Assembly (NCBI GenBank): GCA_023653095.1
Contig: JAMNXP010000010.1
Span: 17,805 to 81,804, forward strand
DNA: 64,000 nucleotides
Direction of reading: 5' to 3'
Source: Bacteroidia bacterium
GTDB taxonomy: Bacteria > Bacteroidota > Bacteroidia > NS11-12g > UBA955
The position numbers and the translations under genes are program-made. Numbering within the stretch: the first letter of the stretch is position 1; each line of letters begins with the position of its first letter. The notes under the pieces were generated by a model. It searched no databases. It worked only from the letters and a program-made list of their open reading frames with translations, and was not told where the DNA came from. Below, in pieces: positions 1 to 64,000 of the stretch.

Positions 1-114
1 AACCAAGAAGATTATTCAAGCCAACCACAATTTGTCTTGAATCGTTTGCAAGAAATATTAACCAGTTCTGCAAATGTGAGCGACATGCGTTACAAGTTTG
101 AGTGGCACCGTTAA
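1..114 (+). CDS. 3' end of an unidentified CDS truncated by the window start (...SSANVSDMRYKFEWHR*)
   Basis: Frame 1 is open from base 1 to TAA at 112-114; the next gene starts about 20 bp later. Confidence 0.55.
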   Translation, partial: NQEDYSSQPQFVLNRLQEILTSSANVSDMRYKFEWHR

Positions 115-133
115 ATCATTGGAGAAAGAAGAA

Positions 134-1117
134 ATGTCAGTATTAACTCACGAAATATCTTTGGAGAACTTCCAAGAGCAGTTTGATTACGTTTTAACGC
201 ACTACAAGAAACACGGTAAATTGGTTTCCAACTATTCCAACATCATTATTGCTGGATTAGGCGGAAGCGGAATAGGAGGGAAAATTGCACGCTCGTATTT
301 TTGGAATCATTCACCTGTTCCAGTAGAAGGATATTCTGATTATCATTTACCCGCATATGCCAACAGCAAGACCCTAACCATCTTGTGTTCCTATTCGGGC
401 AATACCGAAGAGACTTTGACCATGTTCGCAGAGGCACAAGAACGTGGCTGTGACATCATTTGCATGGCTGCAGGCGGTAAACTTATGGATCTAGCAACAG
501 CAGCAGATTATCCTACCTATACCATTGCAACTGGATATCAACCTAGAATGACTTTGGGGTTCGCTTTAGGCAATCTTTTGATGATCGTAGGGGAAGTTTT
601 AGGTAAAGATTTAACCTCTGATATTACTGAATTGCGCGATACCTTCAAGAACCCAGCACAAGCTGTGACTAGAGCGAAGGAAATGCATGAGCAATTCCGC
701 AGCACCATTGCTCAAAAGTTCGTAGTGATTACAGACATGGCTTTTGAACCTGTAGGAATTCGTTTCTGCCAACAGATACAAGAGAATGCCAAAGGCGAAG
801 GATTTGTTTCTGTATTGCCAGAAGCGAATCACAACATGATTGAAAGCTATTACGAAAAACACGATACCAATTTCATTCTTTTGAACAGCCGTCAAAATGA
901 CCGCGTGACCAAGAGATTTGATTTCGTGAAAAAAGTGCTTACCGATTTAGGTAACAACGTGTATGATTATCCTTTGCATGATGCTAGTTTGAATTCCATT
1001 TTTGAGGTAATTCATTCAACTGATTGGTTGAGTATCTACGCATCTGATGATAAGAAAGTCAACAACATGGAAGTTGGCATCATCATGGAGCTCAAAGGAT
1101 TCCTATCCAATCAATAA
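134..1117 (+). CDS. SIS-domain sugar isomerase, bifunctional phosphoglucose/phosphomannose isomerase-like
   Basis: SIS-like motif GLGGSGIGGKIA and CSYSGNTEETL; ORF track begins at TTG 98, but ATG 134 preceded by a purine-rich stretch is a better start. Confidence 0.75.
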   Translation: MSVLTHEISLENFQEQFDYVLTHYKKHGKLVSNYSNIIIAGLGGSGIGGKIARSYFWNHSPVPVEGYSDYHLPAYANSKTLTILCSYSGNTEETLTMFAEAQERGCDIICMAAGGKLMDLATAADYPTYTIATGYQPRMTLGFALGNLLMIVGEVLGKDLTSDITELRDTFKNPAQAVTRAKEMHEQFRSTIAQKFVVITDMAFEPVGIRFCQQIQENAKGEGFVSVLPEANHNMIESYYEKHDTNFILLNSRQNDRVTKRFDFVKKVLTDLGNNVYDYPLHDASLNSIFEVIHSTDWLSIYASDDKKVNNMEVGIIMELKGFLSNQ

Positions 1118-1155
1118 TATTTGTCATCTATTTCAGGGATTGTAATCGTTAGAAC

Positions 1156-1929
1156 ATGGCCTTGAAAGTAACATTCTTAGGTACAGGAACTTCGCAAGGA
1201 GTTCCTCCTATAGGTTGCCAATCTGAGGTTTGTTTGAGCGAAAATCCCAAAGATAAACGCCTGAGAGCCAGCGTGCTGGTTCAGTGGGACGGTAAAGACA
1301 TCATCATTGATACGGGGCCCGATTTTAGGTATCAAATGTTGCGTCAACAATTGAATAATGTTGATGCCATACTGTTCACACACGAACATAGAGACCATAC
1401 GGCGGGTTTAGATGATATACGTCCCATCAATTACATCCAAGAAAAAAGAGTACCCGTTTATTTGACTGATCAGGTTTTAACGTCACTGAAAGATCAGTTT
1501 GCGTATATTTTTGAACCAGTACCTTATCCAGGAATTCCTGAGTTGGATTTTAATCTTATTGAAAATAAAGAATTCAATTTGTTCGGAAAATCTGTTGTTC
1601 CCATACAAGTGATGCATTATAAATTGCCTGTTTTGGGATTCAGAATGGGCAATTTCGCCTACATCACTGACGCCAACTACATCTCAGAGAAAGAATTGGA
1701 AAAATTGAAAGGGGTAGAAGTTTTGGTATTGAATGCTCTCAGAAAAACGGAGCATATTTCTCACTTTACCTTACAGCAAGCTACTGAATTGGCTCAGCAA
1801 ATAGGCGCAAAACAGACCTATTTTACGCATATGAGTCATCAAATAGGGCTTCACGATGAAGTTTGTGCAGAATTGCCCAACGGCATTGATTTGGCGTATG
1901 ATGGCCTCACTTTTGAGGTTAGCGAATAA
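1156..1929 (+). CDS. MBL-fold metallo-hydrolase (PhnP-like)
   Basis: FLGTGTSQGVPPIGC start and HEHRDHTAGLDD metal-binding motif. Confidence 0.85.
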   Translation: MALKVTFLGTGTSQGVPPIGCQSEVCLSENPKDKRLRASVLVQWDGKDIIIDTGPDFRYQMLRQQLNNVDAILFTHEHRDHTAGLDDIRPINYIQEKRVPVYLTDQVLTSLKDQFAYIFEPVPYPGIPELDFNLIENKEFNLFGKSVVPIQVMHYKLPVLGFRMGNFAYITDANYISEKELEKLKGVEVLVLNALRKTEHISHFTLQQATELAQQIGAKQTYFTHMSHQIGLHDEVCAELPNGIDLAYDGLTFEVSE

Positions 1930-4156
1930 ATACAAATTTACCCATAGCAGTTTCACTGCCATCGCTGTTCATTCCAAAAACAAAAAACACGCCGCTGTTG
2001 GGTTTGCTACCGTCTAGTCTATGTCCATCCCATGTAGCCTTACTACCGTTTGCCATGGTTTGATATATGAGCCTACCGTGAAGATCGGTAATTCTGATTT
2101 CTGCGTTTTCAGCCAATCCTTCAATGGTAATGATTCCGTCGTATTTGGGTGGTACAGGATTTGGATAAATTTTAATTTCTCCGAAGTTATTATTACCTCT
2201 AGCAGCATCATTTCTATAGCTAACAATTCCTTTGTCTGTACCAATGAATAATTCACCGGTATTGTCAATTTGTCCCAAACAAATAATATTGTTAGAAATT
2301 AATGGGCTATTTTCCGTGGAAAAGCGTTTGATGACTTGTTGACCGTATTCATCGGCGCAGAAGAGACCGTTTCTGGTAGCGAACCATTTTCTACTCCCAC
2401 CGTCAACTAGAATATCTGTAATGGTTTCTTCCCCCAGTAAATATCCTAATTGTCCGTCTTGATCAACAATGAATCGGTCTACCTTTGGGTTAGAAAATAG
2501 GTTTTGGGAACCGGTATAAATGTTGAGACCTTGATTGGTGCCTATCCAAACATACCCGTTCTTATCAGCTGCGATAGATAAAACTTCGGTACTGATTAGA
2601 CCATGTTGTTTACCTATTCTCACTATACGATCATCGCTTGTTTGGGACATCGATTCTCCTTCATGAAAAACAATGATACCACCTGTTTTTAGCGTCATCC
2701 ACTTACGATCGTTAGCATCAATGGTGAGTGAGGTGATTTCTTGTTCATCTAATAAGCTGAAGGAAAACCACTCGCCTTTAAAGGTTCTACAAAGCAAAGG
2801 CTTGCTTTGAGCATAATTCACTACCCAAAAATTACCCTTGCTATCAACTGACATTCCGCCTAAGTGAAGAAAGCTACTGTCGTTGATTCGTTTTAATGGA
2901 GTGTTGGTTTCATCCATTTTTTGCTTGATCTCCCCATTTTGGATGATCAAAATACCGTTGGAATGGGTCGCAGCATACAAACTTTGGTAGGTGGGGTGAT
3001 AGGCAACAAAGGTGAAATCATACATGTTTACATTCAAGGGGGAAGATACATTGCTCTTCCATCCGTCTGAATTGTATAAGTAAAAACCACTGTTGTTAAA
3101 TGCGTTACCAAATGTCGAACTCAATCCACCACCGGTGGTTAAAAGCATATTGCCCTCTTTGGACATTTTAAACACCGATACTTGGTCTGGTCCATTGGGC
3201 ATAAAGGCTATTTCACCAGCGGGGTCTTTTTTAATGATTCCAGGACCAATTCCAGTGCAAAACCAATATATTTTATCGTTGAATTGGGTAAAATCGGAAA
3301 TTAAATTGACCGTTTCAACGGTATAACCTTGGTTATTGATTTTAGTCATGGAACCTTGTCTACCAATATGCAGTCCTTCGGAATTGGTAAAGATATTAGC
3401 AGTGGGTCTTTTCGAAGGGAAAGGAGTGTTTACTGTGCCTTTGAAGTACTTTTTGATGGTTGAATCATTTTCAAAGAACAGTGAATCATTCCAGGCTGAC
3501 ATTTTGAAACATGGGCTGACGGATTGAAACGCCCATTTCCATTGATTGTAATCGTTCAAATTAACGGTTCTTGAATACTTTGCACTTCTGATTCCTGTGG
3601 TAGTTCCAACAAAAATAGAATCTCCCATCACCGTTGATGCAAATAAGGGAATTTCTTGTCCGTTGTTTCCGATGGACGTATAACTGTCTCTGATCTCTCT
3701 TTTTTGGATATCAACAATTAGTAGTCCAAAGTTGGTAGATAAAATGGCATCATTACCGCTGAAAGAGCAATGATTGATGCGTTTATCGCCTTGTAAAAGT
3801 TTGTTTTTAAAGCCGGGAATGTTTTGAATTTGTTGATCTTTAAAAAGTAAATCAATGTTTCCATCGGCGTAGCCAATCACTAAAACATCTGCATTTGAAT
3901 TGTATTTTAAGCAGGTGATTTCAATGCCATTGAATCCGTCTTCCTTTTTCAATAAGGTCATTTCTCCGATATTGGATGTTCTCCAAAATCCGTTTTCGCT
4001 GGCAGAGTAAATGAATTTACTGCTTGCCTCACAGACTTTCGCATTTCTGTATGTGAAGTGTGAACGCCATGTGCCGGTTGGGATTTGATTTTGGGCAAAA
4101 AGGATGTTAGTCCCCAGGCTAAAAATTGAAAGGATGCTTAAAACAAGGGCTTTCAT
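1919..4156 (-). CDS. porZ: PorZ-like T9SS-associated beta-propeller protein with C-terminal sorting domain
   Basis: Signal peptide, regulator-propeller-like repeats (WIGTNQGL, WFATRNGL), C-terminal IYPNPVPP...G-IYQTMANG T9SS-type CTD; adjacent to sprA. Confidence 0.7.
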   Translation of the reverse strand: MKALVLSILSIFSLGTNILFAQNQIPTGTWRSHFTYRNAKVCEASSKFIYSASENGFWRTSNIGEMTLLKKEDGFNGIEITCLKYNSNADVLVIGYADGNIDLLFKDQQIQNIPGFKNKLLQGDKRINHCSFSGNDAILSTNFGLLIVDIQKREIRDSYTSIGNNGQEIPLFASTVMGDSIFVGTTTGIRSAKYSRTVNLNDYNQWKWAFQSVSPCFKMSAWNDSLFFENDSTIKKYFKGTVNTPFPSKRPTANIFTNSEGLHIGRQGSMTKINNQGYTVETVNLISDFTQFNDKIYWFCTGIGPGIIKKDPAGEIAFMPNGPDQVSVFKMSKEGNMLLTTGGGLSSTFGNAFNNSGFYLYNSDGWKSNVSSPLNVNMYDFTFVAYHPTYQSLYAATHSNGILIIQNGEIKQKMDETNTPLKRINDSSFLHLGGMSVDSKGNFWVVNYAQSKPLLCRTFKGEWFSFSLLDEQEITSLTIDANDRKWMTLKTGGIIVFHEGESMSQTSDDRIVRIGKQHGLISTEVLSIAADKNGYVWIGTNQGLNIYTGSQNLFSNPKVDRFIVDQDGQLGYLLGEETITDILVDGGSRKWFATRNGLFCADEYGQQVIKRFSTENSPLISNNIICLGQIDNTGELFIGTDKGIVSYRNDAARGNNNFGEIKIYPNPVPPKYDGIITIEGLAENAEIRITDLHGRLIYQTMANGSKATWDGHRLDGSKPNSGVFFVFGMNSDGSETAMGKFVFIR

Positions 4157-7100
4157 TAGTTGAAAGTATATCTTAGTTCAATTCCGAAATCTGTGAGTGA
4201 AGTGTAGAACTGAGTAGCAATTTTGGGGTTCATAATCACTCTGTTGTACCTCAAAGCCAAGTTGATTTTTTGGTTTACTTGATAGGTTGCGGAAGGTGTG
4301 ATTTTGATGTTGGTCATACCCGCTGTGTACTTATTGATGTTCACATCAATTTTACGAATCACCGTGGTGTTGTCATTTACAGATAGGGCTAGGTCAAATC
4401 TAAAGTCATTCGGTAGATAGGTCCATCTGCCTTTTCTTCTTATGGGAAGAGTTAGTCCAGTCGTTCTGTAACCTGCATTCAACTGGAATTCATTTTGCTT
4501 CATTTCAGTCAAATTATAACTAGAAGCAAATAATTTCAAAACTCTTGAACGTTTGTATTCAAAGCCCACGGTCCAATTGTTTTTAGTGGTGATATTCACC
4601 CCAATCAAAGGAGAGAAATTCTCACTGATGGTTACATCGGCAATTTGAAGTTTAGGAATGAGATCCTTTCCTATTTGAGCCTGCTGTAATGGATCGTATT
4701 TGAGGTTGCGCGTAAAATTACCAATGGTATACTTTCCTGAATAGGCGTGTTTAATGTTGATGTTAGTGAAGATTTCCTTCAAAGCTGGAATCTTGGTTAA
4801 ACCATTATAATTGATGTTCCAGTTGGGTAGAGGAATTGCAGGGAAACCAGAAATATCGGTTCTTCCTACATCAAGTCCAGCATAAGCGGCATAAAATCCA
4901 CCAATAATAACATCTTGATGCGTCTTGCTGTAACCCAGAGGGAATTTGGTTGTTGAATCAATTTCCAAAGCACCTCCGAATTCTGGATTGGCTCTTTGCA
5001 AGCGGGTAGCGACAGTATAGCGATTGTCTAGGAAGGCGTCGAATACTGGATTGGGATAGTTCTCGTTCATTTCAATATCTTTAATGAAATGCGTATTAAA
5101 GAAAATAGCTGATATGCTGTAAGTTCCAGTACCGGTGAGACCTTCGTCTAGCCATTTGAAACCATCGTTTTTGAAAATACTTTGAGTTCCGTCTGTTTCG
5201 TTACGCAAGAAATCCAATCTGATTCTGAAATCCTTGATGGGTTCTATAGAAATGTTACCGCTGATATTTTGGTTCAAATTGGTTCTGTAGAAATTGGATT
5301 GTCTTTTATCCGATGCCATATATCCTCTATCAGCCAAAGAATATCTGAGGTTTGGATCTTGGAATCCAAACACAAAGTCCAATCCTGGTTGTAGATGCTT
5401 GAAATTGTATCCAAAATAGTCTGGTCTTAAATTGAAACCAGGCAATTCAGTAGCTTCTTTACGGGTGATATTGATATTGGCATTTTTCACCATGGTGATC
5501 AAATCGCCCAATATCACAATAGCAGGATTTGGTTTGATGATATCACTTTTCCCTTTTTCTAAGGCACTGCTATAGGTGGGTTCTTCAGGATTTCCGTCCT
5601 TGGGGGCGTCTTTTTTCTTACGCTTTTTTGGAGTGCGATAATCTTTCAAAAACGGCACTTGCGAATACAGTTGCGTGAAGTTAAATTGAGCAGTCAAGTT
5701 GATGTCTTGGCTGTTTTGGATTCTATTTCCAAGTCCCGCAAAAGCCGGAGGAGCTTGATTCCAATCATAGCTCCCTTTGTAATTTGCGTTTGCCGAAATC
5801 CATTTTAAGAAACTGATTTTTGAGAAGGGAAGGGTGTAGGTTAGGTTGGCGGTTTGATAGAATCTTCTCAATCGTCCAAATCCTTCGAATTCCTGATAAA
5901 TTGAATCTTGTTTTTCTCTACTGTCGATGGCACCGTAAGGTTCTTGAATTCGAGCTTCAACGTTCGCCGCATAACTGAAGTTCAACGAACGGGCAATGGG
6001 TAAGGAGAAATTATAGTTTCTATTGAGGGTGAAGTTTTTATCGTACATGCGAGGATTCAACTGCTTGAAGCTGTTGTTGTTCCTCATTTGCATTTCTGAA
6101 TATAACCTATTGACCTGCATTTGGGTATTGAAGGCCGATGGAATGAAATTGAAATTGAAATCGCGAATGATGGCTAATTTTTTGCTTCGCAATTTCTTAA
6201 AGGGCATGATGAACTTGGTGTTGTTATTGTAGGCATACCCCAAAGTTGCTTGAGTGGTATTGATAAAGTATTCCTCAATTTGTTGGTTTCTTCTGTAATT
6301 GCTCTGATAACTGTAACTACCGTTGAAATTCGAAATAGAATAAATTTTGGCTTTCTTATTTCCGGGTTGAGCAATTCTAAAGTTGTTGATGTTGAAACTG
6401 AACAAGGAGTTGTAATCTTCTGCGGCCTTCCTGATGGTGTTACGCATGGTTTGATCTGTCAATGCCGACAAATAAGATTGCAGTTCAATATCAGGATTCA
6501 ATGGGTTGAATTTTGGCTGAACAAAACTTTCTGACCAACCAAGGTAAAGAGGAATACTTACTCCTTTTTCCTTAGGGAAGAATCTTCCAAATTCTAAATT
6601 TGTGGCAAGATCGTAGTTGTAACTGTTTGATAAGCTACGCTGATTCAATTTCTTATCAACGTCACCAAAACCGATGGTTCTGATAGATCCTGCCATGTTT
6701 ACTTGCCCAAAGTCAGCCAACTGAGCTTGTAGGTTTGCCAATGCAGCCCAACCACCGCCGTTGGAGATGTCTTTCACGCGCAATTCATTGGTCCAAACTT
6801 CAAAGCACTTGGGTTCTGGACTATTGTTTTTCACACCTACCATCATTACACGAAGGTTACTCAAGTCGGGCAGACCCATTACGGTAATTTTTCCTTTGTC
6901 TAAGAACTTGATGTAAGGAGCAGTCATGGGCCAACCTGCATTTTGGCGGGCAATTTTTAAATCAAACAGATTTTGGAATTCCAAGTCTATCATATTGGCA
7001 TCAGGCCAAACGAGTTTATCTGCGGTTGGTGCATTTCCATTTACAAACCCTCTAGTCATAGAAAGAGGAATTTCGTATTCGTAGTAGTTGCTGGTTAAAT

Positions 7101-10100
7101 CGGTTCCAAAACGAATAAACGCTGAAACTTCTCCGTCTTGAATGGTATTTGGTGTTACCTCTTCGGCGTGAACAAAAAGTTGAATGCGCTTGTAGTTTCT
7201 GATGTCGTGTTGAACGGTTTTGAAGGCACCTCTAGCATCGCCCGGTTGTAAATTACACGTCAACATGCTTAAGGATTGCTCGTTTTCAAGAACTGTACCC
7301 AAGCTAGCCATGTTTTGAACTCGCACAATGCCTGGAGGTGTTACATAAGCTACTGGTGATCTCTTGCTATTTTCTTCCAAGTTCACTGTACTCACAACAA
7401 ACTTGGTACCGTCGTTGGGGTCAGTAGGTACAACAACACCAGGAGTTTTCAAGGAATTGGTGTATCTGCGCCAATCTGCGCGCACCATATTGATATATCC
7501 AAAGCGTAAAACAGCAGAATCATTGAAATCTCTTACAACCATTCGCATGAAACGGATACTCTTAAAATCAGAAATGTTTCCTACGGCTTTTTCATATTCC
7601 CTCACGGGGATTTTTAATTGATACCAACGAATGTTCTCTTGTTTGCCGTTTCTGAGTGTCACCAAATTATTGATAACATCCGCAACATAATTTTTCCCAA
7701 TTTGTAAATCATTGTCAGAGATTTTAATCTTGTATTGGAAATAATCTTCACTTTGGTTCATGGTGAAGTCACGGTTGATGTCTTCGTAATCAGGCTGCGT
7801 GGTTGAAGACTTGGGCATGGGGGCGTATTGACCTGTAAACGTTTCAGTGGAACTATTGCCCTCTAGTCCCTGGTATTTTGAATAACGCTGAACAATATCT
7901 GCATCATCATTGGTATACTTCTCTTCTAAATAATGCGTAAAATTATCATTGGCGGGGTCTTTAAGTGCATTTTGATAAACTGGACTGTTGACACCAAAAT
8001 TGGTTTCCAATTGTTTGAGATAAGCAGTATCAAAAAATTCTCTTTCCTGGTCATCGCTTAAACCATCTAATCCAACATCTTGAAATTTACGAGCTGCTGG
8101 GTTGTTATCGAAGGCAAAGTTGATTTGTGGACTGGTTGCTACAATACCGAAATTTGAGGTGTCGGTTTCATTGTTGTTATTGTTCGATGTAGGAAGCCCA
8201 TTCTCAAATGCTTTTCTTCTATCTGGAAGAATGTCTTCAGAAATATTTCCCAAGTGAAACAACAATTCGCCTTTGAGGTTTTTATTGTGATACAATGGGT
8301 CCATCAACCATATTTCAATATAGTCAATGTTTGCTGCTTCAAAGTCGTTCTGATCTACACGACGCATAATGCCAGCCCAACTTTTTTGGGGATCAGCAAA
8401 GCGGCCATTCGGAAGAAGTTCATTTGCATCAGCGTTGAAGTTATACATTCCACGCTCAAACGGATTGAATGCCAAATCTAACGTAGGAAGAATGGTTGCA
8501 GTACCTTGAGGGAAGTTTCTTTCAGGGAACACTTCTCTTTGATCAATTTGACGCATGAAAGGGTCACTCAATATCTGATCTACCCGCTTTCTGATGTTAT
8601 CGGGCATGTCAATATCTCTGTAAAACAATTGATCAATGGTATAAAAGCTCAGACGCGCACTGCGGTTGAGCCATTGACGTTTGTCAGAAAGATTTGTTTC
8701 AGGGAAGAAGTCGGGTTGTTTTTGAGGGACACTTGCTACCACCCAGTTATTGACTACCTTGAAATCATTGGGTAGTTCAGCTGCTTCAAAATCTTCCAAG
8801 TTAGATACCCCGCGCTGATCTCCTTGTGATTTGTGGTTGTGAGGGATGATTTTTGCAAATTCAGCGTATGCTGTGATGTTTGATATTTCTTTGGTTTCTA
8901 AAAATGGTAGTTTATCAACCAATTTGGTCAAAAAACGGGATTTAGAACTATAGGCCAAGTCAGCCCCAAAAATGGTGTTCAATAAAGGTTCTTCGTTGAA
9001 GTTGGTTTTAGATGTGAGCGGACGTTCATACATATGGAGAGCGGTTGCTCCTATCATGAAGTTTTTATTAAACTTGTGTTCAACTCTTCCGCCTAATAAA
9101 GTCTTCTGTTGTATGTTAAACATGCTTTGTCCGTCAGCACTTGCTCTGATTTCAGCTCCGCCCTGCAGTAAACCTTGGTTGATGATTCGAACCCGTCCCA
9201 TAGCATAATCAACCTCGTAATCCATTCCTTCTTGAAGCGGACGTCCATTGGCTGTGACCCTTACGGATCCCCTTTGTAGGTTGGTGGTTCCCAAGAACAA
9301 TTCTGCACCGTTGGTGCTCTTGTAGCTACCTTGGAGGAAGAACTTGTTGTGTTTAACGTCTTGGGCTGCTAGGAACTTTGTTGAATCATACAACGCTTGA
9401 TAGCAGTAATAGTCGGCCAAATCGTTTCGAGAGCCAAAAATGTCTTTCAAATAATCACCAAAGGGTTCTGTAACGGGGAAAATTACCCGTGCCATTTTGG
9501 TTTGGATGGTGATGCCTTCAATGGCATCAAATATTCCGTCGGGTTTGGCTTCCTGTTGACGATTCAACTTGTCAAGTCCAAAAACACGAATCAATGGATT
9601 ACCGTTTTTCAATGCAGGAACATCTGCGGTTCCAATGGGTAAGTAGTTATAGTCAGCACCGCTTGTGTCATCGGCGTAAATGACGTTTAGTTTAAAGTCT
9701 TCCAAAGAAAGCGAGTACGTATTCAAACTGTACACGTTTTTCATCATCAAATCCCAAATGGGTAAGCGGGTTCTGATGGTATTGCCTTTCAACATTTTCA
9801 GGTACAACAACTGTTGATCACCTGGTGCAACATCTCTGGAGAATTCTCCTACTTGAAAGGTTTCACCATTGTAGGTATATTCAAAAGCTACGGCCAGAAT
9901 TTCATCGTTGTTGAGAGGTTGATTCAACGAGATGTAACCCAATTGTTGGTTTAAACTGAATTCATTGTCTTTCAATTGACGTGCATAATTCAGCAAATCA
10001 AAATCCAATGTTTGTTCAAAATTGGGGAAGGAGGAGTAAATCGCATCAATGGAAGTACCCGTTTTTCTGATGGCTGGGTTGCTTTGTAAAGAGGAAAAGA

Positions 10101-11259
10101 GAGAATTTGCGGTATTATCTGCGGCAATCTGAGAGCCAATGTTTAATGTGCTTCTGTAGGGCTTGGGTTCACCTAAGTCCATGAAAGCCATGATATCGCG
10201 TGGGGTTTCTACGTTGGCATTTCTGTTGGTTACCCAAACTTCTACACGGTTCACAATCACTCCGCTTGAAACAATGGGAAGATTTTCCAAAGATTTATTG
10301 TAATTCTCTTGGAAGAACTGAGACAAGAAGAAATGTCGGTTCTGATCGTAATTATCTGCGGTGATTTTGAACTCATTCATTTGAGCTCCACCTTTTAGGA
10401 CGGTTTCAGTGCTTTGCCCACGATTTTGAGAAAAGACCGTTTTAATGGTGGTTTTTCCGAATTGCATGGTGTTTGAAAACCCGAAAAGATTGTTAGCGGG
10501 TTTAATCAACTGAGTGGGCAAGTTCATGTTCACATTGCCTACTTGAACATCTTTTAAAATACCATCAGGTTTTCCTTTCCAGCCTAAATTGGTTTGGTTA
10601 TCAAATTCAAATTGTGCCTCGGTGTCATAATTGATACCCAATTTTACAAATTCACCCACATTTCCGTTGGCAGATATTTGCAATTGCTGATCAAACACGG
10701 GTACAAAATACTTTTGCTGTCTTTTGCTGTAATTTGGATTGCGGTACTCGTTGATTGTACCTCCAATTTTAACCATGGCAGATCCGGTCATTTGGAAGTC
10801 CACACCCCCGGCACCAAAGATTTTGGATACGGCAGGATTTCCTAATTCGGCTTTTATGTATTCGGTGATTCCACCTTTGTTAACCGACTGTGAATAGTCG
10901 GTATTTTGGGACTTGAGTCTGTTGTACTCGGCGTTTTTCTCTTTTTCTAACTTTTGATAGTATTCGGTCACTGATAAATTTTGACCGGTGGGGTAGGAAA
11001 GAGAACCTACTTGTTTGAAAGCTTCGTAACGGTTTTGTTTAGGATTGTATTTCCAAACCACAGACAAGGGGTCTTCTAGGTCTACATTAGAAGCCTTTTG
11101 ATTGTTGGGATCGTTTTGACCACTTTTATGAACCTTGTACTTTACTGTAGAATCTGAATTGCTTTGAGCCAACGAACTGTTAAACCCAGCAATGGACATC
11201 CATAAAATTCCCGATAGTACCGCTCTTTTCAACACGTTTAATGAGATGTAAGCCTGCAA
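4156..11259 (-). CDS. sprA: T9SS outer-membrane translocon SprA/Sov
   Basis: 2367-aa protein with SprA-type sequence; located next to ruvA, a linkage known in Flavobacterium. Confidence 0.92.
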   Translation of the reverse strand: MQAYISLNVLKRAVLSGILWMSIAGFNSSLAQSNSDSTVKYKVHKSGQNDPNNQKASNVDLEDPLSVVWKYNPKQNRYEAFKQVGSLSYPTGQNLSVTEYYQKLEKEKNAEYNRLKSQNTDYSQSVNKGGITEYIKAELGNPAVSKIFGAGGVDFQMTGSAMVKIGGTINEYRNPNYSKRQQKYFVPVFDQQLQISANGNVGEFVKLGINYDTEAQFEFDNQTNLGWKGKPDGILKDVQVGNVNMNLPTQLIKPANNLFGFSNTMQFGKTTIKTVFSQNRGQSTETVLKGGAQMNEFKITADNYDQNRHFFLSQFFQENYNKSLENLPIVSSGVIVNRVEVWVTNRNANVETPRDIMAFMDLGEPKPYRSTLNIGSQIAADNTANSLFSSLQSNPAIRKTGTSIDAIYSSFPNFEQTLDFDLLNYARQLKDNEFSLNQQLGYISLNQPLNNDEILAVAFEYTYNGETFQVGEFSRDVAPGDQQLLYLKMLKGNTIRTRLPIWDLMMKNVYSLNTYSLSLEDFKLNVIYADDTSGADYNYLPIGTADVPALKNGNPLIRVFGLDKLNRQQEAKPDGIFDAIEGITIQTKMARVIFPVTEPFGDYLKDIFGSRNDLADYYCYQALYDSTKFLAAQDVKHNKFFLQGSYKSTNGAELFLGTTNLQRGSVRVTANGRPLQEGMDYEVDYAMGRVRIINQGLLQGGAEIRASADGQSMFNIQQKTLLGGRVEHKFNKNFMIGATALHMYERPLTSKTNFNEEPLLNTIFGADLAYSSKSRFLTKLVDKLPFLETKEISNITAYAEFAKIIPHNHKSQGDQRGVSNLEDFEAAELPNDFKVVNNWVVASVPQKQPDFFPETNLSDKRQWLNRSARLSFYTIDQLFYRDIDMPDNIRKRVDQILSDPFMRQIDQREVFPERNFPQGTATILPTLDLAFNPFERGMYNFNADANELLPNGRFADPQKSWAGIMRRVDQNDFEAANIDYIEIWLMDPLYHNKNLKGELLFHLGNISEDILPDRRKAFENGLPTSNNNNNETDTSNFGIVATSPQINFAFDNNPAARKFQDVGLDGLSDDQEREFFDTAYLKQLETNFGVNSPVYQNALKDPANDNFTHYLEEKYTNDDADIVQRYSKYQGLEGNSSTETFTGQYAPMPKSSTTQPDYEDINRDFTMNQSEDYFQYKIKISDNDLQIGKNYVADVINNLVTLRNGKQENIRWYQLKIPVREYEKAVGNISDFKSIRFMRMVVRDFNDSAVLRFGYINMVRADWRRYTNSLKTPGVVVPTDPNDGTKFVVSTVNLEENSKRSPVAYVTPPGIVRVQNMASLGTVLENEQSLSMLTCNLQPGDARGAFKTVQHDIRNYKRIQLFVHAEEVTPNTIQDGEVSAFIRFGTDLTSNYYEYEIPLSMTRGFVNGNAPTADKLVWPDANMIDLEFQNLFDLKIARQNAGWPMTAPYIKFLDKGKITVMGLPDLSNLRVMMVGVKNNSPEPKCFEVWTNELRVKDISNGGGWAALANLQAQLADFGQVNMAGSIRTIGFGDVDKKLNQRSLSNSYNYDLATNLEFGRFFPKEKGVSIPLYLGWSESFVQPKFNPLNPDIELQSYLSALTDQTMRNTIRKAAEDYNSLFSFNINNFRIAQPGNKKAKIYSISNFNGSYSYQSNYRRNQQIEEYFINTTQATLGYAYNNNTKFIMPFKKLRSKKLAIIRDFNFNFIPSAFNTQMQVNRLYSEMQMRNNNSFKQLNPRMYDKNFTLNRNYNFSLPIARSLNFSYAANVEARIQEPYGAIDSREKQDSIYQEFEGFGRLRRFYQTANLTYTLPFSKISFLKWISANANYKGSYDWNQAPPAFAGLGNRIQNSQDINLTAQFNFTQLYSQVPFLKDYRTPKKRKKKDAPKDGNPEEPTYSSALEKGKSDIIKPNPAIVILGDLITMVKNANINITRKEATELPGFNLRPDYFGYNFKHLQPGLDFVFGFQDPNLRYSLADRGYMASDKRQSNFYRTNLNQNISGNISIEPIKDFRIRLDFLRNETDGTQSIFKNDGFKWLDEGLTGTGTYSISAIFFNTHFIKDIEMNENYPNPVFDAFLDNRYTVATRLQRANPEFGGALEIDSTTKFPLGYSKTHQDVIIGGFYAAYAGLDVGRTDISGFPAIPLPNWNINYNGLTKIPALKEIFTNINIKHAYSGKYTIGNFTRNLKYDPLQQAQIGKDLIPKLQIADVTISENFSPLIGVNITTKNNWTVGFEYKRSRVLKLFASSYNLTEMKQNEFQLNAGYRTTGLTLPIRRKGRWTYLPNDFRFDLALSVNDNTTVIRKIDVNINKYTAGMTNIKITPSATYQVNQKINLALRYNRVIMNPKIATQFYTSLTDFGIELRYTFN

Positions 11260-11260
11260 T

Positions 11261-11863
11261 TTACAAAATTTTAAGTGAATTTTTTATCAATTCCTCAACG
11301 GTGGCAAGGGTTCCAAGGTCTTTGCTAATCTTTAAAAGGGCTTTTTCTGCAGCGGCCTTTTGATAACCCAAAACCGTCAGCGCCGTCATGGCTTCGGTGA
11401 TGGCGTCAGAAGCCTGATTGAGACCCGGTAAGTTTTGGGTCATTTTCTTGCCTGCAAGCTTATCTCGCAATTCTAGAACTATGCGTTGGGCTGTTTTTTC
11501 ACCAATCCCTTTAATGCTTTTCAGTAAACCAACATTGCCGTTTAAGATGGCCGAAATCAAAGTGTCAGGATCTAAACTAGACAACATGATGATGGCGGTA
11601 TTGTTTCCAACCCCACTAATGGAAGTTAGTTGCCTAAACATTTGTCGTTCGTTTGGATCAGCAAAGCCGTAAAGTTGAATGCTTACCGGACTTTGATTTT
11701 CAACTTTGAACACTTGTTCAATGAATAAACGTACTTGCTTTTGAGATTTTACAGCCTCAAATGTATTCAAGGAAATATGAGTGAAATAGCCAATTCCTTG
11801 ACATTCAATGACTGCGTGTGTGGGTGTAAGCGATTCTAAATTACCTTCAATAAACTCGTACAT
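11261..11863 (-). CDS. ruvA: Holliday junction branch migration protein RuvA
   Basis: MYEFIEGNLESLTPTHAVIECQGIGY and GIGEKTAQRIVLELRDKL HhH motif. Confidence 0.95.
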   Translation of the reverse strand: MYEFIEGNLESLTPTHAVIECQGIGYFTHISLNTFEAVKSQKQVRLFIEQVFKVENQSPVSIQLYGFADPNERQMFRQLTSISGVGNNTAIIMLSSLDPDTLISAILNGNVGLLKSIKGIGEKTAQRIVLELRDKLAGKKMTQNLPGLNQASDAITEAMTALTVLGYQKAAAEKALLKISKDLGTLATVEELIKNSLKIL

Positions 11864-11871
11864 ATCTGAGA

Positions 11872-13623
11872 TTAAGTATAACGCTTAATGCGAATGAAAT
11901 AGTCTACTATCCCATAAATAATCATGATGGCCAAAGGAACCAACATACTTAACCACTGCCAATACGTTCTTTCGGTTTTTGATTTTTCAGGATCCAGCAA
12001 TCTGACGGTTCTTTCTTTGGCTCTAATTTCTATAAGTCCATTGTCATCAATGAGATAGTCAATGCAGTTGAGTAAGAACTTTTTATTAGCAAAAGTGAAT
12101 TGAGAAATTCGGTCGTATCCTGTTGGGTAAATCATGCCCTGAGAACCTACTGGATTTCTGATGATATCGGCATCAGCAACCACAATCATTTTACTATTTC
12201 CTGACTCAAGGAAAGGCTCATCGGTGTATTTTTTCATCAAGCGATACCTTGAACGGAACTCGCCTTGCATCAGTGCCGCTACAATTTGTTCGCCTTGATT
12301 CATGGTTTTGCGGTAGTTCTCGTCTTTCGACTGAATGTAGATTCGCTCCAAATCAACAGGCGCTGGAGTAGTGATGGATTTTGAATAGGGAGTGGAAGAT
12401 AGCAAAGGTATGATGTCTAATTTTGGACGAACCTTTGGTTCCAATGTGGCTGGGAATTGCATCCACACAGTACCAATGTTTTTGGTGATGTTGTGAGGGA
12501 ATTCGGGCTCTCCAAACAGCGGGAAATAGGGGAAATCAACCAATTCCATTCGCCCTCCATTTGGAATGGGAATGCGATTGCATTTTAAATCGGTCAGAAG
12601 ATTGTTCTTCAGTCCAATTCCGTAATTGAATAGGGCTGCGGAGATGTTTTCCAAATTGTAAGGCATGGCCATCACCTCTTTATAATTGCGGAAGCTGTCA
12701 ATTTCAATGTTAACTGGGTCAATCAGCCAAAGCACTTTTCCGCCTTTCATTAAAAACTGATCTATCAAATACAACTCTTGGTTGCTGTAATCTTTGATGG
12801 GTTTTATGACAATGAGTAAATCATTTAAATTGAGTCTCTTGTGCAGTCCATTGACAAAGATTGATTCTGCGTTTTCTGGGTTTTGTTGGATTTGTTGTTC
12901 CCAAGGACGTGCAGCTTCAGGATCAGAGAAATTCAAGTTGAGCGCCGAAATGTTGTAGTATTTTGACAATTCAGAAGCGAAGGCTTGAACTCGTTGGTCT
13001 ACCATTTCGCCGTTACCGTCAGCAACAACTACGTTTTTATTTTTTTCACTAGAAACTTGTCTTAGGCCGTTGGCTATTTCGTATTCAATGTTGTCAATTG
13101 CAGCAGCGATGTTTTCATCTGGACTTTTTGCAATGTCATATTCGAAGAAATTAACCGCGGCACTGCGTCCTTTGTAAAGAACTTCAGCTCCGGGTAGCAA
13201 GTATTTGATGCGGGTTTCATCGGCGTTTTCGCGATCAACGTCTCTAACGGGCTCAATTCCTTTGTCTGCAAAGCTTTGAAGAAGATCACTCATTTCAGAC
13301 TCTTTTGCATCTGCAAAGGGATCAACAATTTCAATTTCTATTTTCTGATTGCTGGCCTCTCTGAATTCGTAGGCTAAATCTCTAATCTCAAGTTTGAGTC
13401 TTTTGAATTTAGCAGACATTTCACCGTCTAAAAAGAGTCTGAAATAGAGGCTTTCATCCAACTTAGAGGCAAGTTTTTTACTGGTTTCACTGAGAGTGTA
13501 GCGTTTTTCAGCAGTAAGGTCAAATCGTTGGTAGTACATGTTGCCCAAGATATTGGCAACTAAAACCACTAGAAAAAGGGCTGCGAATTGGGTGAATGAG
13601 TGCTTTTTACTGTTCATGACCAT
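11872..13623 (-). CDS. gldG: Gliding motility-associated ABC transporter substrate-binding protein GldG
   Basis: GldG/DUF4350-type protein with N- and C-terminal TM segments, directly downstream of gldF. Confidence 0.9.
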   Translation of the reverse strand: MVMNSKKHSFTQFAALFLVVLVANILGNMYYQRFDLTAEKRYTLSETSKKLASKLDESLYFRLFLDGEMSAKFKRLKLEIRDLAYEFREASNQKIEIEIVDPFADAKESEMSDLLQSFADKGIEPVRDVDRENADETRIKYLLPGAEVLYKGRSAAVNFFEYDIAKSPDENIAAAIDNIEYEIANGLRQVSSEKNKNVVVADGNGEMVDQRVQAFASELSKYYNISALNLNFSDPEAARPWEQQIQQNPENAESIFVNGLHKRLNLNDLLIVIKPIKDYSNQELYLIDQFLMKGGKVLWLIDPVNIEIDSFRNYKEVMAMPYNLENISAALFNYGIGLKNNLLTDLKCNRIPIPNGGRMELVDFPYFPLFGEPEFPHNITKNIGTVWMQFPATLEPKVRPKLDIIPLLSSTPYSKSITTPAPVDLERIYIQSKDENYRKTMNQGEQIVAALMQGEFRSRYRLMKKYTDEPFLESGNSKMIVVADADIIRNPVGSQGMIYPTGYDRISQFTFANKKFLLNCIDYLIDDNGLIEIRAKERTVRLLDPEKSKTERTYWQWLSMLVPLAIMIIYGIVDYFIRIKRYT

Positions 13624-14345
13624 TTTCTACTTTCAAACACCAACTTAGTTCCCCCGAGGAAAACAGAAATAAATCCCAAGAAAAATACCAAATCACGGGT
13701 ATCAACCACACCGCGACTCATGGAATTGTAATGAAATTCTAAACTGAACCAGTTCAAACTTCTTCCAATTTTATCTAAGATTTCTAGGTCGCCCAACATC
13801 CCCAAAACGGCGAAAAAGAAGAACGACAAAAGCATGGATAATATGAGTGCTACAATTTGATTATCGGTAAGTGAGCTCGCAAAAAGTCCTATACTGGCAT
13901 AGCAAGCCGCGAGAAGAAACAGTCCCAAGTAGCTGCCCAACATAGAACCCAAGTCAATATTTCCTACTGGGAGTGCTAAGTTATAGACGGCATAGGCATA
14001 AAACGATGTCAACAATAAGGTAAAGGCAACTAGGGTGAGGGCTGCGAAGTATTTTTCTAAGATGATTTGTAAATCAGTGATGGGTTTTGTGGTAATGATT
14101 TCTAGCGTGCCCAATCGTTTTTCATCGGAAATGCTTTTCATGGTGATGGCAGAAACTAAAAAAATTAGGATGTAGGGTGAGATGTCAAACATGACTTGTA
14201 AGCTGGCTACACCTAAGTCGAAGATGCTGTTTCCGTCTACAAACCATAGAAATAGTCCGGTCAATATCAGAAAAACTCCCATGACGATGTAGGCAATCAG
14301 CGAACCTAAAAAGCTTCGAACTTCCTTTTTATATATGCTCAACAT
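13614..14345 (-). CDS. gldF: Gliding motility-associated ABC transporter permease GldF
   Basis: Polytopic ABC-2 permease; MKSISDEKRLGTLEIITTKPITDLQIILEKY. Confidence 0.9.
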   Translation of the reverse strand: MLSIYKKEVRSFLGSLIAYIVMGVFLILTGLFLWFVDGNSIFDLGVASLQVMFDISPYILIFLVSAITMKSISDEKRLGTLEIITTKPITDLQIILEKYFAALTLVAFTLLLTSFYAYAVYNLALPVGNIDLGSMLGSYLGLFLLAACYASIGLFASSLTDNQIVALILSMLLSFFFFAVLGMLGDLEILDKIGRSLNWFSLEFHYNSMSRGVVDTRDLVFFLGFISVFLGGTKLVFESRKWS

Positions 14346-15054
14346 GGTTTTCAGAATTTGCGAGAGATCGGAACGTGTCTTCCAACGATTTTCCGTCTTT
14401 GGTTAATGTAGTAACAAGATCATCTGCAACTAGTTTTCCTTTGCTAATCATGATCACTCGGTCACACATAGCTTCTACCTCTTGCATGATGTGTGTGCTC
14501 AATAAAACTGTTTTGTCTTTGCCCAGGTCTTTAATCACTTGTCTTATCTCCACTACCTGTATGGGGTCTAGTCCACTGGTGGGTTCATCTAAAATGAGAA
14601 CTTTGGGCTCGTGAATCAAGGCTTGAGCTAGCCCAACACGCTGACGATACCCTTTGGAAAGTTGCCCTACTTTTTTGTGTCTTTCAGGGGTGAGCTTGGT
14701 CATTTCAATGGCTTTTTCAACTGCCGGTTTTATTTTACTTACTCCAGACAAACCCGCAATAAATTCTAGATACTCTTTTACATACATTTCTAGGTATAAA
14801 GGATTGTTTTCGGGAAGATATCCAACCAATTTTCGAACTTCAATGCTATCTTCTACAAGGTCAATTCCGCAAACGGTTCCCGTTCCAGAACTGGGTGGAA
14901 TGTAGCCTGTAATCATTTTCATGGTGGTTGATTTGCCTGCTCCATTGGGGCCCAAGAAGCCCACAATTTGGCCTGTTGGGATGTCAAAACTAATGGCATC
15001 AACGGCCACTTGTTTTCCGTATATTTTGGTTAATTGATCAACCTTGATGCTCAC
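14329..15054 (-). CDS. gldA: ABC transporter ATP-binding protein GldA
   Basis: Walker A GPNGAGKST, LSKGYRQRVGLAQAL signature, LILDEPTSGLDP; overlaps gldF. Confidence 0.88.
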   Translation of the reverse strand: MSIKVDQLTKIYGKQVAVDAISFDIPTGQIVGFLGPNGAGKSTTMKMITGYIPPSSGTGTVCGIDLVEDSIEVRKLVGYLPENNPLYLEMYVKEYLEFIAGLSGVSKIKPAVEKAIEMTKLTPERHKKVGQLSKGYRQRVGLAQALIHEPKVLILDEPTSGLDPIQVVEIRQVIKDLGKDKTVLLSTHIMQEVEAMCDRVIMISKGKLVADDLVTTLTKDGKSLEDTFRSLANSENHVEHI

Positions 15055-15058
15055 TTTA

Positions 15059-15988
15059 TTATGATTCTGAGGTGTAAAATGCGGTTTTTGATGAATCTAA
15101 CGGCTTATCAAATAAATCAAACGGAGAAATGATCTCAATATTGTAAGCTCTCCTTCTTCTGCGTCTTTTTCTAGAGTATCTTCTTTTGCGTCCGCGTTTG
15201 ATGTTGGTCTTACTGTAAGGAAGTTGAAACAATTTTTGATTTACTACCAATACGTTGCTAACCAAACTATCGTTTTTGAAGTCAATGAGTTTTGTGGGGT
15301 CAAAGGGTCTTCCAAACAAGCGCGTTTCAAAGTGCAAATGCGGACCAGTACTCCTGCCTGTTGAGCCGCCCAATCCAACTACTTGACCTGCATTTATAAG
15401 GTCTCCAGGTTTTACATAACGCAAAGACAAATGCCCGTACAGCGTTTCTAGTCCGTTATAATGTCTGACAATAACCACATTTCCGTAGCCGGAATGAAAG
15501 TGAGAGGCTCTCACCACACCGTCAAAGGCAACTCTTACGGTATCGCCTTTATTTAATTGTAGGTCAATTCCTGCGTGTACACGTCCTCGGCGCCAGCCGA
15601 AAGAAGAATTGGTTTTACCCGGGTGAGGCAGGGCAAATCCACAATCTTCGAAAAGCATGGGGAAGACGAATTCGCCGTTCAACCTTCGGAGGTCGTAGCG
15701 ATAAGGGTCAATAGACATGCTATCAAACCGGAAATAGAAATCATATTCTGGGTAATAGCCGGGTAAAAATATGCCACCTGCTATAGAATCAGGACTTTCG
15801 CTGTCGTCGAGAATGAAGTTGTTTGGGTCTTCTAGCTCAGACTCAGTGGTATCGATGACCTGCGGAGCTACAGGTTCATGCATGGCTTCTTCTTCCTCCT
15901 CTTGAGGAGCGTATGGACTTGCAGCCGAGACGAAAAAGGCATTCAAAGCCAATAAAAAGAGTACGATATGTTTAGTAAAGGACGTCAA
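15059..15988 (-). CDS. M23 family metallopeptidase (peptidoglycan endopeptidase-like) with polybasic C-terminal region
   Basis: GWRRGRVHAGIDL, GNVVIVRHYNGLETLYGHL, GSTGRSTGPHLHFE motifs. Confidence 0.9.
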   Translation of the reverse strand: MTSFTKHIVLFLLALNAFFVSAASPYAPQEEEEEAMHEPVAPQVIDTTESELEDPNNFILDDSESPDSIAGGIFLPGYYPEYDFYFRFDSMSIDPYRYDLRRLNGEFVFPMLFEDCGFALPHPGKTNSSFGWRRGRVHAGIDLQLNKGDTVRVAFDGVVRASHFHSGYGNVVIVRHYNGLETLYGHLSLRYVKPGDLINAGQVVGLGGSTGRSTGPHLHFETRLFGRPFDPTKLIDFKNDSLVSNVLVVNQKLFQLPYSKTNIKRGRKRRYSRKRRRRRRAYNIEIISPFDLFDKPLDSSKTAFYTSES

Positions 15989-16929
15989 TTTAGTACTTGC
16001 AATGTTTTTATTTTATCACTTGCGAGTTGAATTTTGAGGGCTTCAATACCATCGAATTTTTGTTCATTTCTTAAAAATTCACACAGTTGAAGTTCAATTT
16101 TTCGCCCGTAAAGGTCGGAATTAAAATCTAAAATATGTGCTTCAATGCTCAAATTCGTGCCATCCACTGTGGGTCGTACGCCAATATTGATCATGGTTCG
16201 GAATTTTTGAGCTAGAAAATCACTGCCCTCAATTTCTACATATCCAGCATAGACACCTATGGGAGGGATGAGTTTGAGAGGTTCTGAGAGTTCAAGGTTT
16301 GCTGTTGGAAAGCCAATAGTACGACCTCTTTTGTTTCCGTGAATTACGGTTCCTGAAAGGGTATATGGTGAGCCCAACATTTTATTGGCGGTGGCTAAAT
16401 CGCCCGACATTAAAGCTTGTCTTATTCTGGTAGAGCTGACTGCTATATCGTCTATCAACCGAGCATTGATCTCGTCAACCTTAAAGTTGTATTTTTGGGA
16501 AAATTGCAATAAATCTTCAAACGAACCTTTGCGATTTTTGCCAAATCGGTGATCATAACCAACCACCATGGCTTTCACTTTCAGCTGTTCAACCAAAATT
16601 TGTTTTACAAATTCTTCGGGATCTAATTGCGCCAATGCTTCGTTGAATTCCAAAACAAGAACCGTATCAATGCCTTTAGATAAAACTTTTTTTGCTTTTT
16701 CTTCGATGGAAGTAAGGAGTTGAACACTTGGGTCATTGGGGTGAACAATCAGCCTTGGGTGCGGATGAAAAGTAATGAGCATTGAAGGTACTCCGTGTTG
16801 CTTTGAAAGATCAACCACTCGATTGAGTACCCAATCATGTCCTCCGTGAACTCCGTCAAAGGTTCCTTGGGTTATTACAAACCCTTGATGCTCAGCTAGA
16901 GAGTCAAGTCCAAAAATGGGGCCATTCAT
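15985..16929 (-). CDS. ribF: Bifunctional riboflavin kinase/FAD synthetase
   Basis: TQGTFDGVHGGH, STRIRQAL, GRTIGFPTANL motifs. Confidence 0.95.
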   Translation of the reverse strand: MNGPIFGLDSLAEHQGFVITQGTFDGVHGGHDWVLNRVVDLSKQHGVPSMLITFHPHPRLIVHPNDPSVQLLTSIEEKAKKVLSKGIDTVLVLEFNEALAQLDPEEFVKQILVEQLKVKAMVVGYDHRFGKNRKGSFEDLLQFSQKYNFKVDEINARLIDDIAVSSTRIRQALMSGDLATANKMLGSPYTLSGTVIHGNKRGRTIGFPTANLELSEPLKLIPPIGVYAGYVEIEGSDFLAQKFRTMINIGVRPTVDGTNLSIEAHILDFNSDLYGRKIELQLCEFLRNEQKFDGIEALKIQLASDKIKTLQVLN

Positions 16930-16956
16930 TCGAGGTGCAAAGTTCGGAATAAAGCC

Positions 16957-16964
16957 TATTTTTG
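16957..16964 (+). promoter_or_regulatory. Bacteroidetes -7 element TATTTTTG upstream of porQ
   Basis: Matches TAnnTTTG, 6 nt before ATG 16971; no clear TTG at -33. Confidence 0.45.
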
Positions 16965-16970
16965 CAAAGC

Positions 16971-18041
16971 ATGTTCCAAAAGATATTCTTGAGACCGTTT
17001 ATTTTGGTGTTTTTCGGGGGAAGTTTATTTCCTTCAGCCAACGCGCAAATAGGTGGAACGGGTATATTTGCCAATTTGGATGCCCCTATGAGTGCTCGAA
17101 GTTTGGCTTGGGGTGGGTATTTAATTGCTCAACCTCAAACCGATATTCAGTATGCCGTTCACAATCCTGCTTTGTTAAACGAGAGTATTGTGAATCAATA
17201 CGGTGCTTCATATGGCACATTGATTGGAGGGAGCAACGGGGTGAGTCCTGTAAGACATGGTGGAGCAGGGTATGCCTTTAAAATCAAAAAGCAACTTTTT
17301 TCCTTTCATGCACAATATATAGATTACGGCACCATGAAAGGGTATGATGAGGGCGGTAATTACCAAACCGATATCATTGCCAATGAACTTAAGTTCACCA
17401 TTGGTTATGCCAAGAAAGTGCACAAACATTTGAATCTTGGTGCGCAAACAGGTTTGGCTTATTCGGTCTTAGGCCCTTATGTGTCAAACGGTGTATTTCT
17501 GAATTTAGGAGCGCTTTATTCTCGCTCAGACACCGGAGTGCAAGTTGGAATGGTGGTAAAAAACTTAGGATATCAAGTGGTGGTCTATAAAAATGGAGAA
17601 AGAGAATCTCTTCCCTTTAACATTCAAATAGGAGCTTCTTACAAGCCGGTTCATATGCCCTTTCGTTTTCATGCTGTGCTGCATAATTTACAGCGATGGG
17701 ATTTGACATTTAATCAATATCTCAGCAGCGGAAACATAGATTTGTCTGGACAAGAAATCAATAATGGCCCTGCCAATTTTTTGGAAAAAGGATTTAGGCA
17801 TTTAGCCATTGGAGGTGAGTTGGTTCTGGGAAAGAACATGGGTATTTTATTTGGATACAATCATCAGCGAAGAGTTGAGATGAGTCCTGAAATCAGACCA
17901 GGATTGGCTGGGTTTGGATGGGGTATAAAGTTTAAAGTTTGGAAGTACCACCTTACCTATGGCAGTGCTTCGCTTTTTCCTGGACAAAATGCCAATACCT
18001 TGAGCCTCACTCTTATTCCGCAGTCGTTGTTTACCAAATAA
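16971..18041 (+). CDS. porQ: Type IX secretion system protein PorQ
   Basis: PorQ-type beta-barrel (GGTGIFANLDAPMSARSLAWGG); ORF track starts at TTG 16962, ATG 16971 preferred. Confidence 0.85.
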   Translation: MFQKIFLRPFILVFFGGSLFPSANAQIGGTGIFANLDAPMSARSLAWGGYLIAQPQTDIQYAVHNPALLNESIVNQYGASYGTLIGGSNGVSPVRHGGAGYAFKIKKQLFSFHAQYIDYGTMKGYDEGGNYQTDIIANELKFTIGYAKKVHKHLNLGAQTGLAYSVLGPYVSNGVFLNLGALYSRSDTGVQVGMVVKNLGYQVVVYKNGERESLPFNIQIGASYKPVHMPFRFHAVLHNLQRWDLTFNQYLSSGNIDLSGQEINNGPANFLEKGFRHLAIGGELVLGKNMGILFGYNHQRRVEMSPEIRPGLAGFGWGIKFKVWKYHLTYGSASLFPGQNANTLSLTLIPQSLFTK

Positions 18042-18048
18042 TTTCCCC

Positions 18049-18765
18049 TTGAATTCCAAAGAATCACCCCCCGAAAAAAATAAAAAAATCAACATTGCCA
18101 TTGACGGCTACTCAAGTTGTGGCAAAGGAACCTTGGCCAAGCAATTGGCTCAGCATTTGAATTATGTATTCATTGATTCTGGTTCCATGTATAGGGCCGT
18201 TACTTTGTTTGTCTTAGATCATCACATTGACCCTCAAGACGAAGCCTCTGTTGAAAGGGTTCTGGGGGATGTTGATATTCGATTTGACCTAAATTCTGAA
18301 ACGGGTCGTTTTGAAGTAGTTCTAAACGGTGTTTCGGTTGAATCTCGAATCAGAGATTTGAGGGTTTCATCGCAAGTGAGTTACATCGCTAAAATTTCTG
18401 CTGTTCGACGCAAATTGGTTGAAATTCAGCAGAAAATTGGGTTGAACAAAGGGGTTGTGATGGATGGACGTGACATTGGAACGGTGGTTTATCCTAACGC
18501 TGAATTGAAAATTTTCATGACTGCTAGCTCTGAAGTGCGCGCTGATAGGAGATTTGCAGAATTGGAACAAGCCGGTCAGAAGGTAACATGGCAAGAGGTT
18601 TTTGATAATTTAGTGAGTAGAGACACCATTGATAGTAGCAGAGAAGATAGTCCGCTGACCATGTCATCTGATTACCGGGTCTTAGATAACAGTGATTTGT
18701 CGAGAGAAGAACAATTCGCCCTTGCAATGACTTGGGTCAGTGATGCGCTGAATGAAATTGGTTAA
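18049..18765 (+). CDS. cmk: Cytidylate kinase, apparent TTG start
   Basis: INIAIDGYSSCGKGTLAKQLA, VMDGRDIGTVVYPNAELKIF. Confidence 0.95.
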   Translation: MNSKESPPEKNKKINIAIDGYSSCGKGTLAKQLAQHLNYVFIDSGSMYRAVTLFVLDHHIDPQDEASVERVLGDVDIRFDLNSETGRFEVVLNGVSVESRIRDLRVSSQVSYIAKISAVRRKLVEIQQKIGLNKGVVMDGRDIGTVVYPNAELKIFMTASSEVRADRRFAELEQAGQKVTWQEVFDNLVSRDTIDSSREDSPLTMSSDYRVLDNSDLSREEQFALAMTWVSDALNEIG

Positions 18766-18783
18766 TTTTGTAGTACTTTATAT

Positions 18784-19548
18784 ATGAGAAATAAAATTGT
18801 TGCTGGCAACTGGAAAATGCACAAAACCTTGACCGAAAGTCAAGCATTGATTACTGAAATTCGTGGAATCATCAGAGATGAATTTCGTGCCAATACCGCC
18901 GAAGTGGTGGTTTGTCCTACTACATTGGCTTTGCCATCGTCTGTGAAACTGGTAGAAGGGTCAAGTATTTTTGTTGGAGCACAAAACGTACACCAAGAAA
19001 CTCAAGGTGCGTTTACAGGAGAAATCTCAGCTGCCATGATTGCTTCTGTTGGGGCAACGCATGTGATTGTTGGACATAGCGAGCGTAGACAGTATTTTAA
19101 TGAAACGAATTCAGCGTGCGCTCTGAAGAATAAATCATCTTTCGCTGCAGGTTTAACTGTGCTTTATTGTGTGGGTGAAACCCTAGAGGAAAGAGAGACA
19201 GAACAACATTGGGCCGTTATTGAAAAGCAAATTGAAGAAGGATTAACCGGAATTACCTCTGAAGAAATGCATAAAATGGTAATTGCATATGAGCCAGTTT
19301 GGGCCATTGGAACAGGTAAAACCGCTAGTTCTGCGCAAGCTCAAGAGGTTCATGCCTTTATCCGGTCGTTGTTGAATAAGAAATTTGGAGAGCCTGTAGC
19401 AGAAGCCACCCGAATTTTATACGGTGGTTCTGTAAAGCCTGATAATGCCGCTGAACTATTTGCTCAGCCCGATATTGATGGCGGACTCATTGGCGGAGCG
19501 AGTTTAAAAGCCCGTGACTTTTTTGAAATTGTAAAAGCCGCAGGTTAA
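18784..19548 (+). CDS. tpiA: Triose-phosphate isomerase
   Basis: VAGNWKMHK, VGHSERR, YEPVWAIGTGKTA, YGGSVKP. Confidence 0.98.
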   Translation: MRNKIVAGNWKMHKTLTESQALITEIRGIIRDEFRANTAEVVVCPTTLALPSSVKLVEGSSIFVGAQNVHQETQGAFTGEISAAMIASVGATHVIVGHSERRQYFNETNSACALKNKSSFAAGLTVLYCVGETLEERETEQHWAVIEKQIEEGLTGITSEEMHKMVIAYEPVWAIGTGKTASSAQAQEVHAFIRSLLNKKFGEPVAEATRILYGGSVKPDNAAELFAQPDIDGGLIGGASLKARDFFEIVKAAG

Positions 19549-19562
19549 TCGGTTTATTTTAG

Positions 19563-19597
19563 AGTTCGGCGAATTTCAAAGAAAATCTCGCCGAACT
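19563..19597 (+). terminator. Inverted repeat downstream of tpiA, candidate terminator
   Basis: AGTTCGGCGA (19563-19572) pairs perfectly with TCGCCGAACT (19588-19597); no long U-tract. Confidence 0.5.
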
Positions 19598-19618
19598 TCG
19601 TTACTTTGTAATCTTTGC

Positions 19619-22600
19619 ATGTTGCAATATTCTATGAGATTGAGATTCTACGTATTTTTTCTAACCATATTTTTAACGAGCTTTCAAGCTCTAAAGGCTC
19701 AGGCTGTAAGGCGTTTCAATACCGAGCCCGCTCAGTTCATCATTGAACTTCAAGATCGCTACAAGGCCGTTCAAGATAAGGCCATTAAAGCCGATTTTGA
19801 AAAATTCACCCAAAATTGGACCAACGGTGTATACAGTCCTGAACAGCAACGCTATCTCATCAATATGTCTAACAAAATGTTAGATCAAGGTCTCATCTTG
19901 GTGCCTTATTTTCATCTTTTTTATAAAGGATATACCGGCAGTTTGGAGCGTTCCATGAATTCCGAAATTTTGGAACAATGGAAAAAAATTGCCACTGAAT
20001 TAGTAGAAACAACCGATAAAGAATTCTTAGATTTCCTGACCGTAACCTCCAACCTGTTTGAAAAAAACGTGCTCTATCAATCTTCCGATACCCGAAAATG
20101 GTATGTGGATAGCGCCGATTTTAAACTTTCAAACAAAGGCGGTCGTTTGGCCATTGAGTTCCCAAATGTGAAGTTAAAGGGTGTGGCAGTGAATGACACT
20201 ATTGAAATTCAAACCTCTGGTGTCTTTTTGGGATCTGAGGGAATTTGGAAAGGCACAAAAGGAGTAGCTAATTTTAATCGCATTATGCCGGGTGAAAACG
20301 CCCAAGTTTCTTTTAAAGAGTTTTCCATTGAATTTAGAAAATCCAGTTATAAGGTAGATACCGTTTGGTTGCAATTTCCACGGTTCTTTGCCAAACCTAT
20401 TGCTGGTAGTTTTGCCGATGAACTTATTGATTTCTTCGATACCGCCCAACGTAAAAGAGCTAAATTTCCCAGATTTACATCGTTTGACAACGACCTAAAA
20501 ATAAAAGGTATTGTTGGTGATAAATCTGTATTTACGGGTGGTTTTTCACTTCAAGGAACCGCCATCAATACCAGTACGGTTGATGGTAAACCATCTATCA
20601 TTGATGTTTATTTTAAAGACAAGCCCAAGGTAACCTTGCAGAGTAAAGGATTCCGAATTCAAAACGGCGTAGCCACGTCCCTCAAAACAGAATTCACCCT
20701 AAATCTGGATAGCGGCAAGTATATTTATCACCCCAGTGTCAACGTATCCTTTAAGTATGCCAACAACATGCTTGAAATCAATAAGGGAGAAGACGGACTG
20801 ATGCGCGGTTCATTCGCTGATAATTTTCACAACATGAGCATTGACGTGCAAAACGTTCGTTGGAAGATTACCGAGCCCTTTGTTGATTTTGACAACTACA
20901 ACAACGATAAACCTGCACTGTTTCAGTCCAATGACTTCTTCAGACAGATTTACTACGATCGCATTCAAGGTCCATTGCCGGCAAACCCTATAGAGAAGAT
21001 CTATGCTTATTACAATCGCATGCCTAAAGACAAGCAATTGGATGACATGAAAGCGGAATTGAAGAAGTTGTATATGGCCAAGAATAAGGATGCCGCGGCC
21101 ATCGCGAATCTTTCAAAGCAAATTACTGAGCGTACCCAAATGCTCAAGCGCAAGTATGTTACCCCTGATAGGTTGACGTTTTCGCTGAAAGATTATTGTG
21201 CGTTTTATGGCTCAGACCCGGGTTCAGCTCAACATCCTTTCATTGACCTTCACGATGACGGTTTTGTGGTTTATGATTTCGAAACCGATAGTGTAACGGT
21301 TAAAGATAAGTTGTTTAACTACATCTTGATGAACAAAAAGTCTAAAGACTATGACGTCATCAGACTGTCTTCGGTGATTGCGGCTAAACCCAATGCAACT
21401 CTAAATCTGTTGAGCAACGAAATGGATATTGAAGGGGTTGCGGCGTTTAACTTTTCTGATTCTCAAAGCGTTTATGTACTTCCCAATGAACAAAAGGTGA
21501 AGGCCAAAAAGAATCGAACTTTGGAGTTTGGAGGACAAGTAAGTGCGGGTAGATTTGAATTTTTCGGACAAGCATTCAAGTTTGATTATACCCGATTTAC
21601 CGTTGACTTTGCCGTGATTGACTCCATGCGAATGTACTTCCCTGATGAGTCGGGGGTGCGGTTGAGACCCATTAAATCCGTATTTAGAAACATTGGCGGT
21701 ACCCTTTACATTGATAAACCCAACAACAAATCAGGTAACATTGATTATCCAGAATATCCCATCTTTACATCCAACAGAGGGGGAGATATTCTGTATGATA
21801 AACCGAGTATTCACGGCGGACAATACATTGCCGATAAGTTTAAGTTTACCGTAGATCCTTTTACCATTGATTCATTGGATAATTTCACCATCGATGGTTT
21901 GAAATTTGACGGAACGTTCTATTCAGCTGATATTTTCCCTGTCTTCAGGCATTACGTTTATATACAGCCCGATTATTCCTTGGGATTTGTAAAGCGAACG
22001 CCTCCAAGTGGTCTTGCCATGTACAAGGGCAAAGGAAAAGGTGAGATGACCCTAAATTTGAGCGAAGTGGGTTTCTACGGTGAGACGGGAACCATTGATT
22101 ATGAAACCTCAAAGACTGGGTTTACCCGTATTTTGATGTTGCCTACAACTACAACAGGTCCCATCAACACTTATGACCTCAAAGAAAGCACTCGATATGC
22201 TGAGGCTCACGCTGTGGATGCCACTTTGAACTGGTTCCCCTACAAAGACGAATACAAAGTGACCACTGGCAAGTATGCAACCAAAGCCTTTGTTTACGCC
22301 CATAAATTTACCGGAACCACCACTCAGTCGCCATCGAAGCTCATGGGCGATGGTTTATTGAAGTGGGATTTAGCCGAATTACGTTCAAATGCAATGCATT
22401 TGGCACCCAAACAGGCCATTTCTCAACAGGCCGATTTGAAGATTTTTACCCTAGACTCATCGAAGGTGGCTTTTGCGAGCAACAATATCAATGGAACAAT
22501 GGACTTTTTGACCCGCACAGGGTCGTTTAGATCAAACATCCCCGGCCAAATCACCCAGTTCCCTTTCAACATGTATCAAACCAACTTGAGCGACTACGTG

Positions 22601-24178
22601 TGGAAGATGGATGCTAAAACCATTGAAGCTCGTGTAGGCTCAACCATGGCAGGTATCACTCCTGATTTCATGAGCACTCATATTCGCCAAGACAGCCTTC
22701 GTTTTGAGGGACGTAAAGGCTTGTATGATATGAACGATTATACCCTTAAAGTATCGGAAATTCCTCACATTGATTTGGGCGACTCTCGATTGTTCCTCGC
22801 CGATGGAAAAGTATTGATTCGTGCCGAAGCAAACATGGATACCGTCTTCAAAGCCAAGATTATTGCCAATCGCATTGATCAGTATCACACCATCAACGAT
22901 GTAAAAGCCAAAATTTATGGCAAAAATGGAATTGCGGGAGCGGGTTGGTACAAATACATAGACAAATTAGGCAAGAAACAAGATATTTTCTTTGACAGTA
23001 TGTACTTCAACAGAGAACATAATCTTGAAGCGTACGGAAATATCAAAGAAGAAAGAGCCTTCACTTTAGACACTCGAATCGCTTTCAAAGGTTCTGCAAC
23101 TTTACATTCTCAAGAGCAATATCTTCGTTTCACGGGACTTGTTAAACCCTTGCATACCTTTAAGAACATGATTGAAAGTCATTGGTGCAAATTCAAAGGC
23201 TCAATCAATCCTCAAGATGTTGTACTGCCCATGAGTCCTCCCAGAAACGCCAGTGGAGCCCGAATTTTTGTTGGACTTCACGTGGCCAAAGACTCATCGC
23301 ACATTTATCCCGTTTTCAACTCCACCAAACGTCGCTTGAGTGATAACGATGTGACGCAAGACACCGGTATACTTTACTGGGATCATGAAAAACAAAGTTT
23401 CATGGCCGGAAGCGAATCAAAATTGCGTGAAGGTTCGCGTCGTGGAAACTACGTTCAATTCAACGAGAAAGATCATTCCATTCATGCTGAAGGTCCGATG
23501 GATTTTGGGGTAGAGTCAGAGTACGTAAAGTTCAGAACAGCGGGAGAAGCCAATTTGAAGCCAGGTGATAGTTCTTTTGTATTCAATCTGTCAATGATGC
23601 TAGACTTCCCACTTCATTCTGACTTTAAAAAACGACTGGGTGAAATTTTCGTGGGCGAAGGCGATGGAGCAGCGAACATCAATACCGATGTATTCAAAGA
23701 TGCGCTCGCAGAGATGATAGACGACCCTAAGTTGTTTAAATCAGTATTGGAAGACGTTGAAAAAAACAACCGCATCAAGGGCAATTTGCAATTGTTGGGT
23801 GGCAATGACGAAACCAATTATAATTTGATTCTGAGCGAAGCGGAGTTTCGTTGGGACTCCAAAATCAATGGCATGTTCTGTGACGGACAAGTAACTTTAG
23901 TGAGTATGTTTGGATTGCCCATAAACCGTTCGGTATCGGCAACCATGTACTTGGAAGCTAAACGTGGATCTCAAAAGATGCACATATACCTCAGCGATGG
24001 AACCAACACCATTTATTTCTTCTTAACGCCAAATAAAGTGAGCATTTACAGCAATGACGACGAGCTAAACAAGATTATGGAAGCGACAAATTCAAAGGTT
24101 AAACCTTCTGATTTTGGTGTAATGATTACCGGTGAGCGCAGTGTAGATCGCTTCTTGCGGAAGTTGGGATTGGAATAA
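19619..24178 (+). CDS. Large (1519 aa) exported protein of unknown function
   Basis: Single long ORF with N-terminal signal-like segment RLRFYVFFLTIFLTSFQALKAQA; no domain recognised; start 19619 or 19634. Confidence 0.8.
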   Translation: MLQYSMRLRFYVFFLTIFLTSFQALKAQAVRRFNTEPAQFIIELQDRYKAVQDKAIKADFEKFTQNWTNGVYSPEQQRYLINMSNKMLDQGLILVPYFHLFYKGYTGSLERSMNSEILEQWKKIATELVETTDKEFLDFLTVTSNLFEKNVLYQSSDTRKWYVDSADFKLSNKGGRLAIEFPNVKLKGVAVNDTIEIQTSGVFLGSEGIWKGTKGVANFNRIMPGENAQVSFKEFSIEFRKSSYKVDTVWLQFPRFFAKPIAGSFADELIDFFDTAQRKRAKFPRFTSFDNDLKIKGIVGDKSVFTGGFSLQGTAINTSTVDGKPSIIDVYFKDKPKVTLQSKGFRIQNGVATSLKTEFTLNLDSGKYIYHPSVNVSFKYANNMLEINKGEDGLMRGSFADNFHNMSIDVQNVRWKITEPFVDFDNYNNDKPALFQSNDFFRQIYYDRIQGPLPANPIEKIYAYYNRMPKDKQLDDMKAELKKLYMAKNKDAAAIANLSKQITERTQMLKRKYVTPDRLTFSLKDYCAFYGSDPGSAQHPFIDLHDDGFVVYDFETDSVTVKDKLFNYILMNKKSKDYDVIRLSSVIAAKPNATLNLLSNEMDIEGVAAFNFSDSQSVYVLPNEQKVKAKKNRTLEFGGQVSAGRFEFFGQAFKFDYTRFTVDFAVIDSMRMYFPDESGVRLRPIKSVFRNIGGTLYIDKPNNKSGNIDYPEYPIFTSNRGGDILYDKPSIHGGQYIADKFKFTVDPFTIDSLDNFTIDGLKFDGTFYSADIFPVFRHYVYIQPDYSLGFVKRTPPSGLAMYKGKGKGEMTLNLSEVGFYGETGTIDYETSKTGFTRILMLPTTTTGPINTYDLKESTRYAEAHAVDATLNWFPYKDEYKVTTGKYATKAFVYAHKFTGTTTQSPSKLMGDGLLKWDLAELRSNAMHLAPKQAISQQADLKIFTLDSSKVAFASNNINGTMDFLTRTGSFRSNIPGQITQFPFNMYQTNLSDYVWKMDAKTIEARVGSTMAGITPDFMSTHIRQDSLRFEGRKGLYDMNDYTLKVSEIPHIDLGDSRLFLADGKVLIRAEANMDTVFKAKIIANRIDQYHTINDVKAKIYGKNGIAGAGWYKYIDKLGKKQDIFFDSMYFNREHNLEAYGNIKEERAFTLDTRIAFKGSATLHSQEQYLRFTGLVKPLHTFKNMIESHWCKFKGSINPQDVVLPMSPPRNASGARIFVGLHVAKDSSHIYPVFNSTKRRLSDNDVTQDTGILYWDHEKQSFMAGSESKLREGSRRGNYVQFNEKDHSIHAEGPMDFGVESEYVKFRTAGEANLKPGDSSFVFNLSMMLDFPLHSDFKKRLGEIFVGEGDGAANINTDVFKDALAEMIDDPKLFKSVLEDVEKNNRIKGNLQLLGGNDETNYNLILSEAEFRWDSKINGMFCDGQVTLVSMFGLPINRSVSATMYLEAKRGSQKMHIYLSDGTNTIYFFLTPNKVSIYSNDDELNKIMEATNSKVKPSDFGVMITGERSVDRFLRKLGLE

Positions 24179-24189
24179 CTGGTTTGAGT

Positions 24190-24918
24190 CTAGTATTCAA
24201 TTTTGCTTAGGAACAATCCGTGAGCAGGAACTGATTTTCCAGCATCAGAGCGTGTACCAGAGTTTAGTACTCTCTGAAACTCTTGGAGGCTAATTTTTTC
24301 AGTACCCACATCTATGAGTGTGCCAACCATGGCTCTGACCATATTTCTCAGGAAACGATTGGCCTTAACCGTAAACACCGCACCAGTTGTTGTATTTTCC
24401 CAATTGGCTTCATAAATGATGCATACATCGTTATTTTTTGGGACTTTACCTTTACAGAAAGCGGTAAAGTGTTTGTGGTTTTTTAATATTTCACACGCTT
24501 GTGCTAACACCTTAAAATTCAAGTTGACCTTTTTACACCAGGCTATTTCTCCTCTAAAAGCACTCTTTTCATAATCAATAAAATATTGATATTGCCGTGA
24601 CTTTGCAAAAAATCGAGCATGGAAATCGGGTTCAGCCATTTCGATTTTAAACACGCTAATATCATCGGGTAATAGTCGATTTAAGCTGACGCTTGTCTTA
24701 TGGCAATCTAAGGGCTTTTCTGAATCAAAATGAGCCACATAATGCGATGCATGGACCCCGGTATCTGTTCTTCCGCATCCAACAAGCTCCACTTCGGTTT
24801 GCAGAACTTGATTTAAATGGCCTTCAATTTCAGCTTGCACGGAATGAACATTGGGTTGTTTTTGCCACCCATGATAATTTTTTCCGTGGTATTGAAGTTC
24901 TATTTTGTAGCGGGGCAT
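24190..24918 (-). CDS. truA: tRNA pseudouridine(38-40) synthase TruA
   Basis: GCGRTDTGVHASHYVAHF, FLRNMVRAMVGTLIDVG. Confidence 0.96.
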   Translation of the reverse strand: MPRYKIELQYHGKNYHGWQKQPNVHSVQAEIEGHLNQVLQTEVELVGCGRTDTGVHASHYVAHFDSEKPLDCHKTSVSLNRLLPDDISVFKIEMAEPDFHARFFAKSRQYQYFIDYEKSAFRGEIAWCKKVNLNFKVLAQACEILKNHKHFTAFCKGKVPKNNDVCIIYEANWENTTTGAVFTVKANRFLRNMVRAMVGTLIDVGTEKISLQEFQRVLNSGTRSDAGKSVPAHGLFLSKIEY

Positions 24919-24923
24919 TGTAT

Positions 24924-25126
24924 GGTCTTTGGTCCTTGGTCTTTGGTCCTTGGTCTTTGGTCTTTGGTCCTTGGTCTTTGGTCTTTGGTCCTTGGTCTTT
25001 GGTCTTTAGCGGGCGGCGGGCGGCTGTCGGCTGTCGGCTGATGGCTGTCCGCTGTCGGCTGTCGGCCGATCACCGATCACCGATCACCGATCACCGATCA
25101 CCGATCACCGATCACCGATCACCGAA
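24924..25126. repeat. Composite heptanucleotide repeat, locus 1: (GGTCYTT)12 - 9 GGCTGTC-like heptads - (CACCGAT)7 CACCGAA
   Basis: Hand-parsed as 29 consecutive 7-mers with no phase break over 203 bp. Confidence 0.97.
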
Positions 25127-25134
25127 AACTGAAA

Positions 25135-26334
25135 TTATACCCTCTCAAATATAATAGCCGAGCCTTGTCCTACGCCAATGCACATGGTGGCTAAGCCGTA
25201 TTTAAGTGAGGGATTACGTTTCATTTGATGCAATAAGGTGGCAGAGATGCGAGTGCCTGAGGCGCCGAGAGGGTGGCCAATAGCGATGCTTCCGCCGTTA
25301 AGATTTACTTTGTTAGGGTCTGCTTTTAAAGCATCGATGCTGGCAAGAACTTGTGCTGCGAAAGCCTCGTTCAATTCCATGATGTCGAGTTGGTCAATGG
25401 ACAGACCTGCCTTAGCGAGGGCTTTATGAGTGGCTGGCACGGGTCCAATTCCCATGATAGCTGGATCCACACCGGCAATGCCGAAGCTAACAATTCGGGC
25501 TATGGGAGTGAGGTTGTACTTTTTAACCATGTCCTCACTGGCAAGCAAACAACAAGCAGCACCGTCATTGATGCCCGATGAGTTTCCAGCGGTCACGCTT
25601 CCATTAGAACGGAAGGCGGGAGACAAGGTAGCCAAAACTTCAGGGGTGCTCAATCGCGGATGTTCATCGGTTTGAAATATAATAGGGTCTTTTTTCTTTT
25701 GGGGGATGTGGATAGGGGTGATTTCATCATGGAAGTCGCCGCGTTCATGAGCTTGTTGCCATTTTAACTGCGACTCGTAAGCAAATTGGTCTTGGCGTTC
25801 TCGGGTAATGTTGAATTTTTCAGCCACGTTCTCAGCTGTTTCGCCCATGGAAAATGGATGATGCAGTTTAGACAATGACTTGTTGGTGAATCTCCATCCA
25901 ATGGTGGTATCATAAATTTCAGGGGTGCGCGAAAATGCCGCTTCGGCTTTGGCCATGACAAAAGGTGCACGAGTCATGCTTTCGGTGCCACCAGCAATAA
26001 TCAGATTGGCTTCACCGCTTTTGATGGCCATGTATGCGTTTTGGATGCTTTGTAACCCCGATGCGCACAAACGATTCACGGTGTATCCAGGAACCGATTC
26101 GGGTATTCCAGCCAAGAGAGAGGCCATACGAGCTACGTTTCTGTTGTCTTCCCCCGCCTGATTGGCTGCGCCAAAAATAACTTCGTCAACTTCTGAGTAG
26201 TCTATCTGGAGATTTCTGCTAACGATGGATTTTATCACTTCGGCGGCTAAATCATCAGGGCGAACCGATGCGAGGGTGCCACCAAATTTTCCAACCGCGG
26301 TGCGGGTAATGTCAATTACAAAAACATCCTTCAT
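25135..26334 (-). CDS. Acetyl-CoA C-acyltransferase (thiolase)
   Basis: NRLCASGLQSIQNA, NGGSIAIGHPLGASG, CIGVGQGSA. Confidence 0.95.
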   Translation of the reverse strand: MKDVFVIDITRTAVGKFGGTLASVRPDDLAAEVIKSIVSRNLQIDYSEVDEVIFGAANQAGEDNRNVARMASLLAGIPESVPGYTVNRLCASGLQSIQNAYMAIKSGEANLIIAGGTESMTRAPFVMAKAEAAFSRTPEIYDTTIGWRFTNKSLSKLHHPFSMGETAENVAEKFNITRERQDQFAYESQLKWQQAHERGDFHDEITPIHIPQKKKDPIIFQTDEHPRLSTPEVLATLSPAFRSNGSVTAGNSSGINDGAACCLLASEDMVKKYNLTPIARIVSFGIAGVDPAIMGIGPVPATHKALAKAGLSIDQLDIMELNEAFAAQVLASIDALKADPNKVNLNGGSIAIGHPLGASGTRISATLLHQMKRNPSLKYGLATMCIGVGQGSAIIFERV

Positions 26335-26356
26335 GACACAAAGGTCGGAAAAAGGA

Positions 26357-27091
26357 TTAATTCAATTTCAATTGATATGTAAGATTTACACCTGTGTTGT
26401 ATAAATATCCCTCAATGGGAGTATTGTGTGTGAGACTAAACAGTGAATATCTGAAGGTAGGTTCGATGGTGAATTTCGATTTAGAATTGATGTTGTAGGT
26501 GGCACCCAATCCAATATTAGGCATTAAATTGAATCTGCTGTAAGTCGATTCCCCATCCATGTTTTTTCTGGTAATGTTTGGTTGAGAGGGGTCTGAAACC
26601 GAAATGATTTGTGATTTTTGAAAGCGGAAAAAATTCGCAGACATACCTACATGATAAGTTAGCTGCCATTTTCTTTTGCCGAAGGATTGCCTGAAATTTA
26701 ATGGAATTACCCAGTAATGGAAGCGGTCATAAATATCCCCAATATAATAAGAATTATCAGTCATTACATTGACATTGAGGCTTGAATAACCCATATTTTG
26801 GTAGCCAAGCCCCATTTCGATGTACGTTTTTGGGGATATAGATACAGCTAGATTTAATTGGGTTGTGTAACCCAAGAGACGGGTTTCATTTGAATTTCTC
26901 ATGCGGATGATATCATGTACAAACGGATCATTGCCGGAGCTCGACAGATGACGATTGTTGAGATCAGGTGAAAATCCCAAGGAAAGAAAAACAGACCGAT
27001 TATAATTTTCAGATGGCGTTGGGGTGATTTTTTGGGATATCAAATAGTTAGTAGAAATAGCAGTTAAAAATAAAAGTAAATTACTTTTCAT
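26357..27091 (-). CDS. Outer-membrane beta-barrel protein
   Basis: Signal-like N-terminus and alternating amphipathic strands ending in a hydrophobic strand (NTGVNLTYQLKLN). Confidence 0.55.
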   Translation of the reverse strand: MKSNLLLFLTAISTNYLISQKITPTPSENYNRSVFLSLGFSPDLNNRHLSSSGNDPFVHDIIRMRNSNETRLLGYTTQLNLAVSISPKTYIEMGLGYQNMGYSSLNVNVMTDNSYYIGDIYDRFHYWVIPLNFRQSFGKRKWQLTYHVGMSANFFRFQKSQIISVSDPSQPNITRKNMDGESTYSRFNLMPNIGLGATYNINSKSKFTIEPTFRYSLFSLTHNTPIEGYLYNTGVNLTYQLKLN

Positions 27092-27205
27092 TTGAATATA
27101 ACGATGGAATATGTAATATCATTCATTTGTGCAGTTTTTTAAAGATGCAAGCATTTCAAAAACAATTAATTAATATATGCTTAATATACAAAACAGACAG
27201 AAAGG

Positions 27206-27213
27206 TACCTTTG
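27206..27213 (+). promoter_or_regulatory. -7 element TACCTTTG immediately upstream of phoH
   Basis: TAnnTTTG match ending 4 nt before ATG 27218. Confidence 0.5.
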
Positions 27214-27217
27214 ATAT

Positions 27218-28543
27218 ATGCCGAAAAAGATATTTATTTTAGACACATCGGTCATATTGTTTGACCACCAAGCCGTAACTAATTTTCAGGAGCATGATGT
27301 GGCTATTCCAATTACGGTATTAGAGGAATTGGATAATTTCAAAAAAGGTAACGACACAATCAATTTTGAGGCTAGACAGTTTATACGTTTTGTTGATGCC
27401 TTATCACAAGGCAATTCATTGAGTGAATGGATTACAATAGACAAGAAGAGAGATTCAAAGTTTAAGGTTATCATGGAGGTGTCTGATAAATTGAAAATAG
27501 ATGCCACAAGAATTTTCGGTGATCGGAAGGCAGACCATTTAATTTTAAATGCGGCTTTGTTGATGTCGGAACAATATCCAAAGCGAAAAGTCATTCTTGT
27601 GACCAAGGATATGAATCTTAGGTTAAAAGCGAGATCATTGAATTTATTGTCGGAAGACTATGAAACAGGGAAAATCAAAGACGTAGAAGGACTTTATAGA
27701 GGAATCACACGCTTGGAACTTCCAGATAGTGCTCAGATAGAGGAGATTCACAAGTCAGACCGTGTCAATGCCAATTCCATTCTTGATTTTCAGCCAGAAG
27801 CACATCATTATTTTATACTCAGAAATCACAAGAGTTCCATTTTAGCCTACTATAACGCCGAGCAACAGACTTTAGAAAAAGTAGAAAAGGAGGTGGTTTG
27901 TGGCATTAAGCCGAAGAATGCTGAACAGGCGTTTGCCATTCATGCACTTATGAATCCAAAGGTAAAATTAGTAACCATTCAAGGCGTTGCGGGTACTGGA
28001 AAGACTTTATTGGCTTTGGCAAGTGCGTTAGCACAGAAATCGGATTTTGTGCAAATTTATCTTGCTCGCCCCATTGTTCCGTTAAATAATAAAGACATTG
28101 GATTTTTACCGGGCGATGCAAAAGAAAAAGTGAGCCCCTATATGGAACCCTTGTGGGATAATTTAAAGGTGATTCAAAATCAGTACAAAGAGAATTCTAA
28201 AGATTATCAACGCATCAATGAACTTGTGAAAAATGAGAAATTATTGGTTACCCCATTGGCCTTTATTCGCGGAAGAAGTTTGTCAAATATCATGTTTATT
28301 GTTGATGAAGCTCAAAATCTTACCCCTTTAGAAGTTAAAACCATCATATCTCGAGCCGGTGAAGGTACTAAAATAGTTTTTACTGGAGATATCCACCAAA
28401 TTGATACACCATACTTGGATTCTGAATCTAACGGATTGAGCTATTTGATTGATCGATTGAAAGGTAGGTCGATTTATGCGCACATTACCTTGGAAAAAGG
28501 GGAAAGAAGTGAGTTAGCAAATCTAGCAAATGAGCTACTTTGA
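27218..28543 (+). CDS. PIN domain + PhoH-family ATPase
   Basis: KIFILDTSVILFDHQA PIN start; GVAGTGKTLLALA and FIVDEAQNLTPLEVKTIISRAGEGTKIVFTGD. Confidence 0.93.
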   Translation: MPKKIFILDTSVILFDHQAVTNFQEHDVAIPITVLEELDNFKKGNDTINFEARQFIRFVDALSQGNSLSEWITIDKKRDSKFKVIMEVSDKLKIDATRIFGDRKADHLILNAALLMSEQYPKRKVILVTKDMNLRLKARSLNLLSEDYETGKIKDVEGLYRGITRLELPDSAQIEEIHKSDRVNANSILDFQPEAHHYFILRNHKSSILAYYNAEQQTLEKVEKEVVCGIKPKNAEQAFAIHALMNPKVKLVTIQGVAGTGKTLLALASALAQKSDFVQIYLARPIVPLNNKDIGFLPGDAKEKVSPYMEPLWDNLKVIQNQYKENSKDYQRINELVKNEKLLVTPLAFIRGRSLSNIMFIVDEAQNLTPLEVKTIISRAGEGTKIVFTGDIHQIDTPYLDSESNGLSYLIDRLKGRSIYAHITLEKGERSELANLANELL

Positions 28544-28602
28544 GATGCAATTCGATAACACAAGTTTAATATAGGGGTAATTTGGAGCGATATTACCCCG
28601 AG

Positions 28603-28610
28603 TAATTTTG
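28603..28610 (+). promoter_or_regulatory. -7 element TAATTTTG with upstream TTG at 28582-28584
   Basis: TAnnTTTG plus TTG with 18-bp spacing, 6 nt before ATG 28617. Confidence 0.5.
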
Positions 28611-28616
28611 TGGCAA

Positions 28617-29582
28617 ATGAGTCAAGTTTTCTCTTTGCCCACGGCAGCAATTTTATATGCCGATAGTCGTTTTACACCTTGGAAAGAGAATATAGATTTT
28701 TCTACCATATCTTCTATTTATCATGCCCTTGAAGGTGAATTTGATACAACGGTCATTCATATGACTGAACCTACCCCAGAATTCGGTGAATTTCTTCAAA
28801 CGTTTGACGTGGTTTTTAATTTGTGTTATGGTTTTGGACATTACAGTCAGGCTGAGGTAGCGCAGTTTTTAGATTTATATGATATCAATCATCTAAGTAG
28901 CAGCGGAAACTCTCAGGAGGCGGCCCAAGATAAGCTATTGGTAGAAGATTTGTGTATTGAGCAAGGTATTAAAACTGCTACAACTTTCAGAACTATCAAG
29001 GCACTCAGTGATTACGCGGGGAAGGTCATTGTAAAACCTCGTTTTGGTGGTTGTCATAGGGGAATTTCTATTTTAGATAATGATTCTGAGAACTTTGAAT
29101 TTTTGTCGAATGCTGTATTAGATTCTGAATCGTTGGTTCAGCCATATTTATTAGGGCGCGAATTTTCTGTAGCTGTTATACCAAACTCAAAAGGCAATGG
29201 TTATGAAACACTAAAACCAGCAGAGATTGTTCCTTATCCTCACAGAGCGGTTTATGTTGCGGGAAACTCTTTCGGTTCAACACAGAGAGACATGGAGTAT
29301 ACTCTTGAACCTTCGGTATTGAAAGATTTGGAAATGTCGGCAGTTCAAATTCACCACGTTTTAGGACTGAGCTATGTTTCTAGAGTTGATTTCAGAATTT
29401 GGAATCACATGCCTTTTATTCTAGATGTCAATACCATGCCCAATATGCATCCCCAGAAGAGCATTTTGCCCTTTTTGTTGAAATACTCGGGCATTGAGTT
29501 GAAAGAATTCTTATTGAGACAGGTTCGTGTAAATGTGAAAGTAAACGGCGAATTAACACATTTGCAAACGGCTGAATTCTAA
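28617..29582 (+). CDS. D-alanine-D-alanine ligase-like ATP-grasp protein
   Basis: ATP-grasp pattern VIVKPRFGGCHRGISIL...VQPYLLGREFSVAV...DVNTMPNMHP; ATG 28617 preferred to TTG 28608. Confidence 0.8.
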   Translation: MSQVFSLPTAAILYADSRFTPWKENIDFSTISSIYHALEGEFDTTVIHMTEPTPEFGEFLQTFDVVFNLCYGFGHYSQAEVAQFLDLYDINHLSSSGNSQEAAQDKLLVEDLCIEQGIKTATTFRTIKALSDYAGKVIVKPRFGGCHRGISILDNDSENFEFLSNAVLDSESLVQPYLLGREFSVAVIPNSKGNGYETLKPAEIVPYPHRAVYVAGNSFGSTQRDMEYTLEPSVLKDLEMSAVQIHHVLGLSYVSRVDFRIWNHMPFILDVNTMPNMHPQKSILPFLLKYSGIELKEFLLRQVRVNVKVNGELTHLQTAEF

Positions 29583-29993
29583 GTCTACAAGAATTCTTGC
29601 TTCACCTTGGGATTCGTTGAGGGACTTAAATGCATTTTCCTTGGGTATTCCCAATCGTTTAAAAATCTCATTCACCCAAAAATGTAAAGTTGGTTTATGA
29701 TTGCATTTTAAGGTGAGTTGATTCTTGAATAAACGCCAAGTGCATCCGCCAGGAATGCTGAATTCGCAATAGAGAAGGTTTTCTGTTTCGTGCAACCAAA
29801 GCCAAAGTTGCCATTTATTGTTGATTAATTCTTCTCCATCGGTAATGATCTGGTTGCCTTCTTCATCTAAAAAAATGCCTTGATGAAGTTGAACAGGTGT
29901 ATTGTTTGGGATGCAGTTCAGTATGGTAATTTCTACGCTGCTGATTTGAAACCCGTTCATAGATAATTTCCCGAAAAATGGTATCGTATTCAT
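29553..29993 (-). CDS. Hypothetical protein (146 aa)
   Basis: Plausible composition, fills the gap between neighbours; tail-to-tail overlap of 30 bp with the upstream gene. Confidence 0.6.
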   Translation of the reverse strand: MNTIPFFGKLSMNGFQISSVEITILNCIPNNTPVQLHQGIFLDEEGNQIITDGEELINNKWQLWLWLHETENLLYCEFSIPGGCTWRLFKNQLTLKCNHKPTLHFWVNEIFKRLGIPKENAFKSLNESQGEARILVDLEFSRLQMC

Positions 29994-30141
29994 AATGATA
30001 CGATTTTCGCCCCGAAATATTGCGGTTATGTAAAGTGAAGAAGAACATTGTGTTAGTTCATGGGTTTGTTCTCCACTTGATATTCACATTGAGATTTCTG
30101 CACAGACTTTTATAACTTCGCAGTCCAAAATTTGGATTTGT

Positions 30142-30858
30142 ATGGGAAGGATATTCGAAAAACGCAAACATAAGATGTTCGCTCGCTTTGACCGTATGGC
30201 AAAGCAGTTCACTAAACTAGGTAAGGAAATCGCGATTGCCGTGAAAATGAGCGGTGAAAATCCCGATTATAATCCGCGTTTGCGCTTGGCCATCCAAAAT
30301 GCCAAGAACGTGAATATGCCCAAAGATCGTGTTGATGCGGCTATCAAAAGAGCCATCAGCAAGACCGAAGGTGATTACGAAGAGGTTCGATATGAAGGTT
30401 ATGCTCCCCACGGTGTTGGGGTAGTGGTAGAAACCGCAACTGACAATCCTACCAGAACGGTAGCCAATGTTCGTATGCACTTCAACAAGGGCGGAGGTTC
30501 ACTGGGTAAAACTGGGTCTTTAGATTTTAATTTTACCCGCAAAGGAGTGTTTAAAATTGCAAAGTCTACCCTCGCTGGAAAAGATTTAGACGAGTTTGAG
30601 TTTGAACTGATTGATCATGGCTTGGAAGATTTTGCTTTCGATGAAGAAGATGTATACGTGTACAGCGCTTTTACCGATTTTGGTCAGATGCAAAAAGCCT
30701 TAGAAGACATGAAAATTGAAGTAGTCAATGCCGAACTTCAGTATATTCCTAATTCCTATGTGGATTTAGACGAAGCTCAGGCACAAGAGGTTCTTGATTT
30801 GGTGGAGAGGTTGGAAGGCGATGATGACGTTCAAAACGTTTATCATAACCTAAGATAA
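30142..30858 (+). CDS. yebC: YebC/PmpR family protein
   Basis: MGRIFEKRKHKMFARFDRMAKQFTKLGKEI, GGGSLGKTGSLDFNF, ELQYIPNSYVDL. Confidence 0.95.
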   Translation: MGRIFEKRKHKMFARFDRMAKQFTKLGKEIAIAVKMSGENPDYNPRLRLAIQNAKNVNMPKDRVDAAIKRAISKTEGDYEEVRYEGYAPHGVGVVVETATDNPTRTVANVRMHFNKGGGSLGKTGSLDFNFTRKGVFKIAKSTLAGKDLDEFEFELIDHGLEDFAFDEEDVYVYSAFTDFGQMQKALEDMKIEVVNAELQYIPNSYVDLDEAQAQEVLDLVERLEGDDDVQNVYHNLR

Positions 30859-31995
30859 TCAAAAAGGACAATCAGCGCATTGACGTTTCTTGATTTCAGG
30901 AAACGTAGCTTGCACCCAAATATTTCTTTCGGGTTGAGTGGGGTCGTTGCTTACAATCCAAATTCCAATTCCTTTTTTTCCATTTTTAGTTACCGTATCG
31001 AAAAGAACTTTTACCCTCATGGTTTCTCCGGGAGCCAACGTTGTTTTAGGAACCGTCAATGTGATGCATGGGCAGTCAGGTATCATTTGGTGAATGTTGA
31101 GCGGTGATTTTCCGTCGTTTTTAAAGTCAAAATGTCCGTTTAAATATCCACCTGAAGGCACCTCGCCAAAATTGAGTGCCGTAGGAGTAACCACAAGTTT
31201 AGGGGCCTTTTTTAATTTTTGGGCACTTAAAGTGGGGAAATATTGCTTGCGGTTGTAACTAACATTGATGCCTAAATAAAAGTTCCCGTAACTGTTGGAA
31301 ATCACCGGAATTTCAAATCCCCCGAAACCATAAGAAGGAGCTTTATTACCGTCGATGGTAACGATGACTTTTTGAGATTCACCGGGTTCGAGTGACTGGG
31401 GAAATCCTTCAATGGTAATATAATCAGGAGTGCTCCCAGGACCCAGCGGCTGGATGGTAGCGGTAAAATCACTGTTGTTGGTGAGTCTAAATTCTTTTTT
31501 GAGGATTTGATTGTCGAACAGCGGATCAAAAGTCAGATTGATAAGGTCAGCTTGAAGATTTCCTATGTTGGGAATGGGCGCGCCGATGGTGGTAGGTTGA
31601 GGACGAATAACGTTTCCCTTGATATCAAGATATTGGATGGGATTGACTTTAGAATTGGAGTAAACGGTGATGGTTTTATTGAAAGTTCCGAGGCGGTTGG
31701 TGGTTTCGTAGCGCGCGTCAACAAATCCGCTATCGCCGGGTTTAATGACGTTTTCAGACCATGTGGGTGTGGTACAACCGCAGCTAGTTTCTACATTTAA
31801 AATTTTTACGGGGGTGGTGCCGGTATTTTTAAAAATAAAACGGTGGGTAGCAAATCGCATACTTTCTTCTAGGGTGCCAAAATCATAAATGCGTTCACGA
31901 AAACCAAGGGCACCTGAGGTAGGTTCATCTTGAGCGAGCGCAACATTTGAAATAAAAAGACTGGCAGCGATAAAAATATTTTTGATGAGATTCAT
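30859..31995 (-). CDS. DUF1573 domain-containing exported protein
   Basis: VETSCGCTTPTWSENVIKPGDSGFVDARY repeats; ORF track extends to 32103, but MNLIKNIFIAASLFISNVALAQ at 31995 is a signal-peptide start. Confidence 0.85.
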   Translation of the reverse strand: MNLIKNIFIAASLFISNVALAQDEPTSGALGFRERIYDFGTLEESMRFATHRFIFKNTGTTPVKILNVETSCGCTTPTWSENVIKPGDSGFVDARYETTNRLGTFNKTITVYSNSKVNPIQYLDIKGNVIRPQPTTIGAPIPNIGNLQADLINLTFDPLFDNQILKKEFRLTNNSDFTATIQPLGPGSTPDYITIEGFPQSLEPGESQKVIVTIDGNKAPSYGFGGFEIPVISNSYGNFYLGINVSYNRKQYFPTLSAQKLKKAPKLVVTPTALNFGEVPSGGYLNGHFDFKNDGKSPLNIHQMIPDCPCITLTVPKTTLAPGETMRVKVLFDTVTKNGKKGIGIWIVSNDPTQPERNIWVQATFPEIKKRQCADCPF

Positions 31996-32177
31996 AAATT
32001 GAAAAGAGAGTATAATTATGTGGTCATAGACGTAAAAACGGGGATTTAGGTTGTTTTCGGGGGATATTTTTACGTAAATACAAAGATAATGAAAGGAAAT
32101 CACAAATAGATTTTATGAATGCAGATGGGAGTTTTTGATGGTTTTCAATGAAAATCAATATTTTTTTGGAGCAGGTG

Positions 32178-32208
32178 TTGATAATGACAAAAAATAATCT
32201 TAATTTTG
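32178..32208 (+). promoter_or_regulatory. Promoter of the ribosomal superoperon: TTG-N20-TAATTTTG
   Basis: TTG 32178-32180 and TAATTTTG 32201-32208 match the Bacteroidetes -33/-7 consensus, 21 nt before rpsL ATG. Confidence 0.75.
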
Positions 32209-32229
32209 CCGTCCTTTTTGGGAAAAAAT

Positions 32230-32610
32230 ATGCCTACTATTCAACAGTTAATTAGAAAAGGTCGCCAGGAGATCGTGGTAAAGAGTAAGTCTCCTGCATT
32301 GGATTCTTGTCCACAGAGACGCGGTGTTTGTACCCGTGTATATACCACTACGCCTAAGAAGCCAAACTCAGCGCTTCGTAAGGTTGCGCGTGTGCGTTTG
32401 ACCAACGGTAAAGAGGTGAATGCCTACATCCCTGGAGAGGGCCACAACTTGCAAGAGCACAGTATTGTGTTGGTTCGCGGCGGAAGGGTGAAAGATCTTC
32501 CGGGTGTTCGTTACCACATTGTACGTGGAGCATTAGACACTGCAGGTGTTGAAGGTAGAAATCAGAGAAGAAGTAAATACGGAACCAAAAAGCCAAAAGC
32601 TAAAAAATAA
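32230..32610 (+). CDS. rpsL: 30S ribosomal protein S12
   Basis: [12 protein letters not shown]...[19 protein letters not shown] 32230. Confidence 0.98.
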
Positions 32611-32624
32611 TCACTAGTTAAGCC

Positions 32625-33095
32625 ATGAGAAAAACGCGCGCTAAAAAACGCATATTGATTCCTGATCCTAAGTTCAACGATCAGTTAGTTACTCGTTTTG
32701 TAAACGGAATGATGTACGATGGTAAAAAGTCAACTGCATTGAAGATTTTCTACGATGCCATTGATATTGTTGAACGTAAGGTGACTGAAGAGCCTGGTAT
32801 TGAGACTTGGAGAAAAGCAATGAACAACGTAATGCCTGCTGTAGAAGTAAAGGCACGTCGTGTGGGTGGAGCTACTTTCCAGATCCCTACTGAGATTCCT
32901 CAGAGAAGACGCGTAGCGGTAGGAATGAAATGGTTGATAAACTACTCTCGCAGAAGAAACGAAAAGTCTATGGCCGAAAAGTTAGCAGCGGAAATCGTTG
33001 CAGCTTCAAAAAGTGAAGGTGCTTCTGTAAAAAAGAAAGAAGATACTCACAAAATGGCTGAAGCAAATAAAGCATTCTCACATTTTAGAGCATAA
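32625..33095 (+). CDS. rpsG: 30S ribosomal protein S7
   Basis: S7 sequence ([16 protein letters not shown]). Confidence 0.97.
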
Positions 33096-33103
33096 TTGAA
33101 AAC

Positions 33104-35206
33104 ATGTCACGCGATTTAAGATATACGAGAAACATTGGTATTGCCGCTCACATTGACGCTGGTAAAACAACTACCACTGAGCGAATTTTGTTTTATTCTG
33201 GTGTTAACCACAAAATTGGTGAAGTACACGATGGAGCAGCTACTATGGACTGGATGGCGCAGGAGCAGGAGCGTGGTATTACCATCACCTCTGCAGCTAC
33301 TACCGTTTTCTGGAACTACCGTGGTGAAAAATACCATATTAATATCATTGATACTCCAGGTCACGTAGATTTTACCGTTGAGGTAAATCGTTCTTTACGT
33401 GTATTGGATGGTCTCGTTTTCTTGTTTAGTTCAGTTGATGGTGTTGAACCTCAGTCTGAAACAAACTGGCGCTTGGCTGATAACTATAGAGTTCCACGTA
33501 TCGGTTTCGTGAATAAAATGGACCGTTCTGGAGCTGACTTCTTGAACGTAGTGGGCCAAGTTAAAACTATGTTAGGTAGTAACGCAGTTCCCCTTCAGCT
33601 TCCAATTGGTGCTGAAGACAAGTTCCAAGGAGTTGTTGACTTGATCAACTTCCGTGGTATGATTTGGAATGAAAATGATCACGGTATGACATACGAAGTA
33701 ATTGACATCCCTGCTGATATGGTAGAAGAAGCTACCGAGTGGAGAGAAAAATTACTTGAATCTGTTGCTGAGTACGATGAGTCTTTGATGGAGAAATTCT
33801 TCGAAGATCCAACTTCAATCACTGAAAGAGAAATCTTGAACGCATTGCGTGCTGCAGTTATTGATTTGAAATTGGTTCCTATGATGTGTGGTTCTTCTTT
33901 CAAAAACAAAGGAGTTCAAACCATGCTTGATATGGTGATGGAATTGATGCCTTCTCCCATTGATATCGGAGAAATCAAAGGTACTCACCCTGACACCGAA
34001 GCAGAAATTACCCGTAAACCAGACTACAATGAGCCTTTTGCTGCATTGGCATTCAAAATTGCTACTGACCCTTACGTAGGACGTTTGTGCTTCATCCGTG
34101 CATACTCAGGTAAGCTAGATGCTGGTTCATACGTATTAAACATGCGTACAGGCAACAAGGAGCGTATTTCTCGTTTGTTCCAAATGCATGCTAATAAGCA
34201 AAACCCAATTGACTATCTAGGTGCTGGTGATATTGGTGCTGCTGTTGGATTTAAAGATATTAAAACTGGTGATACTTTGTGCGCTGAAAAGAGCCCAATT
34301 ATCCTTGAATCTATGGTATTCCCTGAGCCAGTAATTGGTTTGGCTATTGAGCCAAAAACTCAGGCAGATACTGATAAGTTGGGTATGGCTTTGGCTAAAT
34401 TGGCTGAAGAGGATCCTACTTTCAAAGTTCACACAGATGATGAGACTGGACAAACCGTTATCTCAGGCATGGGTGAATTGCACTTGGACATCATCGTAGA
34501 CCGCCTTCGCCGTGAGTTTAAAGTTGAGTGTAACCAAGGTGCTCCTCAGGTAAATTATAAAGAAGCATTAACCACTAGCACTACTCACCGTGAAACTTAC
34601 AAAAAGCAAACAGGTGGTCGTGGTAAGTTCGCTGATATTCAATTTGAATTAGGTCCTGCCGATGCTGAATGGGCTGGCGAAGGACTTCAATTTGTAAATG
34701 AGGTAGTGGGTGGATCTATTCCTCGTGAATTTATTCCATCTGTTGAAAAAGGATTCAAAGCTGCGATGCACAACGGTGTTTTAGCTGGATACGGTATTGA
34801 TAAGATCAAAGTTCGTTTGTTCGACGGATCTTTCCACCCCGTTGACTCTGATTCATTGTCGTTCGAAATCGCTGCTAAGCAAGGTTTCCGCGATGCTGCT
34901 CGTAAATGTAATCCAGTATTGCTTGAGCCCATCATGAAACTTGAAGTGGTAACTCCAGATGCAAACACCGGTGACGTAATGGGTGACTTGAACCGTCGTC
35001 GTGGTCAAATGGAAGGTATGGATGAAAGAGGAGGAGCACAAGTAGTTAAGGCTAAAGTTCCATTGAGTGAGATGTTTGGATATGTAACTGCATTGAGAAC
35101 AATCACTTCAGGTCGTGCGAATAGCACCATGGAATTCAGCCACTATGCAGAAACTCCAAGAAACATCGCTGAAGAGGTATTGAAGAAAGTTAACGCACGC
35201 GGTTAA
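33104..35206 (+). CDS. fusA: Elongation factor G
   Basis: [43 protein letters not shown]. Confidence 0.99.
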
Positions 35207-35233
35207 TTAAATTAAAAGAAAGAAACAACTGAA

Positions 35234-35542
35234 ATGGTTAGTCAAAAGATAAGAATCAAATTAAAGTCTTTCGATCACACTTTGTTGGATAAATCAGCAG
35301 AGAAGATCGTAAAGGCGGTACGCACAACTGGGGTCGTAGTAAGCGGTCCAGTGCCTCTACCAACACGCAAAAAGATTTATACAGTTTTGCGTTCACCACA
35401 CGTAAACAAGAAAGCGCGCGAGCAGTTCCAATACTGCACTTACCAGCGTTTGATTGACATTTTTAATGGTTCAACAAAAACCGTAGACGCATTGATGAAG
35501 ATTGAACTTCCAAGTGGTGTTGAGGTTGAAATTAAATTATAA
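35234..35542 (+). CDS. rpsJ: 30S ribosomal protein S10
   Basis: [26 protein letters not shown]. Confidence 0.98.
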
Positions 35543-35547
35543 GAGTC

Positions 35548-36165
35548 ATGAACGGATTGATTGGTAAAAAATTGGGCATGACCAGCATCTTTGATGCTAA
35601 CGGCAAGAGAGTTGCATGTACTGTGATTCAAGCTGGTCCTTGTGTAGTAACTCAAGTTAAAAACGATAGCAATGATGGCTACAACGCAGTACAGATTGCT
35701 TTCGGAGATAAGAAACAACGCAAAGTAAATTCAGCTGAGAAGGGTCACTTTTCAAAAGCGAATACTGATGCTAAGACCGAAGTTGTAGAAATCAGAGATT
35801 GGTCTGGAGACGTACAATTGGGTACAGTGATAGATGCAAGCCTTTTCGAAGAAGGTGAATTTGTAGACATCGTTGGTACATCAAAAGGTAAAGGTTTCCA
35901 AGGGGTTGTTAAACGTCACGGCTTTTCGGGTGTAGGGGAATCTACACACGGTCAGCATAACCGTTTGCGTGCTCCTGGATCAATTGGTGCTTGTTCGTTC
36001 CCGGCACGTGTATTTAAAGGTACTCGTATGGCAGGTAGAACAGGTGGTTCAAGAGTTAAATCTCAGAACTTAGCTATATTGAAAATAGACACTGAGAAAA
36101 ATTTAGTAGTGGTTAAGGGTTCTATCCCTGGTCACAATGGTTCAACCGTATTAATTGAGAAGTAA
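35548..36165 (+). CDS. rplC: 50S ribosomal protein L3
   Basis: [26 protein letters not shown]. Confidence 0.98.
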
Positions 36166-36168
36166 GTC

Positions 36169-36789
36169 ATGGAACTGAAAGTATTAAATAAACAAGGTGC
36201 AGAAACTGGTCGTACAGTAACATTGTCAAAAGAAATTTTTGCCATTGAGCCTAACGATCACGCCATCTATTTGGACGTAAAACAGTTCTTGGCTAATCAG
36301 CGTCAAGGAACGCATAAGACAAAAGATCGTACAGAGATTTCACGTTCAACCCGTAAGATTTTCCGTCAAAAGGGTACAGGTGGAGCTCGTCACGGTTCTT
36401 TGAAGAGTGGTATTTATGTTGGTGGTGCTCGTATTCACGGTCCACGTCCTAGAGACTACAGCTTTAAGTTGAATAAGAAATTAAAGCAATTGGCTCGTTT
36501 TTCTGCTTTGTCTTACAAAGCCCAAGAACAAGCTATTTTGGTTGTTGAAGATTTCGAAATGGCAACACCAAAAACATCAGAATTCAAATCATTGTTGACT
36601 GCATTGAAAGTAAATGGTAGAAACTTATTTGTTACTCCATCTTTGAATCGCAACGTGTATTTGTCTGGTCGCAATATACCTGGTAATACAGTGATGACTG
36701 CTGGGGATATCAATACATACGAAGTATTGAAGGCGAAGAATTTGATCATCACTGAAAGTGCAATCGCTAAAATTCAAGAGAACAATTAA
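36169..36789 (+). CDS. rplD: 50S ribosomal protein L4
   Basis: [32 protein letters not shown]. Confidence 0.98.
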
Positions 36790-36791
36790 TC

Positions 36792-37076
36792 ATGATACTG
36801 AAAAAGCCATTGGTGACTGAAAAGTCTAGTTCTTTGATGGATAAGAAGGGTAAGTACGGTTTCGTAGTAGATCACACAGCTACTAAAGACGAAATCAAGA
36901 AAGCCATTGAAGATTTCTATCAAGTAGAAGTAGCTTCAGTGAACACCATGATTCAACGGGGGAAAGCGCGCAGAAATCGCCGCACAGGCCAAATCTCCGG
37001 ATATACTAACAAGTATAAGAAGGCCTTTGTTACATTAAAAGAAGGGTTTAACATTGATTTTTTTGAAAACATCTAA
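36792..37076 (+). CDS. rplW: 50S ribosomal protein L23
   Basis: ILKKPLVTEKSSSLMDKKGKYGFVVD. Confidence 0.97.
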   Translation: MILKKPLVTEKSSSLMDKKGKYGFVVDHTATKDEIKKAIEDFYQVEVASVNTMIQRGKARRNRRTGQISGYTNKYKKAFVTLKEGFNIDFFENI

Positions 37077-37079
37077 GAA

Positions 37080-37916
37080 ATGGCAGTACGTAGATTAAAA
37101 CCCATGACCCCTGGTACTCGTTTTCGCGTAGCAAATACGTTTGAAGAGATTACCGCTAGCAAGCCTGAGAAGTCGTTGTTAGCCCCCATCAAGAAATCGG
37201 GTGGTAGAAATAACCAGGGTAGAACAACCATGAAGTACATTGGTGGTGGACACAAGCGTCGCTACCGTATGATTGATTTTAAAAGAAACAAACCAGGAAT
37301 TGCTGGTGAAGTTTTGACCGTAGAATACGATCCTAATCGTTCAGCGTTTATTTGTTTAGTTCAGTATTCTGACAGCGAAAAGCGTTACATTATTGCTCCT
37401 TCTGGAATCAAAGTTGGACAAAAGATTGAGCAAGGTTCAGGTGTTCCTCCAGAAGTTGGAAATGCACTTCCTTTGATAGAAATGCCTTTGGGATCTTTGA
37501 TTCACAACATAGAAATGGCACCAGGACAAGGCGGAAGAATTTGCCGTAGTGCTGGTTCATATGCTCAGTTGATGGCTAAAGAAGGAAAATATGTAGCTAT
37601 CAAATTGCCTTCAGGTGAAAGTCGTTTAATCTTAGGTTCTTGTATGGCAACTATAGGTTCTGTTTCTAACAGCGAACATAGCCAAGAGGTAAAAGGTAAA
37701 GCAGGTCGTAGCAGATGGTTAGGAAGAAGACCACGTACACGTCCAGCAGCGATGAACCCTGTCGATCACCCCATGGGTGGTGGTGAGGGCCGTAACAAAG
37801 GAGGTCAACCACGTTCTAGAAACCTTATCTATTCACAAGGACAAAAGACACGTGCTCCTAAGAAAGGAACAAGCCGCTTAATTATTGAGCGCCGTAAATC
37901 TAAACGCAACAAATAA
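37080..37916 (+). CDS. rplB: 50S ribosomal protein L2
   Basis: [34 protein letters not shown]. Confidence 0.99.
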
Positions 37917-37934
37917 ACGATAAGATAAGCGAAA

Positions 37935-38192
37935 ATGGCAAGATCGATAAAAAAAGGACCCTTCGTAGATATTAAGCTAATGAAGAAGGTCGAAGTACTG
38001 AACGAAACTAGCAAGAAGTCTGTTGTTAAGACCTGGTCACGTCGTTCAATGATAATTCCTGATTTCGTAGGACATACCTTCGCGGTTCACAACGGAAATA
38101 AATTCATTCCGGTATATGTGACTGAGAACATGGTAGGACACAAGTTAGGTGAGTTTGCACCAACCCGTACATACAAAGGACACGGTAAATAA
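37935..38192 (+). CDS. rpsS: 30S ribosomal protein S19
   Basis: [12 protein letters not shown]...[22 protein letters not shown]. Confidence 0.98.
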
Positions 38193-38200
38193 TAAAAGTA

Positions 38201-38569
38201 ATGGAAGCCAGAGCAATATTAAGAAATTGTCCGTTGTCTCCCCGCAAGATGCGTCTTGTAGCTGACCTAGTAAGAGGTCAGCGAGTGGAGAAAGCATTGA
38301 GCATACTTCAATGGAACCAGAAGCCAACTTATGCGATATTTTTAAGTAAATTGATCAAAAGTGGAATAGCAAACTGGGGTGTAGTGAATAATGATGCACG
38401 CATTGAGGAAAGCGATTTGTATGTAAAATCCATTAACGTAGATGGTGGTTTAGCAATGAAGCGTTTGAGAACAGCTCCGCAAGGAAGAGGTTACAGACAA
38501 AGAAAGAGAAGTAACCACGTAACCGTGATTATTGATAGTAAAATTAACAACACCCAAAGCGAGGAATAA
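38201..38569 (+). CDS. rplV: 50S ribosomal protein L22
   Basis: L22-like NCPLSPRKMRLVADLVRGQRVEKAL; gene order. Confidence 0.96.
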   Translation: MEARAILRNCPLSPRKMRLVADLVRGQRVEKALSILQWNQKPTYAIFLSKLIKSGIANWGVVNNDARIEESDLYVKSINVDGGLAMKRLRTAPQGRGYRQRKRSNHVTVIIDSKINNTQSEE

Positions 38570-38575
38570 TAAAAA

Positions 38576-39325
38576 ATGGGACAGAAAGTAAACCCTATAG
38601 GATTGCGTTTAGGAATTATCAGAGGCTGGGATTCTAGCTGGTACGGTGGTAATGACTACGGAGACAAACTCGTAGAAGACGAGAAAATCCGCAAATACTT
38701 AAAGGCACGTATACCAAAAGGTGGTATTGCCAAGGTAGTAATTGAACGTACATTGAAGAGAATCACTTTGACCATCAATACTGCTCGTCCGGGTATCGTT
38801 ATTGGTAAAGGTGGACAGGAGGTAGACGCTATCCGTGAGGAGATCAAGCGTATTACCGGCAAAGATGTTCAAATTAACATTCATGAGATAAAGCGCCCTG
38901 AATTGGATGCAGCGTTGGTAGGAGAGAACATTGCTCAACAGATTGAGAATCGTTTTTCATACAAGCGTGCTATCAAGAATGCGTTGCAAGGAACTATGAA
39001 AATGGGTGCTGATGGAATCAAGATTCGTATCAGTGGTCGTTTGAATGGAGCTGAGATTGCGCGTTCAGAGATATATAAGGAAGGAAGAACTCCATTACAC
39101 ACTTTGAGATCTAACATCGATTATGCATTGGTAGAAGCTCAAACGGTATATGGTAAAATTGGTATTAAAGTTTGGGTTTGTAAAGGTGAAATTTACGGTA
39201 AAGTAGATTTGTCTCCTGCACAAGACACCGAGCGTAAGTCTAACCCTCGCGGCAACGATCGCGGACACAACCGCGGTGGACGTGGTGGTAACGATCGTCA
39301 AGACCGTCGTCGCAGAAATAACTAA
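38576..39325 (+). CDS. rpsC: 30S ribosomal protein S3 with RG/N-rich C-terminal tail
   Basis: [38 protein letters not shown] motif. Confidence 0.98.
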
Positions 39326-39337
39326 TAGTTAAAGATT

Positions 39338-39763
39338 ATGTTAAGTCCAAGAAGAACAAAATATAGAAAACAGCAGAAAGGACGTGTTCGAGGTATTGCC
39401 GGAAGCGGTCACCGTATAGAGTTTGGTAGTTTCGGTTTGAAGAGTATGGAACCCAAATGGATTACTGCTCGTCAAATTGAATCAGCTCGTATTGCGGTTA
39501 CTCGTTATTTGAAGCGTGAGGGACAAGTTTGGATTCGAATTTTCCCAGACAAGCCGATCACTAAAAAGCCAGCTGAGGTTCGTATGGGTAAAGGTAAGGG
39601 TGCTCCAGAATATTGGGTAGCACGTGTGAAACCTGGAACCATCATGTTCGAAGTAGGAGGAGTGCCATTAGACATAGCAAAAGAGGGTATGCGTTTAGCA
39701 GCTCAAAAATTGCCTGTGGCTTGTAAGTTTACTGTTCGTCCTGATTTTAACCCTGAGGATTAA
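39338..39763 (+). CDS. rplP: 50S ribosomal protein L16
   Basis: [16 protein letters not shown]. Confidence 0.98.
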
Positions 39764-39765
39764 TT

Positions 39766-40005
39766 ATGAAAAGTACAGAAATAAAGGGAATGCCCAACAA
39801 AGAGTTGGTTGAAAAATACAGAGAGGAACGTAAGCGTTACCAAAAGATGCAGTTCCAGAATGCTGTATCTCCTATGGATCAACCACATAAATTAAAAGAG
39901 AGTCGCAGAGATATTGCACGTTTGTTGACCGAGTTGAATGCTCGTAGAACTGAGGCACAGTATCAAGCTTATCTTAGAAACAACGCAAATTCAATTGAAG
40001 ACTAA
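39766..40005 (+). CDS. rpmC: 50S ribosomal protein L29
   Basis: Gene order and [14 protein letters not shown]. Confidence 0.93.
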
Positions 40006-40265
40006 TGGAAGCAACAAGAAACGCCCGTAAAGAAATAATCGGAACTGTGACTAGTAGCAAAATGGATAAGACCATAATTGTTGCTATTGTACGCAGTGTA
40101 AAACATCCGAAATACGGTAAATATTTTAAGAAAACTAAAAAGTTTGCTGCGCATGATGAACGCAACGAGTGTGGTGAGAACGATATTGTTCGCATCATGG
40201 AAACTCGCCCTATGAGTAAATCAAAACGTTGGAGACTTGTTGAAATAGTAGAAAAAGCCAAATAA
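40005..40265 (+). CDS. rpsQ: 30S ribosomal protein S17
   Basis: [30 protein letters not shown]. Confidence 0.96.
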
Positions 40266-40267
40266 TT

Positions 40268-40636
40268 ATGATACAACAAGAAAGTAGATTAAAAGTGGCT
40301 GATAACAGCGGTGCCAAAGAGGTTTTGTGCATTCGTGTTTTAGGCGGAACAAAGCGCCGCTACGCTAGCGTTGGCGATAAGATTGTTGTCAGCGTTAAGC
40401 ATGCTATGCCTGGTGGAAACGTGAAAAAAGGAAGCGTTTCTAAGGCAGTAGTAGTAAGAGTTAGAAAAGAGGTACGTAGACCTGATGGATCATACATCCG
40501 ATTTGACGAGAATAGCTGTGTATTGTTAAACAATGCTGGTGAGCCTCGTGGAACACGTATTTTTGGCCCTGTTGCGCGTGAATTGCGTGACAAGCAGTTT
40601 ATGAAAATCGTTTCTTTAGCACCTGAAGTATTATAA
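40268..40636 (+). CDS. rplN: 50S ribosomal protein L14
   Basis: [27 protein letters not shown]. Confidence 0.98.
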
Positions 40637-40638
40637 AA

Positions 40639-40962
40639 ATGTCAAACACAAAGAAATTACACGTAAAAAAGGGTGACACCGTGATGGTATTGTCAGGTGA
40701 CGACAAGGGTAAAACCGGTCGTGTGTTGACTGTTTACCCAGACAAAACTCGTGCATTGGTTGAAGGTATCAATATTGTTACTAAACATAGAAAACCAACT
40801 GCTCAAAATACCAGTGGATCTATCGATAAGATTGAGGCACCCGTGCATTTGTCTAATCTAATGGTCATGGTAGACGGAAAACCTACTCGTATAGGGCGTA
40901 AGCGCGATGAAAATGGTAAATTGCAGCGCTTTTCCAAGAAGTCAGGAGAAATTATTAAATAA
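40639..40962 (+). CDS. rplX: 50S ribosomal protein L24
   Basis: [22 protein letters not shown]. Confidence 0.97.
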
Positions 40963-40970
40963 TTGGAGAG

Positions 40971-41522
40971 ATGAGCTATACACCAAGATTAAAAAAGAAG
41001 TATACAGAAGAAGTTATTCCTGGTATGCAGGATAAGTTCAACTACAGCAATAGCATGCAAGTGCCAAGAATTACTAAGGTTGTTTTGAACCAAGGTGTTG
41101 GTGCTGCAGTAAACGATAAAAAGTTGGTAGATGCAGCTGTAGATGAGATGACTAAAATCACCGGGCAAAAGGCTTTAGCAACCTACTCAAAGAAAGCAAT
41201 CTCTAACTTTAAGTTAAGAGAAAAAATGCCAATTGGTTGTAAAGTTACTTTACGTCGTGAAAAGATGTATGATTTCTTGGATCGTTTGATTTCAGTATCA
41301 ATGCCTCGTATCCGTGATTTCCAAGGTTTAACTGTAAAAGGTTTTGACGGTCGTGGAAACTGGACTATGGGTATCACTGAGCAAATTATTTTCCCTGAAA
41401 TTGATATTGATAAGGTGAACAGAATTTCTGGTATGGACATTACTGTAGTTACCAGTGCTGAAAATGACGAGCAAGGTTTGGAACTTTTGAGATTAATGGG
41501 TTTCCCCTTCAAAAAAGATTAA
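40971..41522 (+). CDS. rplE: 50S ribosomal protein L5
   Basis: L5 sequence ([16 protein letters not shown]). Confidence 0.98.
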
Positions 41523-41525
41523 AAA

Positions 41526-41795
41526 ATGGCAAAAGAGAGTATAAAAGCTAGACAGCGTAAACGTGAAGCAATGGTTGCTCATTACGCTGAGAAACGCGCT
41601 CAGTTGAAAGCTGAAGGTAACTATGAAGAGTTGCAAAAGCTTCCAAGAAATGCATCACCAGTGCGTTTGCGCAACCGTTGTAAAATTACTGGTAAGCCAC
41701 GTGGTTATATCCGTACTTTCGGGGTTTGTAGAAATCAATTCCGTCAGTTGGCAAGCGATGGTAAAATACCAGGTGTAACTAAGTCTAGTTGGTAA
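41526..41795 (+). CDS. rpsN: 30S ribosomal protein S14 (long, zinc-free form)
   Basis: 89 aa, [25 protein letters not shown]. Confidence 0.97.
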
Positions 41796-41807
41796 TAATT
41801 AAAGAAA

Positions 41808-42206
41808 ATGACTGATCCTATAGCAGATTACTTAACCAGATTGCGTAACGCGATGAAAGCAAATCATCGTATCGTTGAAGTACCAGCGAGCAATTTGAAG
41901 AAGGAAATTACCCGCGTATTGTACGAGAAAGGGTATATTTTGAAATACAAATTTGAACCTACTGAAAACAAGCAAGGGGTGATCAAAATTGCATTAAAAT
42001 ATGATGATCAAACCCGTAGAAGTGCTATCACCTCTTTAAAACGTGTGAGTACTCCAGGTTTGAGAAAATATTCAAACCAATCAGATTTACCACGTGTAAT
42101 GAACGGTTTGGGTATTGCCATTTTAACTACCTCTAAAGGGGTAATGTCAGATAAAGAAGCTCGTCAGTTGGGAATTGGTGGCGAGGTTTTGTGTTTTGTT
42201 TTATAA
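41808..42206 (+). CDS. rpsH: 30S ribosomal protein S8
   Basis: MTDPIADYLTRLRNAMKANH. Confidence 0.98.
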   Translation: MTDPIADYLTRLRNAMKANHRIVEVPASNLKKEITRVLYEKGYILKYKFEPTENKQGVIKIALKYDDQTRRSAITSLKRVSTPGLRKYSNQSDLPRVMNGLGIAILTTSKGVMSDKEARQLGIGGEVLCFVL

Positions 42207-42225
42207 AAATTAAAGAATTAAATAG

Positions 42226-42780
42226 ATGTCACGCGTAGGAAAAGCCCCCATCACTCTGCCAAGTGGAGTTGATGTTAACTTTACCCCAGGAATGGTGAAA
42301 GTTAAAGGGCCAAAAGGAGAACTGTCTCAGGAAATCGCAGCAAATTTTGAAATTGTTGTTGCTGATGGAGTGATGACTGTAAATCGCCCAAGCGACAGCA
42401 AGCAGGATAAAAGCCTTCATGGCTTGTATCGTTCCTTACTTAATAACATGGTTAAAGGAGTAAGTGAAGGACACACTGTAACGCAGGAGTTGGTGGGTGT
42501 TGGTTACAAAGTTTCAAACCAAGGTAACTTGGTGGAGTTTGTAGTGGGTTATTCACACAAAATCTTGTTGCAAGTGCCTTCAGAAATTACAGTTACCACT
42601 TTAACTGAAAAAGGTAAGAACCCAAGTATCACAATGGTTTGTACAGATAAACAATTGTTGGGTCAAGTTGCCGCAAAAATTCGTTCATTCCGTAAGCCTG
42701 AGCCATACAAAGGAAAAGGTATCAAGTTTAGCGGTGAGGTGTTACGTAAAAAAGCTGGTAAATCAGCATCTAAAAAGTAA
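42226..42780 (+). CDS. rplF: 50S ribosomal protein L6
   Basis: MSRVGKAPITLPSGV, EPYKGKGIKFSGE. Confidence 0.98.
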   Translation: MSRVGKAPITLPSGVDVNFTPGMVKVKGPKGELSQEIAANFEIVVADGVMTVNRPSDSKQDKSLHGLYRSLLNNMVKGVSEGHTVTQELVGVGYKVSNQGNLVEFVVGYSHKILLQVPSEITVTTLTEKGKNPSITMVCTDKQLLGQVAAKIRSFRKPEPYKGKGIKFSGEVLRKKAGKSASKK

Positions 42781-42789
42781 GGAAAATTC

Positions 42790-43146
42790 ATGGCTAAGAC
42801 TAAAGTTTCAAGAAGAAATAAGATTCGCGCCCGCATACGCGGCGTAGTTTCTGGAACTGCGCAACGCCCTCGTTTGAGCGTTTATCGCAGTAATAAAGAT
42901 ATATATGCACAGTTGATTGACGACTCCAATGGAGTAACTATTTTATCTGCATCGTCTCGTGCAAAAGATATCAATGAACTTAAAGATACCAAAGTTGTAA
43001 AAGCAGGTTTAGTAGGTAAGAAAATTGCTGAATTAGCACTTACCGCTGGTATTGATAAGGTTGTTTTTGATCGCGGGGGTTACTTATACCACGGTCGTGT
43101 GAAAAGTTTGGCCGACGGAGCTCGCGAAGGAGGTCTTCAATTCTAA
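42790..43146 (+). CDS. rplR: 50S ribosomal protein L18
   Basis: [20 protein letters not shown]. Confidence 0.97.
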
Positions 43147-43157
43147 TAATCAAGAAA

Positions 43158-43679
43158 ATGTCAAGTTTAAGAAATACTCAACGCATTCGTCCCGGTGATA
43201 TCACCTTGACCGAAAAAGTAGTATCTATTAACCGTGTTGCTAAAGTGACTAAAGGTGGACGTACGTTCAGTTTTACAGCTTTGGTAGTTGTGGGTGATGG
43301 AAACGGTATTGTAGGACATGGTTTAGGTAAATCAGGTGAAGTTATAGATGCAATCAATAAAGGTATTGAAGATGCAAAGAAAAATCTCATTAAGGTTCCT
43401 GTAATCAATGGTACAGTACCTCACGAACAAATTGGAAAATTTGGTGGAGGAAAGGTTTTATTGAAGCCAGCTTCTCATGGTACAGGTGTAATCGCGGGTG
43501 GTGCTATGCGTGCCGTTCTTGAGAGTGCCGGTGTAACAGACGTTTTGGCGAAATCTAAAGGTTCTTCTAATCCACACAACGTGGTAAAAGCAACTTTTGA
43601 TGCCTTAACCACAATGAGAGATCCTTTCAGCATTGCTAAATTGAGAGGTATAAGTTTAAAGCAAGTGTTTAATGGTTAA
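43158..43679 (+). CDS. rpsE: 30S ribosomal protein S5
   Basis: [28 protein letters not shown]. Confidence 0.98.
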
Positions 43680-43683
43680 AATT

Positions 43684-43863
43684 ATGGGAAAAGTTAAAAT
43701 CACTCAGGTTAAAAGTGGTATCGGATACCCTAAAAATCAAAAAGCAACACTTAAAGCTTTAGGTTTGCGTAAAATGAATGCTTCTAGAGAGTTGGAGTTA
43801 AATCCACAACTTGAAGGAATGATTCGTACTGTTCAACATTTATTAAAAATTGAAAACGCGTAA
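43684..43863 (+). CDS. rpmD: 50S ribosomal protein L30
   Basis: MGKVKITQVKSGIGYPKNQKATLKALGLRKM; ATG 43684. Confidence 0.96.
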   Translation: MGKVKITQVKSGIGYPKNQKATLKALGLRKMNASRELELNPQLEGMIRTVQHLLKIENA

Positions 43864-44315
43864 TGAATTTACATACGTTAAAACCCGCTGAAGGTTCAAC
43901 CAAGAATCGCAAGAGAATTGGTCGTGGACAAGGATCAGGTAGAGGTGGTACATCAACAAAAGGACACAAGGGAGCACAGTCTCGTACCGGTTACTCACGT
44001 AAAATCGGTTTCGAGGGTGGTCAGATGCCTTTGCAACGTCGTATTCCTAAAGGTGGTTTCAAAAACATCAACCGTATGGAGTATGCAGCTATTAACTTAG
44101 ATGTGTTGCAAGCACTTGCTGACGAGTTGAAAGTAAACAAGATTGATCGCGAAGTTTTAGTAAGTAAACATCTTATCTCTAAGAGTGATTTGTTTAAAGT
44201 ATTAGGGCGCGGTGAGATCAAAGCTGGTTTGGAAATTCATGCACATAAATTTAGTGATGCCGCAAAGTCAGCAATTGAAACAGCTGGTGGATCTGTTCAC
44301 ATAATCAATAGATAA
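43863..44315 (+). CDS. rplO: 50S ribosomal protein L15
   Basis: MNLHTLKPAEGSTKNRKRIGRGQGSGRGGTSTKGHKG. Confidence 0.98.
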   Translation: MNLHTLKPAEGSTKNRKRIGRGQGSGRGGTSTKGHKGAQSRTGYSRKIGFEGGQMPLQRRIPKGGFKNINRMEYAAINLDVLQALADELKVNKIDREVLVSKHLISKSDLFKVLGRGEIKAGLEIHAHKFSDAAKSAIETAGGSVHIINR

Positions 44316-44317
44316 TC

Positions 44318-45685
44318 ATGAAAAAATTCCTCGACACCTTCAAACATATTTGGGCCATTGAGGAGCTACGTAAGCGTATTATATATACGCTTATGTTGCT
44401 TGTAATCTACCGTTTAGGTTCTTACATTATTCTTCCAGGTATCGATGCTGAAATGCTCGAGGGACTTAGAGGACAAACCAAGAACAACATACTTGGCCTG
44501 ATCAATACTTTTGCTGGTGGTGCATTTGCCCGTGGAGCGATTTTTGCTCTTGGAATTATGCCTTACATTTCGGCTTCTATCTTCATGCAGTTGGTATCTA
44601 TTGCGATACCTAGTTTTCAACGGTTGCAAAAAGAAGGGGAAGAGGGTAGAAGAAAGATCAATCAATATACACGTATTTTAACTATTGTATTTACCGCTGT
44701 TCAAGCATATGCATATTTGAATAACATCATTGGAACTCCCGGTAATGCTCGTGCTTTGCTTTTTAACTACGGTGATATCATGTCAAAAGGTATGTTCCTA
44801 TTTACCAACGTAATTTTATTAACTGCTGGAACCATGTTTACCATGTGGATGGGAGAAAGAATTACAGATCGTGGATTGGGAAATGGTATCAGTTTGATTA
44901 TCATGGTTGGTATTATTGCACGTATGCCTTCTGCAATTGTCAGTGAGTTCTTATTCCGATTGACTAAAGGTGGTCCAATTCTTTTCTTAGTTGAGTTAGT
45001 GATTTGGTTTATGGTAGTGCTTTTGGTGATATTGCTTACCCAAGGTACTCGAAAAATCAGTGTTAACTATGCTAAAAGAGTTATCGGTAACCGTCAATAT
45101 GGTGGTGCACGTCAGTATTTGCCTATTAAGATTTTGGCTGCAGGTGTTATGCCCATCATCTTTGCACAGGCTTTATTGTTCTTGCCAGCAACAATTGGAA
45201 GTTTCTATACTGAAACTACTGCGCCTGATTGGTTGATGAGCTTGATGAATCCCTATGGATTTTGGCACAATGCGTTCTTGGTATTTCTTATCGTGGTTTT
45301 CACCTATTTCTACACAGCAATTATTTTTAATCCTGTGCAAATGGCTGAAGACATGAAGAGAAACAACGGATTTATTCCTGGTATTAAACCCGGAAAGCAT
45401 ACCGCAAACTTCATTGATGGGGTTATTTCAAGAATAACGCTTCCTGGAGCAATAGCAATAAGTATTGTAGCAGTGTTGCCAGTATTTGCTGTTCAAGCCA
45501 ATGTGAATCAAGAGTTCAGTCAGTTCTTTGGTGGAACGAGTTTATTGATTTTAGTAGGTGTTGTATTAGACACACTTCAACAAATCGATAGCTATTTGCT
45601 CATGAGAAAGTATGACGGATTGATGAGTGGCGGCGGTAGAATGAAAGGTAGAATGACAAACGGATATAATCAAGTTGATTTTTAA
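44318..45685 (+). CDS. secY: Preprotein translocase subunit SecY
   Basis: Ten-TM-type protein with SecY motifs, LGIMPYISASIFMQL. Confidence 0.98.
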   Translation: MKKFLDTFKHIWAIEELRKRIIYTLMLLVIYRLGSYIILPGIDAEMLEGLRGQTKNNILGLINTFAGGAFARGAIFALGIMPYISASIFMQLVSIAIPSFQRLQKEGEEGRRKINQYTRILTIVFTAVQAYAYLNNIIGTPGNARALLFNYGDIMSKGMFLFTNVILLTAGTMFTMWMGERITDRGLGNGISLIIMVGIIARMPSAIVSEFLFRLTKGGPILFLVELVIWFMVVLLVILLTQGTRKISVNYAKRVIGNRQYGGARQYLPIKILAAGVMPIIFAQALLFLPATIGSFYTETTAPDWLMSLMNPYGFWHNAFLVFLIVVFTYFYTAIIFNPVQMAEDMKRNNGFIPGIKPGKHTANFIDGVISRITLPGAIAISIVAVLPVFAVQANVNQEFSQFFGGTSLLILVGVVLDTLQQIDSYLLMRKYDGLMSGGGRMKGRMTNGYNQVDF

Positions 45686-45705
45686 TAAAAAAAGTACTAT
45701 TTTTG
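45675..45705 (+). promoter_or_regulatory. Candidate internal promoter TTG-N20-TATTTTTG upstream of infA
   Basis: TTG 45675-45677 lies in the secY 3' end; TATTTTTG 45698-45705; 13 nt to infA ATG. Confidence 0.65.
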
Positions 45706-45718
45706 CAACCCTTTTGAT

Positions 45719-45937
45719 ATGTCGAAGCAAGACGCAATAAAACAAGATGGTGTAATCTCCGAGGCTTTGTCAAATGCAATGTTCCGAGTGAAGTTGCAGA
45801 ATGGCCATGAGATTATCGCTACCATTTCTGGTAAGATGCGTATGCATTACATCAGAATCCTTCCAGGCGATCGTGTACAGGTGGAGATGTCTCCATATGA
45901 CTTAACAAGGGGTAGAATAACATTGAGATATAAGTAA
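45719..45937 (+). CDS. infA: Translation initiation factor IF-1
   Basis: [53 protein letters not shown]. Confidence 0.98.
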
Positions 45938-45945
45938 ACGTTGAT

Positions 45946-46062
45946 ATGAAAGTAAGAACTTCAGTAAAGAAACGCAGTGAAGACTGCAAATTGGTACGCC
46001 GCAAGGGAAAGGTGTATGTAATCAACAAGAAGAACCCTAAATACAAACAAAGACAAGGATAA
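45946..46062 (+). CDS. rpmJ: 50S ribosomal protein L36 (38 aa, not in the ORF track)
   Basis: Translated by hand: [38 protein letters not shown]. Confidence 0.97.
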
Positions 46063-46069
46063 AAACAAA

Positions 46070-46447
46070 ATGGCTAGGATAGCAGGTATTGATATTCCAA
46101 AGAATAAGCGAGGCGTAATTGGCTTGACTTATATCTATGGTATTGGTCGCAGCACAGCTGCTCAGATTCTGGATAACGCTGGGATCTCTCACGAGAAAAA
46201 AGTGAGCGAGTGGAATGATGACGAGTTGGGAGCAATTCGTGGTTTCATCACTGAAAACCTTAAAACAGAAGGTGAATTGCGTTCTGAGGTTCAGTTGAAC
46301 ATCAAGCGTTTGATGGACATTGGTTGTTACCGTGGGCAAAGACACCGTAAAGGTTTGCCAGTACGTGGACAAAAGACTCGTACCAATGCTCGTACTCGTA
46401 AGGGTAAGAAGAAAACTGTTGCAGGTAAGAAGAAAGCGACAAAATAA
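46070..46447 (+). CDS. rpsM: 30S ribosomal protein S13
   Basis: [26 protein letters not shown]. Confidence 0.98.
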
Positions 46448-46465
46448 TAAAGTGCACGTATAAAA

Positions 46466-46852
46466 ATGGCTAATACAAAGAAAGTAACTAAGAAAAAGGT
46501 AAAAGTTGATCCACACGGACAAGTACATATCCGTGCTACTTTTAACAACATTATAATTTCTGTTACCAATACCGAAGGTCAAGTTATTTCATGGTCTTCA
46601 GCTGGTAAGATGGGTTTCCGTGGTTCTAAGAAGAACACTCCATATGCTGCTCAAGTTGCAGTATTAGATTGCGCAAAAGTGGCATTTGATGCTGGATTGC
46701 GTAAAGTGGATGTTTTCGTAAAAGGCCCTGGAAGCGGACGTGATAGCGCCATTCGTAATCTTCAAACTGTAGGTTTGGAAGTGAATACGATCATGGATAT
46801 CACTCCAATGCCACACAATGGTTGTCGTCCTCCTAAGCGTAGAAGAGTTTAA
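46466..46852 (+). CDS. rpsK: 30S ribosomal protein S11
   Basis: [43 protein letters not shown]. Confidence 0.98.
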
Positions 46853-46874
46853 TAATTTGAAAAAGTAAAAATTC

Positions 46875-47480
46875 ATGGCAAGATATACAGGTCCTAAGTC
46901 CAAAGTTTCTAGAAGATTCCGTGAGGCAATCTTCGGAAAAGATAAGGCATTAGAAAGAAAGAATTACGGTCCAGGTCAACACGGGAACTCCCGTCGTCGC
47001 CCCAAGCAATCAGAGTATGCAATTCAGCTTGCTGAAAAGCAAAAGGCTAAATTTATCTATGGTGTTCTTGAGAAGCAGTTTAGAAATACTTTCAATAAAG
47101 CTGCAGCGAAAAAAGGAATTACCGGTGAGAATTTATTACGTTTCTTGGAAGCACGTTTAGATAACACCGTTTACCGCATGGGTATTGCTCCTACCCGTAG
47201 AAGCGCTCGTCAAATGGTTTCTCATTGTCACATCACTGTAAACGGTGAGGTAGTGAACATTCCTAGTTACCATATGCGTCCTGGTGATACAATTTCTGTA
47301 AGAGAGCGTTCACGTTCTTTAGAAATAGTTTCTGCTGCATCTACGTCTAATCGTTCACGTTTTAACTGGATTGAGTGGAACGGAAGTACCATGGAAGGTA
47401 AATTCATCACGTATCCAGAGCGTTCAGAGATTCCTGAGAATATCAAGGAACAGCTGATCGTCGAATTGTACAGTAAATAA
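46875..47480 (+). CDS. rpsD: 30S ribosomal protein S4
   Basis: [39 protein letters not shown]. Confidence 0.98.
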
Positions 47481-47498
47481 TAATTAAAAGTCAAAAAC

Positions 47499-48491
47499 AT
47501 GGGTGTTATACCATTTCAAAAACCAAATAAGGTGGTGATGACCAAATCCAACGAATTCCATGGGGTATTCGAGTTTTTCCCTCTGGAAAAAGGATATGGT
47601 GTTACTATCGGTAACGCAATGCGTAGAGTATTGCTTTCTTCTTTGGAAGGATATGCAATCTCCGCAGTTAAAATTCAAGGCGTTGACCATGAATTCAGCA
47701 CGATCAAAGGCGTTGTTGAAGATGTGGTGGAAATCGTGTTGAATTTGAAACAAGTTCGCTTCAAAGCAAACGGTGCGAGCAACGAACAAGATAAATTGTT
47801 CATCTCAATCAAAGGAAAAGATCAGTTCTTGGCTGGTGACATTGGTCGCTATACCAATGATTTCATCATCTTGAATCCTGAATTGGTAATCTGTAATATG
47901 GATCCTACCGTGAATTTGGATTTGGAATTGGTTATTTCTAAAGGAAGAGGTTATGTCCCTGCTGATGAAAACAAACAAAAAGATGCCCCAATTGGGCAAA
48001 TTTCTGTTGATTCTATCTTCACTCCAATTAAAAATGTTCGTTATTCTGTTGAAGACTATCGTGTTGAACAGAAAACTGACTTTGATAAATTGGTATTGGA
48101 AGTGACTTCTGATGGTAGTGTGCATCCTGAGGAAGCTTTGAAAGAAGCAGCTAAAATATTGATTGAACACTTCGTTCTTTTCAGTGATGAAAACATCATG
48201 CCTGAGACGAGAGTTTCTAAAGTAGTTGAAGAAGTTGATGAATCTTTCTTGCAAATGAAGAAGATATTGAAAACTCCTTTGGCTGATTTGGATCTTTCAG
48301 TACGTGCTTACAATTGTTTGAAAGCGGCTGAAATCAAATCTTTAGGCGAATTGGTAAACTATCATATCGATGACCTTCTTAAGTTTAGAAACTTTGGTAA
48401 AAAGTCTCTATCTGAGTTGGAAGAGTTTGTTCGCGATCGCGGATTACACTTTGGTATGGATGTATCTAAATACAACTTAAACGACGATTAA
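47499..48491 (+). CDS. rpoA: DNA-directed RNA polymerase subunit alpha
   Basis: [23 protein letters not shown]; alpha-[24 protein letters not shown]. Confidence 0.98.
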
Positions 48492-48499
48492 TATACACA

Positions 48500-49054
48500 A
48501 TGAGACACGGTAAGAAAGTAAATCACTTAGGAAGAACGTCTTCACATCGTAAAGCGATGTTGGCTAATATGGCTTCTTCTTTGATTAAACATAAGAGAAT
48601 CATCACAACAGTTGCAAAGGCAAAATCATTGCGTATATACGTTGAGCCTCTAATCACCCGCAGTAAGGAAGCTTCTACTCATAACATGAGAACAGTTTTT
48701 GCTTACTTGGGTGATAAAGTAGCTGTAACTGAACTTTTCACTGTAGTTGGAGAAAAAGTAGCAAATCGTCCAGGTGGATATACTCGTATCTTAAAGACGG
48801 GTAATCGTGCCGGTGACAACGCTGAAATGGCAATGATTGAGTTGGTAGATTTCAACGAATTCTTCGATGGATTCAAACAAGATAAGAAGAAATCAAACAC
48901 TCGTCGTTCACGTCGTTCAGGTTCTACTGCTCCAAAAGCTGCGGCACCTGTTGCTGAAGTGGTTGAGGCTGAAGTTATCGAAGAAACTCCAGTAGTTGAG
49001 GAAACTCCAGCAGCGGAGGAGACATCTGAGAATAACGAAGAAACAAAAGATTAA
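48500..49054 (+). CDS. rplQ: 50S ribosomal protein L17 with Ala/Glu-rich C-terminal extension
   Basis: [34 protein letters not shown]. Confidence 0.97.
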
Positions 49055-49073
49055 TTCATTCAAGAAAAATACG

Positions 49074-49105
49074 AAAAGGGCGCCTATTAAGGCGCCCTTT
49101 TTTTT
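49074..49105 (+). terminator. Strong intrinsic terminator ending the ribosomal superoperon
   Basis: AAAAGGGCGCC-TATTAA-GGCGCCCTTTT followed by more T residues. Confidence 0.95.
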
Positions 49106-49148
49106 ATCTTTGTTTTTCTTGAGATTGATTAGAGCAATATGTGTATTT

Positions 49149-49652
49149 ATGCTGATTCTTTGGGTTGTACCCTCTGGTTTGGGGTTTATGTTGTTGAAAT
49201 TTCAAAAACGCATCATTCGAAATTCAATCAAGCAAGCTATTTATTGTAACCTATCTAGTGCCCAATTATCAAGAATAGCTATTAGTGAAACCAATCACGA
49301 TGCTTTAATTTGGCATCATGGTGATGAATTTGAATTTAGCGGTGAAATGTATGATGTGGTTTCTATAGAAAAACAAAAAGACTCAATAATTTACTATTGC
49401 TTTTTAGATAAAAAAGAATCTAAAATCAATGTACAGATTGATCAAATAGCCAAAAGCATTTGGGGTCGTTCACCGCTTTCAACTGATTTTGAAACTAATT
49501 TGGTTGATTTTATACAAAAAGTTTATCCCATATATAGAATAGATTTTTTCCAGGATAATAATAGTGTATCCTTTGAATTATTACAGAGATACCGGCCTTT
49601 TTGTCCCCAGGAAATAAAAGAAGTATTATCGCCGCCTCCTGATTTGAGTTAG
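49149..49652 (+). CDS. Hypothetical membrane-anchored protein
   Basis: ORF track begins at 48996 inside rplQ and crosses the terminator; first plausible downstream ATG is 49149 (MLILWVVPSGLGFMLLKF). Confidence 0.6.
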   Translation: MLILWVVPSGLGFMLLKFQKRIIRNSIKQAIYCNLSSAQLSRIAISETNHDALIWHHGDEFEFSGEMYDVVSIEKQKDSIIYYCFLDKKESKINVQIDQIAKSIWGRSPLSTDFETNLVDFIQKVYPIYRIDFFQDNNSVSFELLQRYRPFCPQEIKEVLSPPPDLS

Positions 49653-49719
49653 TAGCAAATGGAATCTAGTTGAATGTATCAACTGATAGTAATAGGACTA
49701 TTTACTAACTTAAATTTTA

Positions 49720-51909
49720 ATGAAAATAAATAAATTATTAATCACATTGGTGTGCTGTATTTATAGCAGTAGCGCATCATCACAAATTATAGATACCACC
49801 GAAATAGAGTCATTTGACGAAATTTTAGTGTCCTCTCAACGGTTTGCTCAGAAAAGGAGTGAATCACCTCGACAAATAGAGGTTTTAACATCCAAAAGAT
49901 TGAATGAATTAGTTCCTGCCACTTTGGGGGATGCTTTAATTGCTTCGGGTAAGGTATTTGTGCAGAAAAGTCAAATGGGCGGTAGTAGTCCTGTACTTAG
50001 AGGATTTGAAGCCAGCAGAGTTTTGCTTTTGGTGGATGGAGTGAGAATGAACAATGCCACCTTTAGAGCTGGGCATTTGCAGGATATTATCACCGTTGAC
50101 CCATTTGTATTGGATCGGATGGAGATTAATTTCGGCAGCGGTTCTACCTTGTTTGGATCGGATGCCTTGGGTGGAGTGATTTTTCTGAAGACAAAGGATC
50201 CTCAATTGGGACAAAAGAAATGGTCTGGGAGTTTGAACTTGAGGTATTTAAGCAGCAGTAGTTCATTTATAATCAATGGCGGTGTTCAATACCAATCGCC
50301 TAAATTCGGATGGATATTGAATATGACTAGTAGCCAATTTGGTGATCTTCGAATGGGTTCGAGAAGTTATTATAAAGCGGATTCGAAATATGCAGAAATG
50401 CCAAGTTTTGTTGCCCAGCATAATGGAAGAGATACCGTCCTAACCAATAATGATCCTTTGATCCAAAGAGGAACGGGTTATTCGCAGAACGATGTATTTA
50501 CAAAGTTCAAGTTGAAAACAAAGAAATTGTATCATATTTTCAATATTCAGGGTTCTTATGCAGGTATCATTCCTAGGTACGATAGGATGTCACTTACAGA
50601 TAATCAGGGACGGTTTGGATTTGGACGTTGGGACTATGCGCCTCAGAATAGACAGTTATTTGCCTACACTCTACAAAACTTAATTGGTAATTCAAGATTG
50701 GTAATTGCCAATCAAAGAACTCAAGTTGGGAGAATTACTCGTCCCTACGGTAGTCCAACAGAAAGAACGCAATTAGATAGAGTATCTATGTGGACATTAA
50801 ACACTGATCGTCAAAATAAGTGGAGTGCATTTACTTTGAATTATGGTGCCGAATTTGTTTTTAATGACGTTGAGAGTATGGGTTCCAATAAAAATATCCT
50901 CAGCAGAGCAGAAAGCAAAGCCAAGGCAAGATATTCAGATTCAGGTGCACAAACCTATTCATCAGGAGTATTTGCCCAAGGAATTTATAAATGGAAAAAC
51001 ACGGTTGTTCAATCAGGATTGAGACTCACACATTATACGTTGCAAGCATTTTTTTCGGAGTCAAATTTGTGGAAACTGCCATACAATGAAATTTCGTTCA
51101 AGAACACTGGTTTGAGCTACGACTTTGGTTTGACCCAAAAGATGGGCGATTATATGATGTTGAAAGTGTCATACAATCAGGCATTTAGGAATCCAAATGT
51201 TGACGATATGACTAAGGTATTTGAATCGACAAGAGGCATAAAATTATTGATTCCTTCGCCCAATTTGGATGCTGAAGTTAGCAGAACGATAGACTTAGGT
51301 TGGGCCATTTCACACAAAAAATACGGCTCCGGTGAATTAGGGGTTTATCGATCGGCGGTTTCGAACTTGTTGCTGGATCAACCAGGGCAATTGAATGGAT
51401 CTGATTCTTTGCTTTGGGACGGCGCGATGACTAGAATTTATCAAATGGTCAATATTTCATCAGCCACCATTTTTGGATATTATGGAAATGCTCGTATTCG
51501 CATCTGGAAGGATATATGGGCAAACGGTAGTTACACATTCACGCAAGGCAGATTCATGAAGCTAGAAAATTCTGATGATGAGCCTCTTGATCACATACCA
51601 CCCGTGTTCGGACAATTGGCTTTGAGATACAACGCCTCAGAAGTGATTTTTTATGAAGCTCAATACTTGTTCAACGGCCGAAAATTAGCCAAAGACTACT
51701 CCAGTAGTGGCGAAGATAATGCCAATCAAAATCCACCCGGTGGTAATCCTCAATGGGGAATTTACAATATTCGAGTGGGTTATCAACGAAAGGGCCTTAT
51801 GCTGCAGTTGAGCGCGGAGAATTTGTTGGATCTCAGGTACCGATATTTTGCATCGGGCGTAACTGCATCAGGTCGTAGTGTAAATTTGAGCGCAGGATAT
51901 AGGTTTTGA
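49720..51909 (+). CDS. TonB-dependent outer-membrane receptor
   Basis: Plug domain (PVLRGFEASRVLLLVDGVRMNNATFRAGHLQDIITVDPFVLDRMEI) and C-terminal barrel ending in aromatic F. Confidence 0.92.
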   Translation: MKINKLLITLVCCIYSSSASSQIIDTTEIESFDEILVSSQRFAQKRSESPRQIEVLTSKRLNELVPATLGDALIASGKVFVQKSQMGGSSPVLRGFEASRVLLLVDGVRMNNATFRAGHLQDIITVDPFVLDRMEINFGSGSTLFGSDALGGVIFLKTKDPQLGQKKWSGSLNLRYLSSSSSFIINGGVQYQSPKFGWILNMTSSQFGDLRMGSRSYYKADSKYAEMPSFVAQHNGRDTVLTNNDPLIQRGTGYSQNDVFTKFKLKTKKLYHIFNIQGSYAGIIPRYDRMSLTDNQGRFGFGRWDYAPQNRQLFAYTLQNLIGNSRLVIANQRTQVGRITRPYGSPTERTQLDRVSMWTLNTDRQNKWSAFTLNYGAEFVFNDVESMGSNKNILSRAESKAKARYSDSGAQTYSSGVFAQGIYKWKNTVVQSGLRLTHYTLQAFFSESNLWKLPYNEISFKNTGLSYDFGLTQKMGDYMMLKVSYNQAFRNPNVDDMTKVFESTRGIKLLIPSPNLDAEVSRTIDLGWAISHKKYGSGELGVYRSAVSNLLLDQPGQLNGSDSLLWDGAMTRIYQMVNISSATIFGYYGNARIRIWKDIWANGSYTFTQGRFMKLENSDDEPLDHIPPVFGQLALRYNASEVIFYEAQYLFNGRKLAKDYSSSGEDNANQNPPGGNPQWGIYNIRVGYQRKGLMLQLSAENLLDLRYRYFASGVTASGRSVNLSAGYRF

Positions 51910-51933
51910 CGGCTTCGCTGGGGGAGGGAAATT

Positions 51934-52154
51934 GGTCCTTGGTCTTTGGTCTTTGGTCTTTGGTCTTTGGTCTTTGGTCTTTGGTCTTTGGCTGAGAGTT
52001 GAGAGCTGAGAACTCAGCGTTCAGCGGTCAGCTTTCAACTCTACTTCCCGGCTGATGGCTGACGGCTGATAGCTGAAGGCTGACTGCTGACCGCTGATCA
52101 CCGACCACCGACCACCGACCACCGATCACCGATCACCGACCACCGACCACCGAA
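51934..52154. repeat. Composite heptanucleotide repeat, locus 2: GGTCCTT (GGTCTTT)7 - inverted GCTGAG/CTCAGC middle - GGCTGAN heptads - (CACCGAY)7 CACCGAA
   Basis: Hand-parsed: 15 in-phase heptads, one short phase-breaking segment (about 52039-52049), then 15 in-phase heptads. Confidence 0.95.
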
Positions 52155-52160
52155 ATCCAA

Positions 52161-52457
52161 TCAAACAAACTGATTTAAAATGCCAATCAAACGATTTTTG
52201 TCTAATACCCCAGATTGGCGCCAGAGTTGTTTGCCCCGTTTGTATATCATCAATGTGGGTACACCGGTGATTTTGAGAGATTGTGCGACACTTTGATTTC
52301 GGTCAACGTCTATTTTGACCACTGTAGCCTTGTCGCCAATCTCTCGTTTTACTTGTTCTAAAATGGGAGCCATGACCTTGCATGGGCCACACCATTCAGC
52401 TGAAAAGTCAATCAATACAGGCTTTTCAGAGTTTATTAACTTTTGAAAAGAACTCAT
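52161..52457 (-). CDS. Thioredoxin
   Basis: VLIDFSAEWCGPCKVMAP, GVPTLMIYKRG. Confidence 0.93.
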   Translation of the reverse strand: MSSFQKLINSEKPVLIDFSAEWCGPCKVMAPILEQVKREIGDKATVVKIDVDRNQSVAQSLKITGVPTLMIYKRGKQLWRQSGVLDKNRLIGILNQFV

Positions 52458-52467
52458 ATTGATGGTT

Positions 52468-52779
52468 TTATTTTACGTAAGATCTTAGGCTCGTCCATGG
52501 ACCACCGTTGTAAACTTCGGTAAAACCTGCTTTGAGCAAAATTCCACGTGCGGAAGAACTGCGCATGCCTGATGCACAGCAAGTGATTACTGGCTTGTTT
52601 TTATTGATTTTTGAAACACTAGAAGCCAAACGATCCAAAGGAATGTTTTTTGATGCTTTTAAATGTCCGTTACTGTATTCAGAAGGAGTGCGAACGTCTA
52701 TGATTTGTGCTCCCTGACTGATAAGTTCGGCGAAATCTACCGATTTCTTCTTGCCAAACAACGATGATAAAATTCCCAT
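52468..52779 (-). CDS. Rhodanese-like domain protein
   Basis: GAQIIDVRTPSEYSNGHLKASKNIPL, CCASGMRSSSA. Confidence 0.92.
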   Translation of the reverse strand: MGILSSLFGKKKSVDFAELISQGAQIIDVRTPSEYSNGHLKASKNIPLDRLASSVSKINKNKPVITCCASGMRSSSARGILLKAGFTEVYNGGPWTSLRSYVK

Positions 52780-52824
52780 ACTACAAAGTTCGGCAGAGTT
52801 ACCTCAATCAATTGGTGACAATTC

Positions 52825-54969
52825 TCACAATGAAATATTCAACTCCTTCAGTATATGATCTGCTTCTGATACGTATTTCAACACATAAATAACGTATCTA
52901 ATGTCGCATCCAATGCTTCGGCTATATTTTTCATTCCAAGCAAAATCATTGATGGTTGCCGTGAAGCTTCGGTCAAAGTTGATGCCAATCAACTCTCCGC
53001 GGTCATTCAATACCGGACTTCCCGAGTTACCGCCGGTCGTATCCATATTGTAAAGTATACCAACCACAACTTTGCCCGTTTTGGGGTCTTTGAAAATCTG
53101 AGGAATGTTCTCTTTGCGAAGTTTATCTGCCACCATCTGCGGAAGTCTATAGTCGTTTGAAGTATTTGCTTTTTCAAAGATTCCGTCCAAAGAAGTGTAA
53201 GGTGAATGATGCTCTCCGTCATTGGGAGAGTAAGATCTTATGTAACCGTAGGTCAATCTGAGCGTGCTGTTTGCATCTGGAATAAACTGCGATTGAAGCA
53301 GCTTCTCGCGCAAACTAATGTAGCGGGGCATGAGTTTGGTTAGCTCTAAACCGGTGTTTGACCAAACCAATTTTGCATTATTAATATCTGCTTGTAATTC
53401 TGCTAAAATAAGCAACAGAGCGTCTTTTTTGTAGTTGAATTTCTGGGGACTTTTTTTCCATTCAGCCAAAATGGCCTCAGGTGATTTTGAGCCCATAAAA
53501 AGACTTTTGTGAAGCAGCTTTTTTCCGTCTGCGTTTAGTCCTTGTTGGTTGCCATATTTAAAGGATGACTTTCCAGACAAACAAACAATTTTATAGAGGT
53601 CATCAAGAATAGATTCAACCACATGCTGTTCCATTTTCCAATCAATCACCTTTAGAGATTTTTCAGCATCAGCCATAATCTCGGAATTTAAAGGTTGCGT
53701 TTTTTCATTTTGAATACGCAAAAGGACATTTCCAATATGTCCAATCTTTGATTGGTTGTCTAAGAACGTGCTGTATAAATACAACTTGCCAATCTGCGTT
53801 TTTAAGGCCCAACTTTTTTCAATTTCAGCCATGGTGGTTTTTGCGAATTCGTATTCGCGGGGTTGAGTCTCAGCGTTATAGATGCTCTTTAATTGGGCAT
53901 CTTGAGATAAACGTTGAGCAACCACATCGGTTCTGCGAAGTCCTTGAATTTTACCACGATAGTTCTTCTCAGTGTTTTCCATTCCTTGAATGGTTCCGGC
54001 AAACGCCAAACGTTTATTTACATCACCGTCGGAGTATTCTTTCATCCAATCAATGTACTGCTTGTAAAATTGTTGAATAACTGGCAGCTGCACTTCTTGC
54101 TGAAACTTCAAATAAGATCCGCTTTCATGTCTAAACGTTCTTCCTGGATATCCCATAATAAACACAAAATCACCTTCTTTGGTGCCATTGGGATTGATTT
54201 TAAGGGTATTTTTAGGCTTATAAGGGATATTGTCTTTGTTGTAGGGAGCAGGTTTACCGTCTTTTCCAACATAGGCACGAACCAAGCTGAAATCACCGTT
54301 GTGACGAGGCCATTCCCAGTTATCAGAATCGCCGCCAAACTGTCCAACGGTCAACGGCGGAGCCATAACCAATCGAACATCCTTGAGTAAAACATATCTG
54401 AACAAAGTGTAGCTCTTGCCTACAAACATTTCCGATACTTCAATATCGAGTTCCGGGTTTGCCTTTTGCTCGCGTTCGGTGATGGTTTTTATGTTCGCAG
54501 CGATGGTCATTAAACGCGTTTTGGCATCCGTGTTTTCATCGAGTCCTTTGAGAACTTCATCTGAAACATCTTCATAACTTTGGGTGATGCGGCAGGGCAT
54601 TGAAACGGGTAATTCAGCCGATTTATCTCCTGCAACAAAACCATCTTCTAGATAGTTATGATCTTTGTTGCTCAAACGTGCAACGTTCCCGTAAACACAG
54701 TGGTGATTGGTGATAATAAGTCCCTCCTCAGAAATAAATGAGCCCGTACAGCCTCCAACTCGCACCAGGGCATCGGTTAGCGACACACCAGAGGGATTGA
54801 AAATCTGATCTGCTTCGAGTTTGATTCCCGCATTTTTAAGATCATTAATATTCAGGTAGTTCAACGGGAACATGCCTTCTTCTGGTTTGAATGAGATTTG
54901 TGATAAACCCACAATCAATAAACTAGTCGCTGAAAATACTTGCGCAAAACGCGAAAAAAATCTGTTCAT
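52825..54969 (-). CDS. S46 family serine peptidase (dipeptidyl-peptidase 7/11-like)
   Basis: GGCTGSFISEEGLIITNHHCVYG, GDSDNWEWPRHNGDFSLVRAYVG, TTGGNSGSPVLNDRGELIGINFDR. Confidence 0.95.
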   Translation of the reverse strand: MNRFFSRFAQVFSATSLLIVGLSQISFKPEEGMFPLNYLNINDLKNAGIKLEADQIFNPSGVSLTDALVRVGGCTGSFISEEGLIITNHHCVYGNVARLSNKDHNYLEDGFVAGDKSAELPVSMPCRITQSYEDVSDEVLKGLDENTDAKTRLMTIAANIKTITEREQKANPELDIEVSEMFVGKSYTLFRYVLLKDVRLVMAPPLTVGQFGGDSDNWEWPRHNGDFSLVRAYVGKDGKPAPYNKDNIPYKPKNTLKINPNGTKEGDFVFIMGYPGRTFRHESGSYLKFQQEVQLPVIQQFYKQYIDWMKEYSDGDVNKRLAFAGTIQGMENTEKNYRGKIQGLRRTDVVAQRLSQDAQLKSIYNAETQPREYEFAKTTMAEIEKSWALKTQIGKLYLYSTFLDNQSKIGHIGNVLLRIQNEKTQPLNSEIMADAEKSLKVIDWKMEQHVVESILDDLYKIVCLSGKSSFKYGNQQGLNADGKKLLHKSLFMGSKSPEAILAEWKKSPQKFNYKKDALLLILAELQADINNAKLVWSNTGLELTKLMPRYISLREKLLQSQFIPDANSTLRLTYGYIRSYSPNDGEHHSPYTSLDGIFEKANTSNDYRLPQMVADKLRKENIPQIFKDPKTGKVVVGILYNMDTTGGNSGSPVLNDRGELIGINFDRSFTATINDFAWNEKYSRSIGCDIRYVIYVLKYVSEADHILKELNISL

Positions 54970-55017
54970 TCCTACAAAACTAAACTTTGAGCCGTAGTTT
55001 TAACAATAATTCCCGAG

Positions 55018-55025
55018 TATTTTTG
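55018..55025 (+). promoter_or_regulatory. -7 element TATTTTTG upstream of the TerC-family gene
   Basis: TAnnTTTG match, 7 nt before ATG 55033; no TTG at the right spacing. Confidence 0.4.
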
Positions 55026-55032
55026 CAAATCA

Positions 55033-56073
55033 ATGGGAGAATCTTTTATTACCTCGCTAATTTTTATTGTAATCATTCTATCGGCATTGTTTCTAGATCT
55101 AGGCTTGTTAAGCGGAGAGTCTGCCACCAAGCCCACGTTTAAGCAAAGCGCATTGAGGAGTGCTGGGTGGTTTGGACTAGGTTTGTTATCTGTTCTAGGG
55201 GTTTATTATTTCTCTCCTCAATTGCATGCCATACATGATTTTTCAGGCCTGCAGAAGTATGCATCCGTTCACGGAAATAGCTTCACCATAACCAATGAGT
55301 TGAAGCAATCCATGCACAATTTTCAAACGGCTTCAGCTCTAGCATATTTATCGGGATTCCTGTTAGAATATGCCTTGAGTATAGACAACCTGTTTGTGAT
55401 GTTGCTGATATTGAAGTCCTTCAAAATAGAAGAAAAACACGAACGAAAAATCTTGGTTTGGGGTGTATTAGGTGCCATGATTTTGAGATTCATCTTTGTT
55501 TACTTGGGGAGTGCAGCCATTCAACAATTTCATTGGGTGCTGTATGTATTTGGAGCTTTCTTGATGTTCTCAGGAGTTAAAATGCTTATGCACCAAGAAG
55601 ATGAAGAATTGGATACTGAAAATCATTTTGTGATGAGATGGGTGAAAAAAATCATGCCTGTAACCAACGTGTCTACTGATCGCGGAAATTTTTTCATCAA
55701 AGAAAACGGTAAATGGCACGCCACCATTTTATTTGTAGTTCTGATCATTATTGAATTAACCGACGTGGTTTTTGCGGTAGATAGCGTACCTGCGGTATTT
55801 GGTGTTACCACAGATCCATATTTGGTTTTCTTCAGCAATATCTTCGCTCTTTTGGGATTGAGAAGCCTTTATTTCTTGATTGGATATGGAATTGATAAAT
55901 TCTATGCCCTGAAATATGGATTGTCTATCATATTGGTATACATAGGGTTGAAAATGCTATTAGAGGATTATTTTCACAAACTTGGGTTTTCACATTTTCA
56001 TAATTTAATCATTATTGTGGGAATATTGGCTGCGAGTATTTTCTTCTCAATAATTAGACCCAAGGAACATTGA
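55033..56073 (+). CDS. TerC family integral membrane protein
   Basis: ALSIDNLFVMLLILKSF, ELTDVVFAVDSVPAVFGVTTDPYLVFFSNIFALLGLRSLYF. Confidence 0.93.
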   Translation: MGESFITSLIFIVIILSALFLDLGLLSGESATKPTFKQSALRSAGWFGLGLLSVLGVYYFSPQLHAIHDFSGLQKYASVHGNSFTITNELKQSMHNFQTASALAYLSGFLLEYALSIDNLFVMLLILKSFKIEEKHERKILVWGVLGAMILRFIFVYLGSAAIQQFHWVLYVFGAFLMFSGVKMLMHQEDEELDTENHFVMRWVKKIMPVTNVSTDRGNFFIKENGKWHATILFVVLIIIELTDVVFAVDSVPAVFGVTTDPYLVFFSNIFALLGLRSLYFLIGYGIDKFYALKYGLSIILVYIGLKMLLEDYFHKLGFSHFHNLIIIVGILAASIFFSIIRPKEH

Positions 56074-56114
56074 TTAAATTGTAAATCGATGTTTTTTTTG
56101 TAATTTGCCCCGCT

Positions 56115-56453
56115 ATGGAACAACAAAAAATCGACCTTTTTATCGCAAACAACTCAAAGTATTTTGATACTTCGAAAATGCCCATGCTTGTCGAGCGTTT
56201 GAAACAAATGGATGATGATAAGTGGATGCTCATCAACTCAATTCAGTACAAAGACCCTTCCAATTTATTGATTTTTTCTATTTTGGGCGGTACTTTAGGA
56301 ATTGACCGTTTTGTTTTGGGCGATACCGGTTTAGGTATTGGCAAATTGCTAACCATGGGTGGTTGTGGAATATGGGCTATTGTAGATTGGTTCATGATTC
56401 AAGATGCAGCTAGAAATAAGAATTGGGATTTGATACAAATGCATTTGTATTGA
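56115..56453 (+). CDS. TM2 domain-containing protein
   Basis: LLIFSILGGTLGIDRFVLGDTGLGIGKLLTMGGCGIWAIVDWFMI. Confidence 0.88.
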   Translation: MEQQKIDLFIANNSKYFDTSKMPMLVERLKQMDDDKWMLINSIQYKDPSNLLIFSILGGTLGIDRFVLGDTGLGIGKLLTMGGCGIWAIVDWFMIQDAARNKNWDLIQMHLY

Positions 56454-56462
56454 TAACATTTC

Positions 56463-56897
56463 ATGCCAAAAATCACCTTTGAACATATTTCTGAAGGAGA
56501 TCGAGAGAAAGCCTCGAACTCTTACGTGATGTCAGTGGTAGCAATTGTTGCTGGGCTGCCTTTGCCTATTGTTAATCTAATTGCTACCTTGATTTTCTTT
56601 TTAGGGAATAGAAGGTCTAGTCCATTTGTAAGATGGCATTGTACTCAGGCCTTGTTGAGTCAAGCCGTACTTTTTCTTTTGAATACCCGCGGATTCTGGT
56701 GGACCATCAGCATATTGTTTTGGGATGAACCCATTTCAAATGAATACATTGGATATATGATTGGTATTGGAATGCTTAATTTGGTCGAGTTTTTTGCGAC
56801 CATTGTCGCTGCGGTTCAAGTGAGAAAAGGAAAACACCTAAGATTGTGGCTGTTTGCTGATTTAACCGATACTTTTTTCAAAAAAAATGATGAATAA
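56463..56897 (+). CDS. DUF4870-like membrane protein
   Basis: FVRWHCTQALLSQAV plus three hydrophobic segments. Confidence 0.6.
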   Translation: MPKITFEHISEGDREKASNSYVMSVVAIVAGLPLPIVNLIATLIFFLGNRRSSPFVRWHCTQALLSQAVLFLLNTRGFWWTISILFWDEPISNEYIGYMIGIGMLNLVEFFATIVAAVQVRKGKHLRLWLFADLTDTFFKKNDE

Positions 56898-57681
56898 AAC
56901 GCTTTTCCGGTTTTTGCTGATTGCCTTAATTGGTATGGCTATTTATGCTGGACTTAAAGAAATTCCTTGGAAAAAGATATTCCACATCGATGATGTAAAT
57001 ATTGAAATTGGTAAGGAGTTTGGCGATCAAATGTGGGACGCTATCCAACAGCAAGAAACCCTAGATACCAATGAAAGGAACAATCATTTGGTAGATACTT
57101 TGGTAGATATCATTTGTTTGCAAACCGGAGGAAATAAGGGCAAAGGGAATCAACTCAAACGTGAAGATTTTAAGGTACATGTGATTGTTAAAGATCAGGT
57201 AAATGCTTTTGCGATGCCTGGCGGACATTTGGTGGTGCACACCGGCCTGATTGAAGCTTGTGAATCACCCGAACAACTCGCTGGAGTGTTGGCCCATGAA
57301 ATGATTCACATCACCGAAGAGCACGTTATAAAAAAACTGATTAAGGAAGTTGGATTAGGGGTGTTGGCCTCCATTGTAGGGGGGAACGGTGAAATAGTGA
57401 GAGAAGTTCTAAGACATCTGAGTTCTACTGCTTATGATAGAAGTTTGGAAAAAGAAGCAGATCTGAAAGGTGCCGAACTCTTGCACAATGTGAGCATCAA
57501 TCCCGAGGGAATGGCTGAATTTATGGATTACATGGCAAATTTACCTGAGAGTAAGGCTATGGAAAACCTCGATTGGCTGAGTACCCATCCTGATTCTAAA
57601 GATCGAGCGAAAGACATCCGCGAAGCGGCCAAGAATTTTGGTCCGAATAAGAAATACACTAAATTGAATGTGGGTTTCTAA
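56890..57681 (+). CDS. M48 family metallopeptidase
   Basis: LAGVLAHEMIHITEEH HExxH motif, EKEADLKGAELL; start 56887 or 56890. Confidence 0.92.
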   Translation: MNKTLFRFLLIALIGMAIYAGLKEIPWKKIFHIDDVNIEIGKEFGDQMWDAIQQQETLDTNERNNHLVDTLVDIICLQTGGNKGKGNQLKREDFKVHVIVKDQVNAFAMPGGHLVVHTGLIEACESPEQLAGVLAHEMIHITEEHVIKKLIKEVGLGVLASIVGGNGEIVREVLRHLSSTAYDRSLEKEADLKGAELLHNVSINPEGMAEFMDYMANLPESKAMENLDWLSTHPDSKDRAKDIREAAKNFGPNKKYTKLNVGF

Positions 57682-57722
57682 ATGCAATGTGCATAACAAT
57701 TTTTTCATAAAAGATTGTTCGA

Positions 57723-60154
<2,432 letters not shown>

Positions 60155-60165
60155 TCTTTCGTTTT

Positions 60166-60846
60166 ATGTTCCAAATTGAGTGGCTTCTAACCTTCGGTTT
60201 TATTGCTTATCTGCTGGGTTCTATTCCCAATGCAGTATGGATTGGCAAAGCCTTTTTTGGTAAAGATGTTCGTGATTATGGAAGCGGAAACGCAGGAGCT
60301 ACAAATGTATTCCGTGTTTTAGGAAAAGGCCCAGGTACCGTAGTTTTATTACTGGATATTCTAAAGGGATTTTTAGCAGCAAAACTGGTGATTGGTTATG
60401 AATATTTTCAAAACCCTGAAATCTCTCAAATTGGAGATTACCAAAAGGTCAATCTTATGTTGGGATATGGTATGGCTGCTGTTTTGGGACATCTATTCCC
60501 CATCTTTGCCGGATTTAGAGGAGGAAAGGGTATTGCCACCTTGGGCGGTTTAATCATTGCCATTAATTTTTGGATCGCTCTCATTGCTATTGGGCTTTTC
60601 TTGTTGATTCTATTTTCAACCCGTTTTGTGAGTGTCGGTTCCATGCTTGCAGGGTTGAGTATTCCAGTTCTTTTTGTGAAGATCTTTGGAATTGAACATC
60701 CCGAATACAAACAACCCACAGTGATTGCTTTTACGATTGCAATATCAGTGTTGGTGGTTTATACTCACCGAAAAAATATCCAAAGGCTCATCCAAGGAAA
60801 CGAAAACAAAGCTAAATTGTTACCTAAACACAGAAATCATGCTTAA
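60166..60846 (+). CDS. plsY: Glycerol-3-phosphate acyltransferase PlsY
   Basis: YLLGSIPNAVWIGKAFFGKDVRDYGSGNAGATNVFRVLGK, GFRGGKGIATLGG. Confidence 0.95.
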   Translation: MFQIEWLLTFGFIAYLLGSIPNAVWIGKAFFGKDVRDYGSGNAGATNVFRVLGKGPGTVVLLLDILKGFLAAKLVIGYEYFQNPEISQIGDYQKVNLMLGYGMAAVLGHLFPIFAGFRGGKGIATLGGLIIAINFWIALIAIGLFLLILFSTRFVSVGSMLAGLSIPVLFVKIFGIEHPEYKQPTVIAFTIAISVLVVYTHRKNIQRLIQGNENKAKLLPKHRNHA

Positions 60847-61132
60847 CAATTACGATTTAGAAGAATCCATCCAAGCCCTGCTTGCAAACAGCAGAACCAG
60901 CGATTGGTCTATCGTTCTGTATAATGACGAAGTAAACACGTTTGATTGGGTGATTGATTGCTTAGTGAAATACTGCGGACACGACGAAATACAAGCAGAA
61001 CAATGCGCTTGGTTTGTGCATACAAAAGGTAAATACGCTGTTAAAAAAGGTCCGCAACAATCCCTGAAGCCTATTTGTCAAACATTGATCGAAAAAGGAC
61101 TGTCGGCCGTTTTAGAATCAGAATATGAATAA
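60839..61132 (+). CDS. clpS: ClpS-family adaptor protein
   Basis: WSIVLYNDEVNTFDWVIDCLVKYCGHDEIQAEQCAWFVHTKGKYAVKKG; ATG 60839 preferred to the track start 60725. Confidence 0.88.
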   Translation: MLNNYDLEESIQALLANSRTSDWSIVLYNDEVNTFDWVIDCLVKYCGHDEIQAEQCAWFVHTKGKYAVKKGPQQSLKPICQTLIEKGLSAVLESEYE

Positions 61133-61823
61133 AGTTTTCAATAACGCCAAAGACGCTATTTTTGATATTACAAACAATCAAACCCTCATGTTGGGCGGTT
61201 TTGGACTTTGTGGTATCCCAGAAAACAGTATTGCTGCTTTGGTGGAAAGCGGTGTGAATGGGCTTACTTGTATTTCTAACAATGCAGGTGTGGATGATTT
61301 TGGAATCGGTCTGATGTTGCAAAAAAAGCAAGTGAAAAAGATGATTAGTTCTTATGTAGGCGAGAACGCCGAGTTTGAACGTCAGCTACTTTCCGGCGAA
61401 TTAGAAGTAGACCTCATTCCACAAGGTACCTTGGCTGAGCGTTGTAGAGCGGCCGGTGCTGGAATTCCTGCCTTTTTTACACCAGCTGGTGTAGGTACCG
61501 AAGTAGCCGAAGGCAAAGAAACCCGCATATTTAATGGTAAAACCTACCTAATGGAACATGCTTTTGATGCTGACTTTGCCATTGTGAAGGCATGGAAGGG
61601 TGATAGATACGGTAATCTAATTTTTAAAGATACAGCCCGTAATTTCAATACCATGATGGCCATGGCCGGTAAAATCACCATTGCCGAAGTAGAAGAGTTA
61701 GTTCCAGTGGGTGAATTAGATCCCAACCACATTCATGTGCCTGGCATCTTCGTTCACAGAATATTTCAAGGTTCCAACTACGAAAAACGCATTGAACAGC
61801 GTACGGTTCGCGCAAAATCTTAA
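61125..61823 (+). CDS. scoA: 3-oxoacid CoA-transferase subunit A
   Basis: MLGGFGLCGIPENSIAAL, GIPAFFTPAGVGTEVAEGKE. Confidence 0.93.
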   Translation: MNKVFNNAKDAIFDITNNQTLMLGGFGLCGIPENSIAALVESGVNGLTCISNNAGVDDFGIGLMLQKKQVKKMISSYVGENAEFERQLLSGELEVDLIPQGTLAERCRAAGAGIPAFFTPAGVGTEVAEGKETRIFNGKTYLMEHAFDADFAIVKAWKGDRYGNLIFKDTARNFNTMMAMAGKITIAEVEELVPVGELDPNHIHVPGIFVHRIFQGSNYEKRIEQRTVRAKS

Positions 61824-61825
61824 TC

Positions 61826-62437
61826 ATGAACCGTTGGCTTTTTGCTACCAACAACCAACATAAAATAGAGGAAGCCCAAAGCATTTTGCAGGGTTTTTCA
61901 GAGGTGATTTCTCCTCGTGATATCGGAATAGATATTGACGTTGATGAAACCGCAGATACTTTTCAAGGCAATGCCCTCTTAAAAGCATTGGCATTTCATC
62001 AAGCATGTGGCCTTCCATGCTTTGCAGATGACTCCGGACTTTGCGTTCATGTTCTGAATGGCGCTCCAGGTATTCACTCTGCGCGTTACGCACAAATTCA
62101 AGGCCAACCAGTCAACCATCAGGCAAATAATCAGAAGTTGCTCCAAGAGTTAAACGACTCCACAGATCGGTCGGCGTACTTCATCACGGTTATTTGTGCC
62201 GTGGGTTTTACTTCCGAACCTGTTTTTTTCGAGGGACGTGTATACGGTTCCATTGATATTGAGTCCAAAGGAAACAACGGATTTGGATACGATCCTTTAT
62301 TCATTCCCGAAGGTTTCGATAAGACTTTTGCAGAACTAGGAGAATCAATCAAGAATTCGTTGTCGCACAGATCTCGCGCCCTAGCAGAAATGAAGGTGTT
62401 CCTGCAAAACTTGACACAGACAAATTTGTTACATTAA
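61826..62437 (+). CDS. rdgB: RdgB/HAM1 family non-canonical purine NTP pyrophosphatase
   Basis: FATNNQHKIEEAQSIL, CFADDSGLCVHVLNGAPGIHSARYA, GFGYDPLFIPEG. Confidence 0.96.
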   Translation: MNRWLFATNNQHKIEEAQSILQGFSEVISPRDIGIDIDVDETADTFQGNALLKALAFHQACGLPCFADDSGLCVHVLNGAPGIHSARYAQIQGQPVNHQANNQKLLQELNDSTDRSAYFITVICAVGFTSEPVFFEGRVYGSIDIESKGNNGFGYDPLFIPEGFDKTFAELGESIKNSLSHRSRALAEMKVFLQNLTQTNLLH

Positions 62438-62440
62438 AAT

Positions 62441-63616
62441 ATGACGGGTATTCCGCCAATTGCTGTAGATCAATTTGATTATGCACTATCAGATGATCGA
62501 ATTGCTTATGAGCCAGCCTCTCCGAGAGACAGTGCGAAGCTTTTAGTTTATAACCAAGAAGGGTTGACCCATTCAAGGTTTTCAGAATTGGACCAGTTCT
62601 TGGATTTCAACCAATTGTTCGTGGTGAATAACACCAAGGTGATTCCAGCCCGGTTCTGGTTTACCAATGATAAAGGACAAGAGATCCAGGTATTCTTGCT
62701 AAATCCATTGAATTCTGTATGGACCCATTGGCATGCCATGATTGGCAATAGACGCAAATTTAAGGAGGGGGATGTTTTGCGAATTTCGCAAAACGGACAT
62801 TCGTTGTCGGTTCAATGGGTAGACAGAGAGAAAAACCACGTTGAATTGATTTCTGACTTAGGCTCAATTCCTGAGGCGATTGAACATTTTGGTGAGGTTC
62901 CATTACCACCTTATATTGAGAGACAGATAAGTGATAAAGATAAATTAGATTATCAGGCCATCTTTGCCCAAAAGGACGGAGCGGTAGCGGCACCAACAGC
63001 ATCGCTTCATTTTACCGAAGAGTTACAGTTGCGATTGGATCAAAGTGGGTTGCAAAAACGTGAGCTCACCCTACATGTAGGTGCAGGCACCTTCAAACCC
63101 GTGACGGCAACTACAGCAGACGAACATGAGATGCATGCGGAAAGGTTTGAGATTGGTCTTGATTTGATAGATTCTTTATTGAATCAGTCCTATGGAGTCA
63201 CTGCCGTGGGCACAACTGCTTGCCGATTACTAGAAAGTTTACCCATTTTAGGAGCCAAGATCTTATTGAATGAATTGGATGAGGTCTTTGTGTCGGCATC
63301 AGATTCATATGATTTAAGGTATTTACAGTTTTCTACGAGAGAGTCGTTGGAGGCATTGAGGCAAGAAATTGCGAAAAGGGGAGGGGAGTTACACGGCGAA
63401 ACACAGATCTTTATGGTTCCAGGGTTTGAATTCAGACTAACACAATCACTAATTACCAACTTTCATCAGCCCAAATCAACCTTATTGATGTTAATTTCGG
63501 CTTTTGTAGGGGACGTTTGGACGGATATATATAAGGCAGCGTTAAGCGAAGGTTATCGTTTCTTAAGCTATGGTGACGGTAGTTTACTAAGAGGTAAAAA
63601 TAATATTAAATTTTAG
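62441..63616 (+). CDS. queA: S-adenosylmethionine:tRNA ribosyltransferase-isomerase family protein (QueA-like)
   Basis: FDYALSDDRIAYEPASPRDSAKLLVY, GAVAAPTASLHFTEEL, LHVGAGTFKPV, NFHQPKSTLLMLISAF. Confidence 0.9.
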   Translation: MTGIPPIAVDQFDYALSDDRIAYEPASPRDSAKLLVYNQEGLTHSRFSELDQFLDFNQLFVVNNTKVIPARFWFTNDKGQEIQVFLLNPLNSVWTHWHAMIGNRRKFKEGDVLRISQNGHSLSVQWVDREKNHVELISDLGSIPEAIEHFGEVPLPPYIERQISDKDKLDYQAIFAQKDGAVAAPTASLHFTEELQLRLDQSGLQKRELTLHVGAGTFKPVTATTADEHEMHAERFEIGLDLIDSLLNQSYGVTAVGTTACRLLESLPILGAKILLNELDEVFVSASDSYDLRYLQFSTRESLEALRQEIAKRGGELHGETQIFMVPGFEFRLTQSLITNFHQPKSTLLMLISAFVGDVWTDIYKAALSEGYRFLSYGDGSLLRGKNNIKF

Positions 63617-63623
63617 TAGACTG

Positions 63624-63647
63624 AAAATGTGCGACTTAGTACATTTT
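63624..63647 (+). terminator. Weak inverted repeat downstream of queA
   Basis: AAAATGT (63624-63630) pairs with ACATTTT (63641-63647); T-rich sequence follows. Confidence 0.35.
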
Positions 63648-63671
63648 GTTAAATTTTTTCTGGGGAGGGTT

Positions 63672-63701
63672 TTGGAAGTGTGGAAATAAGTAGTACTTTT
63701 G
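63672..63701 (+). promoter_or_regulatory. rRNA operon promoter P1: TTG-N19-TACTTTTG
   Basis: TTG 63672-63674, TACTTTTG 63694-63701. Confidence 0.75.
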
Positions 63702-63777
63702 CAGTCCCGTTATGAAAGAGAGAAAAGATTTGAGAAACAAGGAGACGAAAAAAAGTCAAATTATTTTTCAAAAAGAG

Positions 63778-63807
63778 TTGTAAAAGTCAAAAAGTTTTGT
63801 ACCTTTG
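63778..63807 (+). promoter_or_regulatory. rRNA operon promoter P2: TTG-N19-TACCTTTG
   Basis: TTG 63778-63780, TACCTTTG 63800-63807; A/T-rich upstream sequence. Confidence 0.8.
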
Positions 63808-63965
63808 CAACCCGCTTCGGAAGGAACGGAAAAAACAAAAAAATAAAGTGTTGCGAATCGTGAAGAGGGTCAGCAGATTTATAAAGTTCTTTGAAAGAAA
63901 AGGTAAGGAATAGCAAGCCACCCAACAAGTAAAAATACTTTGGGAAGCCGGGTCAAACAACTTTT

Positions 63966-64000
<35 letters not shown>

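Follow-up and report, generated by a model that had tools for sequence, protein, structure and literature searches.

REP/BIME elements, which go with RAYT transposases, are extragenic and palindrome-like, and are found preferentially at gene 3′ ends and between convergent genes. Bacterial heptad repeats have been on record since at least 2007 and are still without an accepted cause. As relayed in a portion of a later account, heptads are the dominant class among long simple sequence repeats with units of 5-11 nt (Mrazek et al. 2007, via PMC4679880). In Xanthomonas and Nostoc, GGGAATC / GGGGA(C/T)T heptameric repeats form intergenic 7-nt tandem arrays genome-wide (Rehm et al. 2015, PMC4692102); the portion of that study used here gives 70-75 inverted convergent pairs per Xanthomonas genome, an avoidance of divergent gaps, and GGGAATC-type repeats whose length and sequence vary between related species. 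TAACTGA direct repeats have a scattered phylogeny, occurring in Beggiatoaceae, Cyanobacteria and a few Bacteroidetes (MacGregor 2015, PMC4679880). According to the sections of that paper drawn on here, those in a Beggiatoaceae genome mostly precede start codons immediately and in a single orientation, and translational regulation was proposed for them; relatives without the repeats have shorter gaps, and larger assemblages of several heptamers occur in Gramella, Aequorivita and Elizabethkingia (PMC4679880).

The arrays described here are a rich variety of this known, unexplained kind of repeat, with the GGGAATC pairs and TAACTGA as precedents. They consist of tandem 7-nt units at many loci, mostly intergenic, and are thus intergenic heptanucleotide repeat arrays; searches of the literature for the exact array sequences returned unrelated primers or nothing. 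The query segment occupies positions 24924-25126 (203 bp) of the window, the whole 64,000-nt stretch of DNA that was analysed, and is made of exactly 29 unbroken heptads in one phase (12 + 9 + 8, Table 1): 12 GGTCYTT, 9 G/C-rich heptads, 7 CACCGAT and 1 CACCGAA, with a 21-bp AAB pattern. Both the single unbroken phase and this block make-up had been read from the letters in the original prediction, and both were borne out: lag-7 identity is 0.85 across the 203 bp, as against a maximum of 0.39 for the best 203-bp stretch among 300 simulated 2-kb sequences. Among periods 4-12 tested in the window, only 7 reached the threshold (together with its multiples), and GGTCYTT x3 with at most 3 mismatches has an expectation of 0.00 in shuffles of the window. 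The array begins directly after the thiolase stop codon, from which the minus strand of arm C (ATCGGTG) runs into the gap, and extends up to 5 bp before the truA start codon.

Table 1. Query array, second array of the window, flanking genes, empty site, and PF05635 genes lying between arrays. Positions refer to the window unless a genome and contig are given.
Feature	Position	Strand	Remarks
Arm A: 12 x GGTCYTT, G/T-rich on the + strand	24924..25007	+	adjoins truA start codon
Centre B: 9 G/C-rich heptads (AGCGGGC, GGCGGGC, GGCTGTC/GGCTGAT/CGCTGTC, GGCCGAT)	25008..25070	+	
Arm C: 7 x CACCGAT + CACCGAA	25071..25126	+	G/T-rich strand is minus (ATCGGTG)
truA-like tRNA pseudouridine synthase gene	24190..24918	-	PF01416
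Thiolase gene	25135..26334	-	PF00108, PF02803
Empty site: 11-bp gap between convergent stop codons (1519-aa ORF / truA)	24179..24189	.	
Second A-B-C array, same family	51933..52153	+	between convergent TonB-dependent receptor and thioredoxin genes
TonB-dependent receptor gene	49720-51909	+	flank of second array
Thioredoxin gene	52161-52457	-	flank of second array
PF05635 gene between arrays	G000:C3:33767-34072		L026 9660-10100
PF05635 gene between arrays	G002:C17:12958-13266		L228 / L051
PF05635 gene between arrays	G002:C21:15043-15348		L222 / L183

Several traits are shared with the systems above as these are described in the portions of the literature cited. Gap-relative placement, with G-rich strands convergent across the gap, was found here as for the Xanthomonas GGGAATC repeats; intergenic heptad arrays are common to TAACTGA and to the Gramella, Aequorivita and Elizabethkingia assemblages, and the heptad unit to the long simple sequence repeats of 5-11 nt. 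However, the Xanthomonas/Nostoc repeats are presented there as one heptad per genome, of a four-unit G-quadruplex type, whereas here several heptads form ordered blocks in one phase. Unlike the Xanthomonas repeats, as far as that description extends, ours have heterotypic arms (the dominant heptad is common to both outer arms in 0/41 long arrays of the host genome, vs ~7 expected) and a vocabulary that is entirely different between sister species. The Xanthomonas G-tracts are given as at least three long, while GGTCYTT and ATCGGTG carry only GG and there are no G4 runs in arms A or C; the sister-species heptad GGGTTTC does have GGG. TAACTGA is portrayed as a single heptad on the start-codon side, whereas our arrays lie mainly at gene 3′ ends and have two inward arms. 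Composite order, polarity and vocabulary turnover set them apart from long simple sequence repeats as described. Like REP/BIME, they are extragenic and palindrome-like and favour gene 3′ ends as well as convergent gene pairs; unlike REP/BIME, they show heptad periodicity, and we identified neither a GTAG/CGTC-tagged palindrome of 20-40 bp nor the Y1 transposase family. Four traits have no counterpart in the cited portions of the GGGAATC and TAACTGA accounts: the multi-heptad single-phase composite, arms that are unlike each other, the wholesale vocabulary change where sister species have orthologous gaps, and the cross-phylum polarity. The original prediction, which was right about register and phase, had missed the published precedents as well as the inward polarity, the stop-to-stop filling and the heterotypic arms.

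The host genome (G000) is a 2.04-Mb draft, 75% complete, of which only the stretches around pattern matches were read; since its arrays were located through two vocabulary patterns, this sample is biased, while that from the sister species (G002) is unbiased. Across the 2.04 Mb, GGTCYTT x3 gave 97 + 101 overlapping matches and CACCGAT x3 gave 48 + 55; reversed-letter control patterns gave 0. The stretches read contain ~60 arrays, all in the same register, built from GGTCTTT, GGTCCTT, CACCGAT, GGCTGAC/GGCTGTC, GAGAGTT and their relatives, heptads of the GATCGGT class being present in 38 arrays and those of the GGTCTTT class in 25. The A-B-C order is near-universal among them. The query composite is therefore not a singleton: it has dozens of copies in the host genome, the second one within the window. 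That the blocks are not independent slippage arrays, as originally suggested, is confirmed, since dozens of loci repeat the ordered A-B-C with its 7-nt register unchanged, and the blocks, when looked for elsewhere in the host genome, were not found in random order. An extra non-heptad module, for example GAGACTTTGAGACTCACGCTTCGCTA, often lies between A and B and is common to several loci; the modules ACGCTTCGC/GAGACTTTGAGACTC are likewise common to different loci. A module ...AGTCTCAAAGTCTC...ACGCTTCGCTA..., itself repeated, is present between blocks A and B of loci L040, L044, L031, L050 and L042. Some contigs (C5, C11, C13) end in or near arrays.

Among 56 relatives, GGTCYTT arrays were found in one congener, the sister species G002, whose thiolase is 94% identical to that of the host. 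Blind stretches of G002 (460 kb) hold 25 arrays, with period 7 only (400 kb tested for periods) and a vocabulary that includes GGGTTTC, GGGTAGC, GGTAGTT and ACAGACT; 0 heptad classes are frequent (at least 3 arrays) in both species. No heptad arrays were found in ~295 kb of seven other congeners. The array family has probably invaded the lineage of G000 and G002. At the truA/thiolase gap the genes abut in nine congeners, and G002 carries a 200-bp array of entirely different heptads; ~230 bp of heptads stand in G002 exactly at the site that is empty in the host (Table 1). Other orthologous sites show the same vocabulary with changed copy number, a different vocabulary, or filling in one species only, in both directions, and the second array of the window has an orthologous array of the same vocabulary in G002. 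At sites filled in one species and empty in the other, the periodic segments start and stop at stop codons. These orthologous arrays with conserved flanks in another assembly make an assembly artefact, a doubt raised at the outset, unlikely. Progressive divergence of one heptad in place, which had been offered as an explanation, turned out to be insufficient, as the orthologous gap of the sister holds wholly different heptads, and it is also opposed by the same heptads at dozens of unlinked loci. On the other hand, the alternative suggestion of a constraint on 7-bp spacing agrees with a period of 7 that is almost exclusive in the host, its sister and other Bacteroidota. The comparison of two sister species whose vocabularies differ at shared gaps thus separates a constant layout from variable letters: constant are the 7-nt step, the inward G/T strand, the unlike arms and the gap filling.

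Arrays fill intergenic gaps, preferably convergent ones, and the filling often reaches from one stop codon to the other. With flanking ORFs called mechanically, 28/50 classified array gaps of G000 lie in convergent gene pairs, vs 54/372 array-free gaps; in the blind set (G002 plus the window) 8/18 array gaps are convergent (P=0.003). Few arrays occupy divergent gaps. For 52/82 of the flanking gene 3′ ends, the periodic segment contains the stop codon or borders on it. That arrays strongly prefer such ends could reflect mere selection against damage elsewhere.

On either side of a two-armed array, reading the G/T-rich strand 5′ to 3′ leads from the neighbouring gene inwards to the middle of the gap. 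Keto skew is higher in the left half than in the right half for 42/44 arrays of G000 and 13/13 of G002, and among clearly two-armed arrays inward outnumbers reversed 27:0 in G000, 9:0 in G002 and 19:0 across phyla (0/55 reversed); random windows of the same sequence, drawn without restriction to intergenic sequence, gave 46-48%. The cross-phylum loci, found through the single seed heptad GGTCYTT x4, include Oscillatoria, Acidobacteria, Verrucomicrobia, Gammaproteobacteria and others among the matches listed; among those same matches, 31/38 long arrays are inward, with complementary-type heptads downstream in 20 and upstream in 2. GGTCYTT itself is not a specially favoured heptad, its reversed-letter control occurring in as many genomes of the phylum. 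A transcription-coupled strand bias was rejected as the source of the polarity: codirectional gene pairs keep it too, and in other phyla the GGTC arm is close to the left gene irrespective of that gene's direction. The polarity therefore belongs to the gap and not to transcription.

This independence from gene direction also speaks against the idea that the arrays act as RNA elements at gene 3′ ends, a heptad-periodic transcript hairpin terminating transcription or protecting mRNA. The enrichment of arrays in convergent gaps is in favour of it, and the plus-strand RNA of the query array does fold into one long hairpin (-102.9 kcal/mol, z -8.1), in which arm A pairs with arm C in register (UUGGU/ACCGA) and each heptad gives a 5-bp helix and a 2x2 internal loop. 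Such a hairpin, however, arises because of the arm polarity, and the flanking genes are both on the minus strand, whose transcript folds worse (z -3.0). Own arms pair less well than arms re-dealt among the arrays of G000 (P=0.999); together with the sense transcript folding worse than the antisense, this led us to reject selection for a strong hairpin. The array matched no Rfam family and a terminator search found no intrinsic terminator-like site in it; some arrays (L029, L037) already have an ordinary terminator-like hairpin with a T run next to them, and the query array splits a gene pair that abuts in congeners. A terminator or RNA-hairpin role of the array is not supported, and we hold the RNA reading to be quite improbable. 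A control with reversed block order gave no contrast, since arm complementarity is preserved by reversal. G/T-rich sequence of this kind can pair with itself through G-T wobble: under RNA parameters, pairing is far better between two left arms than between two right arms. The single-stranded DNA fold of the array is no better than that of shuffled sequence (z -0.39).

Plain replication slippage of neutral 7-mers, with order, polarity and vocabulary all accidental, would agree with the differing copy numbers of orthologous arrays and with heptad simple repeats being given, in the part of the literature cited, as the commonest long repeat class in many bacteria (Mrazek 2007, via PMC4679880). Yet it is contradicted as a complete explanation by the same heptads at dozens of unlinked loci, the ordered blocks, the 55:0 inward polarity of clearly two-armed arrays and the want of any period other than 7; slippage remains a component, but by itself it is a very unlikely cause. 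A non-autonomous mobile element would accommodate the near-universal A-B-C order, the ACGCTTCGC/GAGACTTTGAGACTC modules at several loci, and the existence of orthologous sites filled in one species and empty in the other. On this view a transposase or some other copying enzyme dispersed a composite unit of the form A-(hairpin module)-B-C, whose copies then drifted apart through heptad slippage. The vocabulary sharing in G000 could go back to a single ancestral A-B-C unit that multiplied by transposition, and inheritance from such a unit could underlie the heterotypic arms. However, one element fails to explain the same inward polarity with unrelated heptads in the sister and in other phyla, and no conserved ends were seen on inspection of the arrays by eye. 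Of the dedicated enzymes looked for, neither occurs in both genomes: the REP-associated tyrosine (Y1/RAYT) transposase PF01797 has 0 matches in G000 (75% complete) and G002 (99% complete), and the reverse transcriptase PF00078 is absent from G002, with one match in G000 (RVT_1 domain, G000:C11:326-886, L217), the only one among 14 congeners searched. Both enzymes were rejected as drivers, being absent from the 99%-complete G002, and we consider a mobile element unlikely. We would give a similarly doubtful standing to the idea that DNA-end repair gives rise to inward heptad arrays in bacteria generally, whereby the G/T-rich 3′ ends on both sides of an intergenic break would be extended in a telomere-like fashion in 7-nt steps and then joined, the steps coming from self-priming or the copying of other arrays; the layout would therefore be universal, and the letters lineage-specific and changing wholesale between sister species.

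Considering these results, we favour whole-heptad growth and loss combined with copying between loci, driven by repair synthesis at G/T-rich 3′ ends and needing no dedicated mobile enzyme, and give this combination about an even chance. Its first part is observed: arrays gain and lose whole heptads, hence the phase that never slips, and the vocabulary is common genome-wide and different between sister species. The non-heptad modules common to several loci point to copying between loci. Judging from the polarity, the most probable driver would be repair synthesis that starts from DNA 3′ ends. Copy number may change through unequal exchange or through slippage in steps of entire heptads. Where DNA breaks or stalls inside a gap, G/T-rich 3′ ends would be exposed; by invading other arrays, or by serving as primers for repair synthesis on them, these ends could take over the heptads found there, so that a vocabulary would spread genome-wide; RecA/Rad51 prefer GT repeats (PMC5948810). 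A polarity relative to the gap would be expected, because growth would take place at 3′ ends exposed where DNA has broken or a fork has stalled within it. Perfectly inverted arms would be purged, and homotypic arms would be absent because long perfect palindromes threaten genome stability, as stated in the portion of the source cited (PMC3315005). The 7-nt step size is left unexplained by the repair-synthesis model. In these terms an old oddity becomes a testable question of how intergenic gaps are broken, repaired and rewritten.

Four-helix-bundle genes (23S_rRNA_IVP, PF05635) lie between heptad arrays in both array-bearing species (Table 1). As array drivers they were rejected, being carried also by congeners without arrays. 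In Vibrio, species pairs with matching flanks differ in GGTCCTT copies (~7 vs 4 at L108/L112, ~13 vs 9 at L088/L092), the arrays being single-armed. Another Bacteroidota family (G259, G183, G425, G102; L264-L275) has TTTCTGG heptads, many at contig ends and mostly single-armed. An arm of GGGTTTA x7, the same unit as in the plant telomere repeat, lies within a heptad array of the host (C2, L023 7184-7353). Heptad arrays also yield spurious ORFs, such as LWSLVFG repeats, which should serve as a warning in annotation. In the array at the C5 contig end of the host genome (L032 7473-7670), an open ORF starts with the lipoprotein-like MRPLLIIIATIAAITACQG and continues as repeated PTPKDQR, with three heptads per repeat.
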